Assembly: GCA_023954635.1 (NCBI GenBank)
Contig: JAGSHI010000001.1
Location: forward strand, 62,001 to 126,000
Source: Bacteriovoracaceae bacterium
GTDB lineage: Bacteria > Bdellovibrionota > Bacteriovoracia > Bacteriovoracales > Bacteriovoracaceae
Direction of reading: 5' to 3'
DNA: 64,000 bases
Positions within the stretch are counted from its first letter, which is position 1, and every line of letters begins with the position of its first letter. A program made the position numbers and the translations under genes. Below, one piece after another: positions 1 to 64,000 of the stretch. The notes beneath the pieces were generated by a model. It was not told the origin of the DNA, searched no databases, and worked only from the letters and a program-made list of their open reading frames with translations.

Positions 1-195
1 AACGATCTTATTGTTGAAACACATGAGAAAAACCGAGGAATGACCTCTATTATTATTAGTCACGATATAAAAGCAACTTTAGAGATTTCCGACTTTATTG
101 CTTTTTTGGATCGTGGTAGCATTGTTGAGTACTTACCAGTTTCAGAATTTAAAAAATCGACGAACCCAATAGTTCAAGAGTTTTTAAATCTGTAA
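1..195 (+). CDS. MlaF-like ABC transporter ATPase (3' end only)
   Basis: Only the last 64 codons are in the window; the gene begins upstream. The visible part holds the switch-histidine motif (IIISHDIKATLEISD) followed by FIAFLDRGSIVE, typical of the end of an ABC ATPase, and a tail ending NPIVQEFLNL that resembles MlaF-type ATPases (family knowledge). It would power an MCE-type lipid transporter at the inner membrane. The next gene encodes an MCE/MlaD protein 41 nt downstream on the same strand, which is the usual mlaF-mlaD order and supports the call. Walker A and the signature motif lie outside the window, so the assignment rests on the C-terminus and the neighbour. Confidence 0.75.
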   Translation, partial: NDLIVETHEKNRGMTSIIISHDIKATLEISDFIAFLDRGSIVEYLPVSEFKKSTNPIVQEFLNL

Positions 196-236
196 TCATG
201 GATGAATAAATATTTGGGCAAGGAAGTCTGAACTAA

Positions 237-1616
237 ATGACTGAGTTTAAAGTTGGCTTGATGGCATTAGCTACCATGGCCGCCATCGTTTTTATGTCTT
301 TCAAAATAACATCTAACCAATCTGGTTTTGGTGATTATGTTGAATACAAAACCATCGTTAAAGATGCCTCTGGGATCTTTCCTAAAACTCCAATTAAAGT
401 TGCTGGTATTAATGCTGGTCGAATTAAGAAAATTGAACTGATCGGAAACAACGCTTTAATTACCTTTGAAGTATTAGAGAAAGTAAAAATTTCTACTGAC
501 TCAAAACTTCGAATCAAGACAGTAGGGTTTTTAGGAGACAAATTCTTAGAAATTCAAATAGGTAAGAGTGATAAAAGGCTAGAGTCAGGTGGAAGTATCG
601 TGGCCCTCGAGGGAGCTGGTCTCGAAACAATTATGAAAGATGCATCTGAAGTTGTTAAAGATGTTAAAGAAATGATCTCTTCTCTTAAAAATACTTTAGC
701 TCCTGTTGATTCAACACCTCCAATAAAGAAAATTTTAAACAACGTTGAAAAACTAACGGCCGATGCAAAAGACTTTATTGGAAAAATGAAAACAGTTGTT
801 GTTGATAATGATAAAAGAATCAATGACATGATTGTGAACTTTGAAAAAGTTTCAAAAAATCTTGCTAAACATACTGATGATCAAAACAAAGAGTCTGCCA
901 TCTCAGACTTAAAAAATATTTTATCAAATGCTAAAAAAGCTTCTGATGACTTAAGGCAAATTATTGCAGACATTAAGGCGGGAAAAGGAACAGTAGGTCA
1001 ATTCTTAGCTGATGACGGAATTGCTGATGAAGTTAAAGAAACTCTTTCTGGAGTTCAGAAACTAGTTAATAAAGTTGACTCAATTAGAACAGAACTTGCG
1101 GTCTTCACTGGGGCCAATACAGAATACGGTGCAGAGTCTTCAGCCCATTTAAAAATATTCCCATCACCTGAAAGGTTTTACCTACTTGGTCTAACGACTA
1201 GTGAGTTTGGTCCAGAGTCTGAGAATATAACTACGACATCCGTAAACGGTGGTGCCGAAACCATTACTATTAACAAAGAAAAGAAAAAGGACCAATGGAG
1301 ATTTGATGTTCAGTTAGGAAGAAAAATCCATAATTGGTCATTTAGGGGAGGCTTGATAGAGTCTTCTGGTGGGCTAGGACTTGATTATCATTTAGAGTCT
1401 TGGACTCAGCGCTTCAGTTTCGATATTTTTGATTATAGTGACGCTAGAGAATACGGAGTGAATTTTAGAATTAGTACACAAATTCAAATGTGGAACGTAT
1501 TATATGGAAAATTAGCAGGTGAAGACTTGTTGGAAGATAACCGAAGTGCCACCATTAGTGCCGGGCTTCGATTTAATGATGAAGACCTTAAAGGCCTGAT
1601 AGGCTTTTTCTTTTAA
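237..1616 (+). CDS. MCE/MlaD-family protein with barrel-like C-terminus
   Basis: This is the membrane-anchored MCE subunit of an Mla-like phospholipid or hydrophobic-molecule transporter. One N-terminal transmembrane helix spans about residues 6-24. The MCE domain follows at about 35-118 (VKDASGIFPKTPIKVAGINAG, then VGFLGDKFLEIQIG). A long helical stretch runs from about 125 to 290. The last 160 residues are rich in alternating polar and aromatic beta-strand patterns and end in an aromatic run (GLIGFFF), as outer-membrane barrels do. At 459 aa it is far longer than classical MlaD (about 180 aa). An AAGGAAG Shine-Dalgarno at 220-226 supports the ATG. It follows the MlaF-like ATPase and precedes a GYF_2 membrane protein by 5 nt, so the three probably form one operon. 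The barrel reading is inference from strand pattern. Confidence 0.85.
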   Translation: MTEFKVGLMALATMAAIVFMSFKITSNQSGFGDYVEYKTIVKDASGIFPKTPIKVAGINAGRIKKIELIGNNALITFEVLEKVKISTDSKLRIKTVGFLGDKFLEIQIGKSDKRLESGGSIVALEGAGLETIMKDASEVVKDVKEMISSLKNTLAPVDSTPPIKKILNNVEKLTADAKDFIGKMKTVVVDNDKRINDMIVNFEKVSKNLAKHTDDQNKESAISDLKNILSNAKKASDDLRQIIADIKAGKGTVGQFLADDGIADEVKETLSGVQKLVNKVDSIRTELAVFTGANTEYGAESSAHLKIFPSPERFYLLGLTTSEFGPESENITTTSVNGGAETITINKEKKKDQWRFDVQLGRKIHNWSFRGGLIESSGGLGLDYHLESWTQRFSFDIFDYSDAREYGVNFRISTQIQMWNVLYGKLAGEDLLEDNRSATISAGLRFNDEDLKGLIGFFF

Positions 1617-1621
1617 AGATT

Positions 1622-3820
1622 ATGAGCGAAGAAAACGAAAAAATTTGGCTAATAAGAACTAGGAATAAACAAATTCTAGGTCCAGTTAGTAAAAAGAAAA
1701 TTCTAGAGTTCGTAGAGAGAAACTCTCTTCAGCCAAACGATGAGATTAGTCGTGGTAATGGTTATTGGTTTCTTATAAAAGAACAGGATCTTCTAGATAA
1801 ATATGTTTTTGGAGATGTTCCTCAAGAATTTAATCCAATTACAGAGGCTCCTTCAGTTGTCGTAACTCAAGACAAGCCTGGAAATACTTCTTCTTTTAAT
1901 CCTTCAAAACCAAATCTTGGAAGAAGAAAGGCCGATACAAATGAAAAAATTCCAGAGTCTGGAGAATTAGATTATCCAAAAGTGGATGATGGTTCAACTC
2001 AGTTACCTGAAGACGAGCCGGCGGATAATACTCAAATGATTCAAATTCCAGTCAAAGAAAAGTCTCAAAAGGTTCAACCAGTGGCCTTTGATGATTCTCC
2101 TAGCAATAATTCCGATGGAAAAGTTCCAGAGGGAGATGATCTTGATTATCCTGATATCGGGGGAGATACATCTGAGGGAAAGGATGATGCCGATTTAGAG
2201 TCGGCTGAAAAAAAAAAACTAGCTCCTAATGTTTCAATTGTTGAAGAGAGTGTAGTTCCTCCTTCTGAGAGAACAGCAAACGCAAATATAAATCGAATAG
2301 AAATTCCACAGGCAAAGAAATTAGATAATGTTGTTGATGACTATGATGAGGATTCTGATGTGAATCCAATTCATAGATCTAGAAATGACCGTTATTTGTA
2401 TATTTTGTTGGTTTTAGTCTTAACGATACTCTTTGCAGTTATCTACTATTACAAAAAAATTCTTCATAAACCTCTTCCACTAATTGGCTCGATCGTATCA
2501 TCAGCACAGGCCCAAACTTTACGGCCAGCTGATCAGAAAAAAAAAAGTACATCGGGATTTGAGGTTTTAGAAATAGATGGACTGCTATTTGATCCCATTA
2601 TAGATGTTCATGGATTTAGATTGAAGGCGACTTCTTCCTCTGCTCCAGAAAGCTGTAATGATCTAGACAAATTTGGTGTAAAGCTCCATTTAATAATTCA
2701 ACATCAAAACTTAAGTAAAGACTGGAAGAACTTTAAGGATAAGTGTTCATTTAGAATTTCTGGTGAGCTTGGAGCACTAATTGAATATAATGATCTTAAA
2801 AAAAAGAATCTAGAAATCAAAGATTATTTGAAGCCATATAAAATCAAGAAGAAAAAAGTAAATAAAATTAAAAGAATGGAAAAACTTAGCTCTCATGAAT
2901 TTAGTGAGAAAAGCTTTTCTGGAATTTTTATAAAGATAATGAATGAAGACTTTAAACTAAAAGCTCATGAAAGGTTAGACCTCCTAAATAGTTATTTGGA
3001 GAAGGTAAAAAAGAGTGAAAATGTTTATGCTGTTTTAACAAGATTAATGATTGCTCTTGAATGGGGAAATATTTCTTGGGCAAAAAGAGAAATTAAGAAT
3101 TTAATTCATCTTGATCCCATCAGGTATATTTATTCAATTCAAAGGATTAGAGTTCCTAAAAGTGCTCCAGAAAAAAGTGAGGAGATTCAACCTCTCATTG
3201 ATTCCCTAAAGAAGATTGTAAATAAAGCCTACGCTGAAAAATTACTTCAAAAAGAAGTTCGAATTATGGTCGCGAACTTCTCCTTATTTATTGATGGAAA
3301 AGAGATAAGGACCCTTGTCGATAAGACAGAAGCTAATTGGTCTTTATTAGAATTGCGAAGTTTATCTGTCGAGGGAAGGAGAGGAAGAGAGTATTTTGAA
3401 TTTTGGTACTCCGCGCTCAGAGGAAGAACGACCTCAAATGAGATAAGAAATTATTTTAAGAGAAGTTTGAATACAAATGTGATTAGAGAAATGTCAGATC
3501 ATGCATTGTGGGTCTTTTCAGAATATTTGCCAAATGATTTAGAAGAACGAAAGGAAATTATTAAAAGAGCTGTTGAACTCGGAAATCGAAGCGACCCATA
3601 TGAAAATTTAACAGCATTAAGGCTCATAACTTATGAACCTTTAAAAAAAGAAATTGTTAAAAAGGTTGGGTGGATGAAAGGGGCCCGTTTTAATGTAAAG
3701 AGGAAACTTTTTCGGAAGTCATTAGAAACAGGTAGGGCAATCTCTTTCAATATTTACAATTTACTTCTCCTAGGTGATAAAGACGAAGAACTTCTTTGGT
3801 GGTTAGTACTTCAGTCATGA
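1622..3820 (+). CDS. GYF_2 (DUF4339) domain single-pass membrane protein
   Basis: This is a 732-aa protein of unknown function. The N-terminal 60 residues form a GYF_2 module (IWLIRTRNKQILGPVSK, then NGYWFLI), a small domain thought to bind proline-rich peptides. An acidic, Pro/Ser-rich low-complexity linker runs to about residue 250. One transmembrane helix lies near 259-277. A basic, helical C-terminal region of about 450 residues follows, with no motif I recognise. The topology suggests a cytoplasmic GYF domain and a periplasmic C-terminus. It starts 5 nt after the MCE gene and its stop overlaps the next start (ATGA), so it is probably co-transcribed with the Mla-like genes. A link to lipid transport is only guilt by association. 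Confidence 0.6.
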   Translation: MSEENEKIWLIRTRNKQILGPVSKKKILEFVERNSLQPNDEISRGNGYWFLIKEQDLLDKYVFGDVPQEFNPITEAPSVVVTQDKPGNTSSFNPSKPNLGRRKADTNEKIPESGELDYPKVDDGSTQLPEDEPADNTQMIQIPVKEKSQKVQPVAFDDSPSNNSDGKVPEGDDLDYPDIGGDTSEGKDDADLESAEKKKLAPNVSIVEESVVPPSERTANANINRIEIPQAKKLDNVVDDYDEDSDVNPIHRSRNDRYLYILLVLVLTILFAVIYYYKKILHKPLPLIGSIVSSAQAQTLRPADQKKKSTSGFEVLEIDGLLFDPIIDVHGFRLKATSSSAPESCNDLDKFGVKLHLIIQHQNLSKDWKNFKDKCSFRISGELGALIEYNDLKKKNLEIKDYLKPYKIKKKKVNKIKRMEKLSSHEFSEKSFSGIFIKIMNEDFKLKAHERLDLLNSYLEKVKKSENVYAVLTRLMIALEWGNISWAKREIKNLIHLDPIRYIYSIQRIRVPKSAPEKSEEIQPLIDSLKKIVNKAYAEKLLQKEVRIMVANFSLFIDGKEIRTLVDKTEANWSLLELRSLSVEGRRGREYFEFWYSALRGRTTSNEIRNYFKRSLNTNVIREMSDHALWVFSEYLPNDLEERKEIIKRAVELGNRSDPYENLTALRLITYEPLKKEIVKKVGWMKGARFNVKRKLFRKSLETGRAISFNIYNLLLLGDKDEELLWWLVLQS

Positions 3821-4413
3821 AAATTGAAACAAAAATGTATATTTATCCTACAGATACCGTATGGGGAATTGGCACAAGTATTTTTGATGAATGGGGCCCT
3901 TCTCTCGTTGCGAAAGCTAAAAATACTTCAAATGATAAACCTCTTTCAATTTTATTTTCAGACCTGAACTCTTTAAAGGAGTTCTTTGATATTCCTTCAA
4001 CATTAAGTGACACATGGCTCACACGGTTATTCAATTTAGAATCTACCCTTGGACTTCCATCAGAGTGGTCAAAAGGAAAAATTCCAAATCAGGTTTTTCA
4101 AAATAAGCCCCATATATGTGTAAGATTATTAGATCATCCTGAAATTGCTTCATTACTAATAAAAGTTGAGGCTCCGATCCTTTCGACAAGTGTAAACCGA
4201 ACTGGAGAACCGCCTGCTTTGACATATGAAGAAGCAAATAATTTCAAAGAAAAACATTGTCCTAAAGCGACTATCATTTCTCAAGGAACTATTAAAACTT
4301 CTGGAAATAGCTCGACAATGATTTTAATTAATAAAGACCTTTCATTTAATCTCCTAAGAGAAGGTAATAAAATAAATGAAATCAAAGATCTCCTTCAGTT
4401 ACTCTCAGCCTGA
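3817..4413 (+). CDS. YrdC/Sua5-domain protein (threonylcarbamoyl-AMP synthase type)
   Basis: YrdC/Sua5 proteins make threonylcarbamoyl-AMP from threonine, bicarbonate and ATP for the t6A37 tRNA modification. The family fold is visible from the N-terminus: YIYPTDTVWGIG, the basic patch AKNTSNDKPLSILFSD, and near the C-terminus APILSTSVNRTGEPPAL with the conserved S-x-N-xSG-like stretch. At 198 aa it is a stand-alone YrdC domain without the Sua5 extension. I prefer the ATG at 3817, which overlaps the upstream TGA as ATGA, over an in-frame codon at 3796 inside the preceding gene. It overlaps the following methylase gene by 38 nt. Co-location of two tRNA-modification-type genes fits the call. Some family members are not essential t6A enzymes, so the exact role is less sure than the family. 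Confidence 0.8.
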   Translation: MKIETKMYIYPTDTVWGIGTSIFDEWGPSLVAKAKNTSNDKPLSILFSDLNSLKEFFDIPSTLSDTWLTRLFNLESTLGLPSEWSKGKIPNQVFQNKPHICVRLLDHPEIASLLIKVEAPILSTSVNRTGEPPALTYEEANNFKEKHCPKATIISQGTIKTSGNSSTMILINKDLSFNLLREGNKINEIKDLLQLLSA

Positions 4414-4981
4414 CGAGTATCATTTTTCTGAAGATTCAATATTCTTAGTTAACCAAGTCATTTCTGACTCAAGCGAAGACGAATTCAACTCTGTTGTTGA
4501 TATAGGTGCTGGATGTGGAATTGTTGGTCTTGAATTTATAAATAAATTTGAAGGTACTGTGAAAAACCTTACCTTACTTGAACCTCAGTCCGTTTATATC
4601 TCTCATTTAAATAAAAATATTCAGAATCATTTGTCTGATACAAAAGTCAAAATCCGAAATGAGAAAATCCAAGATATCAAACTCAATGTTGACCTCATCC
4701 TCTGTAATCCTCCTTATTATGATTCTGGAAAGGGAAGAATTCCTGAAAACTTAGTCGTGAAAAAATCTAAGTTTTCTGAAGAGTTAAGTCCGAGAGACCT
4801 TATCAAAGGGGTTGAAAAGATCTTAAGTCCTGGAGGTAGGGCCTATATTCTTTTGGGTAAAAATAAAGAGCAGACACATTTAGAGTCAGAATATGAATCT
4901 AAAAGTCTCGAAAAGAAAATTATTTCAAGTGAGCCTTATTTAGTTCTTAGGTTTATTAAGTTGCACGAACAAGGAAGTTAG
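4376..4981 (+). CDS. TrmN6-like adenine-N6 methyltransferase
   Basis: This is a 201-aa SAM-dependent methyltransferase of the MTS/small-domain type. SAM motif I is VVDIGAGCGIVGLEF (about residues 40-55), and motif IV is the NPPY tetrad (DLILCNPPYYDSGKGR), which marks enzymes methylating a planar amino nitrogen. Family knowledge places such proteins near TrmN6 (YfiC), which makes m6A37 in tRNA-Val. The N-terminal segment YSQPDEYHFSEDSIFLVN resembles the QPxxGYRFxxDSxLL motif of that family. It overlaps the yrdC-type gene by 38 nt and converges with the DUF721 gene, overlapping its 3' end by 42 nt. The substrate (tRNA or rRNA) cannot be settled from sequence alone. Confidence 0.75.
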   Translation: MKSKISFSYSQPDEYHFSEDSIFLVNQVISDSSEDEFNSVVDIGAGCGIVGLEFINKFEGTVKNLTLLEPQSVYISHLNKNIQNHLSDTKVKIRNEKIQDIKLNVDLILCNPPYYDSGKGRIPENLVVKKSKFSEELSPRDLIKGVEKILSPGGRAYILLGKNKEQTHLESEYESKSLEKKIISSEPYLVLRFIKLHEQGS

Positions 4982-5482
4982 ACTTTTTTTCATATCATCA
5001 TCATCGACTTCATTGAACATTTGCTCGGCTTCTTTTAAGAGCTTTTGGTCTACAGGAGAGAATTTATGTGTCATCTCTTCAACTGTTTCTGTTTTTCGTT
5101 TGAGTGGCTCTTTTACAGACATTTGTTCTCTAAAGTGCCTCGGGTTTGTTTGGAACATAATTTTTTTAATCTTTCCATTCAAACTTGGGAATCGAGAGAT
5201 TATCTTCTGAATAAGAACTTGTTCCAAAAAGCTTAACTGTTGGCTGAAAGCAGAGTGGTCGCTTAATACTGTTAAAACTTTCTTTGAGTTTCTAAGAGGA
5301 ACAGTATGAGCAGATAATCTAGGCCCTACAATTTCTTCCCATTCTCTAATCAAAGTTAAAAAATCGAAAGTATCAGAAGTGTACTTAGATTTTTTTTTGT
5401 TTGGTGAATATGTTGATTCAGCTTTAACATCTGAAAACTGATTATCTTTTAGCAGTGAAGAAAGCGTCTTAAATTTACTCAT
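4940..5482 (-). CDS. DUF721/DciA-like protein
   Basis: This 180-aa protein carries the DUF721 core at about residues 45-110: REWEEIVGPRLSAHTVPLRN, then KKVLTVLSDHSAFSQQLSFLE. In many bacteria this domain is DciA, the ancestral loader of the replicative helicase DnaB. Before the core lies a Lys/Ser-rich flexible segment, and after it an acidic and basic helical tail (about 130-180). The gene converges with the TrmN6-like gene and overlaps its last 42 nt. It is divergent from lptE across a 123-nt gap. No dnaC-type loader is visible in the window, which is compatible with a DciA role, but the family also contains members of unknown function. Confidence 0.65.
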   Translation of the reverse strand: MSKFKTLSSLLKDNQFSDVKAESTYSPNKKKSKYTSDTFDFLTLIREWEEIVGPRLSAHTVPLRNSKKVLTVLSDHSAFSQQLSFLEQVLIQKIISRFPSLNGKIKKIMFQTNPRHFREQMSVKEPLKRKTETVEEMTHKFSPVDQKLLKEAEQMFNEVDDDDMKKSLTSLFVQLNKPKN

Positions 5483-5605
5483 AACTCCTTTATGCCTAAC
5501 AATCTTGGAACTGAAAAGTAGCCTATTTTATGCTGAGTGCGTCTAGTACCTGTTTTTAGGTCTATCGGCTTTTGTTTATATGGTCTTATTGAGGTATAAA
5601 AAAGT

Positions 5606-6271
5606 ATGTCTAAAATAATTCAAATATTCGTACTTTGCCTTTTTCTAAGCTCTTGTAGTGGTTATCAGGTTAAAAATAGCGAAAATCCACTTTCTATATA
5701 TGGAATTAACTCACTTGCTATCCCTGTTTTTATTAACCATACACCGATCTCTAAAGTTTCAGGTCCTTTAACTGATGAGATCAAATCTCTTATGATGAGT
5801 TATATGGACCTTGGTGTTCAGTCTGAATACACTCATAAGAGTGATGCTGTACTGTTAGGGATAATCGAAAGCCCAAGACACCTCAAGGACACTTCTAAGG
5901 TTACAGCGACAAAGTTCACCACTGGTGATATCGCAAACTCAATTGGGACTCGAAATGAATTTTTTATACCTTCGAGGAATCAGATCGATCTAAGACTTAG
6001 GTTGATTCTCATTAAATCACCCAATAAGTTAGATCTAGAAGTCGCAAAAGGTAAGTTTGGAAAATATCTTCATGGTCACCCTCGAGTTATTTTTCAGGAA
6101 AGCCTAGATGTATCTGCAGCGTTTACGAGAGAGATCTCAGGGAATTTAGGTCCAGATAGTGGAGGAGTTGTTAACTTCACAAAGAATAAAAGGTCTCAAC
6201 AAGAGGCCATTAAGGCAGCATCTAAAACGGTTGCGACAACGTTTAAGCAAGAGGTATTAGATGCATTCTAA
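5606..6271 (+). CDS. lptE: LptE-like LPS-assembly lipoprotein
   Basis: LptE plugs the LptD barrel and helps place LPS in the outer leaflet of the outer membrane. The 221-aa product starts with a lipoprotein signal (MSKIIQIFVLCLFLSSC; the lipobox cysteine is residue 17) and continues SGYQV, as LptE proteins often do. Next comes an alpha/beta region with INSLAIPVFINHT and GPLTDEIKSLMM. This family is poorly conserved, so context matters: the next gene is holA with its start overlapping this stop, and lptE-holA is the classic order in Proteobacteria. A basic patch near the C-terminus (KNKRSQQEAIKAASKTV) is consistent with LPS contact but is not diagnostic. Confidence 0.75.
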   Translation: MSKIIQIFVLCLFLSSCSGYQVKNSENPLSIYGINSLAIPVFINHTPISKVSGPLTDEIKSLMMSYMDLGVQSEYTHKSDAVLLGIIESPRHLKDTSKVTATKFTTGDIANSIGTRNEFFIPSRNQIDLRLRLILIKSPNKLDLEVAKGKFGKYLHGHPRVIFQESLDVSAAFTREISGNLGPDSGGVVNFTKNKRSQQEAIKAASKTVATTFKQEVLDAF

Positions 6272-7205
6272 GTGGTTCCCTTGGGAGTTTTTTAGAAATA
6301 ATCCTAGTGTCATCGATTTTTCTCTCAAAGGTGTTCATGCTGTTTCAGTGTTTGATCCTTTCATCGAGAGTTTAGTAAATCACAAATTAAAAAAAGCTGG
6401 AGAGTTTAAGATAGCCTTAGGTTCAGAGGTCGATAGCTCCTGGATAGAATCTAAGCTCTCTACAATGGATCTCTTTTCCATGGGGGATAATGACTCTTGG
6501 CTTATCCTTAGACCTGAAGATATGTCCAAACCGCTTTTGGAACGTTTTATTAAAGGTGAAATTACAATTGATGACCGAATTTTTGTTATGGTTTTTTCTA
6601 GTGATAATAAAATCTTTGATGAGATGGCAAAATCAAATCATATAAATACGTTGAAAATGGAAGTGCCAAGGTTTTGGGAACAAGGGAAATTGTTAACCTT
6701 TTTAGGTAATGAGATGGGAGTTCAGCTGAACTCTGAAATCCAAAATTACCTACTCTCTGCTATCCCTAATACGACACAAGATTTTGTACATGCAATTCGA
6801 ACTCTTAGGCTTGAAACTCAAGGCTCCTCTCTAACTTTAGAAAAAGTTAAATATCTAATTTCTGAGTCGAGGCTTGATCAGTTCGCACTCGCCTCTGAGT
6901 TTGGTAAGAGAAATAGGAAACAATTTTTTAAAACTTTAACTCGGCTAGAGATGGATTTTGACTCACTCAGAAGTTTATTTGGATTCATGCAAGGCCATCT
7001 CGCAAAAATCTTAGACCCTGGATATATACAGAAAAAATCTAGAGCAAGTAAATATGACAAAGAAATAGAAATGCATTCTAAACTCTGGAAACAAGATGAG
7101 CTTGTTTCAGATATTCATCAATTCTCAGAGTTGGAATTATTAGCGAAGCAAAAGAATCCGCTCCTCAAAAATAAAATTAGAGAAATCTATTTGGGCCAAT
7201 ACTAA
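6261..7205 (+). CDS. holA: DNA polymerase III delta subunit (clamp loader)
   Basis: The delta subunit opens the beta sliding clamp as part of the clamp-loader complex. The 314-aa product is of usual length and has a helical C-terminal collar region resembling HolA (FFKTLTRLEMDFDSLRSLFGFMQ, trimmed). As in other delta subunits there is no functional P-loop. The assignment is strengthened by the order lptE-holA-rpsT, with rpsT encoded just downstream on the opposite strand, a common arrangement in Proteobacteria. The ATG at 6261 overlaps the lptE stop by 11 nt. The gene ends at a hairpin shared with rpsT. Confidence 0.75.
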   Translation: MHSKWFPWEFFRNNPSVIDFSLKGVHAVSVFDPFIESLVNHKLKKAGEFKIALGSEVDSSWIESKLSTMDLFSMGDNDSWLILRPEDMSKPLLERFIKGEITIDDRIFVMVFSSDNKIFDEMAKSNHINTLKMEVPRFWEQGKLLTFLGNEMGVQLNSEIQNYLLSAIPNTTQDFVHAIRTLRLETQGSSLTLEKVKYLISESRLDQFALASEFGKRNRKQFFKTLTRLEMDFDSLRSLFGFMQGHLAKILDPGYIQKKSRASKYDKEIEMHSKLWKQDELVSDIHQFSELELLAKQKNPLLKNKIREIYLGQY

Positions 7206-7206
7206 A

Positions 7207-7230
7207 AAGCCCCTCTAGAAAGAGGGGCTT
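7207..7230 (-). terminator. Rho-independent terminator of rpsT, shared with holA
   Basis: There is a perfect 10-bp stem (AAGCCCCTCT at 7207-7216, loop AGAA, AGAGGGGCTT at 7221-7230). Read on the minus strand it is followed by a T tract, so it best terminates rpsT. On the plus strand it follows the holA stop but lacks a strong U run. Confidence 0.8.
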
Positions 7231-7254
7231 AGATAGTTATCATTTAAATAAAAT

Positions 7255-7515
7255 TTAAAGTTTTGTAATTTGTGAAGTAAGTCTTGAAGTTGTTCTTGCT
7301 GCGGTATTATTTTTGATAATTCCTTTCTTAGCAAGTCTTGCAAGGTAACTTTGAACAAGTGGAAGTGTTTTTAGAGCATCTTCTTTTTTACTTTCTAATA
7401 TAGAAGTTCTAATTGCTTTTAAAACAGTCTTAGTTCTCGTTTTAAGAGACCTATTTAACTCTGTTCTTCTTTCTGTTTGTCTTACTCTTTTTTTAGCTGA
7501 TTTATGATGTGGCAC
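7255..7515 (-). CDS. rpsT: 30S ribosomal protein S20
   Basis: S20 binds 16S rRNA in the body of the small subunit. The sequence begins PHHKSAKKRVRQTERRTELN and continues as the basic helical bundle typical of the family (KTRTKTVLKAIR, then AARTTSRLTSQI). Length is 86 aa, which is usual. I choose the GTG at 7515 because a GAGGAG Shine-Dalgarno sits 6 nt upstream; a TTG two codons earlier abuts the ribosome site and is unlikely. It converges with holA and ends at a strong hairpin. The upstream gap (7516-7693) separates it from the divergent hbd gene. Confidence 0.93.
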   Translation of the reverse strand: MPHHKSAKKRVRQTERRTELNRSLKTRTKTVLKAIRTSILESKKEDALKTLPLVQSYLARLAKKGIIKNNTAARTTSRLTSQITKL

Positions 7516-7693
7516 GGCCAACTCCTCTAAACATTTAACTTTTTAGCAACTGATGCAATACAGCTTGTCTATTTTTGAATCAACTTTTTAATTCAAATCG
7601 GGGGGGTTGGCAAGGTTTTATTTGATAAGGCTTGGCGCTCTAGGTATATTCCTCAGTGATTAATAAGGTGAATTTAAAGGAAAAAGGTCTAAT

Positions 7694-8554
7694 ATGTACG
7701 AAATTCGAACTATTGGAATTGTTGGCGCAGGGCAAATGGGAAGAGGGATTGCACAGGTTGCTGCTCAAAGTGGCTTTGAAACTCTTATATTTGATGCAAG
7801 TACTGAAAATCTCGAGCATGGAATAGAGTTTATTAAATCTCAACTGGAAAGAGGCCTTGGTAAAGGGAAATGGGATCAGTCCCATGTAGATGACGCACTT
7901 GCTAAGTTAAAGAAAGCTCATCACCTTCAAGATTTTAAAAACTGTGATCTGATCATTGAAGCCGCCACAGAAAATAAAAAGATTAAATTTGAAATTTTTA
8001 AGCAACTTGATGAGGTAGCAGGCCCAAAGACAATTCTTGCTACTAATACATCTTCTATATCAATCACCGAAATTGCTGCTGCAACAGCTAGACCTGAGAA
8101 AGTTGCTGGAATGCACTTTATGAACCCCGTTCCTGTAATGAAGCTAGTTGAAGGAATTCGTGGACTTGAAACCGAAGAGGCCGTTTTTGATGCCGTAGAA
8201 GCTGTAGCTGTAAAAATGGGGAAAACATTCATTAAGGCTAACGATGTGGCCGGCTTTGCTGTGAATAGAATCCTCATGCCAATGATAAATGAAGCTGTTT
8301 ATACTTTGTATGAAGGTGTGGCCTCTGTCTCAGATATCGATACAGCTATGAAGTTAGGATGTAATCAGCCCATGGGTCCACTCGAATTAGCAGACTTTAT
8401 AGGACTTGATACATGCCTTGCGATTATGAATGTTCTTCACGAAGGACTTGGCGATACTAAATACAGAGCTTGCCCTCTCCTCAAAAAATACGTTCTTGCT
8501 GGAAGGTATGGAAGGAAGTCTGGTAAGGGATTTTACGATTACTCAAAAAAATAA
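7694..8554 (+). CDS. hbd: 3-hydroxybutyryl-CoA dehydrogenase
   Basis: The enzyme interconverts acetoacetyl-CoA and 3-hydroxybutyryl-CoA with NAD(P)H in the cytoplasm. The Rossmann dinucleotide motif is [14 protein letters not shown] near residues 7-20. The family signature [13 protein letters not shown] and the catalytic-histidine segment [15 protein letters not shown] follow, and the C-terminal dimer domain contains GYKFYDY-like [10 protein letters not shown]. Length (286 aa) is standard for the short, single-domain form. A good Shine-Dalgarno (AAAGGAAAAAGG) precedes the ATG. An acyl-CoA dehydrogenase gene follows after 18 nt, so the pair fits a butanoate or short-chain beta-oxidation step, with the thiolase encoded 3 kb downstream. 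Confidence 0.92.
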
Positions 8555-8572
8555 GTTAATAGGACAAATAAT

Positions 8573-9715
8573 ATGATTTTGGAAAATGATTATCTCGAAT
8601 TGAAAGACATGGTGGCTAAATTTTCTGATCAGGAGGTCGCTCCTCTTGCAGAATCAATTGACCATAATGGAAAAATTCCAGATGAGTTGGTGGCTAAACT
8701 TGCTGAAAATGGATTCCTAGGGATTTTCGTTCCTGAAGAGTACGGTGGAGCTGGTATGGATTACTTATCCTACTCGATCCTAGTGGAAGAACTCTCTCGA
8801 GGTTGTGCTTCAACTGGAGTTCTTGTTTCTGCTCACTCTTCTTTGGCGACTTGGCCAATTTTAAACTTTGGTTCAGAAGAAACAAAAAAGAAGTATCTCC
8901 CAATGTTGGCCAGCGGGGAAAAAATTGGTTGTTTTTGCTTGAGTGAGCCAAATGCTGGTTCAGATGCGGCAAGTCTCACAACCATGGCCATAGAAAAAGA
9001 TGATCACTATGAAGTTACCGGAACTAAGAACTGGATAACCAATGGTAAGGAAGCAGGTCTAGCGATTGTTTTTGCTAAAACTAGAAAAACAGAAGATCAC
9101 AAAGGTATGTCAGCACTTGTTGTTGAGACAGATTCTCCTGGATTCGAAGTGATGAAATGTGAAGACAAGCTGGGAATTAAAGGATCTTCTACGACTCAAA
9201 TTAATTTAGATAAAGTTAAAGTCCCCAAAGAAAACCTTCTTTTTAAAGAAGAGAAGGGATTCAGTATTGGATTGGCCACTCTTGACGGTGGGCGAATAGG
9301 GATTGCTGCTCAAGCATTAGGTATTGCCGAAGCAGCATTTAGATACGCTACGAGATATTCGAAAGAAAGAGTTCAATTCGGTGCTCCAATATCTAATCTT
9401 CAGGCCATTCAGTTTATAATTGCTGATATGAGTACTAAGATAGCTGCTTCAAGACTGCTGATTTACCACGCAAGTCAGCTGAAAGATAAGAAGCTGCCTT
9501 ATGGTAAGGAAGCTGCCCAGGCCAAACTTTTTGCCTCTGAGGCGGCAATGTGGATTGCTACAAAGGCCATCCAGGTATGTGGTGGGAATGGTTACACAAG
9601 AGAATATCCCGTAGAGCGTCATTTTAGAGATGCAAAAATTACTGAGATCTATGAAGGGACCAGTGAAATACAGAGATTAGTGATTGCAGCAAACGAGCTT
9701 AAAGCGATAAACTAG
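8573..9715 (+). CDS. Acyl-CoA dehydrogenase (short-chain/butyryl type)
   Basis: This FAD enzyme oxidises an acyl-CoA to the trans-2-enoyl-CoA, passing electrons to ETF. Family signatures are clear: CFCLSEPNAGSDAASL (flavin loop), KNWITNGKEAGLAIVFA, and the C-terminal QVCGGNGYTREYPVERHFRD with the catalytic-glutamate segment IYEGTSEIQRL. Length (380 aa) is typical of short-chain enzymes. It lies 18 nt after hbd and is likely in the same transcript, so butyryl-CoA is the natural substrate, but chain-length preference cannot be read directly. The two related genes at 29.3-31.6 kb are separate paralogs. Confidence 0.9.
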   Translation: MILENDYLELKDMVAKFSDQEVAPLAESIDHNGKIPDELVAKLAENGFLGIFVPEEYGGAGMDYLSYSILVEELSRGCASTGVLVSAHSSLATWPILNFGSEETKKKYLPMLASGEKIGCFCLSEPNAGSDAASLTTMAIEKDDHYEVTGTKNWITNGKEAGLAIVFAKTRKTEDHKGMSALVVETDSPGFEVMKCEDKLGIKGSSTTQINLDKVKVPKENLLFKEEKGFSIGLATLDGGRIGIAAQALGIAEAAFRYATRYSKERVQFGAPISNLQAIQFIIADMSTKIAASRLLIYHASQLKDKKLPYGKEAAQAKLFASEAAMWIATKAIQVCGGNGYTREYPVERHFRDAKITEIYEGTSEIQRLVIAANELKAIN

Positions 9716-9823
9716 GGGCGACTAGATTGCCATAGGGGCATTGTAAGTGATACGAATTATTATCATTTTTCCCTTTGGCGAGGAGCAAGCGTCTTGTTAA
9801 AGAAAATTTTGGAGAGCATGAAT

Positions 9824-10198
9824 ATGGCCAAGAAAAAAACAGCTAAGAAAAAAGTAGCTAAGAAAAAAGTTGCAAAAAAAGCAGCTAAGAAAAAAGTTGC
9901 TAAAAAAACAGCTAAGAAAAAAGTCGCTAAAAAAACAGCTAAGAAAAAAGTCGCTAAAAAAACAGCTAAGAAAAAAGTTGCTAAAAAAGTAGCTAAGAAA
10001 GTAGCTAAGAAAAAGGTTGCTAAAAAAGTAGCTAAGAAAAAAGTGGCAAAAAAGAAAGTAGCTAAGAAAGTAGCTAAGAAAAAAGTTGCGAAGAAGGCTG
10101 AAAAGAAAGTCGCTAAAAAAGTTGCGAAGAAAGCTGAAAAGAAAGTCGCTAAAAAAGTTGCGAAGAAAGCTGAGAAAAAAGTAGCTAAAAAAGCTGCA
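9824..10198 (+). repeat. Coding tandem repeat (AKKKVAKK units)
   Basis: The DNA consists of imperfect tandem units of about 12-24 nt (GCTAAGAAAAAAGT and variants) encoding Lys/Ala/Val repeats. Such an array can expand or contract by slippage, so the length may vary between strains. Confidence 0.85.
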
Positions 10199-10741
10199 CC
10201 AGCTGAAGCTCCGGCCAAAACGAAAAAGACTTCAAAAAAAGATAGTGGTCCAACGGCAAAAGAGACAAAAGGTCTTGTTAAAGAGATTAAAGAAAACCTA
10301 GCTGAAGAAGTGGTTGGTTTAAGTGAAGAGCATTCTCTTAAAGACATTTTTGAGTCTTTAAAAACTATGGACTTCTTCACTTCTGAAAATGATGATTGTC
10401 AGGTGAAAAATTGTGACAATCCGACAACAACTCTTGGGTTTTGTCGATTTCATTATATTAAAAATTGGAAAGAAATTAAGAGGAAGCAATCGATCCTAGC
10501 AGAGGGGAAGTTGCAACTTTATATCGAAGACCTTGTTAATAAATATCCACTTAAGTACCTCGAAGGGATCTTAGGTGATCTTTCAGATGAGAAAACTTTC
10601 TTTAGTGTTCTAAAAGAAATGAATATTGAATCTGACTCTGATGATATCTTTGACTCAGAGACTGAAGATCTAGATGATGATCAAGATATGGCCTACGAAA
10701 CAAAAGTTACTGTGAAGCCATCTTTTGATGAAGATAATTAA
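9824..10741 (+). CDS. Lys/Ala-repeat basic protein with Cys/His finger
   Basis: The first 125 or so residues are a near-perfect array of AKKKVAKK-type units, resembling histone H1-like nucleoid proteins. A linker follows, then an acidic and helical region. At about residues 190-215 is a compact cluster CQVKNCDNPTTTLGFCRFHY, a C-x4-C...C-x2-H arrangement that could bind one metal ion. The C-terminus is very acidic (DSDDIFDSETEDLDDD). I choose the ATG at 9824, nine nt after GGAG at 9811-9814; an ATG at 9818 and a TTG at 9794 are less well placed. A DNA- or RNA-condensing or ribosome-related role is plausible but inferred from composition. The gene ends at a strong terminator. Confidence 0.65.
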   Translation: MAKKKTAKKKVAKKKVAKKAAKKKVAKKTAKKKVAKKTAKKKVAKKTAKKKVAKKVAKKVAKKKVAKKVAKKKVAKKKVAKKVAKKKVAKKAEKKVAKKVAKKAEKKVAKKVAKKAEKKVAKKAAPAEAPAKTKKTSKKDSGPTAKETKGLVKEIKENLAEEVVGLSEEHSLKDIFESLKTMDFFTSENDDCQVKNCDNPTTTLGFCRFHYIKNWKEIKRKQSILAEGKLQLYIEDLVNKYPLKYLEGILGDLSDEKTFFSVLKEMNIESDSDDIFDSETEDLDDDQDMAYETKVTVKPSFDEDN

Positions 10742-10775
10742 TTTAGAAATTCTTAATAAAATTTAAATTTGAATT

Positions 10776-10801
10776 AAACCGGCCGATTGGCCGGTTTTTT
10801 T
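10776..10801 (+). terminator. Rho-independent terminator
   Basis: A 9-bp stem (AAACCGGCC at 10776-10784, loop GATT, GGCCGGTTT at 10789-10797) is followed by a run of T to 10801. It ends the Lys/Ala-repeat gene and abuts the stop of the convergent gene, so it may serve both. Confidence 0.88.
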
Positions 10802-10802
10802 A

Positions 10803-11255
10803 TTAATGAACTTTATTATCGCTGTCGAGAATCTGATCTGCCAAAATGGTTAGGCCAATATTTTCACGAGTAATCTTATAGAAAAGTTTACTTCCTTTAA
10901 AAGTGGTTTCTTCCCATTTAGAGAAGAAGTCATTCCACTCAGGGTCATCAAAGTAATTATCAAAAAAGATACCGATAGAATCTACGAGTTGTGCAATAGT
11001 TTTGTCGGCCTTTGTCTTTTCATCTAGGTCAGCTGAGACATGATAAGTAACAGGTGCTGCACTCTCATCTTTAGTATTTACCAAAGAAACTGTGAGTAAC
11101 ATTTCTGAAGGATAGGTCATCCCAAAGATATGAAATTCAAAATTCGATTGATCGAACTTATCCCCATATATAGATATTAATAATTCTGTGACTTTTTTCT
11201 TCCACTCATCAGGTAAGTGATTTGGCTTTTCCTGATGCTCTTTTCTGGAGAGCAT
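10803..11255 (-). CDS. Hypothetical protein, 150 aa
   Basis: I do not recognise the family. The protein is soluble and mixed alpha/beta, with an acidic N-terminal helix (HLPDEWKKKVTELLISIYG), a central strand-rich part (FHIFGMTYPSEMLLTVSLVN) and an aromatic segment DNYFDDPEWNDFFSKWEE. No signal peptide, transmembrane helix or metal-binding cluster is seen. AAGGGG lies 7 nt before the ATG. It converges with the Lys/Ala-repeat gene and shares its terminator, and is divergent from the small gene at 11332. Confidence 0.6.
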   Translation of the reverse strand: MLSRKEHQEKPNHLPDEWKKKVTELLISIYGDKFDQSNFEFHIFGMTYPSEMLLTVSLVNTKDESAAPVTYHVSADLDEKTKADKTIAQLVDSIGIFFDNYFDDPEWNDFFSKWEETTFKGSKLFYKITRENIGLTILADQILDSDNKVH

Positions 11256-11331
11256 TTATTACCCCTTTGATCAATATTTTGCCTTTATATACACTTAGGT
11301 TAATGAAGCATCAAGTCGCAAGGAGTGCGCC

Positions 11332-11637
11332 ATGGGTCAACAAAATCTATCAAAGAAGTTAAAAATTTCACTTAAAACGAAATCAAAGGGCCTGTGGGAG
11401 GGATTTGAGTTCAAAGCAGGTAAGCTTTACTTTAGAAACCTTATAAAGAATCAAGAAAAGTTTTCTGCGGATCATCTGGATATATTCCTTTTAAGGAAAG
11501 GAAAGTGGAAGAAGTTTTCATTCTCTCTAGAAGACGGAGAGTCACTTTGTGCCACTGAGTCATATATTAATCTAAATAACTTATGTCATTTCGATTCAAA
11601 CTTTAAGACAGAACTCCACTCTACATTGGGCTATTAG
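11332..11637 (+). CDS. Hypothetical protein, 101 aa
   Basis: This is a small, basic, soluble protein of unknown family. It has a Lys-rich N-terminus (SKKLKISLKTKSKG) and beta-strand-like hydrophobic alternation later. A strong AAGGAG Shine-Dalgarno lies 6 nt before the ATG, which together with the clean reading frame argues that it is real. It stands alone between a divergent gene and the thiolase gene. Confidence 0.55.
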   Translation: MGQQNLSKKLKISLKTKSKGLWEGFEFKAGKLYFRNLIKNQEKFSADHLDIFLLRKGKWKKFSFSLEDGESLCATESYINLNNLCHFDSNFKTELHSTLGY

Positions 11638-11735
11638 CCTCGACCCTTTTTGCCATTTGTGCTTTAATCTTGGTGCCTTAAACGGGCTCAATGTGAATTC
11701 TTAATTGTCAGTTTAATTAAAAAGGATGGTCTCTA

Positions 11736-12896
11736 ATGAGCGTATATATTTTAAGTGGAAGTCGTACACCTTCGGGGACTTTTTTTGGATCTCTTTCTAC
11801 AGTACCTGCACCAAAACTTGGAGCAAGTGCAATACAAGGGGCCATTGAAAAGGCCGGCGTGGCCACAGCAGATGTAGATGAAGTTTTTATGGGTAATGTT
11901 GTTCAAGCAGGTGTAGGACAAGCGCCAGCAAGACAAGCTGCACTCTTCGCAAAACTGCCAGATTCTGTTCCTTGCACGACAGTTAATAAAGTATGTGGAT
12001 CTGGAATGAAAACAATCATTATGGGCGCACAGTCTATTATGTGTGGAGACAATGAAACTGTAGTGGCCGGAGGAATGGAAAATATGTCTTTGGCCCCTCA
12101 TCTTTTACCAGGAAGCCGGACAGGATTTAAGTTTGGTGCCACAGAGATGAAAGATTCTATGCAATGGGATGGCCTTTGGGATGTGTACTCTGATCAGCCA
12201 ATGGGAAATTGTGCTGAAGAATGTGCAAAGAAATATAATTTTACTAGAGAAGAGCAAGATGAATTTGCAATAAATTCATTTAAAAAAGCTCAGCAAGCTT
12301 CAACCGATGGACACTTTAAATCTGAAATTACTCCAGTCGTTATCTCTTCTCGAAAAGGTGATGTAACAGTTGATTCAGATGAAGGTCCTTTTAAAGCTAA
12401 CTTTGAAAAGATTCCAAAACTTCGTCCTGCCTTTGATAAAAATGGTTCTATTACTGCAGCGAATGCTTCAACTATCAATGATGGGGCGGCGGCAATTGTT
12501 CTTGGTGGAGAAAAGTATAAAGATCAAGCAAAGTTTAAAATAGTCTCTTGGGCCTCACATGCACAGGATCCAACTTGGTTTACAACTGCTCCAGTAGAGG
12601 CCATGAAAAAATGTTTAAACAAATCTGGATTGAATTTATCTGATATAGAACTCTTTGAAATTAATGAAGCTTTTGCCGTTGTTACCATGGCGGCCATTAA
12701 AGAGTTAGAATTAGATAAGTCCAAAGTAAATATATTTGGAGGCGGAGTTTCTCTAGGTCACCCAATTGGGTGTTCTGGTACAAGAATTGTAGTGACGTTA
12801 ATGAATGCTATGGAACACAAAAGTTCCAAGTATGGAATGGCGTCAATTTGTATCGGCGGGGGAGAGGCCCTAAGTTTGATTTTAGAGAGGATTTAA
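11736..12896 (+). CDS. Acetyl-CoA C-acetyltransferase (thiolase)
   Basis: The enzyme condenses two acetyl-CoA to acetoacetyl-CoA, or cleaves 3-ketoacyl-CoA in beta-oxidation. The active-site cysteine is C87 in TTVNKVCGSGMK, the NEAFA motif is present (IELFEINEAFAVV), the catalytic histidine is in GGGVSLGHPIGCSGTRI, and the second cysteine is in SICIGGGEAL. Length is 386 aa, as expected. It complements hbd and the acyl-CoA dehydrogenase 2-4 kb upstream. Its TAA overlaps the ATG of the cNMP-binding gene, so the two are translationally coupled, which is an unusual partner for a metabolic enzyme. Confidence 0.92.
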   Translation: MSVYILSGSRTPSGTFFGSLSTVPAPKLGASAIQGAIEKAGVATADVDEVFMGNVVQAGVGQAPARQAALFAKLPDSVPCTTVNKVCGSGMKTIIMGAQSIMCGDNETVVAGGMENMSLAPHLLPGSRTGFKFGATEMKDSMQWDGLWDVYSDQPMGNCAEECAKKYNFTREEQDEFAINSFKKAQQASTDGHFKSEITPVVISSRKGDVTVDSDEGPFKANFEKIPKLRPAFDKNGSITAANASTINDGAAAIVLGGEKYKDQAKFKIVSWASHAQDPTWFTTAPVEAMKKCLNKSGLNLSDIELFEINEAFAVVTMAAIKELELDKSKVNIFGGGVSLGHPIGCSGTRIVVTLMNAMEHKSSKYGMASICIGGGEALSLILERI

Positions 12897-13945
12897 TGGC
12901 AACAGCTGCAGCTGGTAAGAAATCAGGGATTCGAACATTCAAACAAGGTGAAATCATTTTTAATGAAAATGATCCGGCCGAATCTTTGTTTATTATTCAG
13001 ACAGGTCAAATTCGACTTTACCGTCCAAAGGGAAGAGGATTTGTTGATCTCGCTATTTTAAGATCAGGTGAAGTGATCGGAGAGATGGCCTACTTTGATG
13101 AGAAAGCATCAAGAAGATCATGTTCAGCCGCCGCGATTATGACTACTGAGGTAATCGAAATTTCATTCAAAGCTTTTGCTAAAACAATGAGTGGATTGAA
13201 CCCTTGGTTTAAAACAATTATTAACACTCTCGCTGATCGTCTTAGAAAAACAAATGAAAAAGTAAAATCTTTAGAGTCGAACTCTGTAGGGTTTGGACAA
13301 GGTGGAAAAGTTGGAGATTATGTATTTTTCCATAGCTCCGATATTGTGAAGTTACTTTCTACAATGTATCTCGTTTTTAAATGCCATGCAGATAAGAAAG
13401 AATCATTTATGGAGATTCACGAGAACAAGCTGAAGTTTTATTTACTAGATGTATACAATGTTAATGAAGTTAAGTGGGAAGAATTTAAGCAACTTCTCCG
13501 GGCTGAAGAGATGATGGAAATTGGTCTAGACGAAGACAAACTTCCGAAACAAATGAAAGTCAAAAATATTGATTCATTTAGAGCGATGCTCGTTTTCTTC
13601 AATACACAAAGAGTAACCGAAGATGCCAAGAAACTTCAGATCTCAGATAAGTGTCAAACTCTACTCAAGAGTATAATGGATCAGTTTGTTGCAAAAGCTG
13701 TTGTCGATGAAAAGGCCGAAGCAAATATAACGACTATTCTTGATGGCTTTAAAGAAAAAAATATTCCCATTTCTGATGAAGATCTTATGGATGCTATTTC
13801 AGCAGGGATCTGTGATGACATACTTGTTGGATCTGGAAATGTACTTTCTACTACAGTAAATTATGCAAAGTTAAAGAAACTCTATCCCTGCATAAAAATG
13901 ATGAATGCCGTAAAGAAAATCAACGAATCAAAATCTCAAACTTAA
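12896..13945 (+). CDS. Cyclic-nucleotide-binding-domain protein, unknown C-terminal domain
   Basis: The N-terminal part (about residues 15-130) is a Crp-type beta-roll: FKQGEIIFNENDPAESLFII, then ILRSGEVIGEMAYFDEKASRRSCSAAA, the phosphate-binding cassette region. The remaining 210 residues are helical and do not show the usual Crp winged-helix DNA-binding motif, so it may be a ligand sensor with a novel output, not a classical transcription factor. I choose the ATG at 12896 (TAATG overlap with the thiolase stop, AGAGAGG upstream). A longer in-frame reading back to 12770 lies inside the thiolase gene. It converges with the lipoprotein gene at 13950. Confidence 0.7.
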   Translation: MATAAAGKKSGIRTFKQGEIIFNENDPAESLFIIQTGQIRLYRPKGRGFVDLAILRSGEVIGEMAYFDEKASRRSCSAAAIMTTEVIEISFKAFAKTMSGLNPWFKTIINTLADRLRKTNEKVKSLESNSVGFGQGGKVGDYVFFHSSDIVKLLSTMYLVFKCHADKKESFMEIHENKLKFYLLDVYNVNEVKWEEFKQLLRAEEMMEIGLDEDKLPKQMKVKNIDSFRAMLVFFNTQRVTEDAKKLQISDKCQTLLKSIMDQFVAKAVVDEKAEANITTILDGFKEKNIPISDEDLMDAISAGICDDILVGSGNVLSTTVNYAKLKKLYPCIKMMNAVKKINESKSQT

Positions 13946-13949
13946 AAAT

Positions 13950-15452
13950 CTAAGTACCTGATGGTAAGAAGTTTACTTCTATGTTTGCTCCGTTAGAGAA
14001 CACAGCATTACCATTTAGCTTTAAGAAATAACCAGATTTATTTACTGCCGGATATGCCGGAGAGTAATTCCCTGGACCTTGAATTTTGATATTAAAACTT
14101 TGATAGTATCTCGGTTGCCCATTTAACTTTATTAGCTCCCAACCATTAGTTGAGTTTTGAGAAACAATCTGACCATTAATTTTCAGTATAATTGAACTTT
14201 CAACAGGCTTATTTTGAATGTTTACATAACCAAACCACTCTTTAGGAGTTTGAGTTGTCACAGTCATACACTCTGGATAAGTCACTTGTGCATTTCCGTA
14301 AAGCTTAATTAAATAACCTGTAAAAGATTCTCCCGGAGTAGGAAGAAATCTTGTGTTTTGTGTTTGAACTGCATTTGTAAATGAAAATCCATTTGAGCCC
14401 GGTGGTACTGGCTCTTGGAGAAGAGGGTAGGTATCTCCTGTATTTTTCCGGACTGTAATTTCGGCAGGGTCAATAGACGCTGCACCCGATGTGGCCACTG
14501 GCCAGTAATTATACTTATGGGCAATCACTTGATCTTGAATAGAATTATTTACACCATCAAAGACTCGAGTGAAATCTGAAATATCGCAAATATTATAAGA
14601 GTCAACGGAAGAGCGTCCGGCTTGGTCAGTTGGACTTGATACTCCACCTGTATAATAGGCACCATATAATAACTCAGACATCTTTTTATATACGAAGTTT
14701 TGATCAAAAGATGTATTTGTTCCGTTACAGTCTTCTTGATGAGCAACAATTGAGATAAATCTCATTTGCTGACTATTGATACTCGGTCCTGCGCAAGGAG
14801 ATGTGTGATGACCTCTAAGGCATAAAATTTGATCTAATTTTTGGTTGATATAATTGTTTCTATCGTAGGCGGAAGGAGCAACTCCATCGACCCAAGAGTT
14901 ATCATCTTGGTTAGACATTACGACAACAATTGTATAAGCACCTTGTCTGAAAACTCCGTTACTTATATTTAAAGATAATAATTCTCTAACACGTTCAACA
15001 CCATTTTCACTATTGTGATTCACAAGAGGGAAGCTTGAAAGAGTTTGAGCCGCTAGTGAGCGGTCAATTTTCATATTAAGTGCTGAGCTTGATAAACCGT
15101 CTGGCGTTTCTGTAATTAATTTGGCGTTAGTATTACCTGAGGCAATTAGTGGGGCTATGAGCATGTGGTAATCAAATCGACTACTAACGAGGTCGATCGT
15201 GTTATTAAGTGCAGCTTTTGTTTGATCGTTTAAAAATACACTACTGGTTGAATTGTCCCAAAGAAATAGGAAATCCACTTCAGGCTTAATATGTGTGAAG
15301 TTTGAACAAGACTGTGAGGTGTTCTTTACAATGGGCGAAGTTTTGTCAAACTGTGCCGTTTTACTTGCTGAAAACATCTCTTTTCCACAACTACTTACTA
15401 TAAGTAGTAGCGAAAGAAATAGTAGGTTCAATAAATTTTTATTCCAACTCAT
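13950..15452 (-). CDS. Secreted lipoprotein with vWA-like domain
   Basis: The start at 15452 gives a canonical lipoprotein signal (MSWNKNLLNLLFLSLLLIVSSC) with GGGAG upstream; the frame stays open for 31 codons before it, but that would bury the signal. After the lipobox comes a von Willebrand A-like fold: DFLFLWDNSTSSV supplies a D-x-S-x-S metal-adhesion-type motif, followed by alternating strands and helices (YTIVVVMSNQDD). The last 150 residues are strand-rich and resemble repeated beta-sandwich units. Expected location is the outer membrane or cell surface. An adhesion role is plausible but inferred. Confidence 0.6.
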   Translation of the reverse strand: MSWNKNLLNLLFLSLLLIVSSCGKEMFSASKTAQFDKTSPIVKNTSQSCSNFTHIKPEVDFLFLWDNSTSSVFLNDQTKAALNNTIDLVSSRFDYHMLIAPLIASGNTNAKLITETPDGLSSSALNMKIDRSLAAQTLSSFPLVNHNSENGVERVRELLSLNISNGVFRQGAYTIVVVMSNQDDNSWVDGVAPSAYDRNNYINQKLDQILCLRGHHTSPCAGPSINSQQMRFISIVAHQEDCNGTNTSFDQNFVYKKMSELLYGAYYTGGVSSPTDQAGRSSVDSYNICDISDFTRVFDGVNNSIQDQVIAHKYNYWPVATSGAASIDPAEITVRKNTGDTYPLLQEPVPPGSNGFSFTNAVQTQNTRFLPTPGESFTGYLIKLYGNAQVTYPECMTVTTQTPKEWFGYVNIQNKPVESSIILKINGQIVSQNSTNGWELIKLNGQPRYYQSFNIKIQGPGNYSPAYPAVNKSGYFLKLNGNAVFSNGANIEVNFLPSGT

Positions 15453-15641
15453 GATGTAGCTCCCATCACAATTCAATAGTTCTCGGTAACTTATCGGAGT
15501 AAGTAGAATTTTCTTTAATTGACTATCTTTATAGGGAATAGGCAATACAGCTAGGAAAAAATGTCCCTGAGTTTTCGTTTAATTTCAACAGTTTAAAATA
15601 TAAGGAAGGAATAAAATCGATCATTAAAAGAGGGATTCATT

Positions 15642-16496
15642 ATGGCCGAAAGTTGGTATTACGTTGATGGAAGTGAGAGGGTAGGACCCGTTGCAAAATC
15701 AGAAATTGAGGGTCTCTTTGATGTTGGAAAACTAAATATTGAATCTTATATTTGGACAAAGGGTTACGATAACTGGAAAAAAATTCAAGAAGTGGATGAT
15801 TTTTCATCTCTGCTTAATGCTTCTCCTTCTGAACCTGAAGAAGTTTCTGTTGAGCCAGCAATAGAAGAAGAGCTTGATGAAGAAGTTACTGCTCCCGTTG
15901 AAATGAAAGTTGAAAGAGCTGAAGTTGATACAAATCCTGCTTCAATAGATTTATCTACTGTTGATAATGACGAAAAAAGAATGACAATTAAAATTGGATT
16001 AGACAGGGGTGGAGATGAAGCTGAGTACGGTCCATTTTCTTTAAATCAACTTAAGCAAGCTTTTATTGAAAAAAGAATCAATGCGAAAACTTTGGTTTAT
16101 ACCAGTGGAATGAACGACTGGACCTTCTTAGCTGACTTGCCAATTTATCAAGATTTATTTGAAGAAATGCCTCCTGTCATTGGAGAAAGTGAGAGACGTT
16201 CTAATGCAAGGAAGCCTTTTGTTGCAAGAATGTTTTTTCATGACGAAAGTGATGTGTTTGAAGGAGTTTGTCGTGATATCTCTATCGGTGGTCTTCAAAT
16301 TCTAATATCTGGTTTTCCTGGAAAAGTTGGTGATGAGGTTAGTTTAAATGTTCACCCAGATAACTCTGAGTATTGCTTTGTTGCCAGTGGTAAAATTGTT
16401 CGTCTTCTTGATGGAGGACAGGGATTTTCTTTAAGGTTTACAGAAATGAGTGAAGAGGCTAAAAATTCTATTTCGGAGTACATCGTTAACGACTAG
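15642..16496 (+). CDS. GYF_2-GYF_2-PilZ protein
   Basis: Domains in order: GYF_2 at about residues 4-60 (WYYVDGSERVGPVAKSEI, then WTKGYDNWKKI); an acidic linker; a second GYF_2 at about 110-175 (EYGPFSLNQLKQAF, then GMNDWTFLADL); and a PilZ domain from about 183. PilZ binds cyclic di-GMP through RxxxR (here within ERRSNARKPF) and DxSxxG (DISIGGL), and both are present. The protein is soluble, so it probably converts c-di-GMP level into protein-protein contact through its GYF modules. The following hydrolase-like gene starts 7 nt after its stop. Confidence 0.82.
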   Translation: MAESWYYVDGSERVGPVAKSEIEGLFDVGKLNIESYIWTKGYDNWKKIQEVDDFSSLLNASPSEPEEVSVEPAIEEELDEEVTAPVEMKVERAEVDTNPASIDLSTVDNDEKRMTIKIGLDRGGDEAEYGPFSLNQLKQAFIEKRINAKTLVYTSGMNDWTFLADLPIYQDLFEEMPPVIGESERRSNARKPFVARMFFHDESDVFEGVCRDISIGGLQILISGFPGKVGDEVSLNVHPDNSEYCFVASGKIVRLLDGGQGFSLRFTEMSEEAKNSISEYIVND

Positions 16497-16503
16497 GAAA
16501 ATA

Positions 16504-17442
16504 GTGGAACCAGAAATCTTCGATCATTCAGAAGAGAAATACCTCGGAATAAAAAATAATAGAAAAATCTATACCGGTTTTTTTCCTGCAAGTCGTGGGA
16601 ATGAAAAAATATATTATAAAAGATCTTTTCCCGAGTCTGAATTGCCAAAACATTTTGTTCATCTCATTATCATTCACGATGCTGGTGATTATCATGGAAG
16701 ATATCAATTTTTAGCCGATTATATGTTTCGAAAAATGAATGATGAAATTGTCGTTACCTGGCTAGATCTTAAAGGACACGGTCTTTCTAGTGGAACTCGT
16801 GGTCACCTTGATGACTTTGATGAGTACTGTGAAGATCTTGGAACACTAATGGACAAAATTCCACATCCAGACTCAAAAATATCCAATATTTTAGTTGGAA
16901 ATGGGATGGGGGCTTTACTCGCTCTTAGGTATTTTCAAGAGTATGCCCATAAGATTAAGACAGAATTGTCGGGACTGATTATCTCTAATCCTCTTATTAA
17001 ACTTCAAATTGATATCCCTAAATGGGGAGGATTTTTGATGAAGGGATGGCAGAAAACTTTCACTCATGTGCGTTTTCCTTATCGATTTAATGGATATGAT
17101 TTATGCAAAGATTCTGTAATGGCCAAAGCCTACAATAGTGACCCAATGATAAATCACCAAGTCTCAATGGGGATAATTCGGGAAATTTTTAATGTTTCCA
17201 GAGAGATTAGGACTGCGAGTTACTTTCTTAATATTCCAACGCTCTTTCAAGTAGGTGAACAGAACCATTTAATTGATCAAAATACCGTAAAACTCTTCTA
17301 TAAGGGGGCTCCGAGGTCTTTAAGTTGCTTTCACTCTTATGAAAGGTCGGGGCATGATCTCTATAATGATTTAGATCGAGACAAGGCGTTTCTAGATATA
17401 TATAATTGGTTAAGGGAACACTTTTATAAAAATGAAAAATAA
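16504..17442 (+). CDS. Alpha/beta-hydrolase-fold protein lacking the catalytic serine
   Basis: The fold matches the monoglyceride-lipase/lysophospholipase group: LIIIHDAGDYHGRY (oxyanion region) and WLDLKGHGLSSGTRGHLDDF. However the nucleophile elbow reads VGNGMGALLAL, so G-x-S-x-G has become G-N-G-M-G with glycine at residue 134. The usual aspartate position reads VGEQNHLID (Asn), while the final histidine (RSGHDLYND) is kept. It is therefore probably a pseudoenzyme or uses other chemistry. I choose GTG at 16504: AGGA lies 5 nt upstream and the start falls just after the previous stop. An in-frame ATG at 16450 is inside the PilZ gene. Its stop overlaps the next lipoprotein gene. Confidence 0.75.
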   Translation: MEPEIFDHSEEKYLGIKNNRKIYTGFFPASRGNEKIYYKRSFPESELPKHFVHLIIIHDAGDYHGRYQFLADYMFRKMNDEIVVTWLDLKGHGLSSGTRGHLDDFDEYCEDLGTLMDKIPHPDSKISNILVGNGMGALLALRYFQEYAHKIKTELSGLIISNPLIKLQIDIPKWGGFLMKGWQKTFTHVRFPYRFNGYDLCKDSVMAKAYNSDPMINHQVSMGIIREIFNVSREIRTASYFLNIPTLFQVGEQNHLIDQNTVKLFYKGAPRSLSCFHSYERSGHDLYNDLDRDKAFLDIYNWLREHFYKNEK

Positions 17443-17956
17443 ACTTATCTTTATCACTCTATTCATGCTCCTAGCTTCTTGCTCAAATTTGAGTAAGAAC
17501 TTTATTAAACAAGGAAAGCAAAACGTTAGAGGTGGATATAGTAAAAATGTTAAATGGGATTCAACTCTTTCATTTAATAGATATTCTTGGTTTCATGAAC
17601 TTACTATGATGTTTGATCTAATGATCGTCGATCTCGATGAGAACTCACCCTTTTATAATTGGCTATCAGATGATGAAAAAGCAGATGTGGCCAACTGTAA
17701 CCGCTTTCAAGTGGCCCTTCTTTATAGCTTGGATGATAGAAGAATATCTAAAAAAGATTTATTAAATCAGTTTGAAGAACAGGGACATGAGCAATTATTG
17801 TTGTCACATTTCACTTCTAACTTTAAGCTCCATCCAGATTTAGAAAGCATGTCTCTCCAACTCTATGATATTTATGGCTTTTGTAAAAAGGGCATTGATA
17901 GCAAAAAAGCACCTTCTGTCCTATTCCCGGGCTTTCCCAACCTTATGTTAAAATAA
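17432..17956 (+). CDS. Lipoprotein of unknown function
   Basis: This is a 174-aa protein with a lipoprotein signal (MKNKLIFITLFMLLASC; cysteine at residue 17). The mature part has an amphipathic helix-rich pattern (WFHELTMMFDLMIVDLDE, then WLSDDEKADVANCNRFQ). I recognise no family. It overlaps the end of the hydrolase-like gene by 11 nt, so it is translated from the same message as the GYF-PilZ and hydrolase-like genes. The three may form a functional unit at the envelope. Confidence 0.6.
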   Translation: MKNKLIFITLFMLLASCSNLSKNFIKQGKQNVRGGYSKNVKWDSTLSFNRYSWFHELTMMFDLMIVDLDENSPFYNWLSDDEKADVANCNRFQVALLYSLDDRRISKKDLLNQFEEQGHEQLLLSHFTSNFKLHPDLESMSLQLYDIYGFCKKGIDSKKAPSVLFPGFPNLMLK

Positions 17957-17977
17957 CACAGCTTAAGAGTCAGGTAA

Positions 17978-18007
17978 TTGATTGAATTTATAATATGATT
18001 TTATATA
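17978..18007 (+). promoter_or_regulatory. Possible promoter for the Ser/Thr kinase gene
   Basis: TTGATT at 17978-17983 is separated by 17-18 nt from TTATAT/TATATA at 18001-18007, about 100 nt before the kinase ATG. The surrounding gap is very AT-rich, so chance matches are likely. Confidence 0.3.
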
Positions 18008-18105
18008 TTCAGATACTTATCTATTTGTTCAAGGAAATTAATTTTATTCAGCTCTTTAGTTTTTAAAATAACCTCCGATAAGTTTCGTTAGGAGTACGCA
18101 TAAAT

Positions 18106-20217
18106 ATGGCGGATGAAAATAAAAGAGAAAGATTTGGACGATACCTCATTCTCGATCACTTAGTTGATGGAGGGATGGCGAAGATCTGTCGTGCAAGGTT
18201 TATTGGTGAGCAGGCCGATAAAGTTGTGGCCATTAAAATGGTCCAGCCGCAGTACTCAAAAGATGAGTCTTTTAAAACTATGTTTATGGATGAAATTGGA
18301 ATTACTTTCGATCTCATTCATCCAAATATTGTTCAAACTTATGATTACGGTGTTCACATGGATCAACTTTATGTTGCTATGGAATACTGTGATGGTAGAA
18401 ACCTAAAAGAATATCTTGATAAGCTGAAAGAAAGAAAGTTTGTCTTTCCTGTTGAAATTTCAGTTTATATTGTGACGCAAATTTGTCAGGGTCTTCATTA
18501 TGCCCACACATATACGAATAAGTTGACTGGTAAATCTGCAAATATTATTCACAGAGATATTTCACCACATAATATTATGTTAACTTTTGATGGCTCTATT
18601 AAGGTCATTGATTTTGGTATTGCTAAAGCTGATACAAACAGTGAAGCGACACAGGCCGGGACAATCAAAGGTAAACTTTCATATCTTGCACCTGAATACC
18701 TTGAAGGTGAAGAGCTAGATCCTCGTTATGATGAATTTGCTGTGGGGATTACTCTTTGGGAAATGCTTTGTTCAAGAAAGCTCTTTAAAGCTTCAAATGA
18801 CTTGGCTGTTCTGAAAAAGATTCAAGAGTGTAAAGTACCACCTCCATCTTCGATTAATCCGAATGTTCCAAAAGAACTAGATGAAATTGTGATGAAGGCT
18901 CTACATAAAGATAGAAATAAAAGATATGAAGATCTAGATAAGTTTAATAGAGCTTTGATGAAGTTTCTTTATACAAACTACTCAGACTTTAATGCAACTG
19001 ACCTTTCTTACTTTGCGAAAGAACTCTTTAAAGAAGATATCAAGGCAGATAGAGAAAAACTTTTCGAGTTTGGAAAAATTGATATTGCTCCTTATATTCA
19101 AGATTGGAAAAATGAGCAATCTGGTGGTGGTCCTAGTCCTGAGGCTGCTGAAGGTGGAGCCACTGAGTCCGATGCTGATTCAGGTGGAAAAAAAGAAAGT
19201 CGAGTTCTCGATTTTGGTTTTGAAGAAGAGAAAGATAAAACTCTTCCTAGAGCTAATAAAACATCAGCGAAGAAAGAAGAAGTTGATATTGATGATAAAT
19301 TTGCTCACTTAGATGAAGATAAGGAAATGTCTCTCGAGACTGGTCTCGATAAGATGAAAAAGAAGAAGGCCGATGCAAAAGAGCAAGAAGCAGCAGAAAA
19401 GCCTGAAAAGAAATCAGTAACAAGAGCGAAGCCAGCAGTAAGAAAAGCTGGTTCGACGAGAAAAATATCAAAGCCAGCTTCAACGACTACAGTTAAAACG
19501 AAAAAGTCGTCGACCACAAAAACAGGTACTCGAACAGTAAGAGTTCCAAAGAAAGAAGCACCTGATGTTAAGAAGTTCGCAGGTATTGCGGTTGCTGCAT
19601 TAGTTTTAGTTTATTTTGGGTGGTCTAAATTTACAGGTGATGATCCGACTATAGCAGATAATCCGGTGGCTAAAGATAGAAAGCCAGCTGATGATAATCC
19701 AGATTCTGAAAGAACGCCAGTTCCTACAAGTAAAGTATATGGAAAAATCCAATTACTCGGTTTCGATAAGTATAAGCAAAAAGCTTATGTAAATGGAAAA
19801 ACTGCCAATATGGGAATTTTGAGTGATATTAAAGTTGAAGCAGAAGCTGATCTCGTTCTAAGAATTCAAAAATCTGGTCGAATTCACTTTATTAAAAAGA
19901 TTAGAGTTCCTCAAGGTGATACAACTTCAATACGAGTTCCAGAGATGCCACCAGCATCGTATGGGTATCTTGTAACTTCAAGAGATTGTTTGAAAGGTAA
20001 GTTATATTTTTCTCTGTTTGGAGAAGACCGAGTTGAGAATCTTCCTATTCCAAGAAAGGGGGGAATTGCTTTCCCTGCTGAAATTGATAGTACAGGTCAT
20101 CTTAAGCCTAAAACCTATGAAGTCTTTTATCAAAAAGATGGAGAAGGGATTCAAAGGCGTGCTAAGTTTACAGTTACTAATGAAAATGACTCAATTGATT
20201 TCTGTGAGTCTATTTAA
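18106..20217 (+). CDS. Hanks-type Ser/Thr protein kinase, membrane-anchored
   Basis: The kinase domain spans about residues 11-290: glycine-rich loop LVDGGMAKICRA, ATP-binding lysine K44 in VVAIKMV, catalytic loop HRDISPHN (149-156), DFG at 169-171, then GTIKGKLSYLAPEYLEGE. The variant HRDISPHN loop is common in Myxococcota and Bdellovibrionota kinases. A long Lys/Glu/Ala-rich linker follows, then one transmembrane helix near residues 490-505 (IAVAALVLVYFGW), and an extracytoplasmic beta-rich domain of about 190 residues that may sense a ligand. It stands alone between a 149-nt leader and a convergent MAPEG gene. Confidence 0.9.
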   Translation: MADENKRERFGRYLILDHLVDGGMAKICRARFIGEQADKVVAIKMVQPQYSKDESFKTMFMDEIGITFDLIHPNIVQTYDYGVHMDQLYVAMEYCDGRNLKEYLDKLKERKFVFPVEISVYIVTQICQGLHYAHTYTNKLTGKSANIIHRDISPHNIMLTFDGSIKVIDFGIAKADTNSEATQAGTIKGKLSYLAPEYLEGEELDPRYDEFAVGITLWEMLCSRKLFKASNDLAVLKKIQECKVPPPSSINPNVPKELDEIVMKALHKDRNKRYEDLDKFNRALMKFLYTNYSDFNATDLSYFAKELFKEDIKADREKLFEFGKIDIAPYIQDWKNEQSGGGPSPEAAEGGATESDADSGGKKESRVLDFGFEEEKDKTLPRANKTSAKKEEVDIDDKFAHLDEDKEMSLETGLDKMKKKKADAKEQEAAEKPEKKSVTRAKPAVRKAGSTRKISKPASTTTVKTKKSSTTKTGTRTVRVPKKEAPDVKKFAGIAVAALVLVYFGWSKFTGDDPTIADNPVAKDRKPADDNPDSERTPVPTSKVYGKIQLLGFDKYKQKAYVNGKTANMGILSDIKVEAEADLVLRIQKSGRIHFIKKIRVPQGDTTSIRVPEMPPASYGYLVTSRDCLKGKLYFSLFGEDRVENLPIPRKGGIAFPAEIDSTGHLKPKTYEVFYQKDGEGIQRRAKFTVTNENDSIDFCESI

Positions 20218-20218
20218 G

Positions 20219-20626
20219 TTAGACACTGAAGATACAAACTAGCCACTCAATCATTATCACAATTTGAATTAGAAAAAAGGTAAACCTTAGGTATACAGCT
20301 ATAACTGATGTTGAACTAAGGTGAATGATCGATTGTAGGATTCTTGCTCCAAGAAAGTAGAGAGCAAAAGTATCTGTGATTTGATAGTACTGCTTGAAAA
20401 TACAAAAAAGAGCGAGTGTTGCAAAGATCGGAAGGTTTTCATAGCAGTTGGCGTGGGCGCGAACTAACCTTTGGTCAAAGCTTGTGACGTCGTCTCCACT
20501 AGGTGAAAATGAGTTGGCCGCTTTTTTGGCAAACAAAATTAAGAAGCTTCTTCTTAGAACGATGATAGTTAAAAGAAGGAGTGTCCAAGAAACGTAACCT
20601 ATAAGTGCAATCTCTATATTTTTCAT
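20219..20626 (-). CDS. MAPEG-family membrane protein
   Basis: This 135-aa, four-helix membrane protein has the MAPEG core FDQRLVRAHANCYENLPIF, where Arg, His-Ala-Asn and Glu-Asn are the conserved glutathione-site residues. MAPEG proteins include microsomal glutathione S-transferases and eicosanoid synthases; bacterial members are mostly uncharacterised. It converges with the kinase gene with a 1-nt gap and is preceded on its own strand by the Nramp-like gene, 180 nt away. Confidence 0.8.
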   Translation of the reverse strand: MKNIEIALIGYVSWTLLLLTIIVLRRSFLILFAKKAANSFSPSGDDVTSFDQRLVRAHANCYENLPIFATLALFCIFKQYYQITDTFALYFLGARILQSIIHLSSTSVIAVYLRFTFFLIQIVIMIEWLVCIFSV

Positions 20627-20671
20627 GGTACGTCACACCTTTTACGGGGTATGTGTCAAAAAAGGTACGTG

Positions 20672-20691
20672 GTACTTTCTAGTACTTTCTA
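20672..20691. repeat. Two tandem copies of GTACTTTCTA
   Basis: A perfect 10-bp unit repeats head to tail (20672-20681 and 20682-20691) upstream of the MAPEG start. It is flanked by TGTCA at about 20653 and TGACA at 20692, which form an interrupted dyad. It lies where MAPEG promoter elements would be, so it may be a binding site. No regulator can be named. Confidence 0.4.
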
Positions 20692-20806
20692 TGACACGGG
20701 TTACGTGTACGCAAATGTAGTCTGCGTTAAGTTCCTGTATATGTTATGATTTTAATATATGGAGCTACTTATATGAAACCTTTTTTTGGAGTAAGGGATT
20801 ACAATC

Positions 20807-22075
20807 CTAATTCGCAATAAACTCAAACCAAATCAAAGCAGCATTCACAAAAAACATAAGACCAACAATTCCATAACAGAAAAAGTTATAAGACGGCGAA
20901 TTGGTATATTCACCCATCACATCAGGGTCATTACATAACTTGATAATAAAGAGAAGAATTAGAGGAATAAGAATCCCATTAATGACTTGAGACCAAATTA
21001 AAATCCCAAAGAGATCAATACCTGGAATTAAGATGGCAAGAGCACCAAGAACTATGAGAGCTGTGAAAATAGTAAAGAAGTTTGGGGCCTCTTTAAAACT
21101 TTTGTCGACACCAGATTCCCAACCGAGCCCTTCACACACATAATAACTTGTCGCCAGAGGCAGTAGGGCAGCCGCGAAAATGGAAGCATTAAAAAGCCCA
21201 ATACCAAAAAGAATAGATGAATACTTTCCGGCCAAAGGCTCGAGCGCTAATGCCGCATCTTTAGCATCAGTTATGGAAACTCCCGAGGGGTAAATGATAG
21301 TTGCACAACAAACAATAATAAAAAGAGTAACCATAAACATAAAGAGACAACCAACAATAACATCTATTTTCGATTCCCAAAGATGTTTGACACTAATGCC
21401 TTTTTCGACAACTGCAGATTGAATATAGAATTGCATCCAAGGAGTGATCGTTGTCCCCATAAGGCCTACGATAATTGGCATATCGGTATATTGAATTTCT
21501 TTTATATTGGGAACAAAAACTGAAGTTGCAACCATCTGCCAATCCGGACCGGCCAAAAAACCAGAAACAATATAAGCTAGAAAAACCGTACAACCCGCAA
21601 GAAAAACTCTCTCTACAATTTTGTAATCACCTTTTATAACAAGAAGCCACACAAAAATAGAGCAAACGGGAACAGAGATATATTTAGAGACACCAAAGAT
21701 TTCACCAGAGGCCGCAATACCTGCAAACTCGGCCATCGTATTACCGAGATCTGCAATGATAAGAAAAATAACAGTATAGAATGTAATCTTAAGCCCAAAA
21801 CGTTCTCTAATGAGATCGGCAAGCCCTTTACCTGAAACAATCCCCATTCTGGCAGACATTTCTTGAACCATAATCAGAGCAACGGTAATAGGGAAGAGAA
21901 CCCAAAGTAATCGATAGCCTGTTTGAGCACCCGCCAGAGAATAGGTCGCTATACCACCAGCGTCGTTATCTATATTCGCTGTGATCAAACCAGGTCCAAC
22001 TATCCCCATGAGGATAATAAACTTGCTCCACAGAGTAACTTTCTTTTTCTTTTTTTCCGGCGCCATCTTATTCAT
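20807..22075 (-). CDS. Divergent Nramp-family divalent-metal transporter
   Basis: This is an 11-12-helix LeuT-fold transporter of about 420 aa, recognisable as Nramp from IVGPGLITAN and the overall helix layout. Both metal-site signatures differ from the canonical ones. The TM1 motif DPGN reads DAGG (residues 38-41), and the TM6 motif MPHN reads TPWM (211-214), so the metal-binding methionine is absent. Loss of that thioether is expected when the ion is hard, such as Mg2+, as in Nramp-related magnesium transporters (family knowledge). The upstream, coupled gene encodes a soluble MgtE_N-CBS protein, which supports Mg2+. Starts at 22075 (overlapping the upstream stop) and 22066 are both possible. 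Confidence 0.85.
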   Translation of the reverse strand: MNKMAPEKKKKKVTLWSKFIILMGIVGPGLITANIDNDAGGIATYSLAGAQTGYRLLWVLFPITVALIMVQEMSARMGIVSGKGLADLIRERFGLKITFYTVIFLIIADLGNTMAEFAGIAASGEIFGVSKYISVPVCSIFVWLLVIKGDYKIVERVFLAGCTVFLAYIVSGFLAGPDWQMVATSVFVPNIKEIQYTDMPIIVGLMGTTITPWMQFYIQSAVVEKGISVKHLWESKIDVIVGCLFMFMVTLFIIVCCATIIYPSGVSITDAKDAALALEPLAGKYSSILFGIGLFNASIFAAALLPLATSYYVCEGLGWESGVDKSFKEAPNFFTIFTALIVLGALAILIPGIDLFGILIWSQVINGILIPLILLFIIKLCNDPDVMGEYTNSPSYNFFCYGIVGLMFFVNAALIWFEFIAN

Positions 22076-23402
22076 CCAATAAGCGGTGTAAAACATCATC
22101 GACAGAAATTATGCCCAGTAGTTCATTCTCTCCATCAACGACAGGAATATTGATCAAGTTATATTTATCCATTATTTCTGCAACATCTTTCCAGTGGCTG
22201 TCTGGAGAGATTTTTTGGATATGTTTTGTCTCCATTATTTCTTCAAGTCGAATATCATCAGCTTGAATAAGAAGATCTCGAAGTTCTAGCGTTCCAAGTA
22301 GTTTGAAATCGTCATCAATCACATAGAGATCATAAATAGTTTCAAGCTCTTCGTGCTTTTCTCGAATTAATTCGAGAACATCTTTTCTCGTGAGATTTTT
22401 AGAGACTTCAAAAACTTCGGTAGACATCAAACCACCTGCAGAATCTTCTTCGTGTTCAAGAAGCTCACCAATTTCCTCTTGGATTTCTTCGTCTTGAATA
22501 TTGGAAATAATCTGGCCAGCTTTTTCCTCATCCATGTCATCTAAGATGTCGGCAGCATCATCAGTATCCATATTCTCAATGATTTTTGCCATTTCTTCAG
22601 GGTCTTTATCCTTAATCATGGACGATTGAACATCTTCTTCAACTTCGGCCAAAGTCTCAGCAGCAAGTTTTGGATGAAGGTCACTGAAGAGAGCGTCTCT
22701 CGCGTGAGTATCAAGTTCTTCTAGGATGTCGGCGATATCAGCAGGGTGAAGCTCTTCGATTTGTTCAGTGTTTAAACTCACCTTAACATTTGATTGAACT
22801 GACTTATCTGGAATAGCGAGAACGTATTTCCAATTGATAAGAGATTCCCGCGACAGGTAAATGGCCTTTGGTTTAACGACTTTGAAAACACCATCAATGA
22901 TTGGCTCAAAACCAAGACGTCTCATCATAGAACGAATACCAATTGCAGCGTGAGTTACTCTTAGGTTTTTTCCGGTTTTAATAAATTGAATATCATTTAC
23001 ACGAACAACTTTTTTTCCACTCGTATCAACGATTTGTCTGTCTAAAATAACTTTCCCAAGAGCAGGGTACTCGACAGTACTTCCATGAAATTGATTAGCA
23101 AGTAATGAGGCCATTACTTTTGTTTTCTTTGCTTTTGGATATGTTCTTGATCGACCGATGTCTGATTCTGATTTAATAATAATTTTTTTATAACTGAACG
23201 TTTTTACATCATCCCATTTAATATAAAAAAGTTGTTTATTTTTGGTGTATTGAATAGCAAGTACAACGGGATAGATTTCTTCATAATCGACAAAAAAATC
23301 AGTTAGGGTTCCTAACTTGTTTCCGTCTTCTGTAATAATTGGAGTTCCAAGACTTCTTGAAAAATGCAGGGATATATCGGAAAAGTATTCAAATACCGAC
23401 AT
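22068..23402 (-). CDS. PRC-barrel/MgtE_N/CBS protein without membrane domain
   Basis: This 444-aa soluble protein consists of two PRC-barrel-like segments (about residues 18-75 and 100-155), an MgtE N-terminal superhelical domain (about 195-300: LHPADIADILEELDTHAR, then EEMAKIIENMDTDDAADIL), and a CBS pair to the end (SAGGLMSTEVFEVS, then IINIPVVDGENELLG-like NLINIPVVDG). In true MgtE these parts sense Mg2+ and gate a fused five-helix channel, but here no transmembrane helix is present. The downstream gene encodes an Nramp-like transporter and is translationally coupled, so this protein probably regulates it. AAGGAG precedes the ATG. It starts 1 nt after the DUF299 gene stop. Confidence 0.88.
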   Translation of the reverse strand: MSVFEYFSDISLHFSRSLGTPIITEDGNKLGTLTDFFVDYEEIYPVVLAIQYTKNKQLFYIKWDDVKTFSYKKIIIKSESDIGRSRTYPKAKKTKVMASLLANQFHGSTVEYPALGKVILDRQIVDTSGKKVVRVNDIQFIKTGKNLRVTHAAIGIRSMMRRLGFEPIIDGVFKVVKPKAIYLSRESLINWKYVLAIPDKSVQSNVKVSLNTEQIEELHPADIADILEELDTHARDALFSDLHPKLAAETLAEVEEDVQSSMIKDKDPEEMAKIIENMDTDDAADILDDMDEEKAGQIISNIQDEEIQEEIGELLEHEEDSAGGLMSTEVFEVSKNLTRKDVLELIREKHEELETIYDLYVIDDDFKLLGTLELRDLLIQADDIRLEEIMETKHIQKISPDSHWKDVAEIMDKYNLINIPVVDGENELLGIISVDDVLHRLLDE

Positions 23403-23403
23403 C

Positions 23404-24246
23404 CTACTCCTTGTTTTGCTTAAAGATATTATTCTTTCTCATATTTAGAAGCTTCATAATTTCGGCAGCAGTTTCTTCTATCGCTTTCCCCGTAATGTTA
23501 AAAACAGGCCAGCGCTTATTCTGTTCAAACAAATCTTCAGCATACTCTATTTCTTGAACGACTTTCGATTGATTTGCATAATCTCCAGTATGTTGACCGG
23601 CTCCTAGCTGTGAAAGTCTTCGTCTTCGAATTTCACTTAAGGCCTCTGGATTAATTGTTAAAGCAAATATTTTTCTTTGGTCAATTTTGTAGAGATGTTC
23701 AGGTAAAGATTGATCAAGAATGATTGGAATATTAACAACTTTGTATCCTCTATGGGATAAGTAAACTGAAAGGGGAGTCTTACTCGTTCGGCTAATACCA
23801 ACAAGAATGACATCGGCAAGATGTAGTGAATCTACATTTCTCCCGTCATCATGATTCATTGTAAACTCCATCGCAGCGACTCGATTAAAATAATCGTCAT
23901 TCACTTGATGAAGTAGTCCCGGTTCGTTACTTGGTTCTTGTTCAAAATAATTAGCAAAGGTTGTGAGAGCAGGACCGAGTAGATCTAGAGTTCTTACGTG
24001 TTTTGTTCTTGAAAGTTCTGCAATATGTTCACGAAGTTCAGCTTGAACAACCGTAAATATAATTAAGTCGTGATGTATCGCGGCCTCCGTGAAGACTGCA
24101 TCGATCTGTTCTTTGCTTCTAACGTTCTTGTAACGAGTGAAATAAACATCTCTATCTTTGAATTGTGCCATGGTTGCACGACAAATTGCTGTAGCTGTTT
24201 CACCTGTACCATCAGAGATAATGATGATTTTGAGTCTATTATTCAT
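23404..24246 (-). CDS. DUF299 kinase/pyrophosphorylase (PEP synthase or PPDK regulatory protein)
   Basis: These regulators phosphorylate and dephosphorylate phosphoenolpyruvate synthase (PSRP) or pyruvate phosphate dikinase (PDRP), with ADP as phosphate donor. The family hallmarks are present: an N-terminal IIISDGTGETA, the P-loop-like GISRTSKTPLS at about residues 150-160, and the C-terminal RRRRLSQL with QEIEYAEDLF. Length (280 aa) fits. Neither target enzyme is encoded in the window, so PSRP and PDRP cannot be told apart. The gene heads an operon with the MgtE-like and Nramp-like genes; PEP synthase and PPDK are Mg2+-dependent, a loose thematic link. Confidence 0.88.
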   Translation of the reverse strand: MNNRLKIIIISDGTGETATAICRATMAQFKDRDVYFTRYKNVRSKEQIDAVFTEAAIHHDLIIFTVVQAELREHIAELSRTKHVRTLDLLGPALTTFANYFEQEPSNEPGLLHQVNDDYFNRVAAMEFTMNHDDGRNVDSLHLADVILVGISRTSKTPLSVYLSHRGYKVVNIPIILDQSLPEHLYKIDQRKIFALTINPEALSEIRRRRLSQLGAGQHTGDYANQSKVVQEIEYAEDLFEQNKRWPVFNITGKAIEETAAEIMKLLNMRKNNIFKQNKE

Positions 24247-24275
24247 TAGGGCCTCACGATAATTTTTCTTTGCTC

Positions 24276-24310
24276 AGGTATAGATTGATTTTATCAAAAT
24301 TACTATACCT
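24276..24310. promoter_or_regulatory. Dyad upstream of the DUF299-MgtE-Nramp operon
   Basis: An 8-bp perfect inverted repeat (AGGTATAG at 24276-24283, CTATACCT at 24303-24310) encloses a second pair (ATTTT and AAAAT) at nearly the same centre. It lies 30 nt before the DUF299 start and has no T run on either side, so an operator or 5'-UTR structure is likelier than a terminator. Confidence 0.45.
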
Positions 24311-24361
24311 TAAATACCGGGAAATATTAGGATTGTATGTGTTTTAGAGTAAAAGGATCAG

Positions 24362-25327
24362 TTAATTTCTCTCTAGAAATTCATCAATATCCTGGAAGAT
24401 TTTCTGTTTCTCATTGAGAGGATGATATTCAGTTTTTGGTTGGATCTTATTAAAAAATGTTCTTTGTGACTTTGCGAGTTGTCTTGTGTGTATGAAAATC
24501 TCTTCTGATAAGTCCTCTTCAGTTTTATCTCCTGCTTTAAGAAATTCGACTACTTCTTTGTAACCAATTGATCCGAGGGCCTTCTCTGATCCGTCGTGGC
24601 CTAGATTAAACAAATTTCGTACTTCATCTATTAGGCCAGATTCAACCATGCCTTTTGCACGGTCTTTGATGAGTGGATAATGTTCATCTTTTGGAATATT
24701 GAGATAGATATGATGGATGTCCCAGTTGTGCTTGGCGTCTTCAGCTAAGTTATAAGGATCCAGTTCGTCCATTTTATTTTTTTGTTCAGAGTACGGGGTT
24801 CCTGTACTTAGGCAATGCTCTAATGCACGGGTAATTCTGTAATGATCATTGGCATGTAAATTTTCATATGAGGTAAGATCTTCTTTTTTCAAAAGCTCTC
24901 TTACAGCTTCAAAGCCAGAGTCATTCTTTAGTTTTTCAATCTTTTGTTTAATATGGTCTGGAGTCGTAGGGGACTCGTACATTCCTTTTACAAGTGCTCT
25001 TAAATAAAATGCACTTCCTCCAACCAGGATTGGAATGATATTTTTTTTATGAAGTGATTCAATCTTGTCTTCGGCAAGGTTGATAAAATGAGAAGCATTG
25101 AAGTCGTCTTTTATGCTTACAATATCTATTAGATCGTGAGGATGTTCAGCCTGTTCAGGTTTTGTGGGTTTTGCTGTACCAATTTCAAGTTCTTTATAAA
25201 AACAAAGACTATCAAAATTTAAGATAATACTCTCTTTGTTTTTATCTTTTAAATATTTTCCAATTTCTATACTTGTACTAGTCTTCCCTGTTCCAGTTGG
25301 ACCACTAACAATGACAACTTTGTTCAC
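24362..25327 (-). CDS. miaA: tRNA dimethylallyltransferase
   Basis: MiaA transfers a dimethylallyl group to A37 of tRNAs reading UNN codons, the first step of ms2i6A. The P-loop is SGPTGTGKTSTS at residues 8-19. The substrate-binding segments are NFDSLCFYKELEIGTAKP (D and S of the conserved DSxQxY region) and LVGGSAFYLRAL, and the C-terminus carries GSIGYKEVVEFL and TRQLAKSQRTFF. Length (321 aa) is normal. The GTG start overlaps the mutL stop (GTGA), and mutL-miaA adjacency is widespread, which supports both calls. Confidence 0.95.
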   Translation of the reverse strand: MNKVVIVSGPTGTGKTSTSIEIGKYLKDKNKESIILNFDSLCFYKELEIGTAKPTKPEQAEHPHDLIDIVSIKDDFNASHFINLAEDKIESLHKKNIIPILVGGSAFYLRALVKGMYESPTTPDHIKQKIEKLKNDSGFEAVRELLKKEDLTSYENLHANDHYRITRALEHCLSTGTPYSEQKNKMDELDPYNLAEDAKHNWDIHHIYLNIPKDEHYPLIKDRAKGMVESGLIDEVRNLFNLGHDGSEKALGSIGYKEVVEFLKAGDKTEEDLSEEIFIHTRQLAKSQRTFFNKIQPKTEYHPLNEKQKIFQDIDEFLERN

Positions 25328-27036
25328 TTGAAGAAATCCTCTAAAGTCTTTTCTGTCAGCTCTTTAATGGTGTTAGCTTCCTGTAATTCTTTTAGTGAAA
25401 ACTTATTGAAAATCGTTTGATATGAACTTTCTGATAAGGGAATGATTTCTGTTTTACTAATGATCCTTGAAAAAAGCTCATTAGATAACTCTTCATTCGA
25501 TTGTTGCAGCTCTGAGAGAACAGGGGACAAGATATCTTTTAAGGCCAGCCCACTTAATAACTCTGGAATTGATCTTAAGACAATGAGATGTGGTTCTAAT
25601 TGTTCAAATTCAAAACCTTTATTAAGCAAAAAACGCACCCACTCACTAGATTTCGATTTCGGATCGATATTAAAAGGCTCTGAAATAAGTAATGGGACGA
25701 CTTCTGAAGACTTAACTTCTGGTGAACAAAAAAGTTTAGTTAGATAACTTTTTTGCAATCTTTCTAGGTCACCAAGAAAAGATTGACCCTCTTTTTTATA
25801 AAGAAAGAAGTTGTCTGAGACTCTTATGAACAATGAAGATCTATCTGCACTTCTGTCTAGAAAACCTTGTGGAGATGGAGTGAATCCCCATTCCGAATTA
25901 CTCTTCATTGGTGTAGAGAAATCAAAAGATTGTGCATCATTAAAAGACATATTTGGAGTTTGCAGTTCTGGTTGCTCATGAACAGGTAATTCATCTTTTC
26001 TTATCGAAAGAGAATTGTTTATTCCAGATTGAATGAGTGAGTAGATGACACCACTTTTAAAAAATTTAATATGAGTTTTATTTGGGTGAACATTAACATC
26101 AATAGCAGATGGAGGGGCATCAATAAATAAAACGTAATGACCTCTTTCTCCAAATGGCCACATCTTTTCAGCAGATCTCATGATGGACTGATGGAGAGAT
26201 TTATCGTGAAAAATTCTTTTGTTTGCGAATAGGAACTGATGTTTACCAGCATTCCCTTTCCCGCTCGTAAGGCTAAGATAACCGTAAACTCTATGACCTT
26301 CATATGAAGCATCGAATGAAATAAGCGAGTCATCTATTTTTTTGTTATTAAAAAATACTTTCTTTATTCTTTGGGCAAAATTATCTTCAGTGACTGCAGG
26401 ATAAAAGATTTTTTCTTTGTCATCCCACCTAACAGAAAAAGCAACACTAGGGTTGGCAAGAATAAATGAATTCACCATTCTTTTAAGAGCGATTTTTTCA
26501 GAGTTTTTAGACTTAATAAACTTCAGTCTTGCAGGTGTATTAAAAAAAAGATCTTTAATAAAAAAGCTAGTTCCAGATGATCCTTTGTCTGCAATAGCAT
26601 GTGACTTTTGTTCACCACCATGGATTACTATTCTTCCACCTGACTCCGATTCATTTTCAGTCTGAGAGTGGCAAGTTACTCGAGCTGTACTTGCAATTGA
26701 GGCAAGCGCTTCTCCTCTAAATCCAAAACTATGCAGTTTATAAAGGTCTTCAAATCTTTCAATTTTTGAAGTGGCATGTCTACAAAAGGCCATGGGAAGG
26801 TCTTCAAATCTCATACCTTTACCATTGTCTTCTATCGATATTAGTTCCATCCCGTTATCAACGATATGAATATCAATCTTGGTTGATCCTGCATCGATGC
26901 TGTTTTCAATTAATTCTTTAATAAGACTTGCAGGTCTTTCGACAACTTCGCCTGCTTTGATTTGGTCAATCAAATGTTCTGGAAGAAGTTTTATATTGGA
27001 GTCTAGAAAATTGGGGGTGTTTGTTGTTTGTACCAC
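25324..27036 (-). CDS. mutL: DNA mismatch repair protein MutL
   Basis: MutL couples mismatch recognition by MutS to strand excision. The GHKL ATPase is intact: IKAGEVVERPASLIKELIEN, ENSIDAGSTKIDI, DNGKGM, HATSKI and GFRGEALASI. The C-terminal dimerisation part is short (570 aa in total), and I see neither the DQHAxxERxxYE endonuclease motif nor the other metal-site motifs. It therefore looks like a non-endonuclease MutL, as in E. coli, yet no mutH is visible here. A GTG at 27036 is the first codon of the frame, 3 nt after the GGDEF gene stop. The gene is coupled to miaA. Confidence 0.93.
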   Translation of the reverse strand: MVQTTNTPNFLDSNIKLLPEHLIDQIKAGEVVERPASLIKELIENSIDAGSTKIDIHIVDNGMELISIEDNGKGMRFEDLPMAFCRHATSKIERFEDLYKLHSFGFRGEALASIASTARVTCHSQTENESESGGRIVIHGGEQKSHAIADKGSSGTSFFIKDLFFNTPARLKFIKSKNSEKIALKRMVNSFILANPSVAFSVRWDDKEKIFYPAVTEDNFAQRIKKVFFNNKKIDDSLISFDASYEGHRVYGYLSLTSGKGNAGKHQFLFANKRIFHDKSLHQSIMRSAEKMWPFGERGHYVLFIDAPPSAIDVNVHPNKTHIKFFKSGVIYSLIQSGINNSLSIRKDELPVHEQPELQTPNMSFNDAQSFDFSTPMKSNSEWGFTPSPQGFLDRSADRSSLFIRVSDNFFLYKKEGQSFLGDLERLQKSYLTKLFCSPEVKSSEVVPLLISEPFNIDPKSKSSEWVRFLLNKGFEFEQLEPHLIVLRSIPELLSGLALKDILSPVLSELQQSNEELSNELFSRIISKTEIIPLSESSYQTIFNKFSLKELQEANTIKELTEKTLEDFFK

Positions 27037-27039
27037 TTA

Positions 27040-27948
27040 TTAAGCTCTGTAGAATTGGACCTGGTTTCTTCCTCCCTGCTTGGCTTTATAAACCGCTTGG
27101 TCAGCTCTTTTGAATAGCTCGGTACCAGACGTCACTCCTTGACGATAGTCAGCAACACCAATTGATGCTGTTACAGGCAATCTTTTTTCGTCATACATGA
27201 AGTGATGCTCTTCAAGTAATTTACGAAGTCTTTCGGCGATATCATATGCTTGTTTAAGATTAGTTTTTGGGAGGAGAATAACAAATTCTTCTCCACCATA
27301 TCTAGCGAATACATCTAGGTCACGAACGCCATTTTTTCTAATGAGTCCGGCCATTTCTTTAAGAACGTAGTCTCCAGCATCGTGACCAAAGTTATCATTA
27401 AGATTCTTAAAATGGTCGAGATCAAAAATGATAAGTGAAAGTGGTTCACCTGTTACTTTTGATTTTTTAACTTCTAAATCGATTCTATTATTAAAATAAG
27501 TTTTGTTATAACAACCCGTGTGTCCATCGGTGTTTGCTTCCCAGTTTAACTTGTCGTAAGCAAGTCTATCCGGATCACCTTTTGGAAGGTACTTCAAAGA
27601 AACTGTACCAATTTTTATAACGTCACCCTTTTTGAGTTGGGTAGGTTGTTCAATTTTATTATTGTTAACGTAGGTACCATTTTTCGAACCAGCATCTTCA
27701 ATATACCAATTGTCTTCTTCTTTATTTGTTAAAGTAAGGTGGTGCCTAGAGATACCTCCAAACTCCAAAGGAATTGTAGTGTCTGCAGAACGTCCTGCAG
27801 TTACAACTTCTACTTCGAGATCAAAAAGAGTTCCGTTTAATTCACCACCAACTACGAGAAGTGCAGCGGGCTTTTTTTCGGCCTCTTTTTCTGCCGATGC
27901 AAGAGCGGCTTTTATGTCTGTTAGAACAATTGTTGAATCGTCTGACAT
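27040..27948 (-). CDS. FHA-GGDEF diguanylate cyclase
   Basis: The FHA domain at about residues 25-115 carries the phosphothreonine-binding signature (GRSADTTIPL, ISRHHLTL, SKNGTYVNN). A GGDEF domain follows at about 130-300 with the active site YGGEEFVILL and a GYNKTYF-like N-terminal signature (GCYNKTYFNNRID). It should make cyclic di-GMP from two GTP, under control of a phosphorylated partner docked on the FHA module. A Hanks kinase gene lies 7 kb away and could supply the phosphothreonine, though this is conjecture. No clear RxxD product-inhibition site is seen just before GGEEF. It lies 3 nt upstream of mutL. Confidence 0.9.
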   Translation of the reverse strand: MSDDSTIVLTDIKAALASAEKEAEKKPAALLVVGGELNGTLFDLEVEVVTAGRSADTTIPLEFGGISRHHLTLTNKEEDNWYIEDAGSKNGTYVNNNKIEQPTQLKKGDVIKIGTVSLKYLPKGDPDRLAYDKLNWEANTDGHTGCYNKTYFNNRIDLEVKKSKVTGEPLSLIIFDLDHFKNLNDNFGHDAGDYVLKEMAGLIRKNGVRDLDVFARYGGEEFVILLPKTNLKQAYDIAERLRKLLEEHHFMYDEKRLPVTASIGVADYRQGVTSGTELFKRADQAVYKAKQGGRNQVQFYRA

Positions 27949-28038
27949 TGGTTCTTTTCCTTAAGCATTAATATCTTTAGAACTACTCAAAATATTATAT
28001 CCACTGTGGCCCTATTACAATAGGTTACATATGCCTTT

Positions 28039-29319
28039 TTAAGCTTTATTCGCCCCGTCAAGCCATTCATACGCAAATTGCTTTCCGGCCTCAACACCCG
28101 GTTGATCAAAAGGGTTTATATTAAAATAATGACCCATCAAAGCAGTCAGACTTTCAAAATACATAATGAGCCCACCAATATTGATCTCATTACATTTCGA
28201 AATTTTTATATTGAGATAAGCTCGGTTGTTTTGTTCAAGGGCCTTAAGCGTTCCTTGGTGCTCTGCTTTCATCAATTGGCCTAGGCTAAAAGGGGCCAGT
28301 CTTTTTAATGACTTTTGCTCAAATGAATTATTGAGGCTGAAATCATGAGCGAATTGGTCAACTTCGATGATGAGCGCAAGTTTATCAAATGGTCCTTCCA
28401 TGAAGAGTTGAACTTGAGAATGTTGATCAGTTGCACCATAGGCCGGAATTGGAGTGAGGCCTGTATTAACAACTTCTCCGTTGAGATTATTTCTCTTTCC
28501 AAGTGATTCTGCCCAAAGTTGAACAAACCAAAATGAAAGGTCTCGAAGCATGCTGCTGTAAGGCATAAAAACTGTTTGATGAATATTGTGTTCTTTATAA
28601 AGTCCATAAATAAAAGAAGCGGATTGAAGAAGTAAGTTTTTATCGAGATCAGAATTTAGAAGATCTTCTTTTATGACTTCTGCACCTCTGACTAGAAGTT
28701 TAATATCTATTCCATCAAATATTGCTGGAAGAAAACCTACAGGTGTTAAGACACTAAATCGACCCCCAACATTTGAAGGTATTTCAAGGCATTTGATATT
28801 GAGTTCATTACCAAGGTCAAGAAGTTGAGAATTCTTTGGATCAGTGGCAAAAACCATATATTTATTCCATTCCGATTTTGGAATATTTTTTTCTTCTAAT
28901 AGGTGAGCAACGATAGCAAGACCTGACATGGTCTCGGCAGTTCCACCAGATTTTGAAACAAAGTAAAAAAGAGTTGAATCTAGATCGATATTCTTTAGCT
29001 GATTCCAAGTTCTATCGGGATCAATATTATTTAAAAAAATGAAATTTCTTTCACCATTCCCAAGAGAGGAATGAAGCATCTCCGGACCTAGACTTGAGCC
29101 ACCAATTCCAACTTGGACAAAAGTTTTCTTATCTGAAAATTGATCAAAGATTTTTTCACAAGAGGAAATGAGGCTTTCATTTTTGGTGATATGAAAGAAA
29201 CCATATTGAGAATCATTAATGATATTATTAAATGCCTCTAGCTTGGATGAAAGAAACTCTCTTTCGAACCATTTCGAGTCTAACTTATCTTTCCCGAAAT
29301 ATTTTGTTTCAAATGGCAT
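28039..29319 (-). CDS. pgi: Glucose-6-phosphate isomerase
   Basis: The enzyme interconverts glucose-6-phosphate and fructose-6-phosphate. Recognisable segments are VQVGIGGSSLGPEML, FVSKSGGTAETM (phosphate-binding SIS loop), GRFSVLTPVGFLPA, and the C-terminal NPFDQPGVEAGK. At 426 aa it belongs to the shorter bacterial form, not the 550-aa E. coli type. AAAGGA precedes the ATG. It follows the acyl-CoA dehydrogenase gene by 10 nt, so it is the last gene of a three-gene minus-strand run, an odd metabolic mix. Confidence 0.95.
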   Translation of the reverse strand: MPFETKYFGKDKLDSKWFEREFLSSKLEAFNNIINDSQYGFFHITKNESLISSCEKIFDQFSDKKTFVQVGIGGSSLGPEMLHSSLGNGERNFIFLNNIDPDRTWNQLKNIDLDSTLFYFVSKSGGTAETMSGLAIVAHLLEEKNIPKSEWNKYMVFATDPKNSQLLDLGNELNIKCLEIPSNVGGRFSVLTPVGFLPAIFDGIDIKLLVRGAEVIKEDLLNSDLDKNLLLQSASFIYGLYKEHNIHQTVFMPYSSMLRDLSFWFVQLWAESLGKRNNLNGEVVNTGLTPIPAYGATDQHSQVQLFMEGPFDKLALIIEVDQFAHDFSLNNSFEQKSLKRLAPFSLGQLMKAEHQGTLKALEQNNRAYLNIKISKCNEINIGGLIMYFESLTALMGHYFNINPFDQPGVEAGKQFAYEWLDGANKA

Positions 29320-29329
29320 GGTTTTCCTT

Positions 29330-30460
29330 TTAAGAATATTCTTTTTTTAAGCTTCTAGCGATAACAACTCTTTGAATTTGATTTGTACCTTCTAAGATTT
29401 GAAGCACTTTGGCGTCTCTCATGAGCCTTTCAACAGGATATTCTGATGTGTACCCAACTCCACCCAAAATTTGAACAGCGTCAGTCGAAACTTTCATCGC
29501 CGTGTCTGTAGATTTCATCTTTGCCATTGATGCTAACTTTTGATTTGGCTTACCTTCATCATAATATTTCGCCGCTTGCTCTACGAGTAGTCGGCTAGCT
29601 TCAGTTTCAGTGGCCATATCTGCCATCATGAATTGGAGCCCTTGAAAATCAAAGATTTCCTTTTTGAATTGTTTTCTTTCTAGAGAGTAACTAATTGATT
29701 CATCAATGGCCCTTTCACAAAGGCCGACGGCAATTGAACCTATTGTAATTCTGCCTCTGTCTAGAGCAGCCATGGCTATCTTGAAACCATAACCTTCTTC
29801 TTTTAAGAGGTTTTCCTCTGGAACAATACAATTTTCAAATATTAACTCTCGAGTAGGTGAAACTTTCCAACCCATCTTTGATTCTTTTTTACCGTAAGAA
29901 AACCCATCCATTCCATCGCGTACAATAAAGGCTGAAATCCCTTTGTGACCTTCCTCTCCAGTTCTCGCCATAACAATATAAGTTTTAGCAATGCCACCGC
30001 TCGTGATCCACATTTTTGAGCCATTGAGGGAGTAGCCACCATCAACTTTCTTAGCTGTCATTTTAAGACTTGCAGCATCTGAGCCACTTGAAGATTCTGA
30101 AAGGCAAAAGGCTCCAATCTCTTCTCCACTGGTTAAAGAAGGAAGATATTTTTTCTTTTGTTCATCATTTCCAAACTCATTTATGATTGCTTGAACCATT
30201 GTTGAAACACTTATAGTTGCAGCATAAGAAACAGAACTTTTTGCAATTTCTCCGAGGGCAACACAGAGGTCTTGGTAAGTGAGACCTGCCCCTCCATGAT
30301 CTTCTGGAAGAGTCATTCCACAAAATCCGAGTTGTCCTAACTCTTGAAAGAGTTCCATTTTGAAATGTTCATTTTTATCATCATGCTCAACTGTAGGTTC
30401 AATTTTTTCTTTTCGAAATCGCTCAAGTTGACTCTTCAATTCTGTTTGAATTTCATTCAT
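29330..30460 (-). CDS. Acyl-CoA dehydrogenase
   Basis: FAD-dependent acyl-CoA dehydrogenase of 376 aa. Signatures: GAFCLSESSSGSDAASL, KMWITSGGIAKTYIVMA, and the C-terminal QILGGVGYTSEYPVERLMRD followed by ILEGTNQIQRVVIA, where the glutamate is in the catalytic position of the short-chain and butyryl group. It sits 7 nt after another acyl-CoA dehydrogenase gene and 10 nt before pgi. Substrate length cannot be read from these motifs. Confidence 0.88.
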   Translation of the reverse strand: MNEIQTELKSQLERFRKEKIEPTVEHDDKNEHFKMELFQELGQLGFCGMTLPEDHGGAGLTYQDLCVALGEIAKSSVSYAATISVSTMVQAIINEFGNDEQKKKYLPSLTSGEEIGAFCLSESSSGSDAASLKMTAKKVDGGYSLNGSKMWITSGGIAKTYIVMARTGEEGHKGISAFIVRDGMDGFSYGKKESKMGWKVSPTRELIFENCIVPEENLLKEEGYGFKIAMAALDRGRITIGSIAVGLCERAIDESISYSLERKQFKKEIFDFQGLQFMMADMATETEASRLLVEQAAKYYDEGKPNQKLASMAKMKSTDTAMKVSTDAVQILGGVGYTSEYPVERLMRDAKVLQILEGTNQIQRVVIARSLKKEYS

Positions 30461-30467
30461 TTTAACC

Positions 30468-31613
30468 TCAGCCTTTTAGAGCTTCATCTAGTAAATTTTT
30501 AGCAATAATCATGATCATGACTTCGTTAGTTCCGGCCCCAATTTCGTTCAACTTATTGTCTCTCATAAGTCTTTCAACAGGGAACTCTCTGGAATAACCG
30601 TAACCACCATGAAGTTGAATGGCATCAAGAGCAATTCTTGTCACCATTTTTGGTATTTGAAGCTTAACCATCGCTGCTGGAACAGCTCCAATTTTTCCTT
30701 GGTCGTATTCGTATGCAACAGTGTAGAGAAACCTTCTTAGCATCTCTGTCTCTGTTGCCATTTCCGCAATCATTTTTTGAATCATTTGATAGTGCGCTAA
30801 GTTTTTCCCGAACTGCTTTCTTTCGCCGGCATACTTAATAGAGGCATCAACACAAGCTTGAGCAATACCTAGAGAAATTCCTGCAATAGTAATTCTCTCG
30901 AGCTCAAGGTTTTTCATCATGTGGTAAATCGAGTCGCCCTCTTCTCCAATTCTGTTTTCAAGAGGGACTTTAGCATTATCAAAAATAAGTTCGCCAGTTG
31001 GAGAGGACCTCATTCCCATTTTATGAATTGGATTTCCTGTACTGTAACCAGGCATTCCTTTTTCTATGATAAAAGTAGAGAGATTTTTTCTTTCGTCACC
31101 TGTACGAGTATAGACATATGCAATATCTGAATACTGTGCATTTGTGATCCACATTTTTGTACCATTCACAATATAATGGTCACCTTTATTCACTGCACGC
31201 GTTTGTATCCCAACAGCATCTGAACCGTATTCAGGTTCGCTCATTCCCATACAACCAATATGTTCACCAGTTACTAACTTTGGGAGGTATTTTTGTTTTT
31301 GTTCTTTGCTCGCATTATTTTGAATATTGTTAACACAAAGAATTGAGTGAGCGAGATAACTTAAAGTAAGACCTGGACAGGCCTTTCCAAATTCTTCCAT
31401 GGCAATGGTAGCGGCAAGACAACCCATATCTGCTCCACCATATTCAGGGTCAGCAGTAACACCAAGAATTCCAAGTTCACCCATTTTTTTAAAGGCATCG
31501 ATATTGAAAGTTTCATCTGTGTCATGCTTTTCAGCATGGGGAGCGATTTCATTTTTGGCAAACTCACGACAGACGTCTTGAAGTTGTTTTTGTTCCTCGC
31601 TTAAAAACCACAT
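30468..31613 (-). CDS. Acyl-CoA dehydrogenase (isovaleryl-CoA dehydrogenase-like)
   Basis: A second FAD acyl-CoA dehydrogenase, 381 aa. Signatures: GCMGMSEPEYGSDAVGI, KMWITNAQYSDIAYVYT, and QLHGGYGYSREFPVERLMRD. The glutamate of the usual catalytic position at the C-terminus is displaced (IGAGTNEVMIMII), a pattern seen in isovaleryl-type enzymes, which place the base on another helix. I choose the ATG at 31613, which has AGGA 7 nt upstream, over the ATG at 31643, which has no ribosome site. Leucine breakdown is the likely role but is inferred. Confidence 0.85.
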   Translation of the reverse strand: MWFLSEEQKQLQDVCREFAKNEIAPHAEKHDTDETFNIDAFKKMGELGILGVTADPEYGGADMGCLAATIAMEEFGKACPGLTLSYLAHSILCVNNIQNNASKEQKQKYLPKLVTGEHIGCMGMSEPEYGSDAVGIQTRAVNKGDHYIVNGTKMWITNAQYSDIAYVYTRTGDERKNLSTFIIEKGMPGYSTGNPIHKMGMRSSPTGELIFDNAKVPLENRIGEEGDSIYHMMKNLELERITIAGISLGIAQACVDASIKYAGERKQFGKNLAHYQMIQKMIAEMATETEMLRRFLYTVAYEYDQGKIGAVPAAMVKLQIPKMVTRIALDAIQLHGGYGYSREFPVERLMRDNKLNEIGAGTNEVMIMIIAKNLLDEALKG

Positions 31614-31786
31614 GGGCCAATCCTTTGCAAAAGCTTCAATCATTTGAATTTAAAGGGATTTTATAACAAATTCGGACCTATAGTGACAAGCAATCCATCT
31701 TTAATATTGTGTTGCCACCTGAGCATTCGAATTGTTAAAATTTAAGTTGGAAATTAAAGCCTAACTACTTAATAAAAGGATCGAAT

Positions 31787-33532
31787 CTGTCACTGACGAC
31801 TCCTGTACCCAGAGATGATGACGCAGTTTTCCCAGGAGAAAACTGGTTCCTCTATTGGAAAACCTCATCTTCACTATGGGAAAGCAAGCTTAAAAAAATT
31901 CATGGGACTTCACGGATCATTGTTCCGATCAATTGGTCGTTCCATTCGGATACGGGTGAGAGCTTTGATTTCGCAGAGCAGAAACCTGAAACAAACCTAG
32001 CAAAGCTGGTTCATTTGGCCAGAGACCTAGGAAAAGAGATTGTCTTTTTTCTCCCTGTGACTCCCGCCCCCTTTTTACCAAACGGTGGTTTGCCGCACTT
32101 ATTATCGAGAACGAACTCTTTAGATAAAAATGGACTGGTTTATAATATTCTCACTCCTGATGGAAATATCAATCGTCTCTACACATTCTTTGATCCACGA
32201 GTTTATCAAGCCTTCTCTCGTTTCATTCATGCCTTGAACAATTATTTTGCTGAAGAAAACATAGCCAATGATTTATGGGGCATCGAATGTGGATATATGG
32301 AAGATGGAAACTTTCTTTCATTTTTAGAGGATCGCTCTAAGGTTTACGATCAGGCCTTTGGAAGATTCATCCAAGCAAAAGGAAGTGGGAACGATGAGTT
32401 CGATCACGATTCCCTTGTCAAAAATCCTGATGATGAAGCCTGTCTATCAGAAGAATTCAGTGAAACTATTAAAGATCTCTATTCAAATACTCTAAGTGAA
32501 GGGTTATCAGAAAATTTCGAAGGAATTCAACAAATTTGTTTCCTTGGTTCAGCACCTTCAGATACTTTTGAAAGAATATATGATTTAGAAAACTTAAAAA
32601 AATATGGAAGAGAAGTCTTCCATAATGTAACTCAAAAAATAATTCCTAGCTCATCTCTCATTCCATTTAAATATAAAACTGGAGTCTTTGGTAAAGAGAT
32701 TGAAGATATGGTGACTTCAGGTTTTCTTGATATGAAACTAGAGCCTGAGAGTATGTTAGATGGAAGCTCTATTACATTTACGCCATTAAGCTTTTTCGAA
32801 CTTTACCAATCTCGCCATGTCGTAAGAGACAAAGGTTTCAGCTGGAACGAATTAGGCCTAGTAAATTATTTACAGAATAAATATGGGTTTACCTATTTTT
32901 TAAATAACATTGATCAGTTCGAGTGGGATGAAGACTTGATTGGCAAAAGTCGAATTCACATATTCCATGGGCGAGACATGGATAAAGGACTTTATAACTC
33001 AATGCTTAAAATTTTCATGAGTGGTGGAAGAGTCATCCTAGATAGAAGTGACATGAAAGATGAATTTTTGAAAAAGATGGAGTCTTTTTTCCTCGAAAAC
33101 TCATTAAAAGTTGAAAAGATAAATTATCTCATTCACGTTCATAATATTTTACTAGGTGAGGGGCGACTACTCGTGATTGATGGGAAGTCGTTAATGGAGC
33201 ATGATGATAAGAAAAAAGTCGATTTCTGGGGAGTGATGATTTCAACCTTTGATATAACTCACCTAAGTTTCTTCCTTCCTGAGGGAATAGAATCAGTTTG
33301 GAAAACACGAAACTCTTCCACAAATGAGTTAAACTTTGAAGAAGTTAGAAGAGTTAGTTTTTACAATCCAACAAGTTATAAAAAGAAAGTTAGGCTTCCT
33401 ATTGTTCGAAGTTTTGCTCTCTTAAAAGTGATGGATGAAAATAACGTAAAAGTTAAGAACTGGAGTCAGGAAGTAGAAATCGAAATGATGCCTGAAGGTT
33501 CAATTAGCCTCGACTTTGGAGTGTACTCATGA
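31787..33532 (+). CDS. Glycoside-hydrolase-like protein, apparent CTG start
   Basis: The product resembles a clan-A (alpha/beta)8 glycosidase such as beta-galactosidase. The strand-and-motif order is VPINWSFHSDTGESFDF, FLPVTPAPFLPNGGLPHLL, then DLWGIECGYMEDGNF at the acid/base strand, followed by a flavodoxin-like trimer-domain region (HGRDMDKGLYNSMLKIFMSG). The frame is open from 31739 but has no ATG, GTG or TTG until 32015, and starting there would delete the first strand of the barrel. AAAAGGA at 31774-31780 lies 6 nt before a CTG at 31787, the best start. It has no signal peptide. The family call is approximate. The next gene overlaps by ATGA. Confidence 0.6.
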   Translation: MSLTTPVPRDDDAVFPGENWFLYWKTSSSLWESKLKKIHGTSRIIVPINWSFHSDTGESFDFAEQKPETNLAKLVHLARDLGKEIVFFLPVTPAPFLPNGGLPHLLSRTNSLDKNGLVYNILTPDGNINRLYTFFDPRVYQAFSRFIHALNNYFAEENIANDLWGIECGYMEDGNFLSFLEDRSKVYDQAFGRFIQAKGSGNDEFDHDSLVKNPDDEACLSEEFSETIKDLYSNTLSEGLSENFEGIQQICFLGSAPSDTFERIYDLENLKKYGREVFHNVTQKIIPSSSLIPFKYKTGVFGKEIEDMVTSGFLDMKLEPESMLDGSSITFTPLSFFELYQSRHVVRDKGFSWNELGLVNYLQNKYGFTYFLNNIDQFEWDEDLIGKSRIHIFHGRDMDKGLYNSMLKIFMSGGRVILDRSDMKDEFLKKMESFFLENSLKVEKINYLIHVHNILLGEGRLLVIDGKSLMEHDDKKKVDFWGVMISTFDITHLSFFLPEGIESVWKTRNSSTNELNFEEVRRVSFYNPTSYKKKVRLPIVRSFALLKVMDENNVKVKNWSQEVEIEMMPEGSISLDFGVYS

Positions 33533-33918
33533 GTAAAGGTATCAAAATTTATGGAATCTATTCAGATGGTCCAGTCTTTGGAAAGACAGGAAATTTCTAT
33601 CAAATTGTTCATCTCTTCTCTTCTCGTGGAAGAATTGAACACGAGACCTTGCTTAAGTTATATCAACATCATTTTTCAAAAGATTCATCAGAAATTCTTT
33701 TTGATACTAAAGATGATCTCAATAAATTTCTTTATTATTTGATTCAAGAAGAAGATGTCTCGGCCGTCTGTATATTATCTGTCGAAGAGTTTAACCAATG
33801 TTCTGAAGGGATTTTCACCAAACCTGAACTTTTGAAGTCGATTGAAGATTCTGCTTTTTGTATTGAGAATATGGATTTCAGGCCTAAAAGAGGGATATTT
33901 GATAAGATGTTCTCCTAA
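33529..33918 (+). CDS. Hypothetical protein coupled to the glycosidase-like gene
   Basis: A 129-aa soluble alpha/beta protein that I do not recognise. Its N-terminus (KIYGIYSDGPVFGKTGNFYQ) and centre (EEDVSAVCILSVEEFNQC) are regular, with no signal peptide. The ATG overlaps the upstream TGA, so its dosage is tied to the glycosidase-like protein and the two may act together. Confidence 0.55.
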   Translation: MSKGIKIYGIYSDGPVFGKTGNFYQIVHLFSSRGRIEHETLLKLYQHHFSKDSSEILFDTKDDLNKFLYYLIQEEDVSAVCILSVEEFNQCSEGIFTKPELLKSIEDSAFCIENMDFRPKRGIFDKMFS

Positions 33919-33982
33919 AAGTTTTCTGCGTTAACTATTTAAAATTATTCAGTTTTGACTGTGTTTTCCTATAAAAAGATTT

Positions 33983-34028
33983 CACATTTGGAATATTTTG
34001 ATCCACATTTGGAACACTTTGATCCAAA
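33983..34028. promoter_or_regulatory. Two tandem 21-bp palindromic repeats (candidate operators)
   Basis: Copy 1 (33983-34003) and copy 2 (34004-34024) match at 19 of 21 positions. In each the pattern is TTTGGA-N9-TCCAMA, which in the second copy is a perfect inverted repeat (TTTGGA at 34008-34013, TCCAAA at 34023-34028). Centres are 21 bp apart, two helical turns, so two dimers could bind on one face. They sit 50-90 nt before the TIGR02147 gene and probably bind it or another repressor. Confidence 0.6.
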
Positions 34029-34071
34029 ATGCTGGAGCCCTTAATGGTGAGTGGCTATATTTAGAATTATT

Positions 34072-34857
34072 ATGGTGAACGAAACAAACTACAGACATTA
34101 TTTACAAGGAGAATTAGTTAGAAGAATTTCTGCTAATCCTCGCTACTCGCAAAGAGCATTCGCAAAATCCTTAGGACTATCTCCAGGTGAGCTTTCTGAA
34201 ATCCTTAGTGGGAAGAGAAGATTGACTCTTAAAAAGGCGATGAAAATCTCTAAGAGTATGGGATTAAATTCTCATGAAACTCGTCATCTTCTTATGCTTG
34301 TTGAAAATGAAGTTATTGATGCTGAGACTCCTTCTTCATCTCAAGATGAAGTAGAAGGAAGAAAAAATCTTGAAATGGATATATTTAATATCATTAGTGA
34401 GTGGTACTGCTTCGCTATTTTAAATTTAAGTGAGTGTGAAGGTTTTATTTGGTCAACGACTTGGATTGGTCGAAAGCTTGGTATATCTCCACTCCAAGTA
34501 AAAGTAGCAATTGAGCGTATGATGAGAGTTGGCCTCATTGAAGAAACAAAAGATGGATTAAAATCGAGTGAAGACTTTATATTCTCACCAGATGGAATCC
34601 CTTCTCAGGCCATTCGAAACTATCACAGCGCGATTCTTAAAAAGGCAACTGAGTCTTTAGAAACTCAAAACCTAGATGAAAGAGAGATCACTGGTCTTGG
34701 ATTTGCTGTTGATCCAAAACATATCCCAACGATTAAAAAAGAAATTCAAGAGTTTCGTGACATGATCGCACAGAAATATTCAAAAGGTGAAAAAACTGTA
34801 ATCTATCAACTAGAGTTAGCGCTTTTCAAGTTGAGTGAAGGAGATACCCGTGAATAA
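34072..34857 (+). CDS. TIGR02147-family regulator
   Basis: The N-terminus is an HTH of the TIGR02147/DUF4423 type: NYRHYLQGELVRR, RYSQRAFAKSLGLSPGELSEILSGKRR, then a 150-residue C-terminal domain with WTWIGRKLGISPLQV and WFCFAIL-like WYCFAILNLSECEGF. The family is expanded in Fibrobacter and Bdellovibrionota and is mostly uncharacterised. Starts at 34072 (ATG) and 34051 (GTG) are in frame, neither with an ideal ribosome site. It is coupled to a secreted HExxH-protein gene, so it may control that gene through the tandem palindromes just upstream. Confidence 0.8.
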   Translation: MVNETNYRHYLQGELVRRISANPRYSQRAFAKSLGLSPGELSEILSGKRRLTLKKAMKISKSMGLNSHETRHLLMLVENEVIDAETPSSSQDEVEGRKNLEMDIFNIISEWYCFAILNLSECEGFIWSTTWIGRKLGISPLQVKVAIERMMRVGLIEETKDGLKSSEDFIFSPDGIPSQAIRNYHSAILKKATESLETQNLDEREITGLGFAVDPKHIPTIKKEIQEFRDMIAQKYSKGEKTVIYQLELALFKLSEGDTRE

Positions 34858-36271
34858 GAAATGGAAAGGAATTCTAATTTTATTGACACTTTTTAGTCAG
34901 AGCGTCCTTGCTGGACCAACTGTCGTTGGCAATGGTGATGATGGAACTGATTTAGAGGGATTCGAAAAACTAGAAAGTGGAAATATTGTTGATGCGAGAT
35001 CTGTAGCAGTGAAAAAACTTAATGAAATGAACGTGAAAGCTGTTCCTGGATTGGGTAATTTAACTGCAGAAGTTGAAAAAGCTGAACTCTATATAACGAG
35101 AAAAGACATACCAACAGCAAAACTAATGGAGCTAGGTGCATTTACAAACGATTCACAAGGTTTGGTTTATGCACGTACTTTTCCGAGGGCACATGCTCCA
35201 ACAAGGTTCTTTCCTGCAGCTAAAAACTTAGACCAGAAACAACTTGTTTCACTTCATATCCACGAAGCTCTCCATAGAGCTCTTCCTACAAGTATTCGAG
35301 AAGATGAGGTTGCTGCTAGTGAGATTACATTAGCGATCACAAGTCCAAACTCGTCTTTTGATAGAATAAATGAAACAGTTCAAAAATTTATTAAAAAAGC
35401 TGAGGCCTCAAGACCAGTTGCTCTAAATAATGGAGGAGCTGTTGTTACTTCTAGGCCTGTTATCAAACCGGCAAAACACAGTCGATTAAATCACCCTTCA
35501 AAAGTAGGAATAACTTATAAAAACTTTAGTCATCCTAAATTTGATTCAACTGAAATGACTTCAATTCCCCTGACGAGTATGACTTCAATTTCAAGTCACC
35601 TTTATCCATTCGGAGGAAGTCTTGAGGCCTTAGGAGTTGGAATAGATGCCTCAATTATAAAGAAGGGAGTAAATATAAAAGAAGAAGAGGATGGAACTTT
35701 TATGGGTCCTCTTGGCCTGTCTGCAAGAATGCTTCTTTGGACGACAAAGGGGTTTGATATAGAAGCTTACGGACGTGTTGACTTAAATACAATGTCGAAT
35801 GAAGAGCTTCAAGAGTCACTTCTAGGAAGGGACATTACAAAGATTGGAATGACTTTCGCAAAAAGATCTAGCTTTTTTTATGTAGAAAATGATTTGGAGT
35901 ACACACTTCCTAGTGAGACCAGTCAAAAAATTGGAAATATCGATTACACTTATGAGTTTGGATCAATCACAACTGCAAGAGTTAAAATGGGAGGTTATTA
36001 TAAGGCCTTCAATCTTGGTGGATTTATGGAAATGCATCTTGCTGACAACTTTAAAGCAAGAGGTGGTGCTTTTGAATATGAGACAGGACGAAACAGAGTT
36101 GTTTCAGCTGGACCAGAAATTGAATGGAGATCTGAACAATTTGGGGTAAGGCTTTTTGGAAAATTTCTTCTTGATTCTACTCAAAATACTGACTTTGATT
36201 TCCTTGGAGATCTTATGGGTCAAGGTGTTGGACAAGGTAATATCGGATTGCAGATTAACTTTTTTCTTTAA
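34850..36271 (+). CDS. Secreted HExxH-containing protein with strand-rich C-terminus
   Basis: The signal peptide is VNKKWKGILILLTLFSQSVLA, cleaved before GPT. At about residues 140-165 is VSLHIHEALHRALPTSIREDE, an HEALH zinc-metallopeptidase-like motif followed by acidic residues that could complete a gluzincin-type site. The last 250 residues alternate like outer-membrane strands and end LQINFFL. A barrel-anchored peptidase is therefore possible. I choose GTG at 34850, which has AAGGAG 6 nt upstream, overlapping the regulator stop; an in-frame ATG at 34835 is less well supported. I do not recognise the family as a whole, and the motif could be coincidental. Confidence 0.65.
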   Translation: MNKKWKGILILLTLFSQSVLAGPTVVGNGDDGTDLEGFEKLESGNIVDARSVAVKKLNEMNVKAVPGLGNLTAEVEKAELYITRKDIPTAKLMELGAFTNDSQGLVYARTFPRAHAPTRFFPAAKNLDQKQLVSLHIHEALHRALPTSIREDEVAASEITLAITSPNSSFDRINETVQKFIKKAEASRPVALNNGGAVVTSRPVIKPAKHSRLNHPSKVGITYKNFSHPKFDSTEMTSIPLTSMTSISSHLYPFGGSLEALGVGIDASIIKKGVNIKEEEDGTFMGPLGLSARMLLWTTKGFDIEAYGRVDLNTMSNEELQESLLGRDITKIGMTFAKRSSFFYVENDLEYTLPSETSQKIGNIDYTYEFGSITTARVKMGGYYKAFNLGGFMEMHLADNFKARGGAFEYETGRNRVVSAGPEIEWRSEQFGVRLFGKFLLDSTQNTDFDFLGDLMGQGVGQGNIGLQINFFL

Positions 36272-36274
36272 GAG

Positions 36275-36931
36275 ATGAATATGAAAGATTTGATTAAAAT
36301 AATGACATTCATTTTCTTTTCAAGCTTTGTGTTAACAAGCTGTGGAGAACTGTCTGAAGATGAGAGAGAGAACGATCCTATTTATAATGAACAGGTAAGG
36401 TCTTTAAACGGTGTTCTTTATATAAGAAATGGAAGTACATCTACTTATAATCAACTGGAATATAAACTTGGGACTCAAGAGAGAGTTCTTCTTCGACTTG
36501 AAAATCTCGGTGAGCTTAGTGGTTCCGTTGTTATAGATGATACTCATAGAATGATGTTTGAAGTGACAATGAAAAAACTAAGTGAAGCAGCACTCGCAAA
36601 AACAAGTTTTAAACTGTGCCCATTACTTAAAAACTGGATGATGTTAGCAACTTGGACTCATTCTCATCCTTTCCCCGGTGGGTCTGGACCGTGGATAACT
36701 CCAGGCGGAGATTTTCATGAATCAGAATGTATTGAAGTCTCAACTTCTACTATAGAGAGTGAACCAGATGTTTTAAAATTTGATGTTAGTGACTGGTTTG
36801 TTCATTATAATCAGTCTCGAGGTCAAAATTTTGGATGGGTACTAAAGTCTTCTTCAGATGGGCTTGATGTTTATGGAGATGCTCATATCTCAAAAGCTCC
36901 TAAACTTAAGTGGCAAGAATTTATCAAATAA
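36275..36931 (+). CDS. Lipoprotein with DNRLRE-like carbohydrate/adhesion module
   Basis: A 218-aa lipoprotein: signal to VLTSC, then a beta-sandwich-like region. The segments VLRLENLGELSGSVVID-type (LLRLENLGELSGSVVI), CPLLKNWMMLATWT and LKFDVSDWFVHYNQSRGQNFG resemble the DNRLRE-type module, whose FDVT...NFGW-like signature is partly kept. It begins 3 nt after the HExxH gene and ends at a terminator, so regulator, HExxH protein and lipoprotein form one unit. Function is unknown. Confidence 0.55.
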   Translation: MNMKDLIKIMTFIFFSSFVLTSCGELSEDERENDPIYNEQVRSLNGVLYIRNGSTSTYNQLEYKLGTQERVLLRLENLGELSGSVVIDDTHRMMFEVTMKKLSEAALAKTSFKLCPLLKNWMMLATWTHSHPFPGGSGPWITPGGDFHESECIEVSTSTIESEPDVLKFDVSDWFVHYNQSRGQNFGWVLKSSSDGLDVYGDAHISKAPKLKWQEFIK

Positions 36932-36934
36932 AAA

Positions 36935-36955
36935 AAGCGGACATTCTGTCCGCTT
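36935..36955 (-). terminator. Bidirectional hairpin terminator
   Basis: Stem AAGCGGACA (36935-36943), loop TTC, TGTCCGCTT (36947-36955). The minus strand has a long T run after it, so it best ends the EEP-family gene at 36984; the plus-strand lipoprotein stop is 4 nt upstream. Confidence 0.82.
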
Positions 36956-36983
36956 AAATATATCTAAAAATGTTTATTAAAAA

Positions 36984-37847
36984 TTATGGGTGAGTTGCAA
37001 CCATAATTGGTTTTGAAACTCTTAGGTTGGCAGTCATAGGAGTATGATCTGAACCTGGGATTTGTTCCATACTAAAAGATCTTGAGTCGATAACTTCAAG
37101 TCCTTTTACATAGATATAATCAATAATTTCTCCAAAAACTTTCTTTCTGTTATCTATTTTGAAGGCCACTTCAGTAAGCCCTAGCTCCTCTTCAACAATC
37201 TTTTTCATTGTGGATACTTTACCTGGAGACCAAGTATTGAAATCTCCTGCAAAAATAACTGGTCCTTTATGCTTTGAAATTTCTTTTGCAGCATCTTTTA
37301 GTTGGGAGGCCATTTGTATCACAGTTACGAAGTTAACAGAGTGAATATTCGCCACTAGCAACTCTTGGTCTATTCCTTCTAGTTCATACTTCGTAATGAG
37401 AGTCATTTTAGGTGTTCCGATGACAGGCTCTAAAACTCTTGTTCTTTGATGAATGACAGAAGTAGGAGTTGCATAACTTGCAGTTGTTACTCCAGTTCTG
37501 GTTTGACTTGGGAGATACATAAATGAAGTCGCTGTATGGTAACCATAGAGCTCGTGCTCATTAAAAGTGTCTTTCATATTGTCATTTAGGTACATTTCTT
37601 GAGCAATCACTATATCTTTCTTCTTTATAAGCTTCTGATAATCAGCTTTCCAAGTTTCGTTGGAGCCTTTGTACATATTCCAAACGAGAATTGAGATATT
37701 TTCTGGGTTGAGAGAAGAGTCAGAATAAGACCCCATCATCATCATGATGTCTTTTTTGGCCGGAACCCAAGGGATTTCGAAGGCATTTGCCGGCGTGGAT
37801 ACATTAAATAGCGTAACTGTTAAAAGTGTTAATACAAACTTCATCAT
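36984..37847 (-). CDS. Secreted endonuclease/exonuclease/phosphatase-family protein
   Basis: A 287-aa protein with an N-terminal signal peptide (MMKFVLTLLTVTLFNVSTPANA). The EEP fold motifs are in order: LVWNMYKG, IVIAQEMY (metal-binding glutamate), NIHSVNF, FAGDFNTWS (D and N of the active site), DYIYVKG and GSDHTPM (Asp-His). Members cleave phosphodiester bonds in nucleic acids or lipids. A secreted nuclease or phospholipase would suit a predator feeding on prey nucleic acid or lipid, though this is inference. It converges with the lipoprotein gene and shares its terminator. Confidence 0.85.
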   Translation of the reverse strand: MMKFVLTLLTVTLFNVSTPANAFEIPWVPAKKDIMMMMGSYSDSSLNPENISILVWNMYKGSNETWKADYQKLIKKKDIVIAQEMYLNDNMKDTFNEHELYGYHTATSFMYLPSQTRTGVTTASYATPTSVIHQRTRVLEPVIGTPKMTLITKYELEGIDQELLVANIHSVNFVTVIQMASQLKDAAKEISKHKGPVIFAGDFNTWSPGKVSTMKKIVEEELGLTEVAFKIDNRKKVFGEIIDYIYVKGLEVIDSRSFSMEQIPGSDHTPMTANLRVSKPIMVATHP

Positions 37848-38035
37848 TTGAATCTTCCTGTTTCAATGGAGGGTAGCCCCACCCCATATGATGTTAATAT
37901 TTATAATAGCTTAACCAAGGCTCCGGCCCCTAGTAAAGTTCTTGTAAATTCTCCAGTATTGAGTGCGAATCCTTGCTAAGTGCCCTGAAATTGGGTAAGA
38001 AGAGATGTAATTAGCATGTGCGTTAAATAGTTTTT

Positions 38036-39115
38036 ATGGGAGATCTTTCTATTAATTCCTTACCGAGTCTCTATTCTTTGACACTTCCTGAGATGAAGGA
38101 GCTCCTCGTCGAGGCGGGCTTTAAAGGTTTTAATGCAACCCAGATCTTTAATTGGATTTATAAAAACCATGTTTATGAGCCAACCCTTTGGACCAATGTC
38201 TCTAAAAAAGTAAAAGAATATCTTCTCCAGAACTATGATTTCAACTTGCCTAAAGTTGTGTGGCACGGAAAAAGTAAAGACGGGACTCGAAAATTTTTAG
38301 TCGCTATGGGAGACCAGAAGACTGTTGAGTGTGTCGCTATCTTAGCTGAAAGTGGAAGGATGACTTTATGTGTTTCTTCCCAAGTTGGTTGTGCCATCGG
38401 TTGTACTTTTTGTCATACAGGAACAATGGGTCTAACAAGACATCTCTCCGCTGGTGAAATCATTGGTCAATTTTTGGCCACGACAAAGTGGGTAAGAGAA
38501 AACGATGACTCGGAATTTAAATACACCAACGTAGTCTTTATGGGACAGGGAGAACCTCTTCATAATTACGACAATGTTAAAAATGCGACATTAAACTTAC
38601 TTGAAGATAACGGAATAGGGATGGGGCAGAGAAAAGTAACTCTCTCGACCTCTGGTCTTGTTCCACAAATAGAAAAATTATGGGACTTTCCCCCTGTGAA
38701 TATCGCTATTTCACTACATGCTGCTCATAACAATGTGAGAACTGAGTTGATGCCTATAAACAAAGCGTACGACTTGGATAGATTATTTTCTGCTATCCAG
38801 AAAATTCCTCTAAAAGCACATAGAAGAATCACTTATGAATATATCTTAATTGATGATTTGAATGATAGACCTGAAGACATAGAGGGACTTGTAAAACTTC
38901 TTAATATTAAGGAATCAAAAATCAATTTAATTCCTTTCAATGAGTACCCTGAAAGTCGATTTAAAAGTCCTTCAAAAGCGAAGGTTAAATGGTTTAAAGA
39001 TGAGTTGTTAAAGCGAGGATATGTAACAACTGTGAGAGTCACAAAAGGTGACGATATACTTGCGGCCTGTGGCCAGCTCAAGAGCCTAGAAGAAAAAATT
39101 AATCTTTGGGATTAA
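38036..39115 (+). CDS. rlmN: 23S rRNA/tRNA adenine-C2 methyltransferase RlmN
   Basis: A radical-SAM methylase that makes m2A2503 in 23S rRNA and m2A37 in some tRNAs. The [4Fe-4S] motif is C119-x3-C123-x2-C126 (VGCAIGCTFCHTG). Other RlmN landmarks are VFMGQGEPLHNYDN, VTLSTSGLVP, ISLHAAHNNVR and the C-terminal DILAACGQL with the mechanistic cysteine. Length (359 aa) fits. No strong ribosome site is seen before the ATG. It converges with a small secreted-protein gene 1 nt downstream. Confidence 0.96.
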   Translation: MGDLSINSLPSLYSLTLPEMKELLVEAGFKGFNATQIFNWIYKNHVYEPTLWTNVSKKVKEYLLQNYDFNLPKVVWHGKSKDGTRKFLVAMGDQKTVECVAILAESGRMTLCVSSQVGCAIGCTFCHTGTMGLTRHLSAGEIIGQFLATTKWVRENDDSEFKYTNVVFMGQGEPLHNYDNVKNATLNLLEDNGIGMGQRKVTLSTSGLVPQIEKLWDFPPVNIAISLHAAHNNVRTELMPINKAYDLDRLFSAIQKIPLKAHRRITYEYILIDDLNDRPEDIEGLVKLLNIKESKINLIPFNEYPESRFKSPSKAKVKWFKDELLKRGYVTTVRVTKGDDILAACGQLKSLEEKINLWD

Positions 39116-39116
39116 C

Positions 39117-39413
39117 TTATTCTACTGGTGAATTTTCAATATCTTCAAAATCCCATTTTTCAACTTTAGGAATATCCATTTCTTCTGTAGACGAAGGATC
39201 TCTACCAGATTCATCTTCATCAGAAGCAATGTTTCGATCAGCAGCTGGATCTTCTTCAACCTTGTAGCTTAGACCGCTTTCCCATTCACCTTTTTTGACA
39301 TCAACTTTGGCCTTAGGTGACTTATCGTTGAACTTAACACTAGGGGCCTTGTACTCTTCTGCTTTGACACCAAGTGTGAAGGCCAGGATCATAATAGTTA
39401 AAATCGTTTTCAT
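39117..39413 (-). CDS. Small secreted acidic protein
   Basis: A 98-aa protein with a signal peptide (MKTILTIMILAFTLGVKA, cleaved before EEYK). The mature part is acidic, Pro/Asp/Glu-rich and probably disordered (DPAADRNIASDEDESG). I do not recognise a family. It converges with rlmN and is divergent from sppA across a 196-nt gap. Confidence 0.5.
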   Translation of the reverse strand: MKTILTIMILAFTLGVKAEEYKAPSVKFNDKSPKAKVDVKKGEWESGLSYKVEEDPAADRNIASDEDESGRDPSSTEEMDIPKVEKWDFEDIENSPVE

Positions 39414-39609
39414 TACATGTTTCCTTGCTCTTGAGTAAGTATCCTCGAATATTTATCGGGAATCTTTTAAACAAACTTGAGACGCGCGTTAATCTTGAGT
39501 GCGAGGGTCGGATAAGAATACTTCATGTTTACGAGCCCTTAATGATTTGGGAATATATAATGATATAAATATTCAGTAATATACTGGATGAAAACTCTCA
39601 GGAGATGTT

Positions 39610-40548
39610 GTGGCTGCAAATAAAAATCGCGCTGTTTATGGTGTGTTAATCATGGTCTTTCTTTTCTTTTTAATACTGATGATTTTCGCAAGTTACACCA
39701 TAAAAGTTTTTAATAATGAATCTGATGCAATGAACTCAGTTGCAAAAGGTAAAGGTCAGATTGCTGTTGTTGAAGTTAAAGGTGTCATCATGGAGGCCAA
39801 ACCAACAATTGATTTATTAAGTAGTGCTGAAGAAGATGATGGAGTTAAGGCCATCATTTTAAGAATCAATTCTCCAGGAGGAGCAGTTGGTCCAACTCAA
39901 GAAATCTTTGAAGAGATAAGAAGAATAGATGGATCTTATGATGAGTCAGGAGGAAAGGAAGGTAAGCCTATCTTTGGAAGTTTTGGTTCAATCGCGGCCA
40001 GTGGTGGTTATTATTTAGGAGCTGCAACACGAAGAATATATGCTTCACCTGGAACGCTAACAGGTTCGATTGGCGTCATCATGCAATTCATGGATGCTTC
40101 TAAACTAGTTGAGTTAGCTAAAGTAAATCCAAGAAATATTAAGGCAGGAAAGTATAAAGATATTGGATCTCCTACACGGGCCATGACCAATGAGGAAGAA
40201 GGATTACTCACTGGGATGATTGGAGGAGTTCACCAACAATTTATCGACGATATACTTTTATTAAGAAAGAAAAAAATAAAAGGAAATATTATTGATCATG
40301 CTCAGGGGCAAATTTTCTCTGGGGAAGAAGCATGGAAAGTTGGTTTGGTTGATGAGCTAGCAGGAATGTGGACAGCAGGTAGAAGAATACACAAAGAGCT
40401 AAAGCTTAAAGGTAAGTTCGGATTTAAATATATTACAAAGAAAAAGAAAATGTCGGTATTCGAAATATTAGAGAACCTTGAAGAGGCATCCTCTAATATT
40501 AACTTTTTTACATTGTTTGGTAATTCACCAGTATTTATGGCGAAGTAG
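39610..40548 (+). CDS. sppA: Signal peptide peptidase SppA (short form)
   Basis: SppA degrades remnant signal peptides in the inner membrane. One N-terminal helix (about residues 10-30) is followed by the protease fold: ILRINSPGGAVGPTQEI, then SIAASGGYYLGAA, the catalytic serine in PGTLTGSIGVI, and the catalytic lysine in NIKAGKYKDIGSP. At 312 aa it is the single-domain, octameric type, not the 600-aa tandem form. GTG at 39610 is preceded by GGAG 6 nt upstream. It heads the run leading to lapB and tolQRAB. Confidence 0.92.
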   Translation: MAANKNRAVYGVLIMVFLFFLILMIFASYTIKVFNNESDAMNSVAKGKGQIAVVEVKGVIMEAKPTIDLLSSAEEDDGVKAIILRINSPGGAVGPTQEIFEEIRRIDGSYDESGGKEGKPIFGSFGSIAASGGYYLGAATRRIYASPGTLTGSIGVIMQFMDASKLVELAKVNPRNIKAGKYKDIGSPTRAMTNEEEGLLTGMIGGVHQQFIDDILLLRKKKIKGNIIDHAQGQIFSGEEAWKVGLVDELAGMWTAGRRIHKELKLKGKFGFKYITKKKKMSVFEILENLEEASSNINFFTLFGNSPVFMAK

Positions 40549-40559
40549 GTCGTACAAGA

Positions 40560-41792
40560 ATGGATTTTTATGTAGCCTGGTTTCAGGATCATTTACTTGC
40601 AGTTGTCGCCGTCGCTTTGACGCTGATACTTATCTATCATTATTTGATAGAGCGAGAATCAGGGGTAAAACTCTCTAAGAGATATAGGAATTCAATCTTC
40701 GAAGCTCAGTCGAAAGTTTTCTTAAATGCAACTCAATACCTCATCAGTGGAAATAAAGATTTAGCGATTAAAGAATTTTTGAACGCTGTAGATATAAATA
40801 GAGAAACCATTGAAACTTACTTTGCTCTGGGTGGACTTTTTAGATCTAATGGGGAAATTGAAAAGGCGATAAGTATTCATCGTTCTCTCATTGCTAGAGA
40901 AAATATTTCAGAATCAAATAGATTAAGAGCATTAAAAGAACTTGCAGTTGATTTCGATAAAGGTGGCTTTATTGATAAGGCGATTGAGACGTATAAAGAT
41001 GTTCTTAAAATTAATCGTGATCAATATGAAGTTATCCATAGCCTTTGTCGAATTTATGAAGACATAGAGGATTGGGATGAAGCTTATAATTATAGAATAA
41101 TGTTATCTAAAGTCGGTCACGAAAATCAGGCTGAAACGATTTCTCATATATTGGTTCAAAAAGCTAAAATTTTCTTTAAGTCTGGAAAGTATGCAAAATG
41201 TACTGAGGATTTAGAGGATGCTTTTAGGTTTGCACCCTCAGTTTCTGCAAAAATAATGAGACTTAAACTACATCTCCATGACGGGGCATTAGATCACAGT
41301 AAATCATTAATGTTAGAGTTATTAAAAGAGCATCCGATGTATGCCTCTTTTATTTTTGAGTCTCTTGAAGAACCTTTGAGCTCAGGAACTGATGAAGAGA
41401 AAAAAGAATATGATCAGAGATTCGAAATATTAAAAGAATTTTTCTTGGCCATAGATGATAGAGAGTTACTATCTAGCCCCTCTGTGATCCTTTCTAAAGT
41501 TAGAATGTTAAAAAGAAGTGGGCAGCCCAAAGATGCTTATCAATTACTTTCTGAGTGGATGAACGGAGAAGGTAGTGCGAATGAAGTTATGAAAGCGGAG
41601 TATATTAAGCTTTTAATTGAATTAGAGAAGAAAGATGAAGCTATGGAACAAGTTCGATTGCTTTTAGATAACCTTCATCAAACACTAACTAAACATTACT
41701 GTAAGTCATGTGGATACAATTCAGATGAAATATTTTGGCGTTGTCCTCAGTGCCATGAATGGGAAACAATACAATTTAGATGGAAAGTTTAA
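40560..41792 (+). CDS. lapB: LapB-like TPR protein with C-terminal zinc ribbon
   Basis: LapB (YciM) anchors LPS regulation by controlling FtsH proteolysis of LpxC. The 410-aa product has a transmembrane helix at about residues 12-30, a tandem TPR array (about 55-350: YFALGGLFRSNGEIEKAIS, then KGGFIDKAIETYKDVLK), and a C-terminal rubredoxin-like metal site HYCKSCGYNSDEIFWRCPQCHEW, trimmed here, with the C-x2-C...C-x2-C arrangement and the W-x2-I end seen in LapB. It lies 11 nt after sppA and 1 nt overlaps the next start. Related genes tolQRAB and lptE are also in the window. Confidence 0.85.
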   Translation: MDFYVAWFQDHLLAVVAVALTLILIYHYLIERESGVKLSKRYRNSIFEAQSKVFLNATQYLISGNKDLAIKEFLNAVDINRETIETYFALGGLFRSNGEIEKAISIHRSLIARENISESNRLRALKELAVDFDKGGFIDKAIETYKDVLKINRDQYEVIHSLCRIYEDIEDWDEAYNYRIMLSKVGHENQAETISHILVQKAKIFFKSGKYAKCTEDLEDAFRFAPSVSAKIMRLKLHLHDGALDHSKSLMLELLKEHPMYASFIFESLEEPLSSGTDEEKKEYDQRFEILKEFFLAIDDRELLSSPSVILSKVRMLKRSGQPKDAYQLLSEWMNGEGSANEVMKAEYIKLLIELEKKDEAMEQVRLLLDNLHQTLTKHYCKSCGYNSDEIFWRCPQCHEWETIQFRWKV

Positions 41793-42208
41793 TGAGTAGA
41801 TGCTTAATTTTATTTTTACTTTTTTCTTCTTTTTCAGTTCAAGGGAAAATGGTCAAGAAAATTGAGAAAGTAATGTATTACAAATATATGTTTGGGCACC
41901 TTCATCAGAATCCTAGTAAGTACTCAACTTCCCTTACCACAATTGGGTGTGCACATCCTTTAAGGGTATACAGTGTAAAGACATCAGGTTCAAAACCTAG
42001 AATGGTTTTTAACAAAGAATGGTACTTTGTAAAGGCCGGTCCATATGAAGGTTATATTAGGTCCCAGCAGCTATCTCGAAGAAAGCCTAAATGTTTTCAG
42101 GATAAGTATCCTAAGTTTGTAGATCAATTTGATATGGAAATTTCGGATATGTACAATTGGGGAAGACTTTATGACCTCTACTTATTTAAGAGGACAAGAG
42201 TAAGATGA
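41792..42208 (+). CDS. Secreted SH3-like protein
   Basis: A 138-aa product with a signal peptide (MSRCLILFLLFSSFSVQG) and a small strand-rich body (HPLRVYSVKTSG, then WYFVKAGPYEGYIRSQQL) resembling bacterial SH3-type modules, which often bind peptidoglycan. I choose the ATG at 41792, overlapping the lapB TAA; an in-frame ATG at 41780 lies inside lapB. Its stop overlaps the next ATG. Function is unknown. Confidence 0.55.
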   Translation: MSRCLILFLLFSSFSVQGKMVKKIEKVMYYKYMFGHLHQNPSKYSTSLTTIGCAHPLRVYSVKTSGSKPRMVFNKEWYFVKAGPYEGYIRSQQLSRRKPKCFQDKYPKFVDQFDMEISDMYNWGRLYDLYLFKRTRVR

Positions 42209-43098
42209 AAAAACTACTACTCGTCACTTTATTTTCATTTTCTTTTTTCAGTTTTGCCCAAAACTCTGGAAAGCCAACTTCTAAAACGATTGAAGAAAAA
42301 GAAGGAGAGTTAGTAGACTTCAAAAGCATTCAAGGTGTTTTAAAAGAAGATATGTTAACTCAAGAAGTTAAGAAGAAAGTTTCAAGAATTCAGAATATTA
42401 AAAAGAAAAGGAAGAAGCGAGATCTACAGAAATATCTTATTCCTGGTGAAGATGAAATTTGGTCATTTCTTTCAGAGTTATGGCTTGTTAAAAGTGCTCC
42501 AGTACTAAAGTGGGACTTTCAAAAACCAGAATATGGAATTGAAGAATCTTTCAAAGAATTACTAGAGGAAATGGGGCATTATGAAATTGATGTAAAAGTC
42601 ATCCTTGTTAACACCCCCGTCGTAACTCATATGGCACTACCTAGTAGTAAGGGCGAGTATATTTTTGTTTTAAGTGTTCCGTTCATGAGAACTCTAGATC
42701 TCTCGAAAATGGAAATTTCAATCCTTCTATTTGAAGACTTTATGAGAGTTAGGAAAGGATACTTTGCAAATTTTGTTAAACCTGCCAGCTTTGGTTCTGT
42801 CGCAGGATCAAACTTTAAAGGTGAAAAATTCCCGAACGCTCTCTTTAAGACCATTCTTAAAAAATATGATGATATTATTTTTGATAGAGGATTTACGTTT
42901 CAACAGCAATTTGAAATTACAAAAGATCTTAATCGCTTATTTAAATCAAATATGAAGTATTGGAATATTTATTATACTTTATTGAAAAAAATAGACGAAT
43001 TAACAAAAACAAATCTCCTCTACAATGGGTATGTTAAAATTTTTCCTTCTCCAGAGCTCCAATTAAACTGGCTCAGACCAAAGAAGGAAGTTCTTTAG
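42205..43098 (+). CDS. Secreted protein of unknown function
   Basis: A 297-aa protein with signal peptide (MKKLLLVTLFSFSFFSFA, cut before QNSG). The mature part starts with a charged helical region rich in Lys (IQNIKKKRKKRDLQKYLIPG), then a mixed alpha/beta domain (HYEIDVKVILVNTPVVTHMA, then EYIFVLSVPFMRTLDLSK). It starts by ATGA overlap with the SH3-like gene and ends directly before the membrane-protein gene, within the lapB-tol run. I do not recognise it. Confidence 0.55.
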   Translation: MKKLLLVTLFSFSFFSFAQNSGKPTSKTIEEKEGELVDFKSIQGVLKEDMLTQEVKKKVSRIQNIKKKRKKRDLQKYLIPGEDEIWSFLSELWLVKSAPVLKWDFQKPEYGIEESFKELLEEMGHYEIDVKVILVNTPVVTHMALPSSKGEYIFVLSVPFMRTLDLSKMEISILLFEDFMRVRKGYFANFVKPASFGSVAGSNFKGEKFPNALFKTILKKYDDIIFDRGFTFQQQFEITKDLNRLFKSNMKYWNIYYTLLKKIDELTKTNLLYNGYVKIFPSPELQLNWLRPKKEVL

Positions 43099-43935
43099 AT
43101 GAATCAAAGGATCTCTGTTTATATGAGATCTGCCCTCCGGCAGGTTCTTCTTGTTTCAGCTTTCAGTGTCATTCAATGGGTTTCCTACAATGTCATTATG
43201 TCAATTGTCGCCTTCTTTCACTTTAGACTAGATCATGGCTTAAATATCATTAATGAATGGGTTTTTGATAATGGTTGGGAAATTGTGATGATGACAAAAG
43301 TTATCTCAACATATCTTTTCTTAAAATTTATTCTCGTGGTTTCTATTCAAAGAAAGCCATTTAAGCATTTATTCTTCACTGGAATACTTTTTCCGGGACG
43401 AGAAGTTCTTATATCTTTAGCGGGATTTATTTTTTTCTTTATCTTTGCTGGGGGAGGAGAGTTAGAACCTGCTTCCAAAGGAAACTTCTTAAGAGCTGCG
43501 GTTATCTATGCTGGAGTGAGTGTTTATTATCTGACTGATATTTTTGTTCTTCTTGCAATTCAAAAAATGTATCCCATTCGTGAGAAATACCGACTTATGT
43601 TATCTCCTGTATTGGCCCTGATTATTGTCCTCATTTCTAGGAAGATCTTTCCTTTTGCCAAAGGGATGGACAGCCTCGTTTTTTCTAATTTAGTACTTAG
43701 CCAAGTGTTAATTGGTTGGAGAAGACATAATTGGACACTGCCTGGAATATTTGTCTTGGCTCTTCTTTCTCCTGCTGCTGTGTTGCTAGGGCTAGATCCT
43801 ATTGCTGGAGAGGAGTTTAGCCTTTTTGTGTTAAGTGAGAAAATTGGGGGAGCAATTTACTTCGCTATTGTTTTACTCTCTGCTTCTTATTTATACTATA
43901 AGAGAAAAACTGATGAGAAAAGTCTGTTGATCTAA
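43099..43935 (+). CDS. Multi-pass membrane protein of unknown function
   Basis: A 278-aa integral membrane protein with about seven hydrophobic helices (for example FILVVSIQRK region, LISLAGFIFFFIFAGGG, MLSPVLALIIVLISRK, FVLALLSPAAVLLGL). No known transporter or enzyme motif is seen. It starts one nt after the previous stop and ends 71 nt before tolQ, where a promoter intervenes, so it closes the lapB-side run. Confidence 0.55.
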   Translation: MNQRISVYMRSALRQVLLVSAFSVIQWVSYNVIMSIVAFFHFRLDHGLNIINEWVFDNGWEIVMMTKVISTYLFLKFILVVSIQRKPFKHLFFTGILFPGREVLISLAGFIFFFIFAGGGELEPASKGNFLRAAVIYAGVSVYYLTDIFVLLAIQKMYPIREKYRLMLSPVLALIIVLISRKIFPFAKGMDSLVFSNLVLSQVLIGWRRHNWTLPGIFVLALLSPAAVLLGLDPIAGEEFSLFVLSEKIGGAIYFAIVLLSASYLYYKRKTDEKSLLI

Positions 43936-43940
43936 CTCCC

Positions 43941-43969
43941 TTAAATTCATGGCATTCGAATGTTATAAT
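43941..43969 (+). promoter_or_regulatory. Sigma-70-type promoter for tolQRAB
   Basis: TTAAAT (43941-43946), 17-nt spacer, TATAAT (43964-43969) preceded by TGT, an extended -10. It sits 37 nt before the tolQ start in the only gap of this run. Confidence 0.6.
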
Positions 43970-44006
43970 AATTGAATTCACTTTTATGTGTACCCTGGAG
44001 GATTAA

Positions 44007-44714
44007 TTGGAAGTAGCAAGTGATTTAAATATATTAAAAATACTTTGGGAATCAGGAGTTGTTGTTAAGCTCGTCCTTCTCATTTTGATAATAGCTTCAA
44101 TCATGTCTTGGGCGATTGTCTTTAAGAAGAAAAATTTAATTAAAAAAATCCGAAAGAATAATAATGATTTTTTTAATATCTATTCTAGTTCTCAGAATTT
44201 GAAAGAAGTCATGGATAAGTCTCATCTTCTTCCTTTTAGTCCTTACAAAGCGATGTTTGTCGAAGGATATACTGAGTTATCAAAAATTAAAGATACATTT
44301 ACGGGCAGTCCGAATCCATCTGGTGGAGTTCAGGATCACTTTCGTAATTTCGGACTGGGTGTCCTTGAAAGAGGACTTAAGAAAGGAGTTAACCAGTCTA
44401 ATGAACAACTTGATGCTCTACTTTCTACTCTTGCTTCAATTGGATCAATCTCTCCTTTTATCGGACTCTTTGGGACAGTTTGGGGAATTATAGGCTCATT
44501 CACTGGACTTGCTGGAGGTGGCGGAACTATTGAAGCTGTTGCTCCAGGTATTGCGGAAGCCCTTGTCGCTACTGCTGTTGGGCTTGCTGCTGCAATCCCA
44601 GCGGTTTGGTTTTTTAACTACTTCAATAATCAAAATCAAGTTATTCACGGAGAAATGGAATCCTTTGGACAAGACTTTTTAAATACTATCGAAAGAACAC
44701 TTGTTCATAAATAG
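44007..44714 (+). CDS. tolQ: TolQ/ExbB-family proton-channel subunit
   Basis: TolQ with TolR uses the proton motive force to power TolA and keep the outer membrane tethered during division. Three helices are visible: LVLLILIIASIMSWAIVF, then SIGSISPFIGLFGTVWGIIGSF and APGIAEALVATAVGLAAAIPAVWFFNY, the last two carrying the family Thr and Pro/Gly channel motifs. Length (235 aa) is typical. It starts with TTG at 44007, five nt after GGAGG, so the ribosome site decides the start. It is followed by tolR after 8 nt. Confidence 0.88.
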   Translation: MEVASDLNILKILWESGVVVKLVLLILIIASIMSWAIVFKKKNLIKKIRKNNNDFFNIYSSSQNLKEVMDKSHLLPFSPYKAMFVEGYTELSKIKDTFTGSPNPSGGVQDHFRNFGLGVLERGLKKGVNQSNEQLDALLSTLASIGSISPFIGLFGTVWGIIGSFTGLAGGGGTIEAVAPGIAEALVATAVGLAAAIPAVWFFNYFNNQNQVIHGEMESFGQDFLNTIERTLVHK

Positions 44715-44722
44715 GAGATTAG

Positions 44723-45133
44723 ATGGCCTTCAATATAGGAAATAATAAAGGACCGGTTTCAGAAATTAATGTGACTCCTTTAGTTGATGTCATGTTAGTT
44801 CTTCTAGTCATCTTTATGATTACAGCTCCATTAATGTTGAATGGAATAAAACTAGACTTACCAAAAACAAAGGAAGTGAATTCGATAAACCTTAATACCA
44901 GCCAAGTTATTCTCAGTTATACGAGAACTGGAGAGTATTTTATCGGAAAACAGAAAATGATTATTGGAGAGTTGGTTCCCGAGATCAATAGCTTATTCAA
45001 AAAAAATAAAAGCCAAACATTGTTTCTCAGAGCTGATTACGGGTTGTCATACGGTAAAGTCGCTAAATTAATGTCATTTTTAAAAAGGGGAGGGATCACC
45101 AGTATTGCGTTGGTGACTGAACTCGAAAAATAA
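44723..45133 (+). CDS. tolR: TolR/ExbD-family protein
   Basis: TolR couples the TolQ channel to TolA. One N-terminal helix carries the protonatable aspartate ([21 protein letters not shown], trimmed; D in PLVDV), and the periplasmic domain follows ([32 protein letters not shown]). Length (136 aa) is typical. AGGAGA precedes the ATG and its TAA overlaps the next ATG. Confidence 0.9.
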
Positions 45134-45948
45134 TGGAAGATTCCCTGATAAATTCACCAATGCAGGAAAAGCCATTTTCTAGATGGTTTTTGAGATCTAT
45201 CTTATTGCATGCCTCTATCATTATAGTAGTTGTATTATCTTCAACAGTTTTCAAAAAGATGATTGACCAGAGGAAGAAATCAAATATTCGCCTCGTTGAA
45301 AGCTCGGTGAGAGTTGATGTTGTAGCGATGCCTTCAATGACGATTAAAGAGTTAAAGGCAATTGGTGCTGTTCCATTAAGTAAAGGTGAACCGATTGAAG
45401 CTCCAAAAGCAGCTAAGACTCCAGATTTAAATAACTCAAAGACAGAATTTTTAAAACAGAAGAAACAGAGAAACTTCATGGACCTGTTAAAAAACATGGC
45501 CAAGAAGAAGATTCCAAAGTCAAAAACGAAAAGTGCCAAAGTTAAAAAAGGTTCTAAGAAGGGCAAAGCAAAAGGAATTGATAATAGGGATTTAAAGCAA
45601 TTGATATTGGCCGGAAATAAATTAAGTGAAGGATCTGCCCTTTCTGGGAATTCTGGTGCGGCCGCAGATGACTTTACAAGATATATTAGTAGCCTTCCTG
45701 ATTTTGTTCGTCCTAAATGGAAGCTGCCTAGCTACATGATGGATCAGGGATTAAAATGTAGAATACGTGTATTCTTGAATCCAACGGGGCGAATATTACG
45801 AGCTGAAATATATGAAAGTAGTGGAAACTCAGAATACGACTCAAGGGCGCTAGAAGCAGTAAAGGTTTCTTCTCCATTTCCTGAGCTTGCAGAAAGCTTT
45901 AAAAGTAGAGGCATAAATGGGGACATTGTCCTTGGTTTCCCTCTTTAA
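45133..45948 (+). CDS. tolA: TolA/TonB-like energy-transducing protein
   Basis: It should bridge the TolQR motor to the outer membrane. One N-terminal helix (about residues 22-40, LLHASIIIVVVLSSTVF), a Lys-rich linker (AKKKIPKSKTKSAKVKKGSKK, trimmed), and a TonB-type C-terminal domain (CRIRVFLNPTGRILRAEI, then SGNSEYDSRALEAVKVSSPFP). The position between tolR and tolB indicates TolA, while the C-terminus has the TonB_C signature, so the label is by context. ATG overlaps the tolR stop. Confidence 0.8.
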   Translation: MEDSLINSPMQEKPFSRWFLRSILLHASIIIVVVLSSTVFKKMIDQRKKSNIRLVESSVRVDVVAMPSMTIKELKAIGAVPLSKGEPIEAPKAAKTPDLNNSKTEFLKQKKQRNFMDLLKNMAKKKIPKSKTKSAKVKKGSKKGKAKGIDNRDLKQLILAGNKLSEGSALSGNSGAAADDFTRYISSLPDFVRPKWKLPSYMMDQGLKCRIRVFLNPTGRILRAEIYESSGNSEYDSRALEAVKVSSPFPELAESFKSRGINGDIVLGFPL

Positions 45949-45965
45949 AAAATAAGGTTAACTTA

Positions 45966-47303
45966 ATGAAAAAAATAATTATTTGTATCTTTATAGTGAT
46001 ATTCCCAATTCTTGCCCAGTCTCAAGAAGGTCTCACAGTTGTCGCTGTTGGTGAAGCAACAAGAGAACAAGATAAAATTTTGTTTGATGGTCCTTATATA
46101 AAGGGACCAATGAATAACGTACAAATAAAAATGGCTGAAGAGCTAATGGAACTTTTTCGTAATGACTTTGCCTTTTATAAGAAGTCATTCTCTATTGAAA
46201 AAGGAATTGCTCGAAAAGGAACGATGTCAGGGGTTAAATATCAAGCTCTAAGGTCCAAAGGCATATCGTTTCTTTTACGGTTTGAAATAGAAGCTAAAGG
46301 ACAAGATAGTCTTCAGTACTGGTTTGAGTTTCATCGTGTAGCAAAAGAAGAAATGCTTTATTCAAACAATGGGAATATTAGTAAATCAAAATTAAGAGAT
46401 ATTGGTCATTCTCTCGCAGATAGTGCTTATAAAAAAGTGACTGGAAAGGAATCCATTTTTGGAAGTAAAATTTTATTTGTTTCAGATAAAGGAAGTAGCA
46501 GGAAAAATGTCGTAAAAGAACTTTATATGATGGACTTTGATGGACGACGTCGAAAAAAATTAACTCGTCATGGTGGGACTGTTATTTCTCCTGCCTTATC
46601 TTTTGATAGAACAAAAGTTGCTTATAGTCTTATTAGGGCGAAAAGAGGGCGAAAAAGAAATGTTAATTTGTATATGATGGATTTAAAAACTGGCAAAACC
46701 AGATTGTTAAGTTCAAGAAAGGGTTTAAATACAGGAGCTGTCTTCATGCCTGGAGATAAGAGTATTCTTCTCACTTTGAGTCACACTGGAAATGCTGAAA
46801 TTTACGAAATGAATCTTCAAAATAAAAAAATAAGAAAAATTACTAAGCATTTCTCCCCTGATGTTGATCCTTCTATTAAAGGGGATGGAACAATGATGGC
46901 CTTTTTATCTGGAAGATCTGGAGCAGCGATGATTTATACTGCTAACCCTAATGGTGTTGAGAAAGAAGTGAAACGAATTAGCTACGTCGGAAAGTTTAAT
47001 GCTACTCCAAGATTCAGTCCCGATGGTAAGGAAATCGCTTTTTCTTCCTGGTTAGACAACAGGTTCGATATTTTTAGAATAAATTCTGATGGTAGCGGAC
47101 TTTCAAGACTGACTAAGGATTTTGGCTCTAATGAGGATCCAACTTATTCAAATGATGGACAGTTTATTGCTTTCTCAAGCCAGCGTGTGCTTTCGCGAAC
47201 AAAGGCCACTCATAATATCTATATTTTAGACAGGGATGGGGAGATTGTAGGCCAAATCAGTAAGGATTTTGGTAACTGTATAACTCCTAGATGGTCTAAG
47301 TAG
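45966..47303 (+). CDS. tolB: TolB periplasmic beta-propeller
   Basis: TolB links Pal and outer-membrane proteins to TolA. A signal peptide (MKKIIICIFIVIFPILAQS) is followed by an N-terminal alpha/beta domain and a six-bladed WD40-like propeller with repeated motifs (DPSIKGDGTMMAFLSGRSG, TPRFSPDGKEIAFSSWLDN, DPTYSNDGQFIAFSSQRV). Length (445 aa) matches. It is the last gene of the Tol run; pal is not seen downstream, unlike the E. coli order. Confidence 0.92.
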   Translation: MKKIIICIFIVIFPILAQSQEGLTVVAVGEATREQDKILFDGPYIKGPMNNVQIKMAEELMELFRNDFAFYKKSFSIEKGIARKGTMSGVKYQALRSKGISFLLRFEIEAKGQDSLQYWFEFHRVAKEEMLYSNNGNISKSKLRDIGHSLADSAYKKVTGKESIFGSKILFVSDKGSSRKNVVKELYMMDFDGRRRKKLTRHGGTVISPALSFDRTKVAYSLIRAKRGRKRNVNLYMMDLKTGKTRLLSSRKGLNTGAVFMPGDKSILLTLSHTGNAEIYEMNLQNKKIRKITKHFSPDVDPSIKGDGTMMAFLSGRSGAAMIYTANPNGVEKEVKRISYVGKFNATPRFSPDGKEIAFSSWLDNRFDIFRINSDGSGLSRLTKDFGSNEDPTYSNDGQFIAFSSQRVLSRTKATHNIYILDRDGEIVGQISKDFGNCITPRWSK

Positions 47304-47355
47304 CCGAAATTACCTGAATCACTGCAAAAACTTTAAACAACCGAGTCTTTTTGTC

Positions 47356-47384
47356 TTGTAAAAATTTCAGACGCACTGTATTAT
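47356..47384 (+). promoter_or_regulatory. Sigma-70-type promoter before the NtrC-like gene
   Basis: TTGTAA (47356-47361), 17-nt spacer, TATTAT (47379-47384), 67 nt before the ATG at 47451. Confidence 0.5.
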
Positions 47385-47450
47385 GTTCACAGTTACCGCG
47401 TTGCGTTATTGTCGTGTTCATCTTGTAAATAGTTGTTGTAGGAGTTGTAA

Positions 47451-49001
47451 ATGAGTGAAGCCACCGTATTGTCCCCAGAACTAGAAAGACTATCAAGTAT
47501 CCTTTTTGCATCATTAGATGAGAAATTCTTTTTCTCAGAAGTTTGTAAGCACTTTCATAATAAAATTGTTAAATCAGATTTGACTCAGGTCTATTTGATT
47601 CATTCTGACATGACTGCTGAGTTAGTTTCTGTTGATGGGAAACGATCTAAGAAGTCATCAATTATTGAAAAAGGTTCGGGTCCAGTAGGACACGTTATTA
47701 GAACGAAAAAAGCATACTTTTCAAATAGTGTTGAAAGAGATCCACTCTTTCATATTGAAAAAGAGAATGGAGTTAAGTCAGCATTGATTGTTCCTGTTTC
47801 TCATGAAGGAATTGTTATTGCAGCCATTCAGTTCAATGGAATCGAAAGTGAATTAGAATACTCTAGGGATCATATTACTGAAGTTATCTCTATTCTAAAT
47901 CAAATTAAAAAGCCTCTTGCTAATATGAAAATGTATTTAGCTGCTAAGTTTCTTAATGAAACATTAATTAAGCAAATTGAAAGTAAAGAAAAAGAATTAG
48001 AAGAAAGTAAAAAAGGTCTTCAGATCAGTGATACTTTCAAAATTGAAGATAAAGAAATTATTGGTAAATCAGATTCAATGAGATCTCTACTAGATCTAGT
48101 CGAAAAAGTATCAAAATCTTCAGCAAATGCTTTGATTGAAGGTGAGTCTGGAACAGGTAAAGAAATGGTAGCTCGAAAAATTCACTGCCATAGCTCTCAT
48201 TCAGACCAGTCTTTTGCTTCTGTTGATTGTTCTTCAATGAGTGAGATTCAGTTAGAGTCAGAACTTTTTGGTGAAGAAACCCATGATTTCTCAAGAGGAC
48301 CAGTAGTTAAGAATGGTCTAATTGAACTTGCTAATAATGGAACACTTTTCATTAACAATATTGAAAAGATGCCACTAAGTATTCAAACAAAACTTATCCA
48401 GTTTCTAAATGAAGGTCTTGCTTTCAGAATGAATGGACAAGTTCCTTATAGATCAACAGTAAGAATTATGGCCGCTACAACAAGAAGATTGTCAGAAGAT
48501 GTTGAGTCTAATCTTTTTAGAGAAGATCTATACTACTCTTTAAATACAGTTACATTGAGAGTTCCAGGACTTTCTGAAAGAAAAGAAGATATCGAAGTAC
48601 TAGCAAATCACTTCCTTAATAAAGATAAGGTTTCTTGTGACCATAAAACTTTATCTCCATGTGTAATCTCTAAACTTCTTGAGTACTCATGGCCAGGTAA
48701 CGTTAGAGAGCTACAAAATGTAATGGAAAGAGCATATATACTTGCAGATGGAATGATCGTTCACAAAGATCACCTTGCAGATAGTATCTCTAACTGTGAA
48801 GAAAAAGTTGAAGAGGAAGAAGAAGTAAATGTTTCTTTTTCTGAGCTCACACTTGATGCACTAGAAAGACTGCATATTACTAGAACTCTAGATCATCTTG
48901 GTGGAAACAAAACAAAAACGGCCAAGACTCTCGGAATTACTGTGAAGACCCTTTATAACAAGCTTCATAGTTACGGGATGATCGCACCTAAAGAGGCCTA
49001 G
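47451..49001 (+). CDS. GAF-AAA+-Fis protein, degenerate sigma-54 activator
   Basis: Domain order is that of an NtrC-type enhancer-binding protein: GAF at about residues 15-155, AAA+ at about 200-390, and a Fis-type HTH at the C-terminus (NKTKTAKTLGITVKTLYNKL, about 486-505). Walker A is intact (GESGTGKE, 231-238). However the sigma-54 contact loop GAFTGA reads HDFSRG (278-283), Walker B LFLDEI reads LFINNI (Asn302-Asn303), and the arginine-finger segment FRxDLYYRL reads FREDLYYSL (Ser363). It probably cannot hydrolyse ATP or remodel sigma-54 holoenzyme, so it may be a DNA-binding repressor or a sigma-70-type regulator. GAF suggests a small-molecule input. Confidence 0.88.
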   Translation: MSEATVLSPELERLSSILFASLDEKFFFSEVCKHFHNKIVKSDLTQVYLIHSDMTAELVSVDGKRSKKSSIIEKGSGPVGHVIRTKKAYFSNSVERDPLFHIEKENGVKSALIVPVSHEGIVIAAIQFNGIESELEYSRDHITEVISILNQIKKPLANMKMYLAAKFLNETLIKQIESKEKELEESKKGLQISDTFKIEDKEIIGKSDSMRSLLDLVEKVSKSSANALIEGESGTGKEMVARKIHCHSSHSDQSFASVDCSSMSEIQLESELFGEETHDFSRGPVVKNGLIELANNGTLFINNIEKMPLSIQTKLIQFLNEGLAFRMNGQVPYRSTVRIMAATTRRLSEDVESNLFREDLYYSLNTVTLRVPGLSERKEDIEVLANHFLNKDKVSCDHKTLSPCVISKLLEYSWPGNVRELQNVMERAYILADGMIVHKDHLADSISNCEEKVEEEEEVNVSFSELTLDALERLHITRTLDHLGGNKTKTAKTLGITVKTLYNKLHSYGMIAPKEA

Positions 49002-49058
49002 GAACTGTTGGTACAGGGCGTAGAGAATGCGCCCTAGGTCATCAATAGACCCCTCGAT

Positions 49059-49087
49059 TTGTTTTATTGAATTAGTAAAAGTAGAAT
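49059..49087 (+). promoter_or_regulatory. Sigma-70-type promoter for the 66-aa gene
   Basis: TTGTTT (49059-49064), 17-nt spacer, TAGAAT (49082-49087), 26 nt before the ATG at 49114. Confidence 0.5.
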
Positions 49088-49113
49088 TTAGCTTCAAAGC
49101 GTAGGAGAAATAT

Positions 49114-49314
49114 ATGTCAAAGCAAACAGCAGCAGTAGCAGAGGCCCCAGCAAAGGCACCGAAAAGTGGATTCCGTTCAAATGTAGATATCGAAAACTTC
49201 TACAGATTCGTACATGAAAATGGACTAAGAAATGAAGCTGTTCAACTTTTAGAATTTGTTCAATCAAAGTTGGTAAAGCCTAAGAAAAGAGGAAGAAGAA
49301 AAAAGATACAATAA
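49114..49314 (+). CDS. Small basic protein with AT-hook-like tail
   Basis: A 66-aa protein: Ala/Pro/Lys-rich N-terminus (AVAEAPAKAPKSG), an amphipathic helix region (NVDIENFYRFVHENGLRNEA), and a strongly basic end KPKKRGRRKK, like a GRP-type AT-hook core. It may bind DNA or RNA. A clear promoter and GGAG site precede it and it stands alone. I do not recognise a family. Confidence 0.6.
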   Translation: MSKQTAAVAEAPAKAPKSGFRSNVDIENFYRFVHENGLRNEAVQLLEFVQSKLVKPKKRGRRKKIQ

Positions 49315-49323
49315 GTTATATAA

Positions 49324-49345
49324 CAGGAGCCTAGGATGGCTCCTG
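49324..49345 (+). other. Hairpin overlapping a ribosome site and an ATG
   Basis: An 8-bp perfect stem (CAGGAGCC at 49324-49331, GGCTCCTG at 49338-49345) with loop TAGGAT. The left arm contains AGGAG and an ATG at 49336 starts in the loop and right arm, so it can hide a ribosome site for that ATG. The T run after it is weak, so it could be a terminator of the 66-aa gene or a leader structure of the next one. Confidence 0.5.
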
Positions 49346-49379
49346 AGTTTATTAAAAAGACAATAGGGAAGTCATCTCA

Positions 49380-50810
49380 ATTAAAAAATCAAAACCAAAT
49401 GTCATATTCGATCCTTTATATGGGTTTATAAAACTCACTCCTACTGAATACGAAATTATTCATAGTCCATTCTATCAGCGTCTTAGATGGATTAAGCAAC
49501 TAGGATTTTCTTCTTATGTATTCCCTGGAGCTGAACACTCCAGGTTTGGTCACTCTATCGGAGTGATGTATAACGCTCATAAAATTCTTCAAAGCTGTGG
49601 GCGTGCAGTTCCAGATGAGAAATTATTTGATCCGAGTTGTACTGATAAAAATACTCTTTATCATAAATCTGTCCGACTAGGTGCCTTGTTGCACGATATT
49701 GGGACATTTTGTTTTTCACATACAACTGAAGCCGCTTATATATCTTTTGGCGAGACTACAAATGTCAAAGGGGGAAAAGGCCTTAAAGATGACCACGAAA
49801 ACCTTGGGTCATATATTATCAAAAATACAAATTATGAAGGTGGGCTTACCCACATATTAAGTAAACACAATATTGATCCTCAAACTGTTTCTGACTTAGT
49901 GAAGGGAACTCACTCTTCTTATCTCGCGAATCAGATCTTACACTCTGAAATCGATTGTGATCGAATGGATTATCTACTTAGAGATGCTCACTATACTGGT
50001 TTGAAGTATGGAGCCTACGATAGAGATTATCTTCTTTATCACTTTGAGGTGATGAAGGTTGCTAATCACGACATACTAACAATCAAGAACAATGCAATTC
50101 ACTGTGTGGAAGACTTCTTGAATTCAAGATTTGCATGGTATTCCCAAGTGATTCGTTCCCCAAGGGGAGCTAAGTATGATGCTATTGCTGAAAGGATTTG
50201 TTTTCACTTTCTAGAAAAGGGATGGATTTATAAATACTCTGACCTTCTTGAGATGATTAATGACAACCCAATGAAGTTTTTAGGGTTTAATGATAATTAT
50301 TTTATCAATACAGTTCATCATAGATACTCAAGTGGAGATCTCGATGCGCATCCAGCAATAAAAGAAATGGCACATACCTTATTATTAGAACGTGGTGCCA
50401 GGACTATTAGAGCTCCTGAACTAACTCAGACTTTAATGAATCAAGATGATGAAAAAACAAATGAAAAACTTTATAAAAAAGCAGAAGGTAAAATCGAAGA
50501 GATTGAAACTTTCTTAAAAAAGAATGGCTCTGATTCTGACTGGATTATTAGTGACCTTCCGAAGAAGCCAATTATATTTGTTCAATCTAAAGAACAAATT
50601 ATAAAAAAGAAGACATGCGAAAATGTTTTACTTGAAAGAGATCCTGTTAAGATTAGTTACGACAATGGAGATATCAAACTTTTAGCTGAGGTTGAAAGCT
50701 CTGTTATTTCAAGATTACAAAATCTAAATAACTTTATCCCCAACGTATTCGTTTCTAAAACTGCTTATGACCGCCTTTTAAAGGCCGGTATTGTTGAAGA
50801 CGCTCTCTAA
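49380..50810 (+). CDS. HD-domain phosphohydrolase, start not canonical
   Basis: An HD-superfamily hydrolase of about 475 aa, similar to dGTPase-like proteins. The N-terminal motif FDPLYGFIKLTPTE and the block RLRWIKQLGF, AEHSRFGHSIG are standard. The HD motif is LGALLHDIGTFCFSHTTE, and further conserved residues occur at HSEIDCDRMDYLLRDA. Homology clearly extends upstream of the first ATG/GTG in frame (49563), but the frame (open from 49356) has no ATG, GTG or TTG there. Candidates are ATT at 49380 (AGGGAAG 8 nt upstream), or ATG at 49336 in the +1 frame with AGGAG, joined by a -1 shift at A AAA AAT (49383-49389). The substrate is unknown. Confidence 0.75.
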   Translation: MKKSKPNVIFDPLYGFIKLTPTEYEIIHSPFYQRLRWIKQLGFSSYVFPGAEHSRFGHSIGVMYNAHKILQSCGRAVPDEKLFDPSCTDKNTLYHKSVRLGALLHDIGTFCFSHTTEAAYISFGETTNVKGGKGLKDDHENLGSYIIKNTNYEGGLTHILSKHNIDPQTVSDLVKGTHSSYLANQILHSEIDCDRMDYLLRDAHYTGLKYGAYDRDYLLYHFEVMKVANHDILTIKNNAIHCVEDFLNSRFAWYSQVIRSPRGAKYDAIAERICFHFLEKGWIYKYSDLLEMINDNPMKFLGFNDNYFINTVHHRYSSGDLDAHPAIKEMAHTLLLERGARTIRAPELTQTLMNQDDEKTNEKLYKKAEGKIEEIETFLKKNGSDSDWIISDLPKKPIIFVQSKEQIIKKKTCENVLLERDPVKISYDNGDIKLLAEVESSVISRLQNLNNFIPNVFVSKTAYDRLLKAGIVEDAL

Positions 50811-50912
50811 TAAACTCTTACAATATTATTTTGGACAATGATAATCTCGTCATTCTGTTTGCTTTTTCATATGCTTATCCAAACAAAAGTTTAAAAATTG
50901 CAGGGAGTAAGC

Positions 50913-52499
50913 ATGAAAAATTTGTTGATAATATTCAGCATCCTATTTGTCACAACAGCATTTTCAAAAACAAGATTTGCTCACCCAAATCAAATTATTA
51001 TTGGTCACGATGGAGATACCTCTTCTCTCATTAAATCTATTTTCAAAAATGGTCTTGATGAGATGATAGAAGTAAAGCAAATAGGAAATACACATTTTCA
51101 TTTGTTAGAAGCAAATCCAACTCTAAAGCTAAGCGAATATATTACAGATTTTAAAATGCAATCGACTGTCGACTGGGTCGCTCCTAATTATGTTTACCTA
51201 GGTGACTACATGGAGTTCTCTCCAAATGATCCTGTTTATAAAAAACAGTATCATCACTCAATCATTAGAAGTGAAGAAGCTTGGGATATTTCCACAGGAG
51301 AGAAAGAGATAGTCGTCGCTGTTACTGATGATGGATTTAAACTTGATCATGAAGACCTTTCGAATATTTGGTACACAAATCCAAATGAAATTATTGGAAA
51401 TGGAATTGATGACGATGGGAACGGATATATTGACGATACTGTCGGTTGGGACTTCAACGAAGGTGATAATAGTCCAATGAGTGACTCTCGAAATGGATCA
51501 CATGGAACTCATGTCGCAGGAATCGTTGGCGCTGGCTTTAATAATGGAATTGGAGTCACTGGATTCGGTCCTAAGATTAAAGTTATGCCATTAAAGTTTT
51601 ATGGTACAAAGGCTTGGACTTCAGCCATGGTTTTGGAAACGTATACATATGCCGCCAACAATGGAGCTAACATAATCACAACGAGTTATTACATTGATAA
51701 CTTTGTAGGTGATACAGCTTATGAAAAGGCACTTAGTTATGCTTATTCTAAAGGGCTTATCCTTTTTAACAGTGCAGGGAATGGAAATAAGAAACAATCA
51801 CCCCGTACAAAATTCACAAAGATGATTTTAGTCGCTTCAACAAAAAGTAAAAATTCGAGAAGAGCTAAAAAAGATCATAAGAGTAGCTTTTCAAACTACG
51901 GAAGAGGAGTGGATATCGCAGCCCCAGGTGATCCAATTCATTCAACAGGAAGAAGCTTAAGTTATGTTGATATGAGTGGAACAAGTATGGCCGCACCAAA
52001 CGCTGCAGGTCTTGCTGCTCTTATCTGGTCTGTTCACCCAAGCTATACACGAGACCAGGTTGTGGCGAAATTAATGACTTCAACTGATAACATCGATGTA
52101 CTAAATACTAGGTATAAAAACCTTCTAGGAAGTGGACGAATTAACGCCAAGGTTGCTGTCGAAGACAAAGTAGCTCCCGTGACGATAAGAGATTCTTGGT
52201 ACGATAGTAAAACTAAAACCTACAATCTCCACTTAAGAGGAACTCTTGATCCTCAGACTTTCAATAGAAGAGGTGGAATTATTTTAAGAAGAAATAGTAG
52301 CGAAGAGGAAATCTTAGCTGAATTTGAAAATGAGTATTTTATTGCAACAAATGTCTTAAAGATAAAGGTTGAAAATACTGGCTCATATGAATTGATAGTT
52401 AAATCCTCGGCCTTCCTTGATCCATTCGGTCAGGAATTAGATGGTGATCTAAATGGAAATGCTGGAGGAGATTATCAATCTCAATTCGTAGTAAGATAA
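50913..52499 (+). CDS. Secreted S8 (subtilisin-like) serine protease
   Basis: A secreted protease of 528 aa. The signal peptide is MKNLLIIFSILFVTTAFS, chosen at ATG 50913 with GGGAG upstream instead of an in-frame codon at 50898. A propeptide is followed by the catalytic triad in order: Asp in VVAVTDDGFKLDH, His in GSHGTHVAG, Asn of the oxyanion hole in NSAGNGNK, and Ser in SGTSMAAPNAAG. A C-terminal region of about 120 residues after the catalytic domain is strand-rich, like a P/FN3-type accessory domain. It stands alone and ends at a terminator. Prey protein digestion is a natural but unproven role. Confidence 0.95.
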   Translation: MKNLLIIFSILFVTTAFSKTRFAHPNQIIIGHDGDTSSLIKSIFKNGLDEMIEVKQIGNTHFHLLEANPTLKLSEYITDFKMQSTVDWVAPNYVYLGDYMEFSPNDPVYKKQYHHSIIRSEEAWDISTGEKEIVVAVTDDGFKLDHEDLSNIWYTNPNEIIGNGIDDDGNGYIDDTVGWDFNEGDNSPMSDSRNGSHGTHVAGIVGAGFNNGIGVTGFGPKIKVMPLKFYGTKAWTSAMVLETYTYAANNGANIITTSYYIDNFVGDTAYEKALSYAYSKGLILFNSAGNGNKKQSPRTKFTKMILVASTKSKNSRRAKKDHKSSFSNYGRGVDIAAPGDPIHSTGRSLSYVDMSGTSMAAPNAAGLAALIWSVHPSYTRDQVVAKLMTSTDNIDVLNTRYKNLLGSGRINAKVAVEDKVAPVTIRDSWYDSKTKTYNLHLRGTLDPQTFNRRGGIILRRNSSEEEILAEFENEYFIATNVLKIKVENTGSYELIVKSSAFLDPFGQELDGDLNGNAGGDYQSQFVVR

Positions 52500-52506
52500 A
52501 ATTATA

Positions 52507-52546
52507 TAGGCTTTCAAGAACATTTCCTGAAAGCCTACTTTTCTTT
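52507..52546 (+). terminator. Rho-independent terminator after the S8 protease
   Basis: Perfect 10-bp stem (TAGGCTTTCA at 52507-52516, TGAAAGCCTA at 52528-52537), 11-nt loop, then CTTTTCTTT. Confidence 0.82.
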
Positions 52547-52701
52547 AATAATTTCAAGCCTTTAAAAATCCTACCAAAAAGCTATAATAATTTCCCTAAC
52601 TTTACTTGAGTTAGAGTTATCTGGTAAAATATTAATGCAGTTGGTGTTTCCAACTACTTCGAATCAGGATGATTTGAACCAATAGCTTAAGGATAGGCAT
52701 C

Positions 52702-53415
52702 ATGAACTTTCAGCAATCTCAAACCTTTACAGGCCAAAAGAATACCGGTGTTCAAGGAACGCTTGGCAATAATCTTTTTAAACTAGAGGATGTCTCAGTT
52801 ACTTTTGGAGACATAAGGGCCTTAATTAATATCAAGTTAAGTATAGATAAGGGTGAGATTGTTTTTGTTACAGGTGCTTCTGGAGCAGGAAAGACATCAT
52901 TATTAGGACTTCTTTCTGGAGATCTTAAACCAGACAGTGGTCGTGTTTCTGTTCCTTCACCACGAAGATGTTTTATCTCTAAGGTGTTTCAAGATTTACG
53001 CTTAGAGAATAGAAAAACATGTGAGCAAAACCTGTGGGCCGCCTATGACTCAACAATTTATGACAACAAAAAAGAATTTAAAAAAGATTTAGAGGATCTC
53101 GCTGGAGTACTTGGCTTTGATAATAGACTAGATCTAAAAATTAAAGATGCTAACGGTGGTTTGAAACAGAAGATCGCTATTGCAAGGGCACTTTTATCTA
53201 AACCAGATGTTTTTATTGCAGATGAGCCTACAGCAAGTTTAGATACTGGGAATGCTCGTCGGCTCTTCGAAGTGTTAAACATCTATAACGTTAAAAAAGG
53301 CATGACAGTTATTTGGGCATCTCACAATAAAGAGCTCGTGAAGAACTTCAGTGGAAGAATAATACATTTAGAAAATGGAAAACTGATCTATACGGGGCAT
53401 GCATGTTTTATTTGA
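52702..53415 (+). CDS. ftsE: FtsE-like cell-division ABC ATPase
   Basis: FtsE drives FtsX to activate septal murein hydrolases. Walker A is VTGASGAGKTSL (about residues 58-69), Walker B is VFIADEPTASLDTG, and the switch histidine is in WASHNKELV. The ABC signature, normally LSGGEQQ, reads ANGGLKQK, a notable deviation. About 25 extra residues (NFQQSQTFTGQKNTGV) precede the domain. It is followed by ftsX with 13 nt overlap, then an envC-like gene, the complete ftsEX-envC set, which supports the name. The 5' gap holds two small hairpins. Confidence 0.88.
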   Translation: MNFQQSQTFTGQKNTGVQGTLGNNLFKLEDVSVTFGDIRALINIKLSIDKGEIVFVTGASGAGKTSLLGLLSGDLKPDSGRVSVPSPRRCFISKVFQDLRLENRKTCEQNLWAAYDSTIYDNKKEFKKDLEDLAGVLGFDNRLDLKIKDANGGLKQKIAIARALLSKPDVFIADEPTASLDTGNARRLFEVLNIYNVKKGMTVIWASHNKELVKNFSGRIIHLENGKLIYTGHACFI

Positions 53416-54197
53416 TGAATTTTTTTAAGTCTCTTTTAAGCAATCCTATAAAAGGATTAACCTTTATCGTTCTAACATTTTTATTTGTAGGATCTTCTTT
53501 CTATGGAACAAAAATTGAGAAGAGCTTACTTAAGGGTGTTTCTAAGATGGAGAAGGGAGCGAGTTTCTTTGCTCTTGTCGATTCTAGAGAAAACAATCAA
53601 AGAATTGCACGAAAATTAAGAGATCTTCCAGGTGTCGAAAAAGTAAGTGTGCTTTCAAAGTCTGATGTTTCGTCATCATTAGATAACTTATTAAAGACGT
53701 TAGATGTCGGGATTTCGAAAGACTTATTAGATCTCAGTTTCTCTGGGCTTCAAATTGAATTTCAAAAAGGTCTTCCTTCGCGAAGTCAGAACTTAATTAG
53801 AAGTTACTTATCACGACTCGTTGGAACAGAAAAACTTACAATGGGAGCCGTTAATAAAGAGTCGATAGGACAGAAGAAAAAAAGAGGCTCAATCGTCAAT
53901 TTTATTAGAATATATTTTGGTCCGATTTTAACTGGGATCATGGGATTCTCATGGTTGGTTTTCTTTCTCTTTTTTAGGAAATCAATATTAAGAGATGCTT
54001 ACTTAGCAGAGCAGTTCCAACGTAGAAAAAGTGTCGGTATTAAAACTCTGAGCGTGGGGTTTGTAACATTATTTTCGATTTCTTCTGGGATTTTCATTAC
54101 TTTATTTGGAAAGCCTGAAATTGTTCAAATTTTATTTGTGATGACTGTATTATTCATGGTGACTATTGTTCACATGAAAAAGACTGAGTGGGAGTAA
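53403..54197 (+). CDS. ftsX: FtsX-like cell-division membrane protein
   Basis: FtsX is the transmembrane partner of FtsE and binds EnvC through its periplasmic loop. Four helices are seen: about residues 20-38, 170-190 (ILTGIMGFSWLVFFLFF), 210-230 and 240-258, with the large periplasmic domain between the first two (GASFFALVDSR, LPGVEKVSVLSKSDV). Length (264 aa) is typical. ATG at 53403 has GGGG nearby; ATG at 53415 (TGATG with the ftsE stop) is also possible. Confidence 0.85.
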   Translation: MFYLMNFFKSLLSNPIKGLTFIVLTFLFVGSSFYGTKIEKSLLKGVSKMEKGASFFALVDSRENNQRIARKLRDLPGVEKVSVLSKSDVSSSLDNLLKTLDVGISKDLLDLSFSGLQIEFQKGLPSRSQNLIRSYLSRLVGTEKLTMGAVNKESIGQKKKRGSIVNFIRIYFGPILTGIMGFSWLVFFLFFRKSILRDAYLAEQFQRRKSVGIKTLSVGFVTLFSISSGIFITLFGKPEIVQILFVMTVLFMVTIVHMKKTEWE

Positions 54198-55255
54198 TTA
54201 TTAAAATCTTACTAAGCTCCCTCTTATTAACCCTATGCTTTCAACAAAACTCTTTTGCTGCTAAAAAAGCCCCGTCAAAAAAGAAAGTTTCTCTTTCTAG
54301 AGTACACAATAAAATTAGGAAGCAAGGTCATGTTATTCGTAAACTTAAAAAGCAAATATCTAGACTTGAATCCAACTTAGGGGACAGTAACAAAAGGTAC
54401 CTTTCTATTGTCACAAAAAAGAAAGAAATCGAAGTTCAATTCTATGAAATTAATAATAATCTAGAAAAAGAACAGAAAAGGCTGGAAGAAGAAGTCTTTA
54501 AATCACGTAAGTTATTATCTGGAGTTCTTGTCAATAGGTTCTCAGCAGATCAGAGCATGACAGGACTATTGGGTCAAAAAGTTCTTGTTAAAGAACTTGG
54601 CAATAGAATCGTTAATATGGAAAAGGCCCTAGGAAAAATTAAGAATCAAAGAAAGGATATATCTGACCTAGAGTCCAGATTGGTAGAATATCGAAATCTT
54701 GAAAATGAACTTGGACAACTCTTATCAGGCTTAGAGTTGCAAAAAAGAGAAAAGACAACAAAGTATCTAATTGAAGTTGATAGAAAAGATAAACTTCAAG
54801 CTTCTTATGACAGGTTGAGGTCTAAAAAGTTAAGAAAAATGTCAAAGAAGGATCTCGCAAATATCGGCTATAGCTTCAATTCTCCTTTAGGTGAATACGT
54901 TGGAATGGAGTTTGATAAAAAAGGTGTCACATATAAATACAAAGGTCGCAAACCAGTTCTGACCACTGCCGCTGGAAAAATTATGTATCAAGGGACATTA
55001 TCAAACTTTGGTAATGTTATTATGATCGACCATGGAAAAGAGACGAGAAGCATCATTCTAGGAAAGTTTGTTCCAAAAGTGGCTAAAGGAACGCGAGTTA
55101 GAAAGGGTGACGTTCTGGGCTATACTCGAGATTCAAGAAACCAAGAAGAAAAATTATATTTTGAAGTGCGACAAAAAAACAAGGTTCAGAATACGATCCT
55201 ATTACTCGATAGGAAATCCTTGGCCAAGAATGATGTAAAATCGGATAATACCTGA
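54188..55255 (+). CDS. EnvC-like murein hydrolase activator
   Basis: A 355-aa secreted protein: signal peptide (about KILLSSLLLTLCFQQNSFA), two coiled-coil stretches (about 35-120 and 140-215), and a C-terminal LytM/M23-fold domain (VLTTAAGKIMYQGTLSNFG, MIDHGKETRS, LGYTRDSRNQEEKLYFEVR). As in EnvC, the zinc ligands of active M23 enzymes are incomplete, so it should activate amidases and not cut murein itself. It follows ftsX, the usual partner. GTG at 54188 overlaps the ftsX end but lacks a good ribosome site; ATT at 54200 has GGGAG 5 nt upstream and would give a tidy signal peptide. Confidence 0.85.
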   Translation: MGVIIKILLSSLLLTLCFQQNSFAAKKAPSKKKVSLSRVHNKIRKQGHVIRKLKKQISRLESNLGDSNKRYLSIVTKKKEIEVQFYEINNNLEKEQKRLEEEVFKSRKLLSGVLVNRFSADQSMTGLLGQKVLVKELGNRIVNMEKALGKIKNQRKDISDLESRLVEYRNLENELGQLLSGLELQKREKTTKYLIEVDRKDKLQASYDRLRSKKLRKMSKKDLANIGYSFNSPLGEYVGMEFDKKGVTYKYKGRKPVLTTAAGKIMYQGTLSNFGNVIMIDHGKETRSIILGKFVPKVAKGTRVRKGDVLGYTRDSRNQEEKLYFEVRQKNKVQNTILLLDRKSLAKNDVKSDNT

Positions 55256-55277
55256 AATATATTAAAAGGTTTGTAAA

Positions 55278-56687
55278 ATGAGAGAGAAAAAGTGGAAAGG
55301 GCCTAAGGTCTTTTTTGTAGTTTTGGCCATTAGCTTTACGGGAATACTGGGTGGGTTCTATGGAACAAAAACTGTATTTGCTGTAACTAAAAGTAGATTC
55401 GAAAAATTAGAGCTTTTCAACAAAGTTTTATATCTAATCGAAAATCAATATTACAGGTCTGTTGATACTGGAAAATTAATTGAAGGTGCAATCAACGGAA
55501 TGATGGAAACTTTAGACCCTCACTCAGCGTATTTGTCACGTGATGTGTTTACAAAAATGCAAGAAGATACGAAAGGAGAATTTGGGGGACTTGGAATAGA
55601 AGTTACTCAAAAAGATGGTGTTCTTGTCGTTATTACTCCTATCGATGATACTCCTGCTTACAAAGCTGGAATTAAGTCAGGAGATAAGATTGTTGAAATA
55701 GACAGTGAATCAACAGTTGGTTTAACTTTAGAGAAAGCTGTAGAGAAAATGCGAGGAAAGACTGGAAGTAAAATTACCCTTGGGATAGTAAGAGAAGGTG
55801 TCGAAGGTATAAAGCAGATCGATGTAAATAGAGAAATCATTAAGATTCGTGCCGTTAAGTCTCATATTGTTAAAAAAGAATTTATATACGTTAGGCTTAC
55901 TCAATTTCAAAAGAATGGTTCAAAGCAAATTGGTAGGCATATTAAAAAACTCAGAAAGAGAATTAAAAATGGTCCGAAAGGGCTTATTCTGGACCTTCGA
56001 TCTAATCCTGGTGGACTTCTTGATGAAGCGGTTGATTTGTCATCAATTTTTCTAAAAGACGGAACTGTTGTTTCAACCGAGGGAAGAGATCCTAAAAACA
56101 AAGAAATTAGATATGTGAAAAAAACGGGTCATAAGGAACTTGAAATTCCAATGATCGTTTTAATAAACGGAGCCTCTGCTTCAGCATCTGAAATTGTTGC
56201 TGGTGCACTTCAAGATCACAATCGTGCCATTCTTATGGGAACGCAAAGTTTTGGAAAAGGATCTGTTCAGACTGTTGCTAAGATTGATGACACCCAGGGA
56301 ATCAAACTAACTATTGCTCAGTATATGACTCCAAAGGGTCGTAAAATTCAGGCGGTCGGAATTAAGCCAGATGTTGAAATAGATGAAGCTGAAGGTGACT
56401 GGTTAAGCGACAATAAAAAACCACCTCGCTACATCAGAGAAGCTGACTTGAGAAATCACTTAACTGCGACTATCGAAACTCCCGAAGAGAAAAAGTTGAG
56501 AATAGCCAAAGAGAAAGAGGATCGTAAGCGTCGTATTGCTAAATTCAAGAGAATGAAGGAAAAAGCGGCTAAAAAATCTAAAAAAGAAGATGTTTATAAG
56601 AAATATAATCCGAGTGAAGATTATCAAGTCCTCCAGGCCATTAACTATTTGAAGAGTTTTAAAGTATTTAAAAAAATGGTCCACTAA
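55278..56687 (+). CDS. C-terminal processing protease (S41, CtpA-like)
   Basis: Periplasmic tail-specific serine protease, 469 aa. One N-terminal helix, then a PDZ domain at about residues 95-180 (GLGIEVTQKDGVLVVI, AGIKSGDKIVEI) and the S41 core. Catalytic serine lies in NGASASASEIVAGALQD and the lysine in SFGKGSVQTV. A basic C-terminal tail (KRRIAKFKRMKEKAAKKSKK) is unusual. It follows the envC-like gene by 22 nt; Ctp proteases often control murein hydrolase levels, so the neighbourhood is meaningful. Confidence 0.93.
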   Translation: MREKKWKGPKVFFVVLAISFTGILGGFYGTKTVFAVTKSRFEKLELFNKVLYLIENQYYRSVDTGKLIEGAINGMMETLDPHSAYLSRDVFTKMQEDTKGEFGGLGIEVTQKDGVLVVITPIDDTPAYKAGIKSGDKIVEIDSESTVGLTLEKAVEKMRGKTGSKITLGIVREGVEGIKQIDVNREIIKIRAVKSHIVKKEFIYVRLTQFQKNGSKQIGRHIKKLRKRIKNGPKGLILDLRSNPGGLLDEAVDLSSIFLKDGTVVSTEGRDPKNKEIRYVKKTGHKELEIPMIVLINGASASASEIVAGALQDHNRAILMGTQSFGKGSVQTVAKIDDTQGIKLTIAQYMTPKGRKIQAVGIKPDVEIDEAEGDWLSDNKKPPRYIREADLRNHLTATIETPEEKKLRIAKEKEDRKRRIAKFKRMKEKAAKKSKKEDVYKKYNPSEDYQVLQAINYLKSFKVFKKMVH

Positions 56688-56769
56688 ATAAATCTCTAAC
56701 CGACTGGTATTGCATTTAAATGATGCAGTGCCAGTACTCAAAGTATCCAGTCACCTTCTAGAATGGTTT

Positions 56770-58059
56770 ATGGATAAAGTTCCTGGCGTCTCAGAAGTCG
56801 TACTAAACATAAAAAGATTGTTAGAAGGTGAGTTTCGCTCAGTTTCAGTTGAGGGTGAAGTTTCTAACCTTTCTCACTCATCATCTGGTCATTGGTATCT
56901 TACTCTTAGTGACCGAAATAGTAGTCTCTCAGCTGCCGTTTTTAAAATGGACGCCCTCAGAAATCCTCTTATTAAAAAATTAAAGAATGGAGATAAAATA
57001 GTTTGTTCTGGCTCCATTGGTGTCTATAACAAACGGGGAACTTTTCAATTAATTGTTAAGAGAATGTCACCTGCCGGAAAGGGAGACCTTAAAGAGCAAT
57101 TTGAAAAACTAAAGAGAAATCTCGCGGCAGAAGGATTGTTTGATCCTGAAATAAAGAAGGAAATACCAAAACTTCCAAAGAGAGTTGCTGTCATAACTGC
57201 TCGAGGAGCAGCAGCTTTTCAGGATTTTTTAAATATTATGGATAGAAGAAGTGAGTGGTATGACATCTTGCTTTCTCCTGCCCTCGTTCAAGGTGATGCT
57301 GCTCCTAACTCCATTCGCAAGGCCCTGCATAATGTAATTAAATACTCATTGGAAGCATCTGAAGATAAAAAAATTGATGTCATCGTTTTAACTAGAGGTG
57401 GAGGCTCAATGGAAGATCTCTGGGCATTTAACGACGAGGCCCTCGCTTGGGATATTTATAATTGCCCTATTCCTGTAATTTCAGCAGTAGGACATCAAGT
57501 GGATACCACTATTTCGGATTATGTTTCTGATCTTCGATGTGAGACACCCTCTGCCGCTGCAGAAGTCCTCTCTCATGCTCAAACAGAACTGAAAGAAAGT
57601 TTAGAGTCTAGCGGGAGACAACTCGGAAGAAATATTGAATACCGAATTCGAACTGAATCAGAAAGACTTTATAAGGGACACCCTCGAAAAGTTTTAGATG
57701 TCATTTGGAGTCGAGTGAATAAATATAGAAAAACTCTTTCTACAATGGATTTAAAGAATCGATCACACGAGTACTTAGGTATTTATGATCAACATCAAAG
57801 ACTCGATGATGGGATTGCACGCTTGAAAATCGGTTTAGAAAGAAAAATAAATCGATTGAATGAACGAGCAAATGGAGCAAATGATTTATTAAGGGTACTT
57901 GATCCTTCAAATGTTCTCGGTAGAGGCTATACCATTATCAAAAATAAAAAAGGTAAAGTTATTCCTTCAATGAAAGACTTTAAAAAACTACCCGCTAAAG
58001 ATGAGTTTGATATTGTCTTTCATGACGGTCAGTCCCAAGGCGTAAAGGGTGGAGAATGA
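56770..58059 (+). CDS. xseA: Exodeoxyribonuclease VII large subunit
   Basis: XseA with XseB degrades single-stranded DNA. The OB-fold N-terminus (VSVEGEVSNLSHSSSGHWY, LTLSDRNSSLSAAVF) and core landmarks (VAVITARGAAAFQDFLNI, VLTRGGGSMEDLWAFND, SAVGHQVDTTISDYV, CETPSAAAE) are all present, followed by the coiled-coil C-terminus and DPSNVLGRGYTII. ATG at 56770 aligns the start with the family; in-frame TTG at 56710 and GTG at 56728 exist, and none has a clear ribosome site. Its stop overlaps the next ATG. No xseB is visible next to it. Confidence 0.93.
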   Translation: MDKVPGVSEVVLNIKRLLEGEFRSVSVEGEVSNLSHSSSGHWYLTLSDRNSSLSAAVFKMDALRNPLIKKLKNGDKIVCSGSIGVYNKRGTFQLIVKRMSPAGKGDLKEQFEKLKRNLAAEGLFDPEIKKEIPKLPKRVAVITARGAAAFQDFLNIMDRRSEWYDILLSPALVQGDAAPNSIRKALHNVIKYSLEASEDKKIDVIVLTRGGGSMEDLWAFNDEALAWDIYNCPIPVISAVGHQVDTTISDYVSDLRCETPSAAAEVLSHAQTELKESLESSGRQLGRNIEYRIRTESERLYKGHPRKVLDVIWSRVNKYRKTLSTMDLKNRSHEYLGIYDQHQRLDDGIARLKIGLERKINRLNERANGANDLLRVLDPSNVLGRGYTIIKNKKGKVIPSMKDFKKLPAKDEFDIVFHDGQSQGVKGGE

Positions 58060-59735
58060 TCTCTGAAATGGTCGTGGGTTTAGATAAAAGCCTCAAGGGA
58101 AATTTGAGAGATAAAACACAATCTATTTGTGAAAGATTTGGGTGTGTTGTTGAACAATCGCCGTCAAAAAGAAAAGTTGACCTTCTCATTTCTGGGGAGA
58201 AACCAAAGTCAACACCACTCGAGTGGGGAATGACTATACGTTTCTCATCAAATGAAATGTTAGAGTCTGAAAATTCCTTCGATTCAACTTTCTTGTTAGA
58301 CGCAGAAGACATGTTCTCATTAGAAGATTTGCTAACTCCAATTTCAGAGAAAATCCATAAAGGAAAAGTTGAATTCTTAGTAGAGGGAAGTTCTCAAAAG
58401 CTAGAAGAAGTTTTTAAAAGAGCAAATTCTTATGTTGGAAGATTATATCGAAGAATGCTTCTCCTCGATGTTAATAGGGCAGAACTCGAAAGTGAATTAA
58501 CTGAATATCTAACTTTACAGCATACAACCCTTCAATTGAGTTTAAATGCACAAACGATTGATGATGAAGATGACTTCTTCACGTTAATTATGAACTCAAT
58601 TAAAGGACATAAATTAATAAAAGAAATGGCAGTCATTAAAGCAGAAGATATCTCTGGATTGACAAAAGATTGGGATAAGGTGATCGTTCTTCCTCATCTC
58701 GATATAGAAGATGAGTTTTTATTAGTTAAATTTTATCCAAAAGCCGACTCCGATCAGGCCAATTTTATCCTAGGCAAAATCTTACAAGAGTTAGATAACT
58801 TTACCTTCTCAAAAGAAAGATTTAAGGGACTCAAAACTATGGGGGAGCTGTGGGGACAAGCTTTTAACTCTCTTCCCGTACCCGCAGCGCTATTTAAGAA
58901 AAACGGAGAACTCCTCTTGCACAATTCTCCTTTTTCAAAGACAAGAGTACTTCCAAAAGACTGTTTACAATTCAAGGACAACGAAAAGGTTGACCTCGGA
59001 GGAGGAGTTTTTAAAGTCACAAGGAAAGATGTCTATTTTAATGAAGATGTTTATTACTTATTTGTCTTTGACTCCACAGATGAAAGTGTAAACAAACAAA
59101 ATAATTCTAGTGAAGAACTTGGTATTATCTCTAGTTCAATTGCTCATGAATTAAATAATCCGATTGCAGGTATTTTAACGGCGATCTCTCTCTTAGAGCT
59201 TGAAGATGATTGGGATGATGATTCTGTGGACTCTTTGAGCGAGATGAAGAATGGTGCGAGAAGGTGCCAGGAGTTGATTAAAGTATTCTTGGGATTTAGT
59301 CGGGCCTCTCTTCATCAGACAGAATCTGGTTCAATGGCAGAGTCCTTTCAACATTCAATTAACTTACTAAGGTTTCGAATGGTTGAAGCAAATACACGTT
59401 TAGAGGTGGTTGAAAAATCGAACAATACAGTCTTTAGAAATTTAGGAAATGAATCAATTCGATCTATGATTTTTTATCTAATTATGAATGAAGTCTTAAC
59501 TTCATTCTCTCATTTAAATTTAATTAGTTCAGAAGATAGTAAAGGTACAAAACAAGGTGAATTTCAAGAAAGTTCTGATGAAGTTCTTATTACTTTTAAA
59601 CAAGATTTGCAGGACCTTTCTAACCTAAAGCAATCAAAATTAATTAAACACTTATTAGAAAATCAATCTCTTGAGATGACGATTCTTCCCAAAGGGATAA
59701 AACTTCAAAGTTCCGCTGAGAAACTACTTCTTTAG
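58056..59735 (+). CDS. Histidine-kinase-like protein without a clear ATPase domain
   Basis: A 559-aa soluble protein. An N-terminal region of about 240 residues of unknown fold is followed by a PAS-like part (SLPVPAALFKKNGELLLHNSP, about 275-330). An H-box follows with the phosphoacceptor: ISSSIAHELNNPIAGILTAI. The last 180 residues should hold HATPase_c, but I see only a weak N-box (MIFYLIMNEVLTSFSH) and no DxGxG or GTGLGL. It may be a phosphotransfer or pseudo-kinase. ATGA overlap with xseA. Confidence 0.65.
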   Translation: MISEMVVGLDKSLKGNLRDKTQSICERFGCVVEQSPSKRKVDLLISGEKPKSTPLEWGMTIRFSSNEMLESENSFDSTFLLDAEDMFSLEDLLTPISEKIHKGKVEFLVEGSSQKLEEVFKRANSYVGRLYRRMLLLDVNRAELESELTEYLTLQHTTLQLSLNAQTIDDEDDFFTLIMNSIKGHKLIKEMAVIKAEDISGLTKDWDKVIVLPHLDIEDEFLLVKFYPKADSDQANFILGKILQELDNFTFSKERFKGLKTMGELWGQAFNSLPVPAALFKKNGELLLHNSPFSKTRVLPKDCLQFKDNEKVDLGGGVFKVTRKDVYFNEDVYYLFVFDSTDESVNKQNNSSEELGIISSSIAHELNNPIAGILTAISLLELEDDWDDDSVDSLSEMKNGARRCQELIKVFLGFSRASLHQTESGSMAESFQHSINLLRFRMVEANTRLEVVEKSNNTVFRNLGNESIRSMIFYLIMNEVLTSFSHLNLISSEDSKGTKQGEFQESSDEVLITFKQDLQDLSNLKQSKLIKHLLENQSLEMTILPKGIKLQSSAEKLLL

Positions 59736-59746
59736 GAGTTCGAGAC

Positions 59747-60109
59747 ATGGCTACGTTTACTTTTTCTCATTTATTAATAGTTTTTTCTGGTGGGGGGATT
59801 GGTGCAACTCTTAGATGGGGATTGTCTGGTTTAGTTTCAAGTATGAGTGGTAGACCATGGACAGGAACTCTTTTTGTTAACTTGATTGGATGTGCCATTT
59901 TTTTCTTAATTTCAAAAACGTTTTCTGATATTGGCAAAAACTATGATCTGCTTTTTAAAACGGGAATACTTGGAAGTCTAACCACTTTTTCGACTTTTGC
60001 TTTTGATGTTGTATCACTCTTTAAACAAGGAATGATTAAGGAAGCAGCAATGGCCCTAGGCTTAAATGTAATCTTTGGGATAATTATAGGGATTTGGATT
60101 CTTCGTTAA
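59747..60109 (+). CDS. crcB: Fluoride exporter CrcB/FluC
   Basis: FluC is a dual-topology dimeric F- channel. A 120-aa protein with four helices and the family motifs GGGIGATLRWGLS, TLFVNLIGCAIFF and GSLTTFSTFAFDV, the last being the Phe-box segment lining the pore. AGGAG precedes the ATG. It lies 11 nt after the kinase-like gene and its 3' end overlaps the convergent exonuclease gene by 48 nt. No fluoride riboswitch is possible in the short 5' gap. Confidence 0.93.
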   Translation: MATFTFSHLLIVFSGGGIGATLRWGLSGLVSSMSGRPWTGTLFVNLIGCAIFFLISKTFSDIGKNYDLLFKTGILGSLTTFSTFAFDVVSLFKQGMIKEAAMALGLNVIFGIIIGIWILR

Positions 60110-61405
60110 GAATTCATCAAATTCTTTGAAGAACTCATCTTGTTTCTTGAAAGGGAGATTCTTTTTAAAAATAAAAAGCTCTTTACCTTTCTCTTTGCAA
60201 TCAACTAAATAACTTTCAAGAAATTCTCTTAGAAGAGGGTTGAAATGTGGTCTTTTCAGTTTGTTGGCGGAAAGTCTTGATGACTTACTGTTAATATATT
60301 GAAGAAGCTTCTTTCTGTGTCCAGGGTATCTGAAAATAAGTTCTGATTTCGGGTGCATACTTTGAATTGGATAAATAATGAGCTGTTCTGGAACTAAGTG
60401 ATTAACAATTAAGAAATCACCAAAATCTTTTCCAAGCATTGGTCCTTCAAGGTCCTCACTCATTTCAGATCTGTGAACAGCTTGCTTACCTGGAAGATAT
60501 TCCTTCCAGAGATGCTTAATTATTTCTGATCTTGTCGCATTATCTAGTTTTGTAAAAAGGTTATTAAAGTGAATTAAGATTTCGATGAGAGGGCCATGTA
60601 ATTTTATGGTAAATGTTTCCCAGTCTAACTCTTTAACTTTTTCTAAAATGAGATCCTGATCATTTTTACTACCTCTAAAAGGGAGAGCGTAGAGAATAAT
60701 TCCATTTTCACCTTTTAGGGTAACAAGTCCCGGAGCCTTAAGCTGAGAAAGTTTAGTGCTGATCTCTTCAAGAGGGGAGCCTTTTTTGAAGTTGACTCTA
60801 TCTAGCTCATATCGGTTTCTTGGATAATAAAGATGGTTAATCTTTTGAATTTCTTTATCTATAAAAATATGAAGATAAGTCGTAAGAAGCTGGGCCGTTG
60901 CCATGGCATCATCAAGGGCACGGTGTGCCTTTTTATGATGGATATCAAATATTTTACTCATGTAATTCAAGTTAGAGTTCATGAGATTTGGAACCAGGTA
61001 CTTAGTCATCAAGTTTGTACATAAACTTCTATTTTTTAACTCTTCTTTCCCAAGTCTCCTAAGAACAGAGTTGAAAAAAGGTATATCAAAACTCGTGTTG
61101 TGGGCAACGAGAATGGAGTCACCCATAAACTCAAGAAGCTCATCGATAACATCTTCTATGACAGGAGAGTCTTTAACATCATTTGGACTAATTGAAGTTA
61201 GCTTTTGAATAAAGTCTGGGATTCTAATTTCTGGTTGAATTAAAAAGTCTCTTGTCTCAACAATTTCAAGATTAACAATTCTCACCATTCCAATTTCTAT
61301 GATTTTATCATTTTTGTGATTTCCACCAGTCGTTTCAAGGTCGAATACACAGAAAGTTAAATTTGATAGGAGGTCTCTTGGGTTAGTTAATTCTTGGTCT
61401 GTCAT
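60062..61405 (-). CDS. DnaQ-type 3'-5' exonuclease with extra C-terminal region
   Basis: The N-terminal 175 residues are a DEDDh exonuclease like the Pol III epsilon subunit: FCVFDLETTGGNHKND (D-x-E), VAHNTSFDIPFFNS (D), and HRALDDAMATAQLL (H-x4-D). The remaining 270 residues contain PGLVTLKGENGIILY, which faintly recalls the GIY-YIG segment of UvrC/Cho fusions but lacks the GIY and YIG residues. AGGA precedes the ATG. Probably a DNA repair or maintenance nuclease, not the replicative epsilon. Confidence 0.82.
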   Translation of the reverse strand: MTDQELTNPRDLLSNLTFCVFDLETTGGNHKNDKIIEIGMVRIVNLEIVETRDFLIQPEIRIPDFIQKLTSISPNDVKDSPVIEDVIDELLEFMGDSILVAHNTSFDIPFFNSVLRRLGKEELKNRSLCTNLMTKYLVPNLMNSNLNYMSKIFDIHHKKAHRALDDAMATAQLLTTYLHIFIDKEIQKINHLYYPRNRYELDRVNFKKGSPLEEISTKLSQLKAPGLVTLKGENGIILYALPFRGSKNDQDLILEKVKELDWETFTIKLHGPLIEILIHFNNLFTKLDNATRSEIIKHLWKEYLPGKQAVHRSEMSEDLEGPMLGKDFGDFLIVNHLVPEQLIIYPIQSMHPKSELIFRYPGHRKKLLQYINSKSSRLSANKLKRPHFNPLLREFLESYLVDCKEKGKELFIFKKNLPFKKQDEFFKEFDEFLTKNPNPYNYPKDYI

Positions 61406-61539
61406 TTTTTTCCTGATCGAACATTCGCTCGAATCGAATCTTGGTTTTATTGTTCAATTCAACACTTACTTAAAGTTATTTTAATTATAGAAGAGATTTC
61501 CATACTTTAGCAGGCGGAAAATACTACTCCAATAAAATT

Positions 61540-62364
61540 TTATTTCATTCCACCAATTTTTTCGATGGTTGTTTCTAGCAAGTTGCTAAAGTCATTCATA
61601 ACTCTCACAGCTTGCTCTTTAATATCGTCGTGAGAAAGCTTTTTACCTTGAATTCCTGCGGCCATATTAGTGATACAAGAGATACCAGCAACTTTAATTC
61701 CTAGGTGGTTTGCAGCGATACTCTCTGGAACAGTACTCATTCCAACCATATCAGCACCACAAATACCTAACATTTTTACTTCAGCAGGCGTTTCGTAAGT
61801 GGGTCCAAGTACGCCAGCATAAACGCCTTTGTGAAGATCAAGTCCATTTTCCTTACCTGACTGCTCAAGTATCTCTCTCACTTCAGGGTTATACGCATGG
61901 GTCATATCCGGAAATCTTGGTCCTAGTTCATTGATGTTTGGACCAATCAAAGGGTTCTTGGCCATTAGATTTATATGGTCTTCAATCAGTACTAAATCAC
62001 CAGGTTTGAATGCTTTGTTAATTCCGCCAGCTGCATTGGTTAGAATTAATGTTTCTATTCCAAGTGTGGCCAAAACTCTTGTTGGAAAAACGAGATCTTC
62101 CATTGGGTGACCTTCATAGGCGTGAATTCTTCCTTGAAGAACAGCAGTTTCAACACCTTTTACTTTTCCAAGAATAAGGCGACCAGTATGGCCTTCTACT
62201 GTGCAGTCATAAAAATTTGGAATGTCAGCGTATGGAATGATTGTAGGATCTTCTATTCTTTCAGTGAAAGCTCCAAGGCCAGAACCGAGAATTAAACCAA
62301 CCTTAGGTGTTACTTTACGGATTTCTTGGATATGTTTTGCAGTTCTTCCTAGCTTCTCATACAT
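61540..62364 (-). CDS. Purine nucleoside phosphorylase
   Basis: Cleaves purine nucleosides with phosphate, giving base and (deoxy)ribose-1-phosphate. PNP-I family motifs: LILGSGLGAFTERI (phosphate loop), VEGHTGRLILGKV, LQGRIHAYEGHPM, LTNAAGGIN, GPTYETPAEVKML and GADMVGMSTVPE. I choose the ATG at 62364, which overlaps the thymidine phosphorylase stop and has GGAG upstream; a TTG at 62394 in frame is less likely. The two phosphorylases form a nucleoside-salvage pair. Confidence 0.93.
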   Translation of the reverse strand: MYEKLGRTAKHIQEIRKVTPKVGLILGSGLGAFTERIEDPTIIPYADIPNFYDCTVEGHTGRLILGKVKGVETAVLQGRIHAYEGHPMEDLVFPTRVLATLGIETLILTNAAGGINKAFKPGDLVLIEDHINLMAKNPLIGPNINELGPRFPDMTHAYNPEVREILEQSGKENGLDLHKGVYAGVLGPTYETPAEVKMLGICGADMVGMSTVPESIAANHLGIKVAGISCITNMAAGIQGKKLSHDDIKEQAVRVMNDFSNLLETTIEKIGGMK

Positions 62365-63712
62365 TTTTCTGACTCCAGTTAATTTTGGTTTCAAAAATCA
62401 GAGGATCAACCTGTGGCTTGTCCTTCTGTATTTTAATATCCTTGTTTAGGATATCTTCTATAAGTTTTTTCACGTGCTCTTTTTGATTTTCGTTGTGATG
62501 AATAGTTAAAAGAGTTTCACCACTATCAACGCTGTCACCAACTTTTTTGTTGAGAACAAACCCAACTCCTGGATCTACTTTATCTGATGCAACTTTTCTT
62601 CCACCACCAAGATCTACACAATGTAGTCCCATGGCCAGGGCATCAATTCCATGGATGAATCCATCAGTTGAGGACTTAACCTCAGTCTGACATTTTGCTA
62701 ATGGAAGGAGGTCGTAGTTTTCGCAAACTTCAGGGTTACCACCTTGTCTCTCAATAAGATCTCTAAAAACTTTTAAAGCTCTGCCCGAAGTGACGGCTTC
62801 TTTTGCTTTTTCGATTCCTTCTTCAAGTGTTGCGGCTTTTCCACCCAAGTGGATCATTCCACCGGCCAAGTGTAAGGAAAGATCCCTACAATCAGATGGA
62901 CCATTTCCTTTTAATATTTCTATACACTCTATAATTTCAAGGCTATTTCCAATCGCATTACCTAATGGCTGAGACATATCAGTAAGACTTGTCATCATGT
63001 TTCTTCCAAACCGAAGTCCAGTTTGAGTAAGGCTGTCAGCAAGTTTAATTGCATCTTCCTTCTTCTCCATAAAGGCGCCATGACCTGTTTTCACATCCAT
63101 GACTAATCCATTGGCTCCTTCTGCTAATTTCTTGCTCATTATAGAAGCAGTGATAAGGGGAATGGATTCTACTGTGGCAGTAACATCTCTTAAGGAGTAA
63201 ATCTTTTTATCGGCCGGAGCAATTTCTCCAGTTTGGCCAATCATGCATATTCCGTGTTCATTGACGAATTTTTCAAAAACTTCAAAATCAAGACTGGTTT
63301 TGAAACCAGGGATAGCTTCACTTTTATCAACAGTTCCACCGGTGTGGCCTAGGCCTCTTCCGGAAATCATGGGAACTTTTATGTCACAAGCGGCAGCAAT
63401 GGGCGCTAAAATAAAAGATGTTTTATCTCCAACTCCACCTGTTGAATGTTTATCGACAACATTTTGGCCATCGAATTTCAAAACTTTGCCGCTATAAAGC
63501 ATAAAGTCCGTGAGGGCTGCAGTTTCTTCAGTGTCCATGCCATTGAGGTAAATGGCCATTAAGAGCGCCGACATTTGATAATCAGTAACATTGCCATTGG
63601 CCAAACCACCAATGAACCAATTAACTTCATCTGAAGTTAATTTTTGTCCATCGCGTTTTTTTGCAATGATGGCGTAGGCTGAATAATCCTGAGTGGATTC
63701 GTCTGTGTTCAT
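62357..63712 (-). CDS. deoA: Thymidine/pyrimidine-nucleoside phosphorylase
   Basis: Splits thymidine or uridine with phosphate. Motifs in order: IIAKKRDGQKL, DKHSTGGVGDKTSFI (phosphate site), MISGRGLGHTGGTVDK (family signature), SKKLAEGANGLVMDVKTGHGA, trimmed, and the C-terminal LGGGRKVASDKVDP. ATG at 63712 has AAGAAAG upstream; 63727 and 63772 are in-frame alternatives. Paired with the purine phosphorylase. DeoA and pyrimidine-nucleoside phosphorylase cannot be told apart by these motifs. Confidence 0.93.
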   Translation of the reverse strand: MNTDESTQDYSAYAIIAKKRDGQKLTSDEVNWFIGGLANGNVTDYQMSALLMAIYLNGMDTEETAALTDFMLYSGKVLKFDGQNVVDKHSTGGVGDKTSFILAPIAAACDIKVPMISGRGLGHTGGTVDKSEAIPGFKTSLDFEVFEKFVNEHGICMIGQTGEIAPADKKIYSLRDVTATVESIPLITASIMSKKLAEGANGLVMDVKTGHGAFMEKKEDAIKLADSLTQTGLRFGRNMMTSLTDMSQPLGNAIGNSLEIIECIEILKGNGPSDCRDLSLHLAGGMIHLGGKAATLEEGIEKAKEAVTSGRALKVFRDLIERQGGNPEVCENYDLLPLAKCQTEVKSSTDGFIHGIDALAMGLHCVDLGGGRKVASDKVDPGVGFVLNKKVGDSVDSGETLLTIHHNENQKEHVKKLIEDILNKDIKIQKDKPQVDPLIFETKINWSQKNV

Positions 63713-63847
63713 GCTTTCTTGACTCATGGTAATGAAGCTAGCTAAAGTTAATATATGAAAATCGCGTGTCATCTTATGCCTTAGCAGGCAAAGAGTACAG
63801 AAAAAGGCGAAGAAGGGACCCCGCGCTTTGTGCGCCGAGTAAAAGTG

Positions 63848-64000
63848 ATGACTATGAAGTACGTAACTATTCTTTTTATCTCATTGATTTTTTTGACGGC
63901 CCAGCCAGTCATGGCCCAACCACAGGCCGGTGGAGGAGAAGATGATGTTCTCCAATCATCTCTAATGGATATGACTACAGTTGTGGCCATAGGTGGTGCT
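63848..64000 (+). CDS. Secreted or membrane protein (5' end only)
   Basis: Fifty-one codons are visible. A signal peptide (KYVTILFISLIFLTAQPVMA) is followed by QPQAGGGEDDVLQSSL and MTTVVAIGGA, the start of a second hydrophobic segment. ATG at 63848 and 63854 are both possible. Divergent from deoA. Function unknown. Confidence 0.55.
   Translation, partial: MTMKYVTILFISLIFLTAQPVMAQPQAGGGEDDVLQSSLMDMTTVVAIGGA

Follow-up and report, generated by a model that had tools for sequence, protein, structure and literature searches.

Within the 64,000-nucleotide stretch of DNA analysed here (the window), a gene for a soluble protein resembling the cytosolic part of the magnesium channel MgtE is tightly coupled to a gene for a transporter of the Nramp fold, which raises the questions of which metal the transporter carries and what the MgtE-like protein does beside it. 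Transporters of this kind were named NrmT by Shin et al. (2014; PMC4072509), who found most members of the group beside a gene whose product is homologous to the cytoplasmic domain of MgtE, and who proposed a feedback control. A search for literature on NrmT together with MgtE, with subscription literature largely outside its reach, returned nothing beyond PMC4072509 and PMC8806188.

The two proteins of the pair

The sensor gene (positions 22068 to 23402, reverse strand) encodes a protein of 444 amino acids, assigned on the basis of Pfam, PDB and Foldseek matches, an AlphaFold model and hydropathy, while the gene of the NRMT-type Nramp-fold transporter (20807 to 22099, reverse strand) encodes 430 amino acids from the ATG at 22099 and was assigned by PF01566, a match to EleNRMT, alignment and a phylogenetic tree. 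Both form part of a tightly packed run beginning with ppsR (23404 to 24246, reverse strand; PF03618, 308 bits), which encodes a PEP synthase/PPDK regulator and is treated as a flanking gene outside the system. The sensor ATG, with a GGAG motif just 5' of it, is situated 2 nt past the ppsR stop, and the transporter ATG at 22099 results in a 32-nt overlap with the sensor open reading frame, which terminates at 22068. Further in-frame ATGs occur at 22075, where the overlap with the sensor takes the form ATGAATAA, and at 22066, and either is an equally or more plausible transporter start.

A PRC barrel (residues 11-91; 28.6 bits), an MgtE N domain (MgtE_N, residues 212-316; 83.5 bits) and a CBS pair (residues 330-443; 63.3 bits) were identified in the sensor, all above their Pfam cut-offs, with a second PRC-like barrel at residues 109-154. 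The sensor is acidic (89 D+E versus 52 K+R) and no hydrophobic segment was found in it, with a top 19-residue Kyte-Doolittle mean of 1.12. A preliminary description of this DNA had placed here, with the same coordinates, a gene with PRC-barrel, MgtE_N and CBS domains and no transmembrane helix, as the Pfam scores and hydropathy confirm. The MgtE profile TIGR00400 covers only residues 211-439, corresponding to the cytosolic part, at a score below the family cut-off, and the PDB sequence search matches the sensor to the cytosolic domain of TtMgtE. The AlphaFold model, derived from 28 homologues, has a mean pLDDT of 84 but a pTM of 0.45, so that the individual domains can be relied on but not their relative placement. 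Cytosolic domains of MgtE rank first in the Foldseek search with this model, where the high rmsd across two domains likewise leaves the arrangement unsettled.

The pore domain of MgtE (PF01769) is present in neither protein of the pair, nor was it found elsewhere in the window genome, which rules out that the pair represents an MgtE channel divided over two genes. The title given in the preliminary description ("Magnesium channel split into two genes") misleads, since transporter and MgtE pore share no homology; the sensor module has not been separated from its pore in this gene but accompanies a transporter of another fold.

The Mg2+-site residues tested in TtMgtE include D91/D247 (Mg4), D226/D250 (Mg5), D95 (Mg6), E59 (Mg7), E258 (Mg2) and D259 (Mg3) (PMC5882242). 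Among 89 partner proteins, the equivalent of D95 is conserved in 89/89, those of D91 and D247 are each kept in 80/89, and that of E59 is E or D in 72/89, a degree of retention that is expected of any functional N domain and provides no test of sensing, since these acidic residues belong to the general MgtE_N motif. The D226 equivalent of Mg5 is mostly Asn and that of D250 is variable. The window sensor retains the Mg4, Mg6 and Mg7 residues and lacks the Mg2, Mg3 and Mg5 sites, and as its C-terminus lies four residues beyond the equivalent of TtMgtE V251, the plug helix is absent. The lost parts (the plug-helix residues and Mg5) are those tying the sensor to the plug of MgtE. Given that the helix which closes MgtE is missing, the gating of MgtE cannot simply carry over to the pair. 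Specific residues for mutation follow from the Mg4, Mg6 and Mg7 sites that are kept and from the loss of the plug helix.

The transporter belongs to the Nramp family (PF01566, 329 bits). Its metal-site motifs were located by alignment, with coordinates taken from the reading frame, as D46-A-G-G49 in TM1 (21953 to 21964, reverse strand; canonical DPGN) and T216-T-I-T219-P-W-M222 in TM6 (21434 to 21454, reverse strand; canonical AxxMPHN). DxxN and AxxM are thereby replaced by DxxG and TxxT, in agreement with the definition of the NRMTs by Ramanadane et al. (2022; PMC8806188), which combines DxxG in TM1 with TxxA/T in TM6. The position of the metal-ligand methionine is occupied by threonine 219, not by methionine 222, and the ligand has thus been lost. 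A coupled Nramp transporter with DAGG in TM1, TPWM in TM6 and no metal-binding methionine had been described previously for this locus, and the family match, the alignment and the gene overlap agree with each of these points. At the positions inspected, the proton path of the Nramps has lost protonatable residues, with W221 in place of the first TM6 histidine and I226 at the second position, while D46 and E124 are kept.

EleNRMT of Eggerthella lenta, which transports Mg2+ and Mn2+ without proton coupling (PMC8806188), is the best solved relative of the transporter at 380.7 bits, versus at most 87 bits for the Mn/Fe Nramps. In a maximum likelihood tree of 75 proteins, a rapid reconstruction in which some branches are long and which was built without the A. 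capsulatum and C. acetobutylicum NrmT sequences, the 62 NRMT rows, including EleNRMT and the window protein, need one origin (SH-aLRT 90). The canonical Nramps (SH-aLRT 100) stand apart from them, as do DPSG-type proteins, which form a third group (99). The window protein scores below the cut-offs of the canonical Nramp/MntH models TIGR01197 and NF001923, and motif, scores and tree together rule out a canonical Mn/Fe Nramp; the grouping with Mn2+/Fe2+ Nramps that would have spoken against the preliminary description did not occur. The third Nramp type, seen at five loci (L066, L067, L064, L013 and L014), has D-P-S/A-G in TM1 and GTTISPY in TM6, with no MgtE-like partner seen, and may correspond to the published Slc11 outgroup.

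Distribution of the pair and of M-box riboswitches

Scanning of a species-genome collection yielded at least 572 relatives, of which the best 80 were kept. The TM6 pattern GT[TS][IV][TA]PWM occurs in 80/80 of these, a uniformity partly due to selection as this pattern was one of two scan seeds. Six of the 80 loci are cut at the transporter start, and among the 74 assessable loci (from the best 80 of at least 572) an MgtE_N-CBS neighbour was found in 65, across many phyla, with no adjacent partner in the other nine (9/74). The partner is usually encoded directly upstream of the NRMT gene, sometimes downstream or convergently, and the partners checked with Pfam also match the PRC domain, in some cases below the cut-off. 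No gene fusing sensor and transporter, as the preliminary description had proposed looking for, was observed among the loci examined.

Packed bacterial runs often hold unrelated genes, ppsR being an example here, and the two proteins could in principle be unrelated products of an accidental neighbourhood. This is scarcely credible, as it is contradicted by the retention of the pair at 65/74 loci in many phyla, which indicates that the pairing is not due to chance, and by the MgtE-like partner being the sole neighbour common to these loci; the rarity elsewhere that would have refuted the preliminary description was likewise not observed. At three Myxococcota loci (L113, L125 and L143) the MgtE-like partner lies on the opposite strand and convergent with the NRMT gene, so that the pairing survives without an operon. 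The mirror-tree correlation between sensor and transporter (r 0.81 overall, 0.74 in the family) is given no weight, because shared ancestry alone yields such values.

An M-box Mg2+ riboswitch precedes 9/33 loci tested, seven times before the partner gene and twice before a partnerless NRMT gene. None was found at the window locus (positions 16000-30000), and the M-box is known from a subset of NrmT operons only and is not required for membership. At loci L102 and L109, which have no adjacent MgtE-like partner, the M-box lies directly 5' of the NRMT gene, beside a large gene resembling a KdpD-type sensor kinase.

Exchange with MgtE within the family

The window genome (98 % complete) encodes one Nramp, one MgtE_N and one CNNM protein. 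No MgtE pore, CorA or ATPase above the MgtA cut-off was found in it. The best match to the MgtA profile scores 408.6 bits, short of the 610.75 cut-off, and was rejected as an MgtA-type ATPase; to our reading it is a candidate Ca2+-type P-type ATPase.

The pair occurs in 31/129 family genomes (cut by contig ends in two of the 31) at one conserved site with the order mutL-miaA-(ppsR)-sensor-NRMT-kinase. The ppsR gene is the 5' neighbour of the pair in most family genomes and remains where the pair is absent, and in 12/14 pair-less relatives no more than about 60 nt separate it from the kinase gene, from which it follows that the pair was gained or lost as a unit. MgtE is encoded in 4/31 genomes with the pair versus 84/98 others (Fisher p 1.3e-13) and, when only the more complete family genomes are considered, in 2/18 with versus 50/55 without (p 5e-10), the tables being tallied by hand and the p-values too small because family genomes share ancestry. 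In the five mixed genera, MgtE occurs in 15/15 pair-less members and in 4/15 pair-bearing ones (p 5e-5). A phylogeny of the flanking genes provided 8 supported independent pairs, with a mean of 7.2 opposite versus 0 same-way changes (median p 0.016), a result biased towards exclusion since the pair-less rows were chosen among MgtE-bearing genomes. Outside the family, 2/4 genomes with the pair also carry a second MgtE-like gene, as long as a complete MgtE gene, and the exclusion is thus not universal.

Two genomes counted among the 98 without the pair (G183 and G184) encode an NRMT that has diverged (32-33 % identity; motifs DAGG and GTTIAPWM) and is followed downstream by its MgtE_N-CBS partner (L065:3278-6268, forward strand; L068:1880-4688, reverse strand); they have no MgtE channel. 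A further genome, which has MgtE, contains a short remnant of an Nramp gene (G146:C152:10466-10813) that includes two TGA codons in frame and may be a decaying transporter gene.

The family exchange supports a magnesium role of the pair, provides independent evidence that the pair does the job of MgtE, and is the one new, useful element of this analysis. The pair shows no trade-off with canonical MntH, as two of the genomes with a canonical DPGN-type Nramp, of which there are only six, also have the pair. These patterns bear on the proposal that the pair is mainly an importer of manganese, or transition metals, whose MgtE-like protein responds to Mn2+ and not Mg2+. NrmT of Acidobacterium capsulatum, which has an MgtE-like neighbour, gave full rescue of Mn2+ uptake and partial rescue of growth on Mg2+ (PMC4072509), behaving for the most part as a Mn2+ system, so that the presence of a partner alone is no proof of Mg2+ selectivity; EleNRMT also carries Mn2+ (PMC8806188), the window has no M-box and its genome no other Nramp. 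We nevertheless consider manganese as the main substrate quite improbable, as the pair swaps in the family with MgtE, a Mg2+ channel, and not with canonical MntH (2/6 overlap, small numbers), homologues carry M-boxes, and of the dedicated Mg2+ importer classes included in the searches the window genome would have none without the pair.

Proposed function and comparison with known systems

The reading we favour, and regard as reasonably probable, is that the pair constitutes an NrmT/NRMT-type Mg2+-uptake operon, in which the transporter imports Mg2+ and the partner senses Mg2+ and inhibits the transporter. Mg2+ is the likely main substrate, favoured by the exclusion with MgtE and the M-boxes on homologous operons, and gating by the partner is plausible. 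By homology with EleNRMT, the transporter would mediate the uptake of Mg2+, probably also of Mn2+, with no coupling to protons, while the sensor would respond to cytosolic Mg2+, perhaps together with a nucleotide. At high Mg2+ its N domain is predicted to close onto the CBS pair via the retained Mg4, Mg6 and Mg7 sites, and the closed sensor may then dock on the cytosolic face of the transporter, possibly through the PRC barrels, and inhibit it. Within the family the pair stands in for MgtE, differently in different species, and in MgtE the same sensor is fused to an unrelated pore.

The partner might also be merely co-expressed with a Mg2+ importer, serving as a buffer of Mg2+ or Mg-ATP, a chaperone, an assembly factor or a signal to something else, which we consider rather unlikely. 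Shin et al. named a chaperone role as an alternative, found Clostridium acetobutylicum NrmT to function without its partner and observed no gain in Mg2+ rescue on co-expression of the A. capsulatum partner (PMC4072509); the sensor also lacks the plug helix and some NRMTs have no adjacent partner. However, a negative feedback regulator would be dispensable for rescue, so the published rescue assays do not test gating, and the fact that the two genes are lost or gained together and are tightly coupled suggests a joint function.

Returning to the uptake operon, we tentatively put forward as a possibility that an MgtE-type sensor acting in trans, as a soluble subunit docking by its PRC barrels, closes an Nramp-fold Mg2+ transporter without a plug helix, that one sensor controls two unrelated folds and that the two systems swap repeatedly within one family. 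If the partner does gate the transporter, a single ligand-sensing module would regulate transporters of two unrelated folds, being fused to one and acting in trans on the other. The preliminary interpretation is partly supported: its Mg2+-type transporter of Nramp fold is favoured by the EleNRMT clade, the MgtE exclusion and the M-boxes on homologous operons. The interpretation is right for the most part, but had appeared earlier as a published hypothesis.

The sensor shares with the MgtE channel of Thermus thermophilus (PDB 2yvy/2zy9) the N domain and CBS pair with the Mg4, Mg6 and Mg7 residues, and differs by the absence of a pore domain and of the plug helix, by changed Mg5 residues and by some 210 additional N-terminal residues carrying the PRC barrels. 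With the canonical Mn/Fe Nramps (MntH, DMT) the transporter has its Pfam family and fold class in common, while their DPGN and AxxMPH motifs are absent from it and it falls in a separate clade. EleNRMT (PDB 7qia, PMC8806188) is 45 % identical to the transporter and shares DxxG in TM1 and Txx(A/T) in TM6, Asp55 and Glu133 (D46 and E124 here) and Trp in place of the TM6 histidine; the methionine position holds Ala in EleNRMT and Thr in the window protein, which is still within the published NRMT motif. Compared by their published description, the NrmT operons of C. acetobutylicum (Ca_c0685) and A. capsulatum (Acp2976-2977) combine a transporter gene with an adjacent gene for the MgtE cytoplasmic domain, as does the window locus, with the sensor encoded by one gene in the window and by two in C. 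acetobutylicum. The gene arrangement and the proposal of feedback both appeared in print in 2014, and the pair is a member of the described NrmT/NRMT class.
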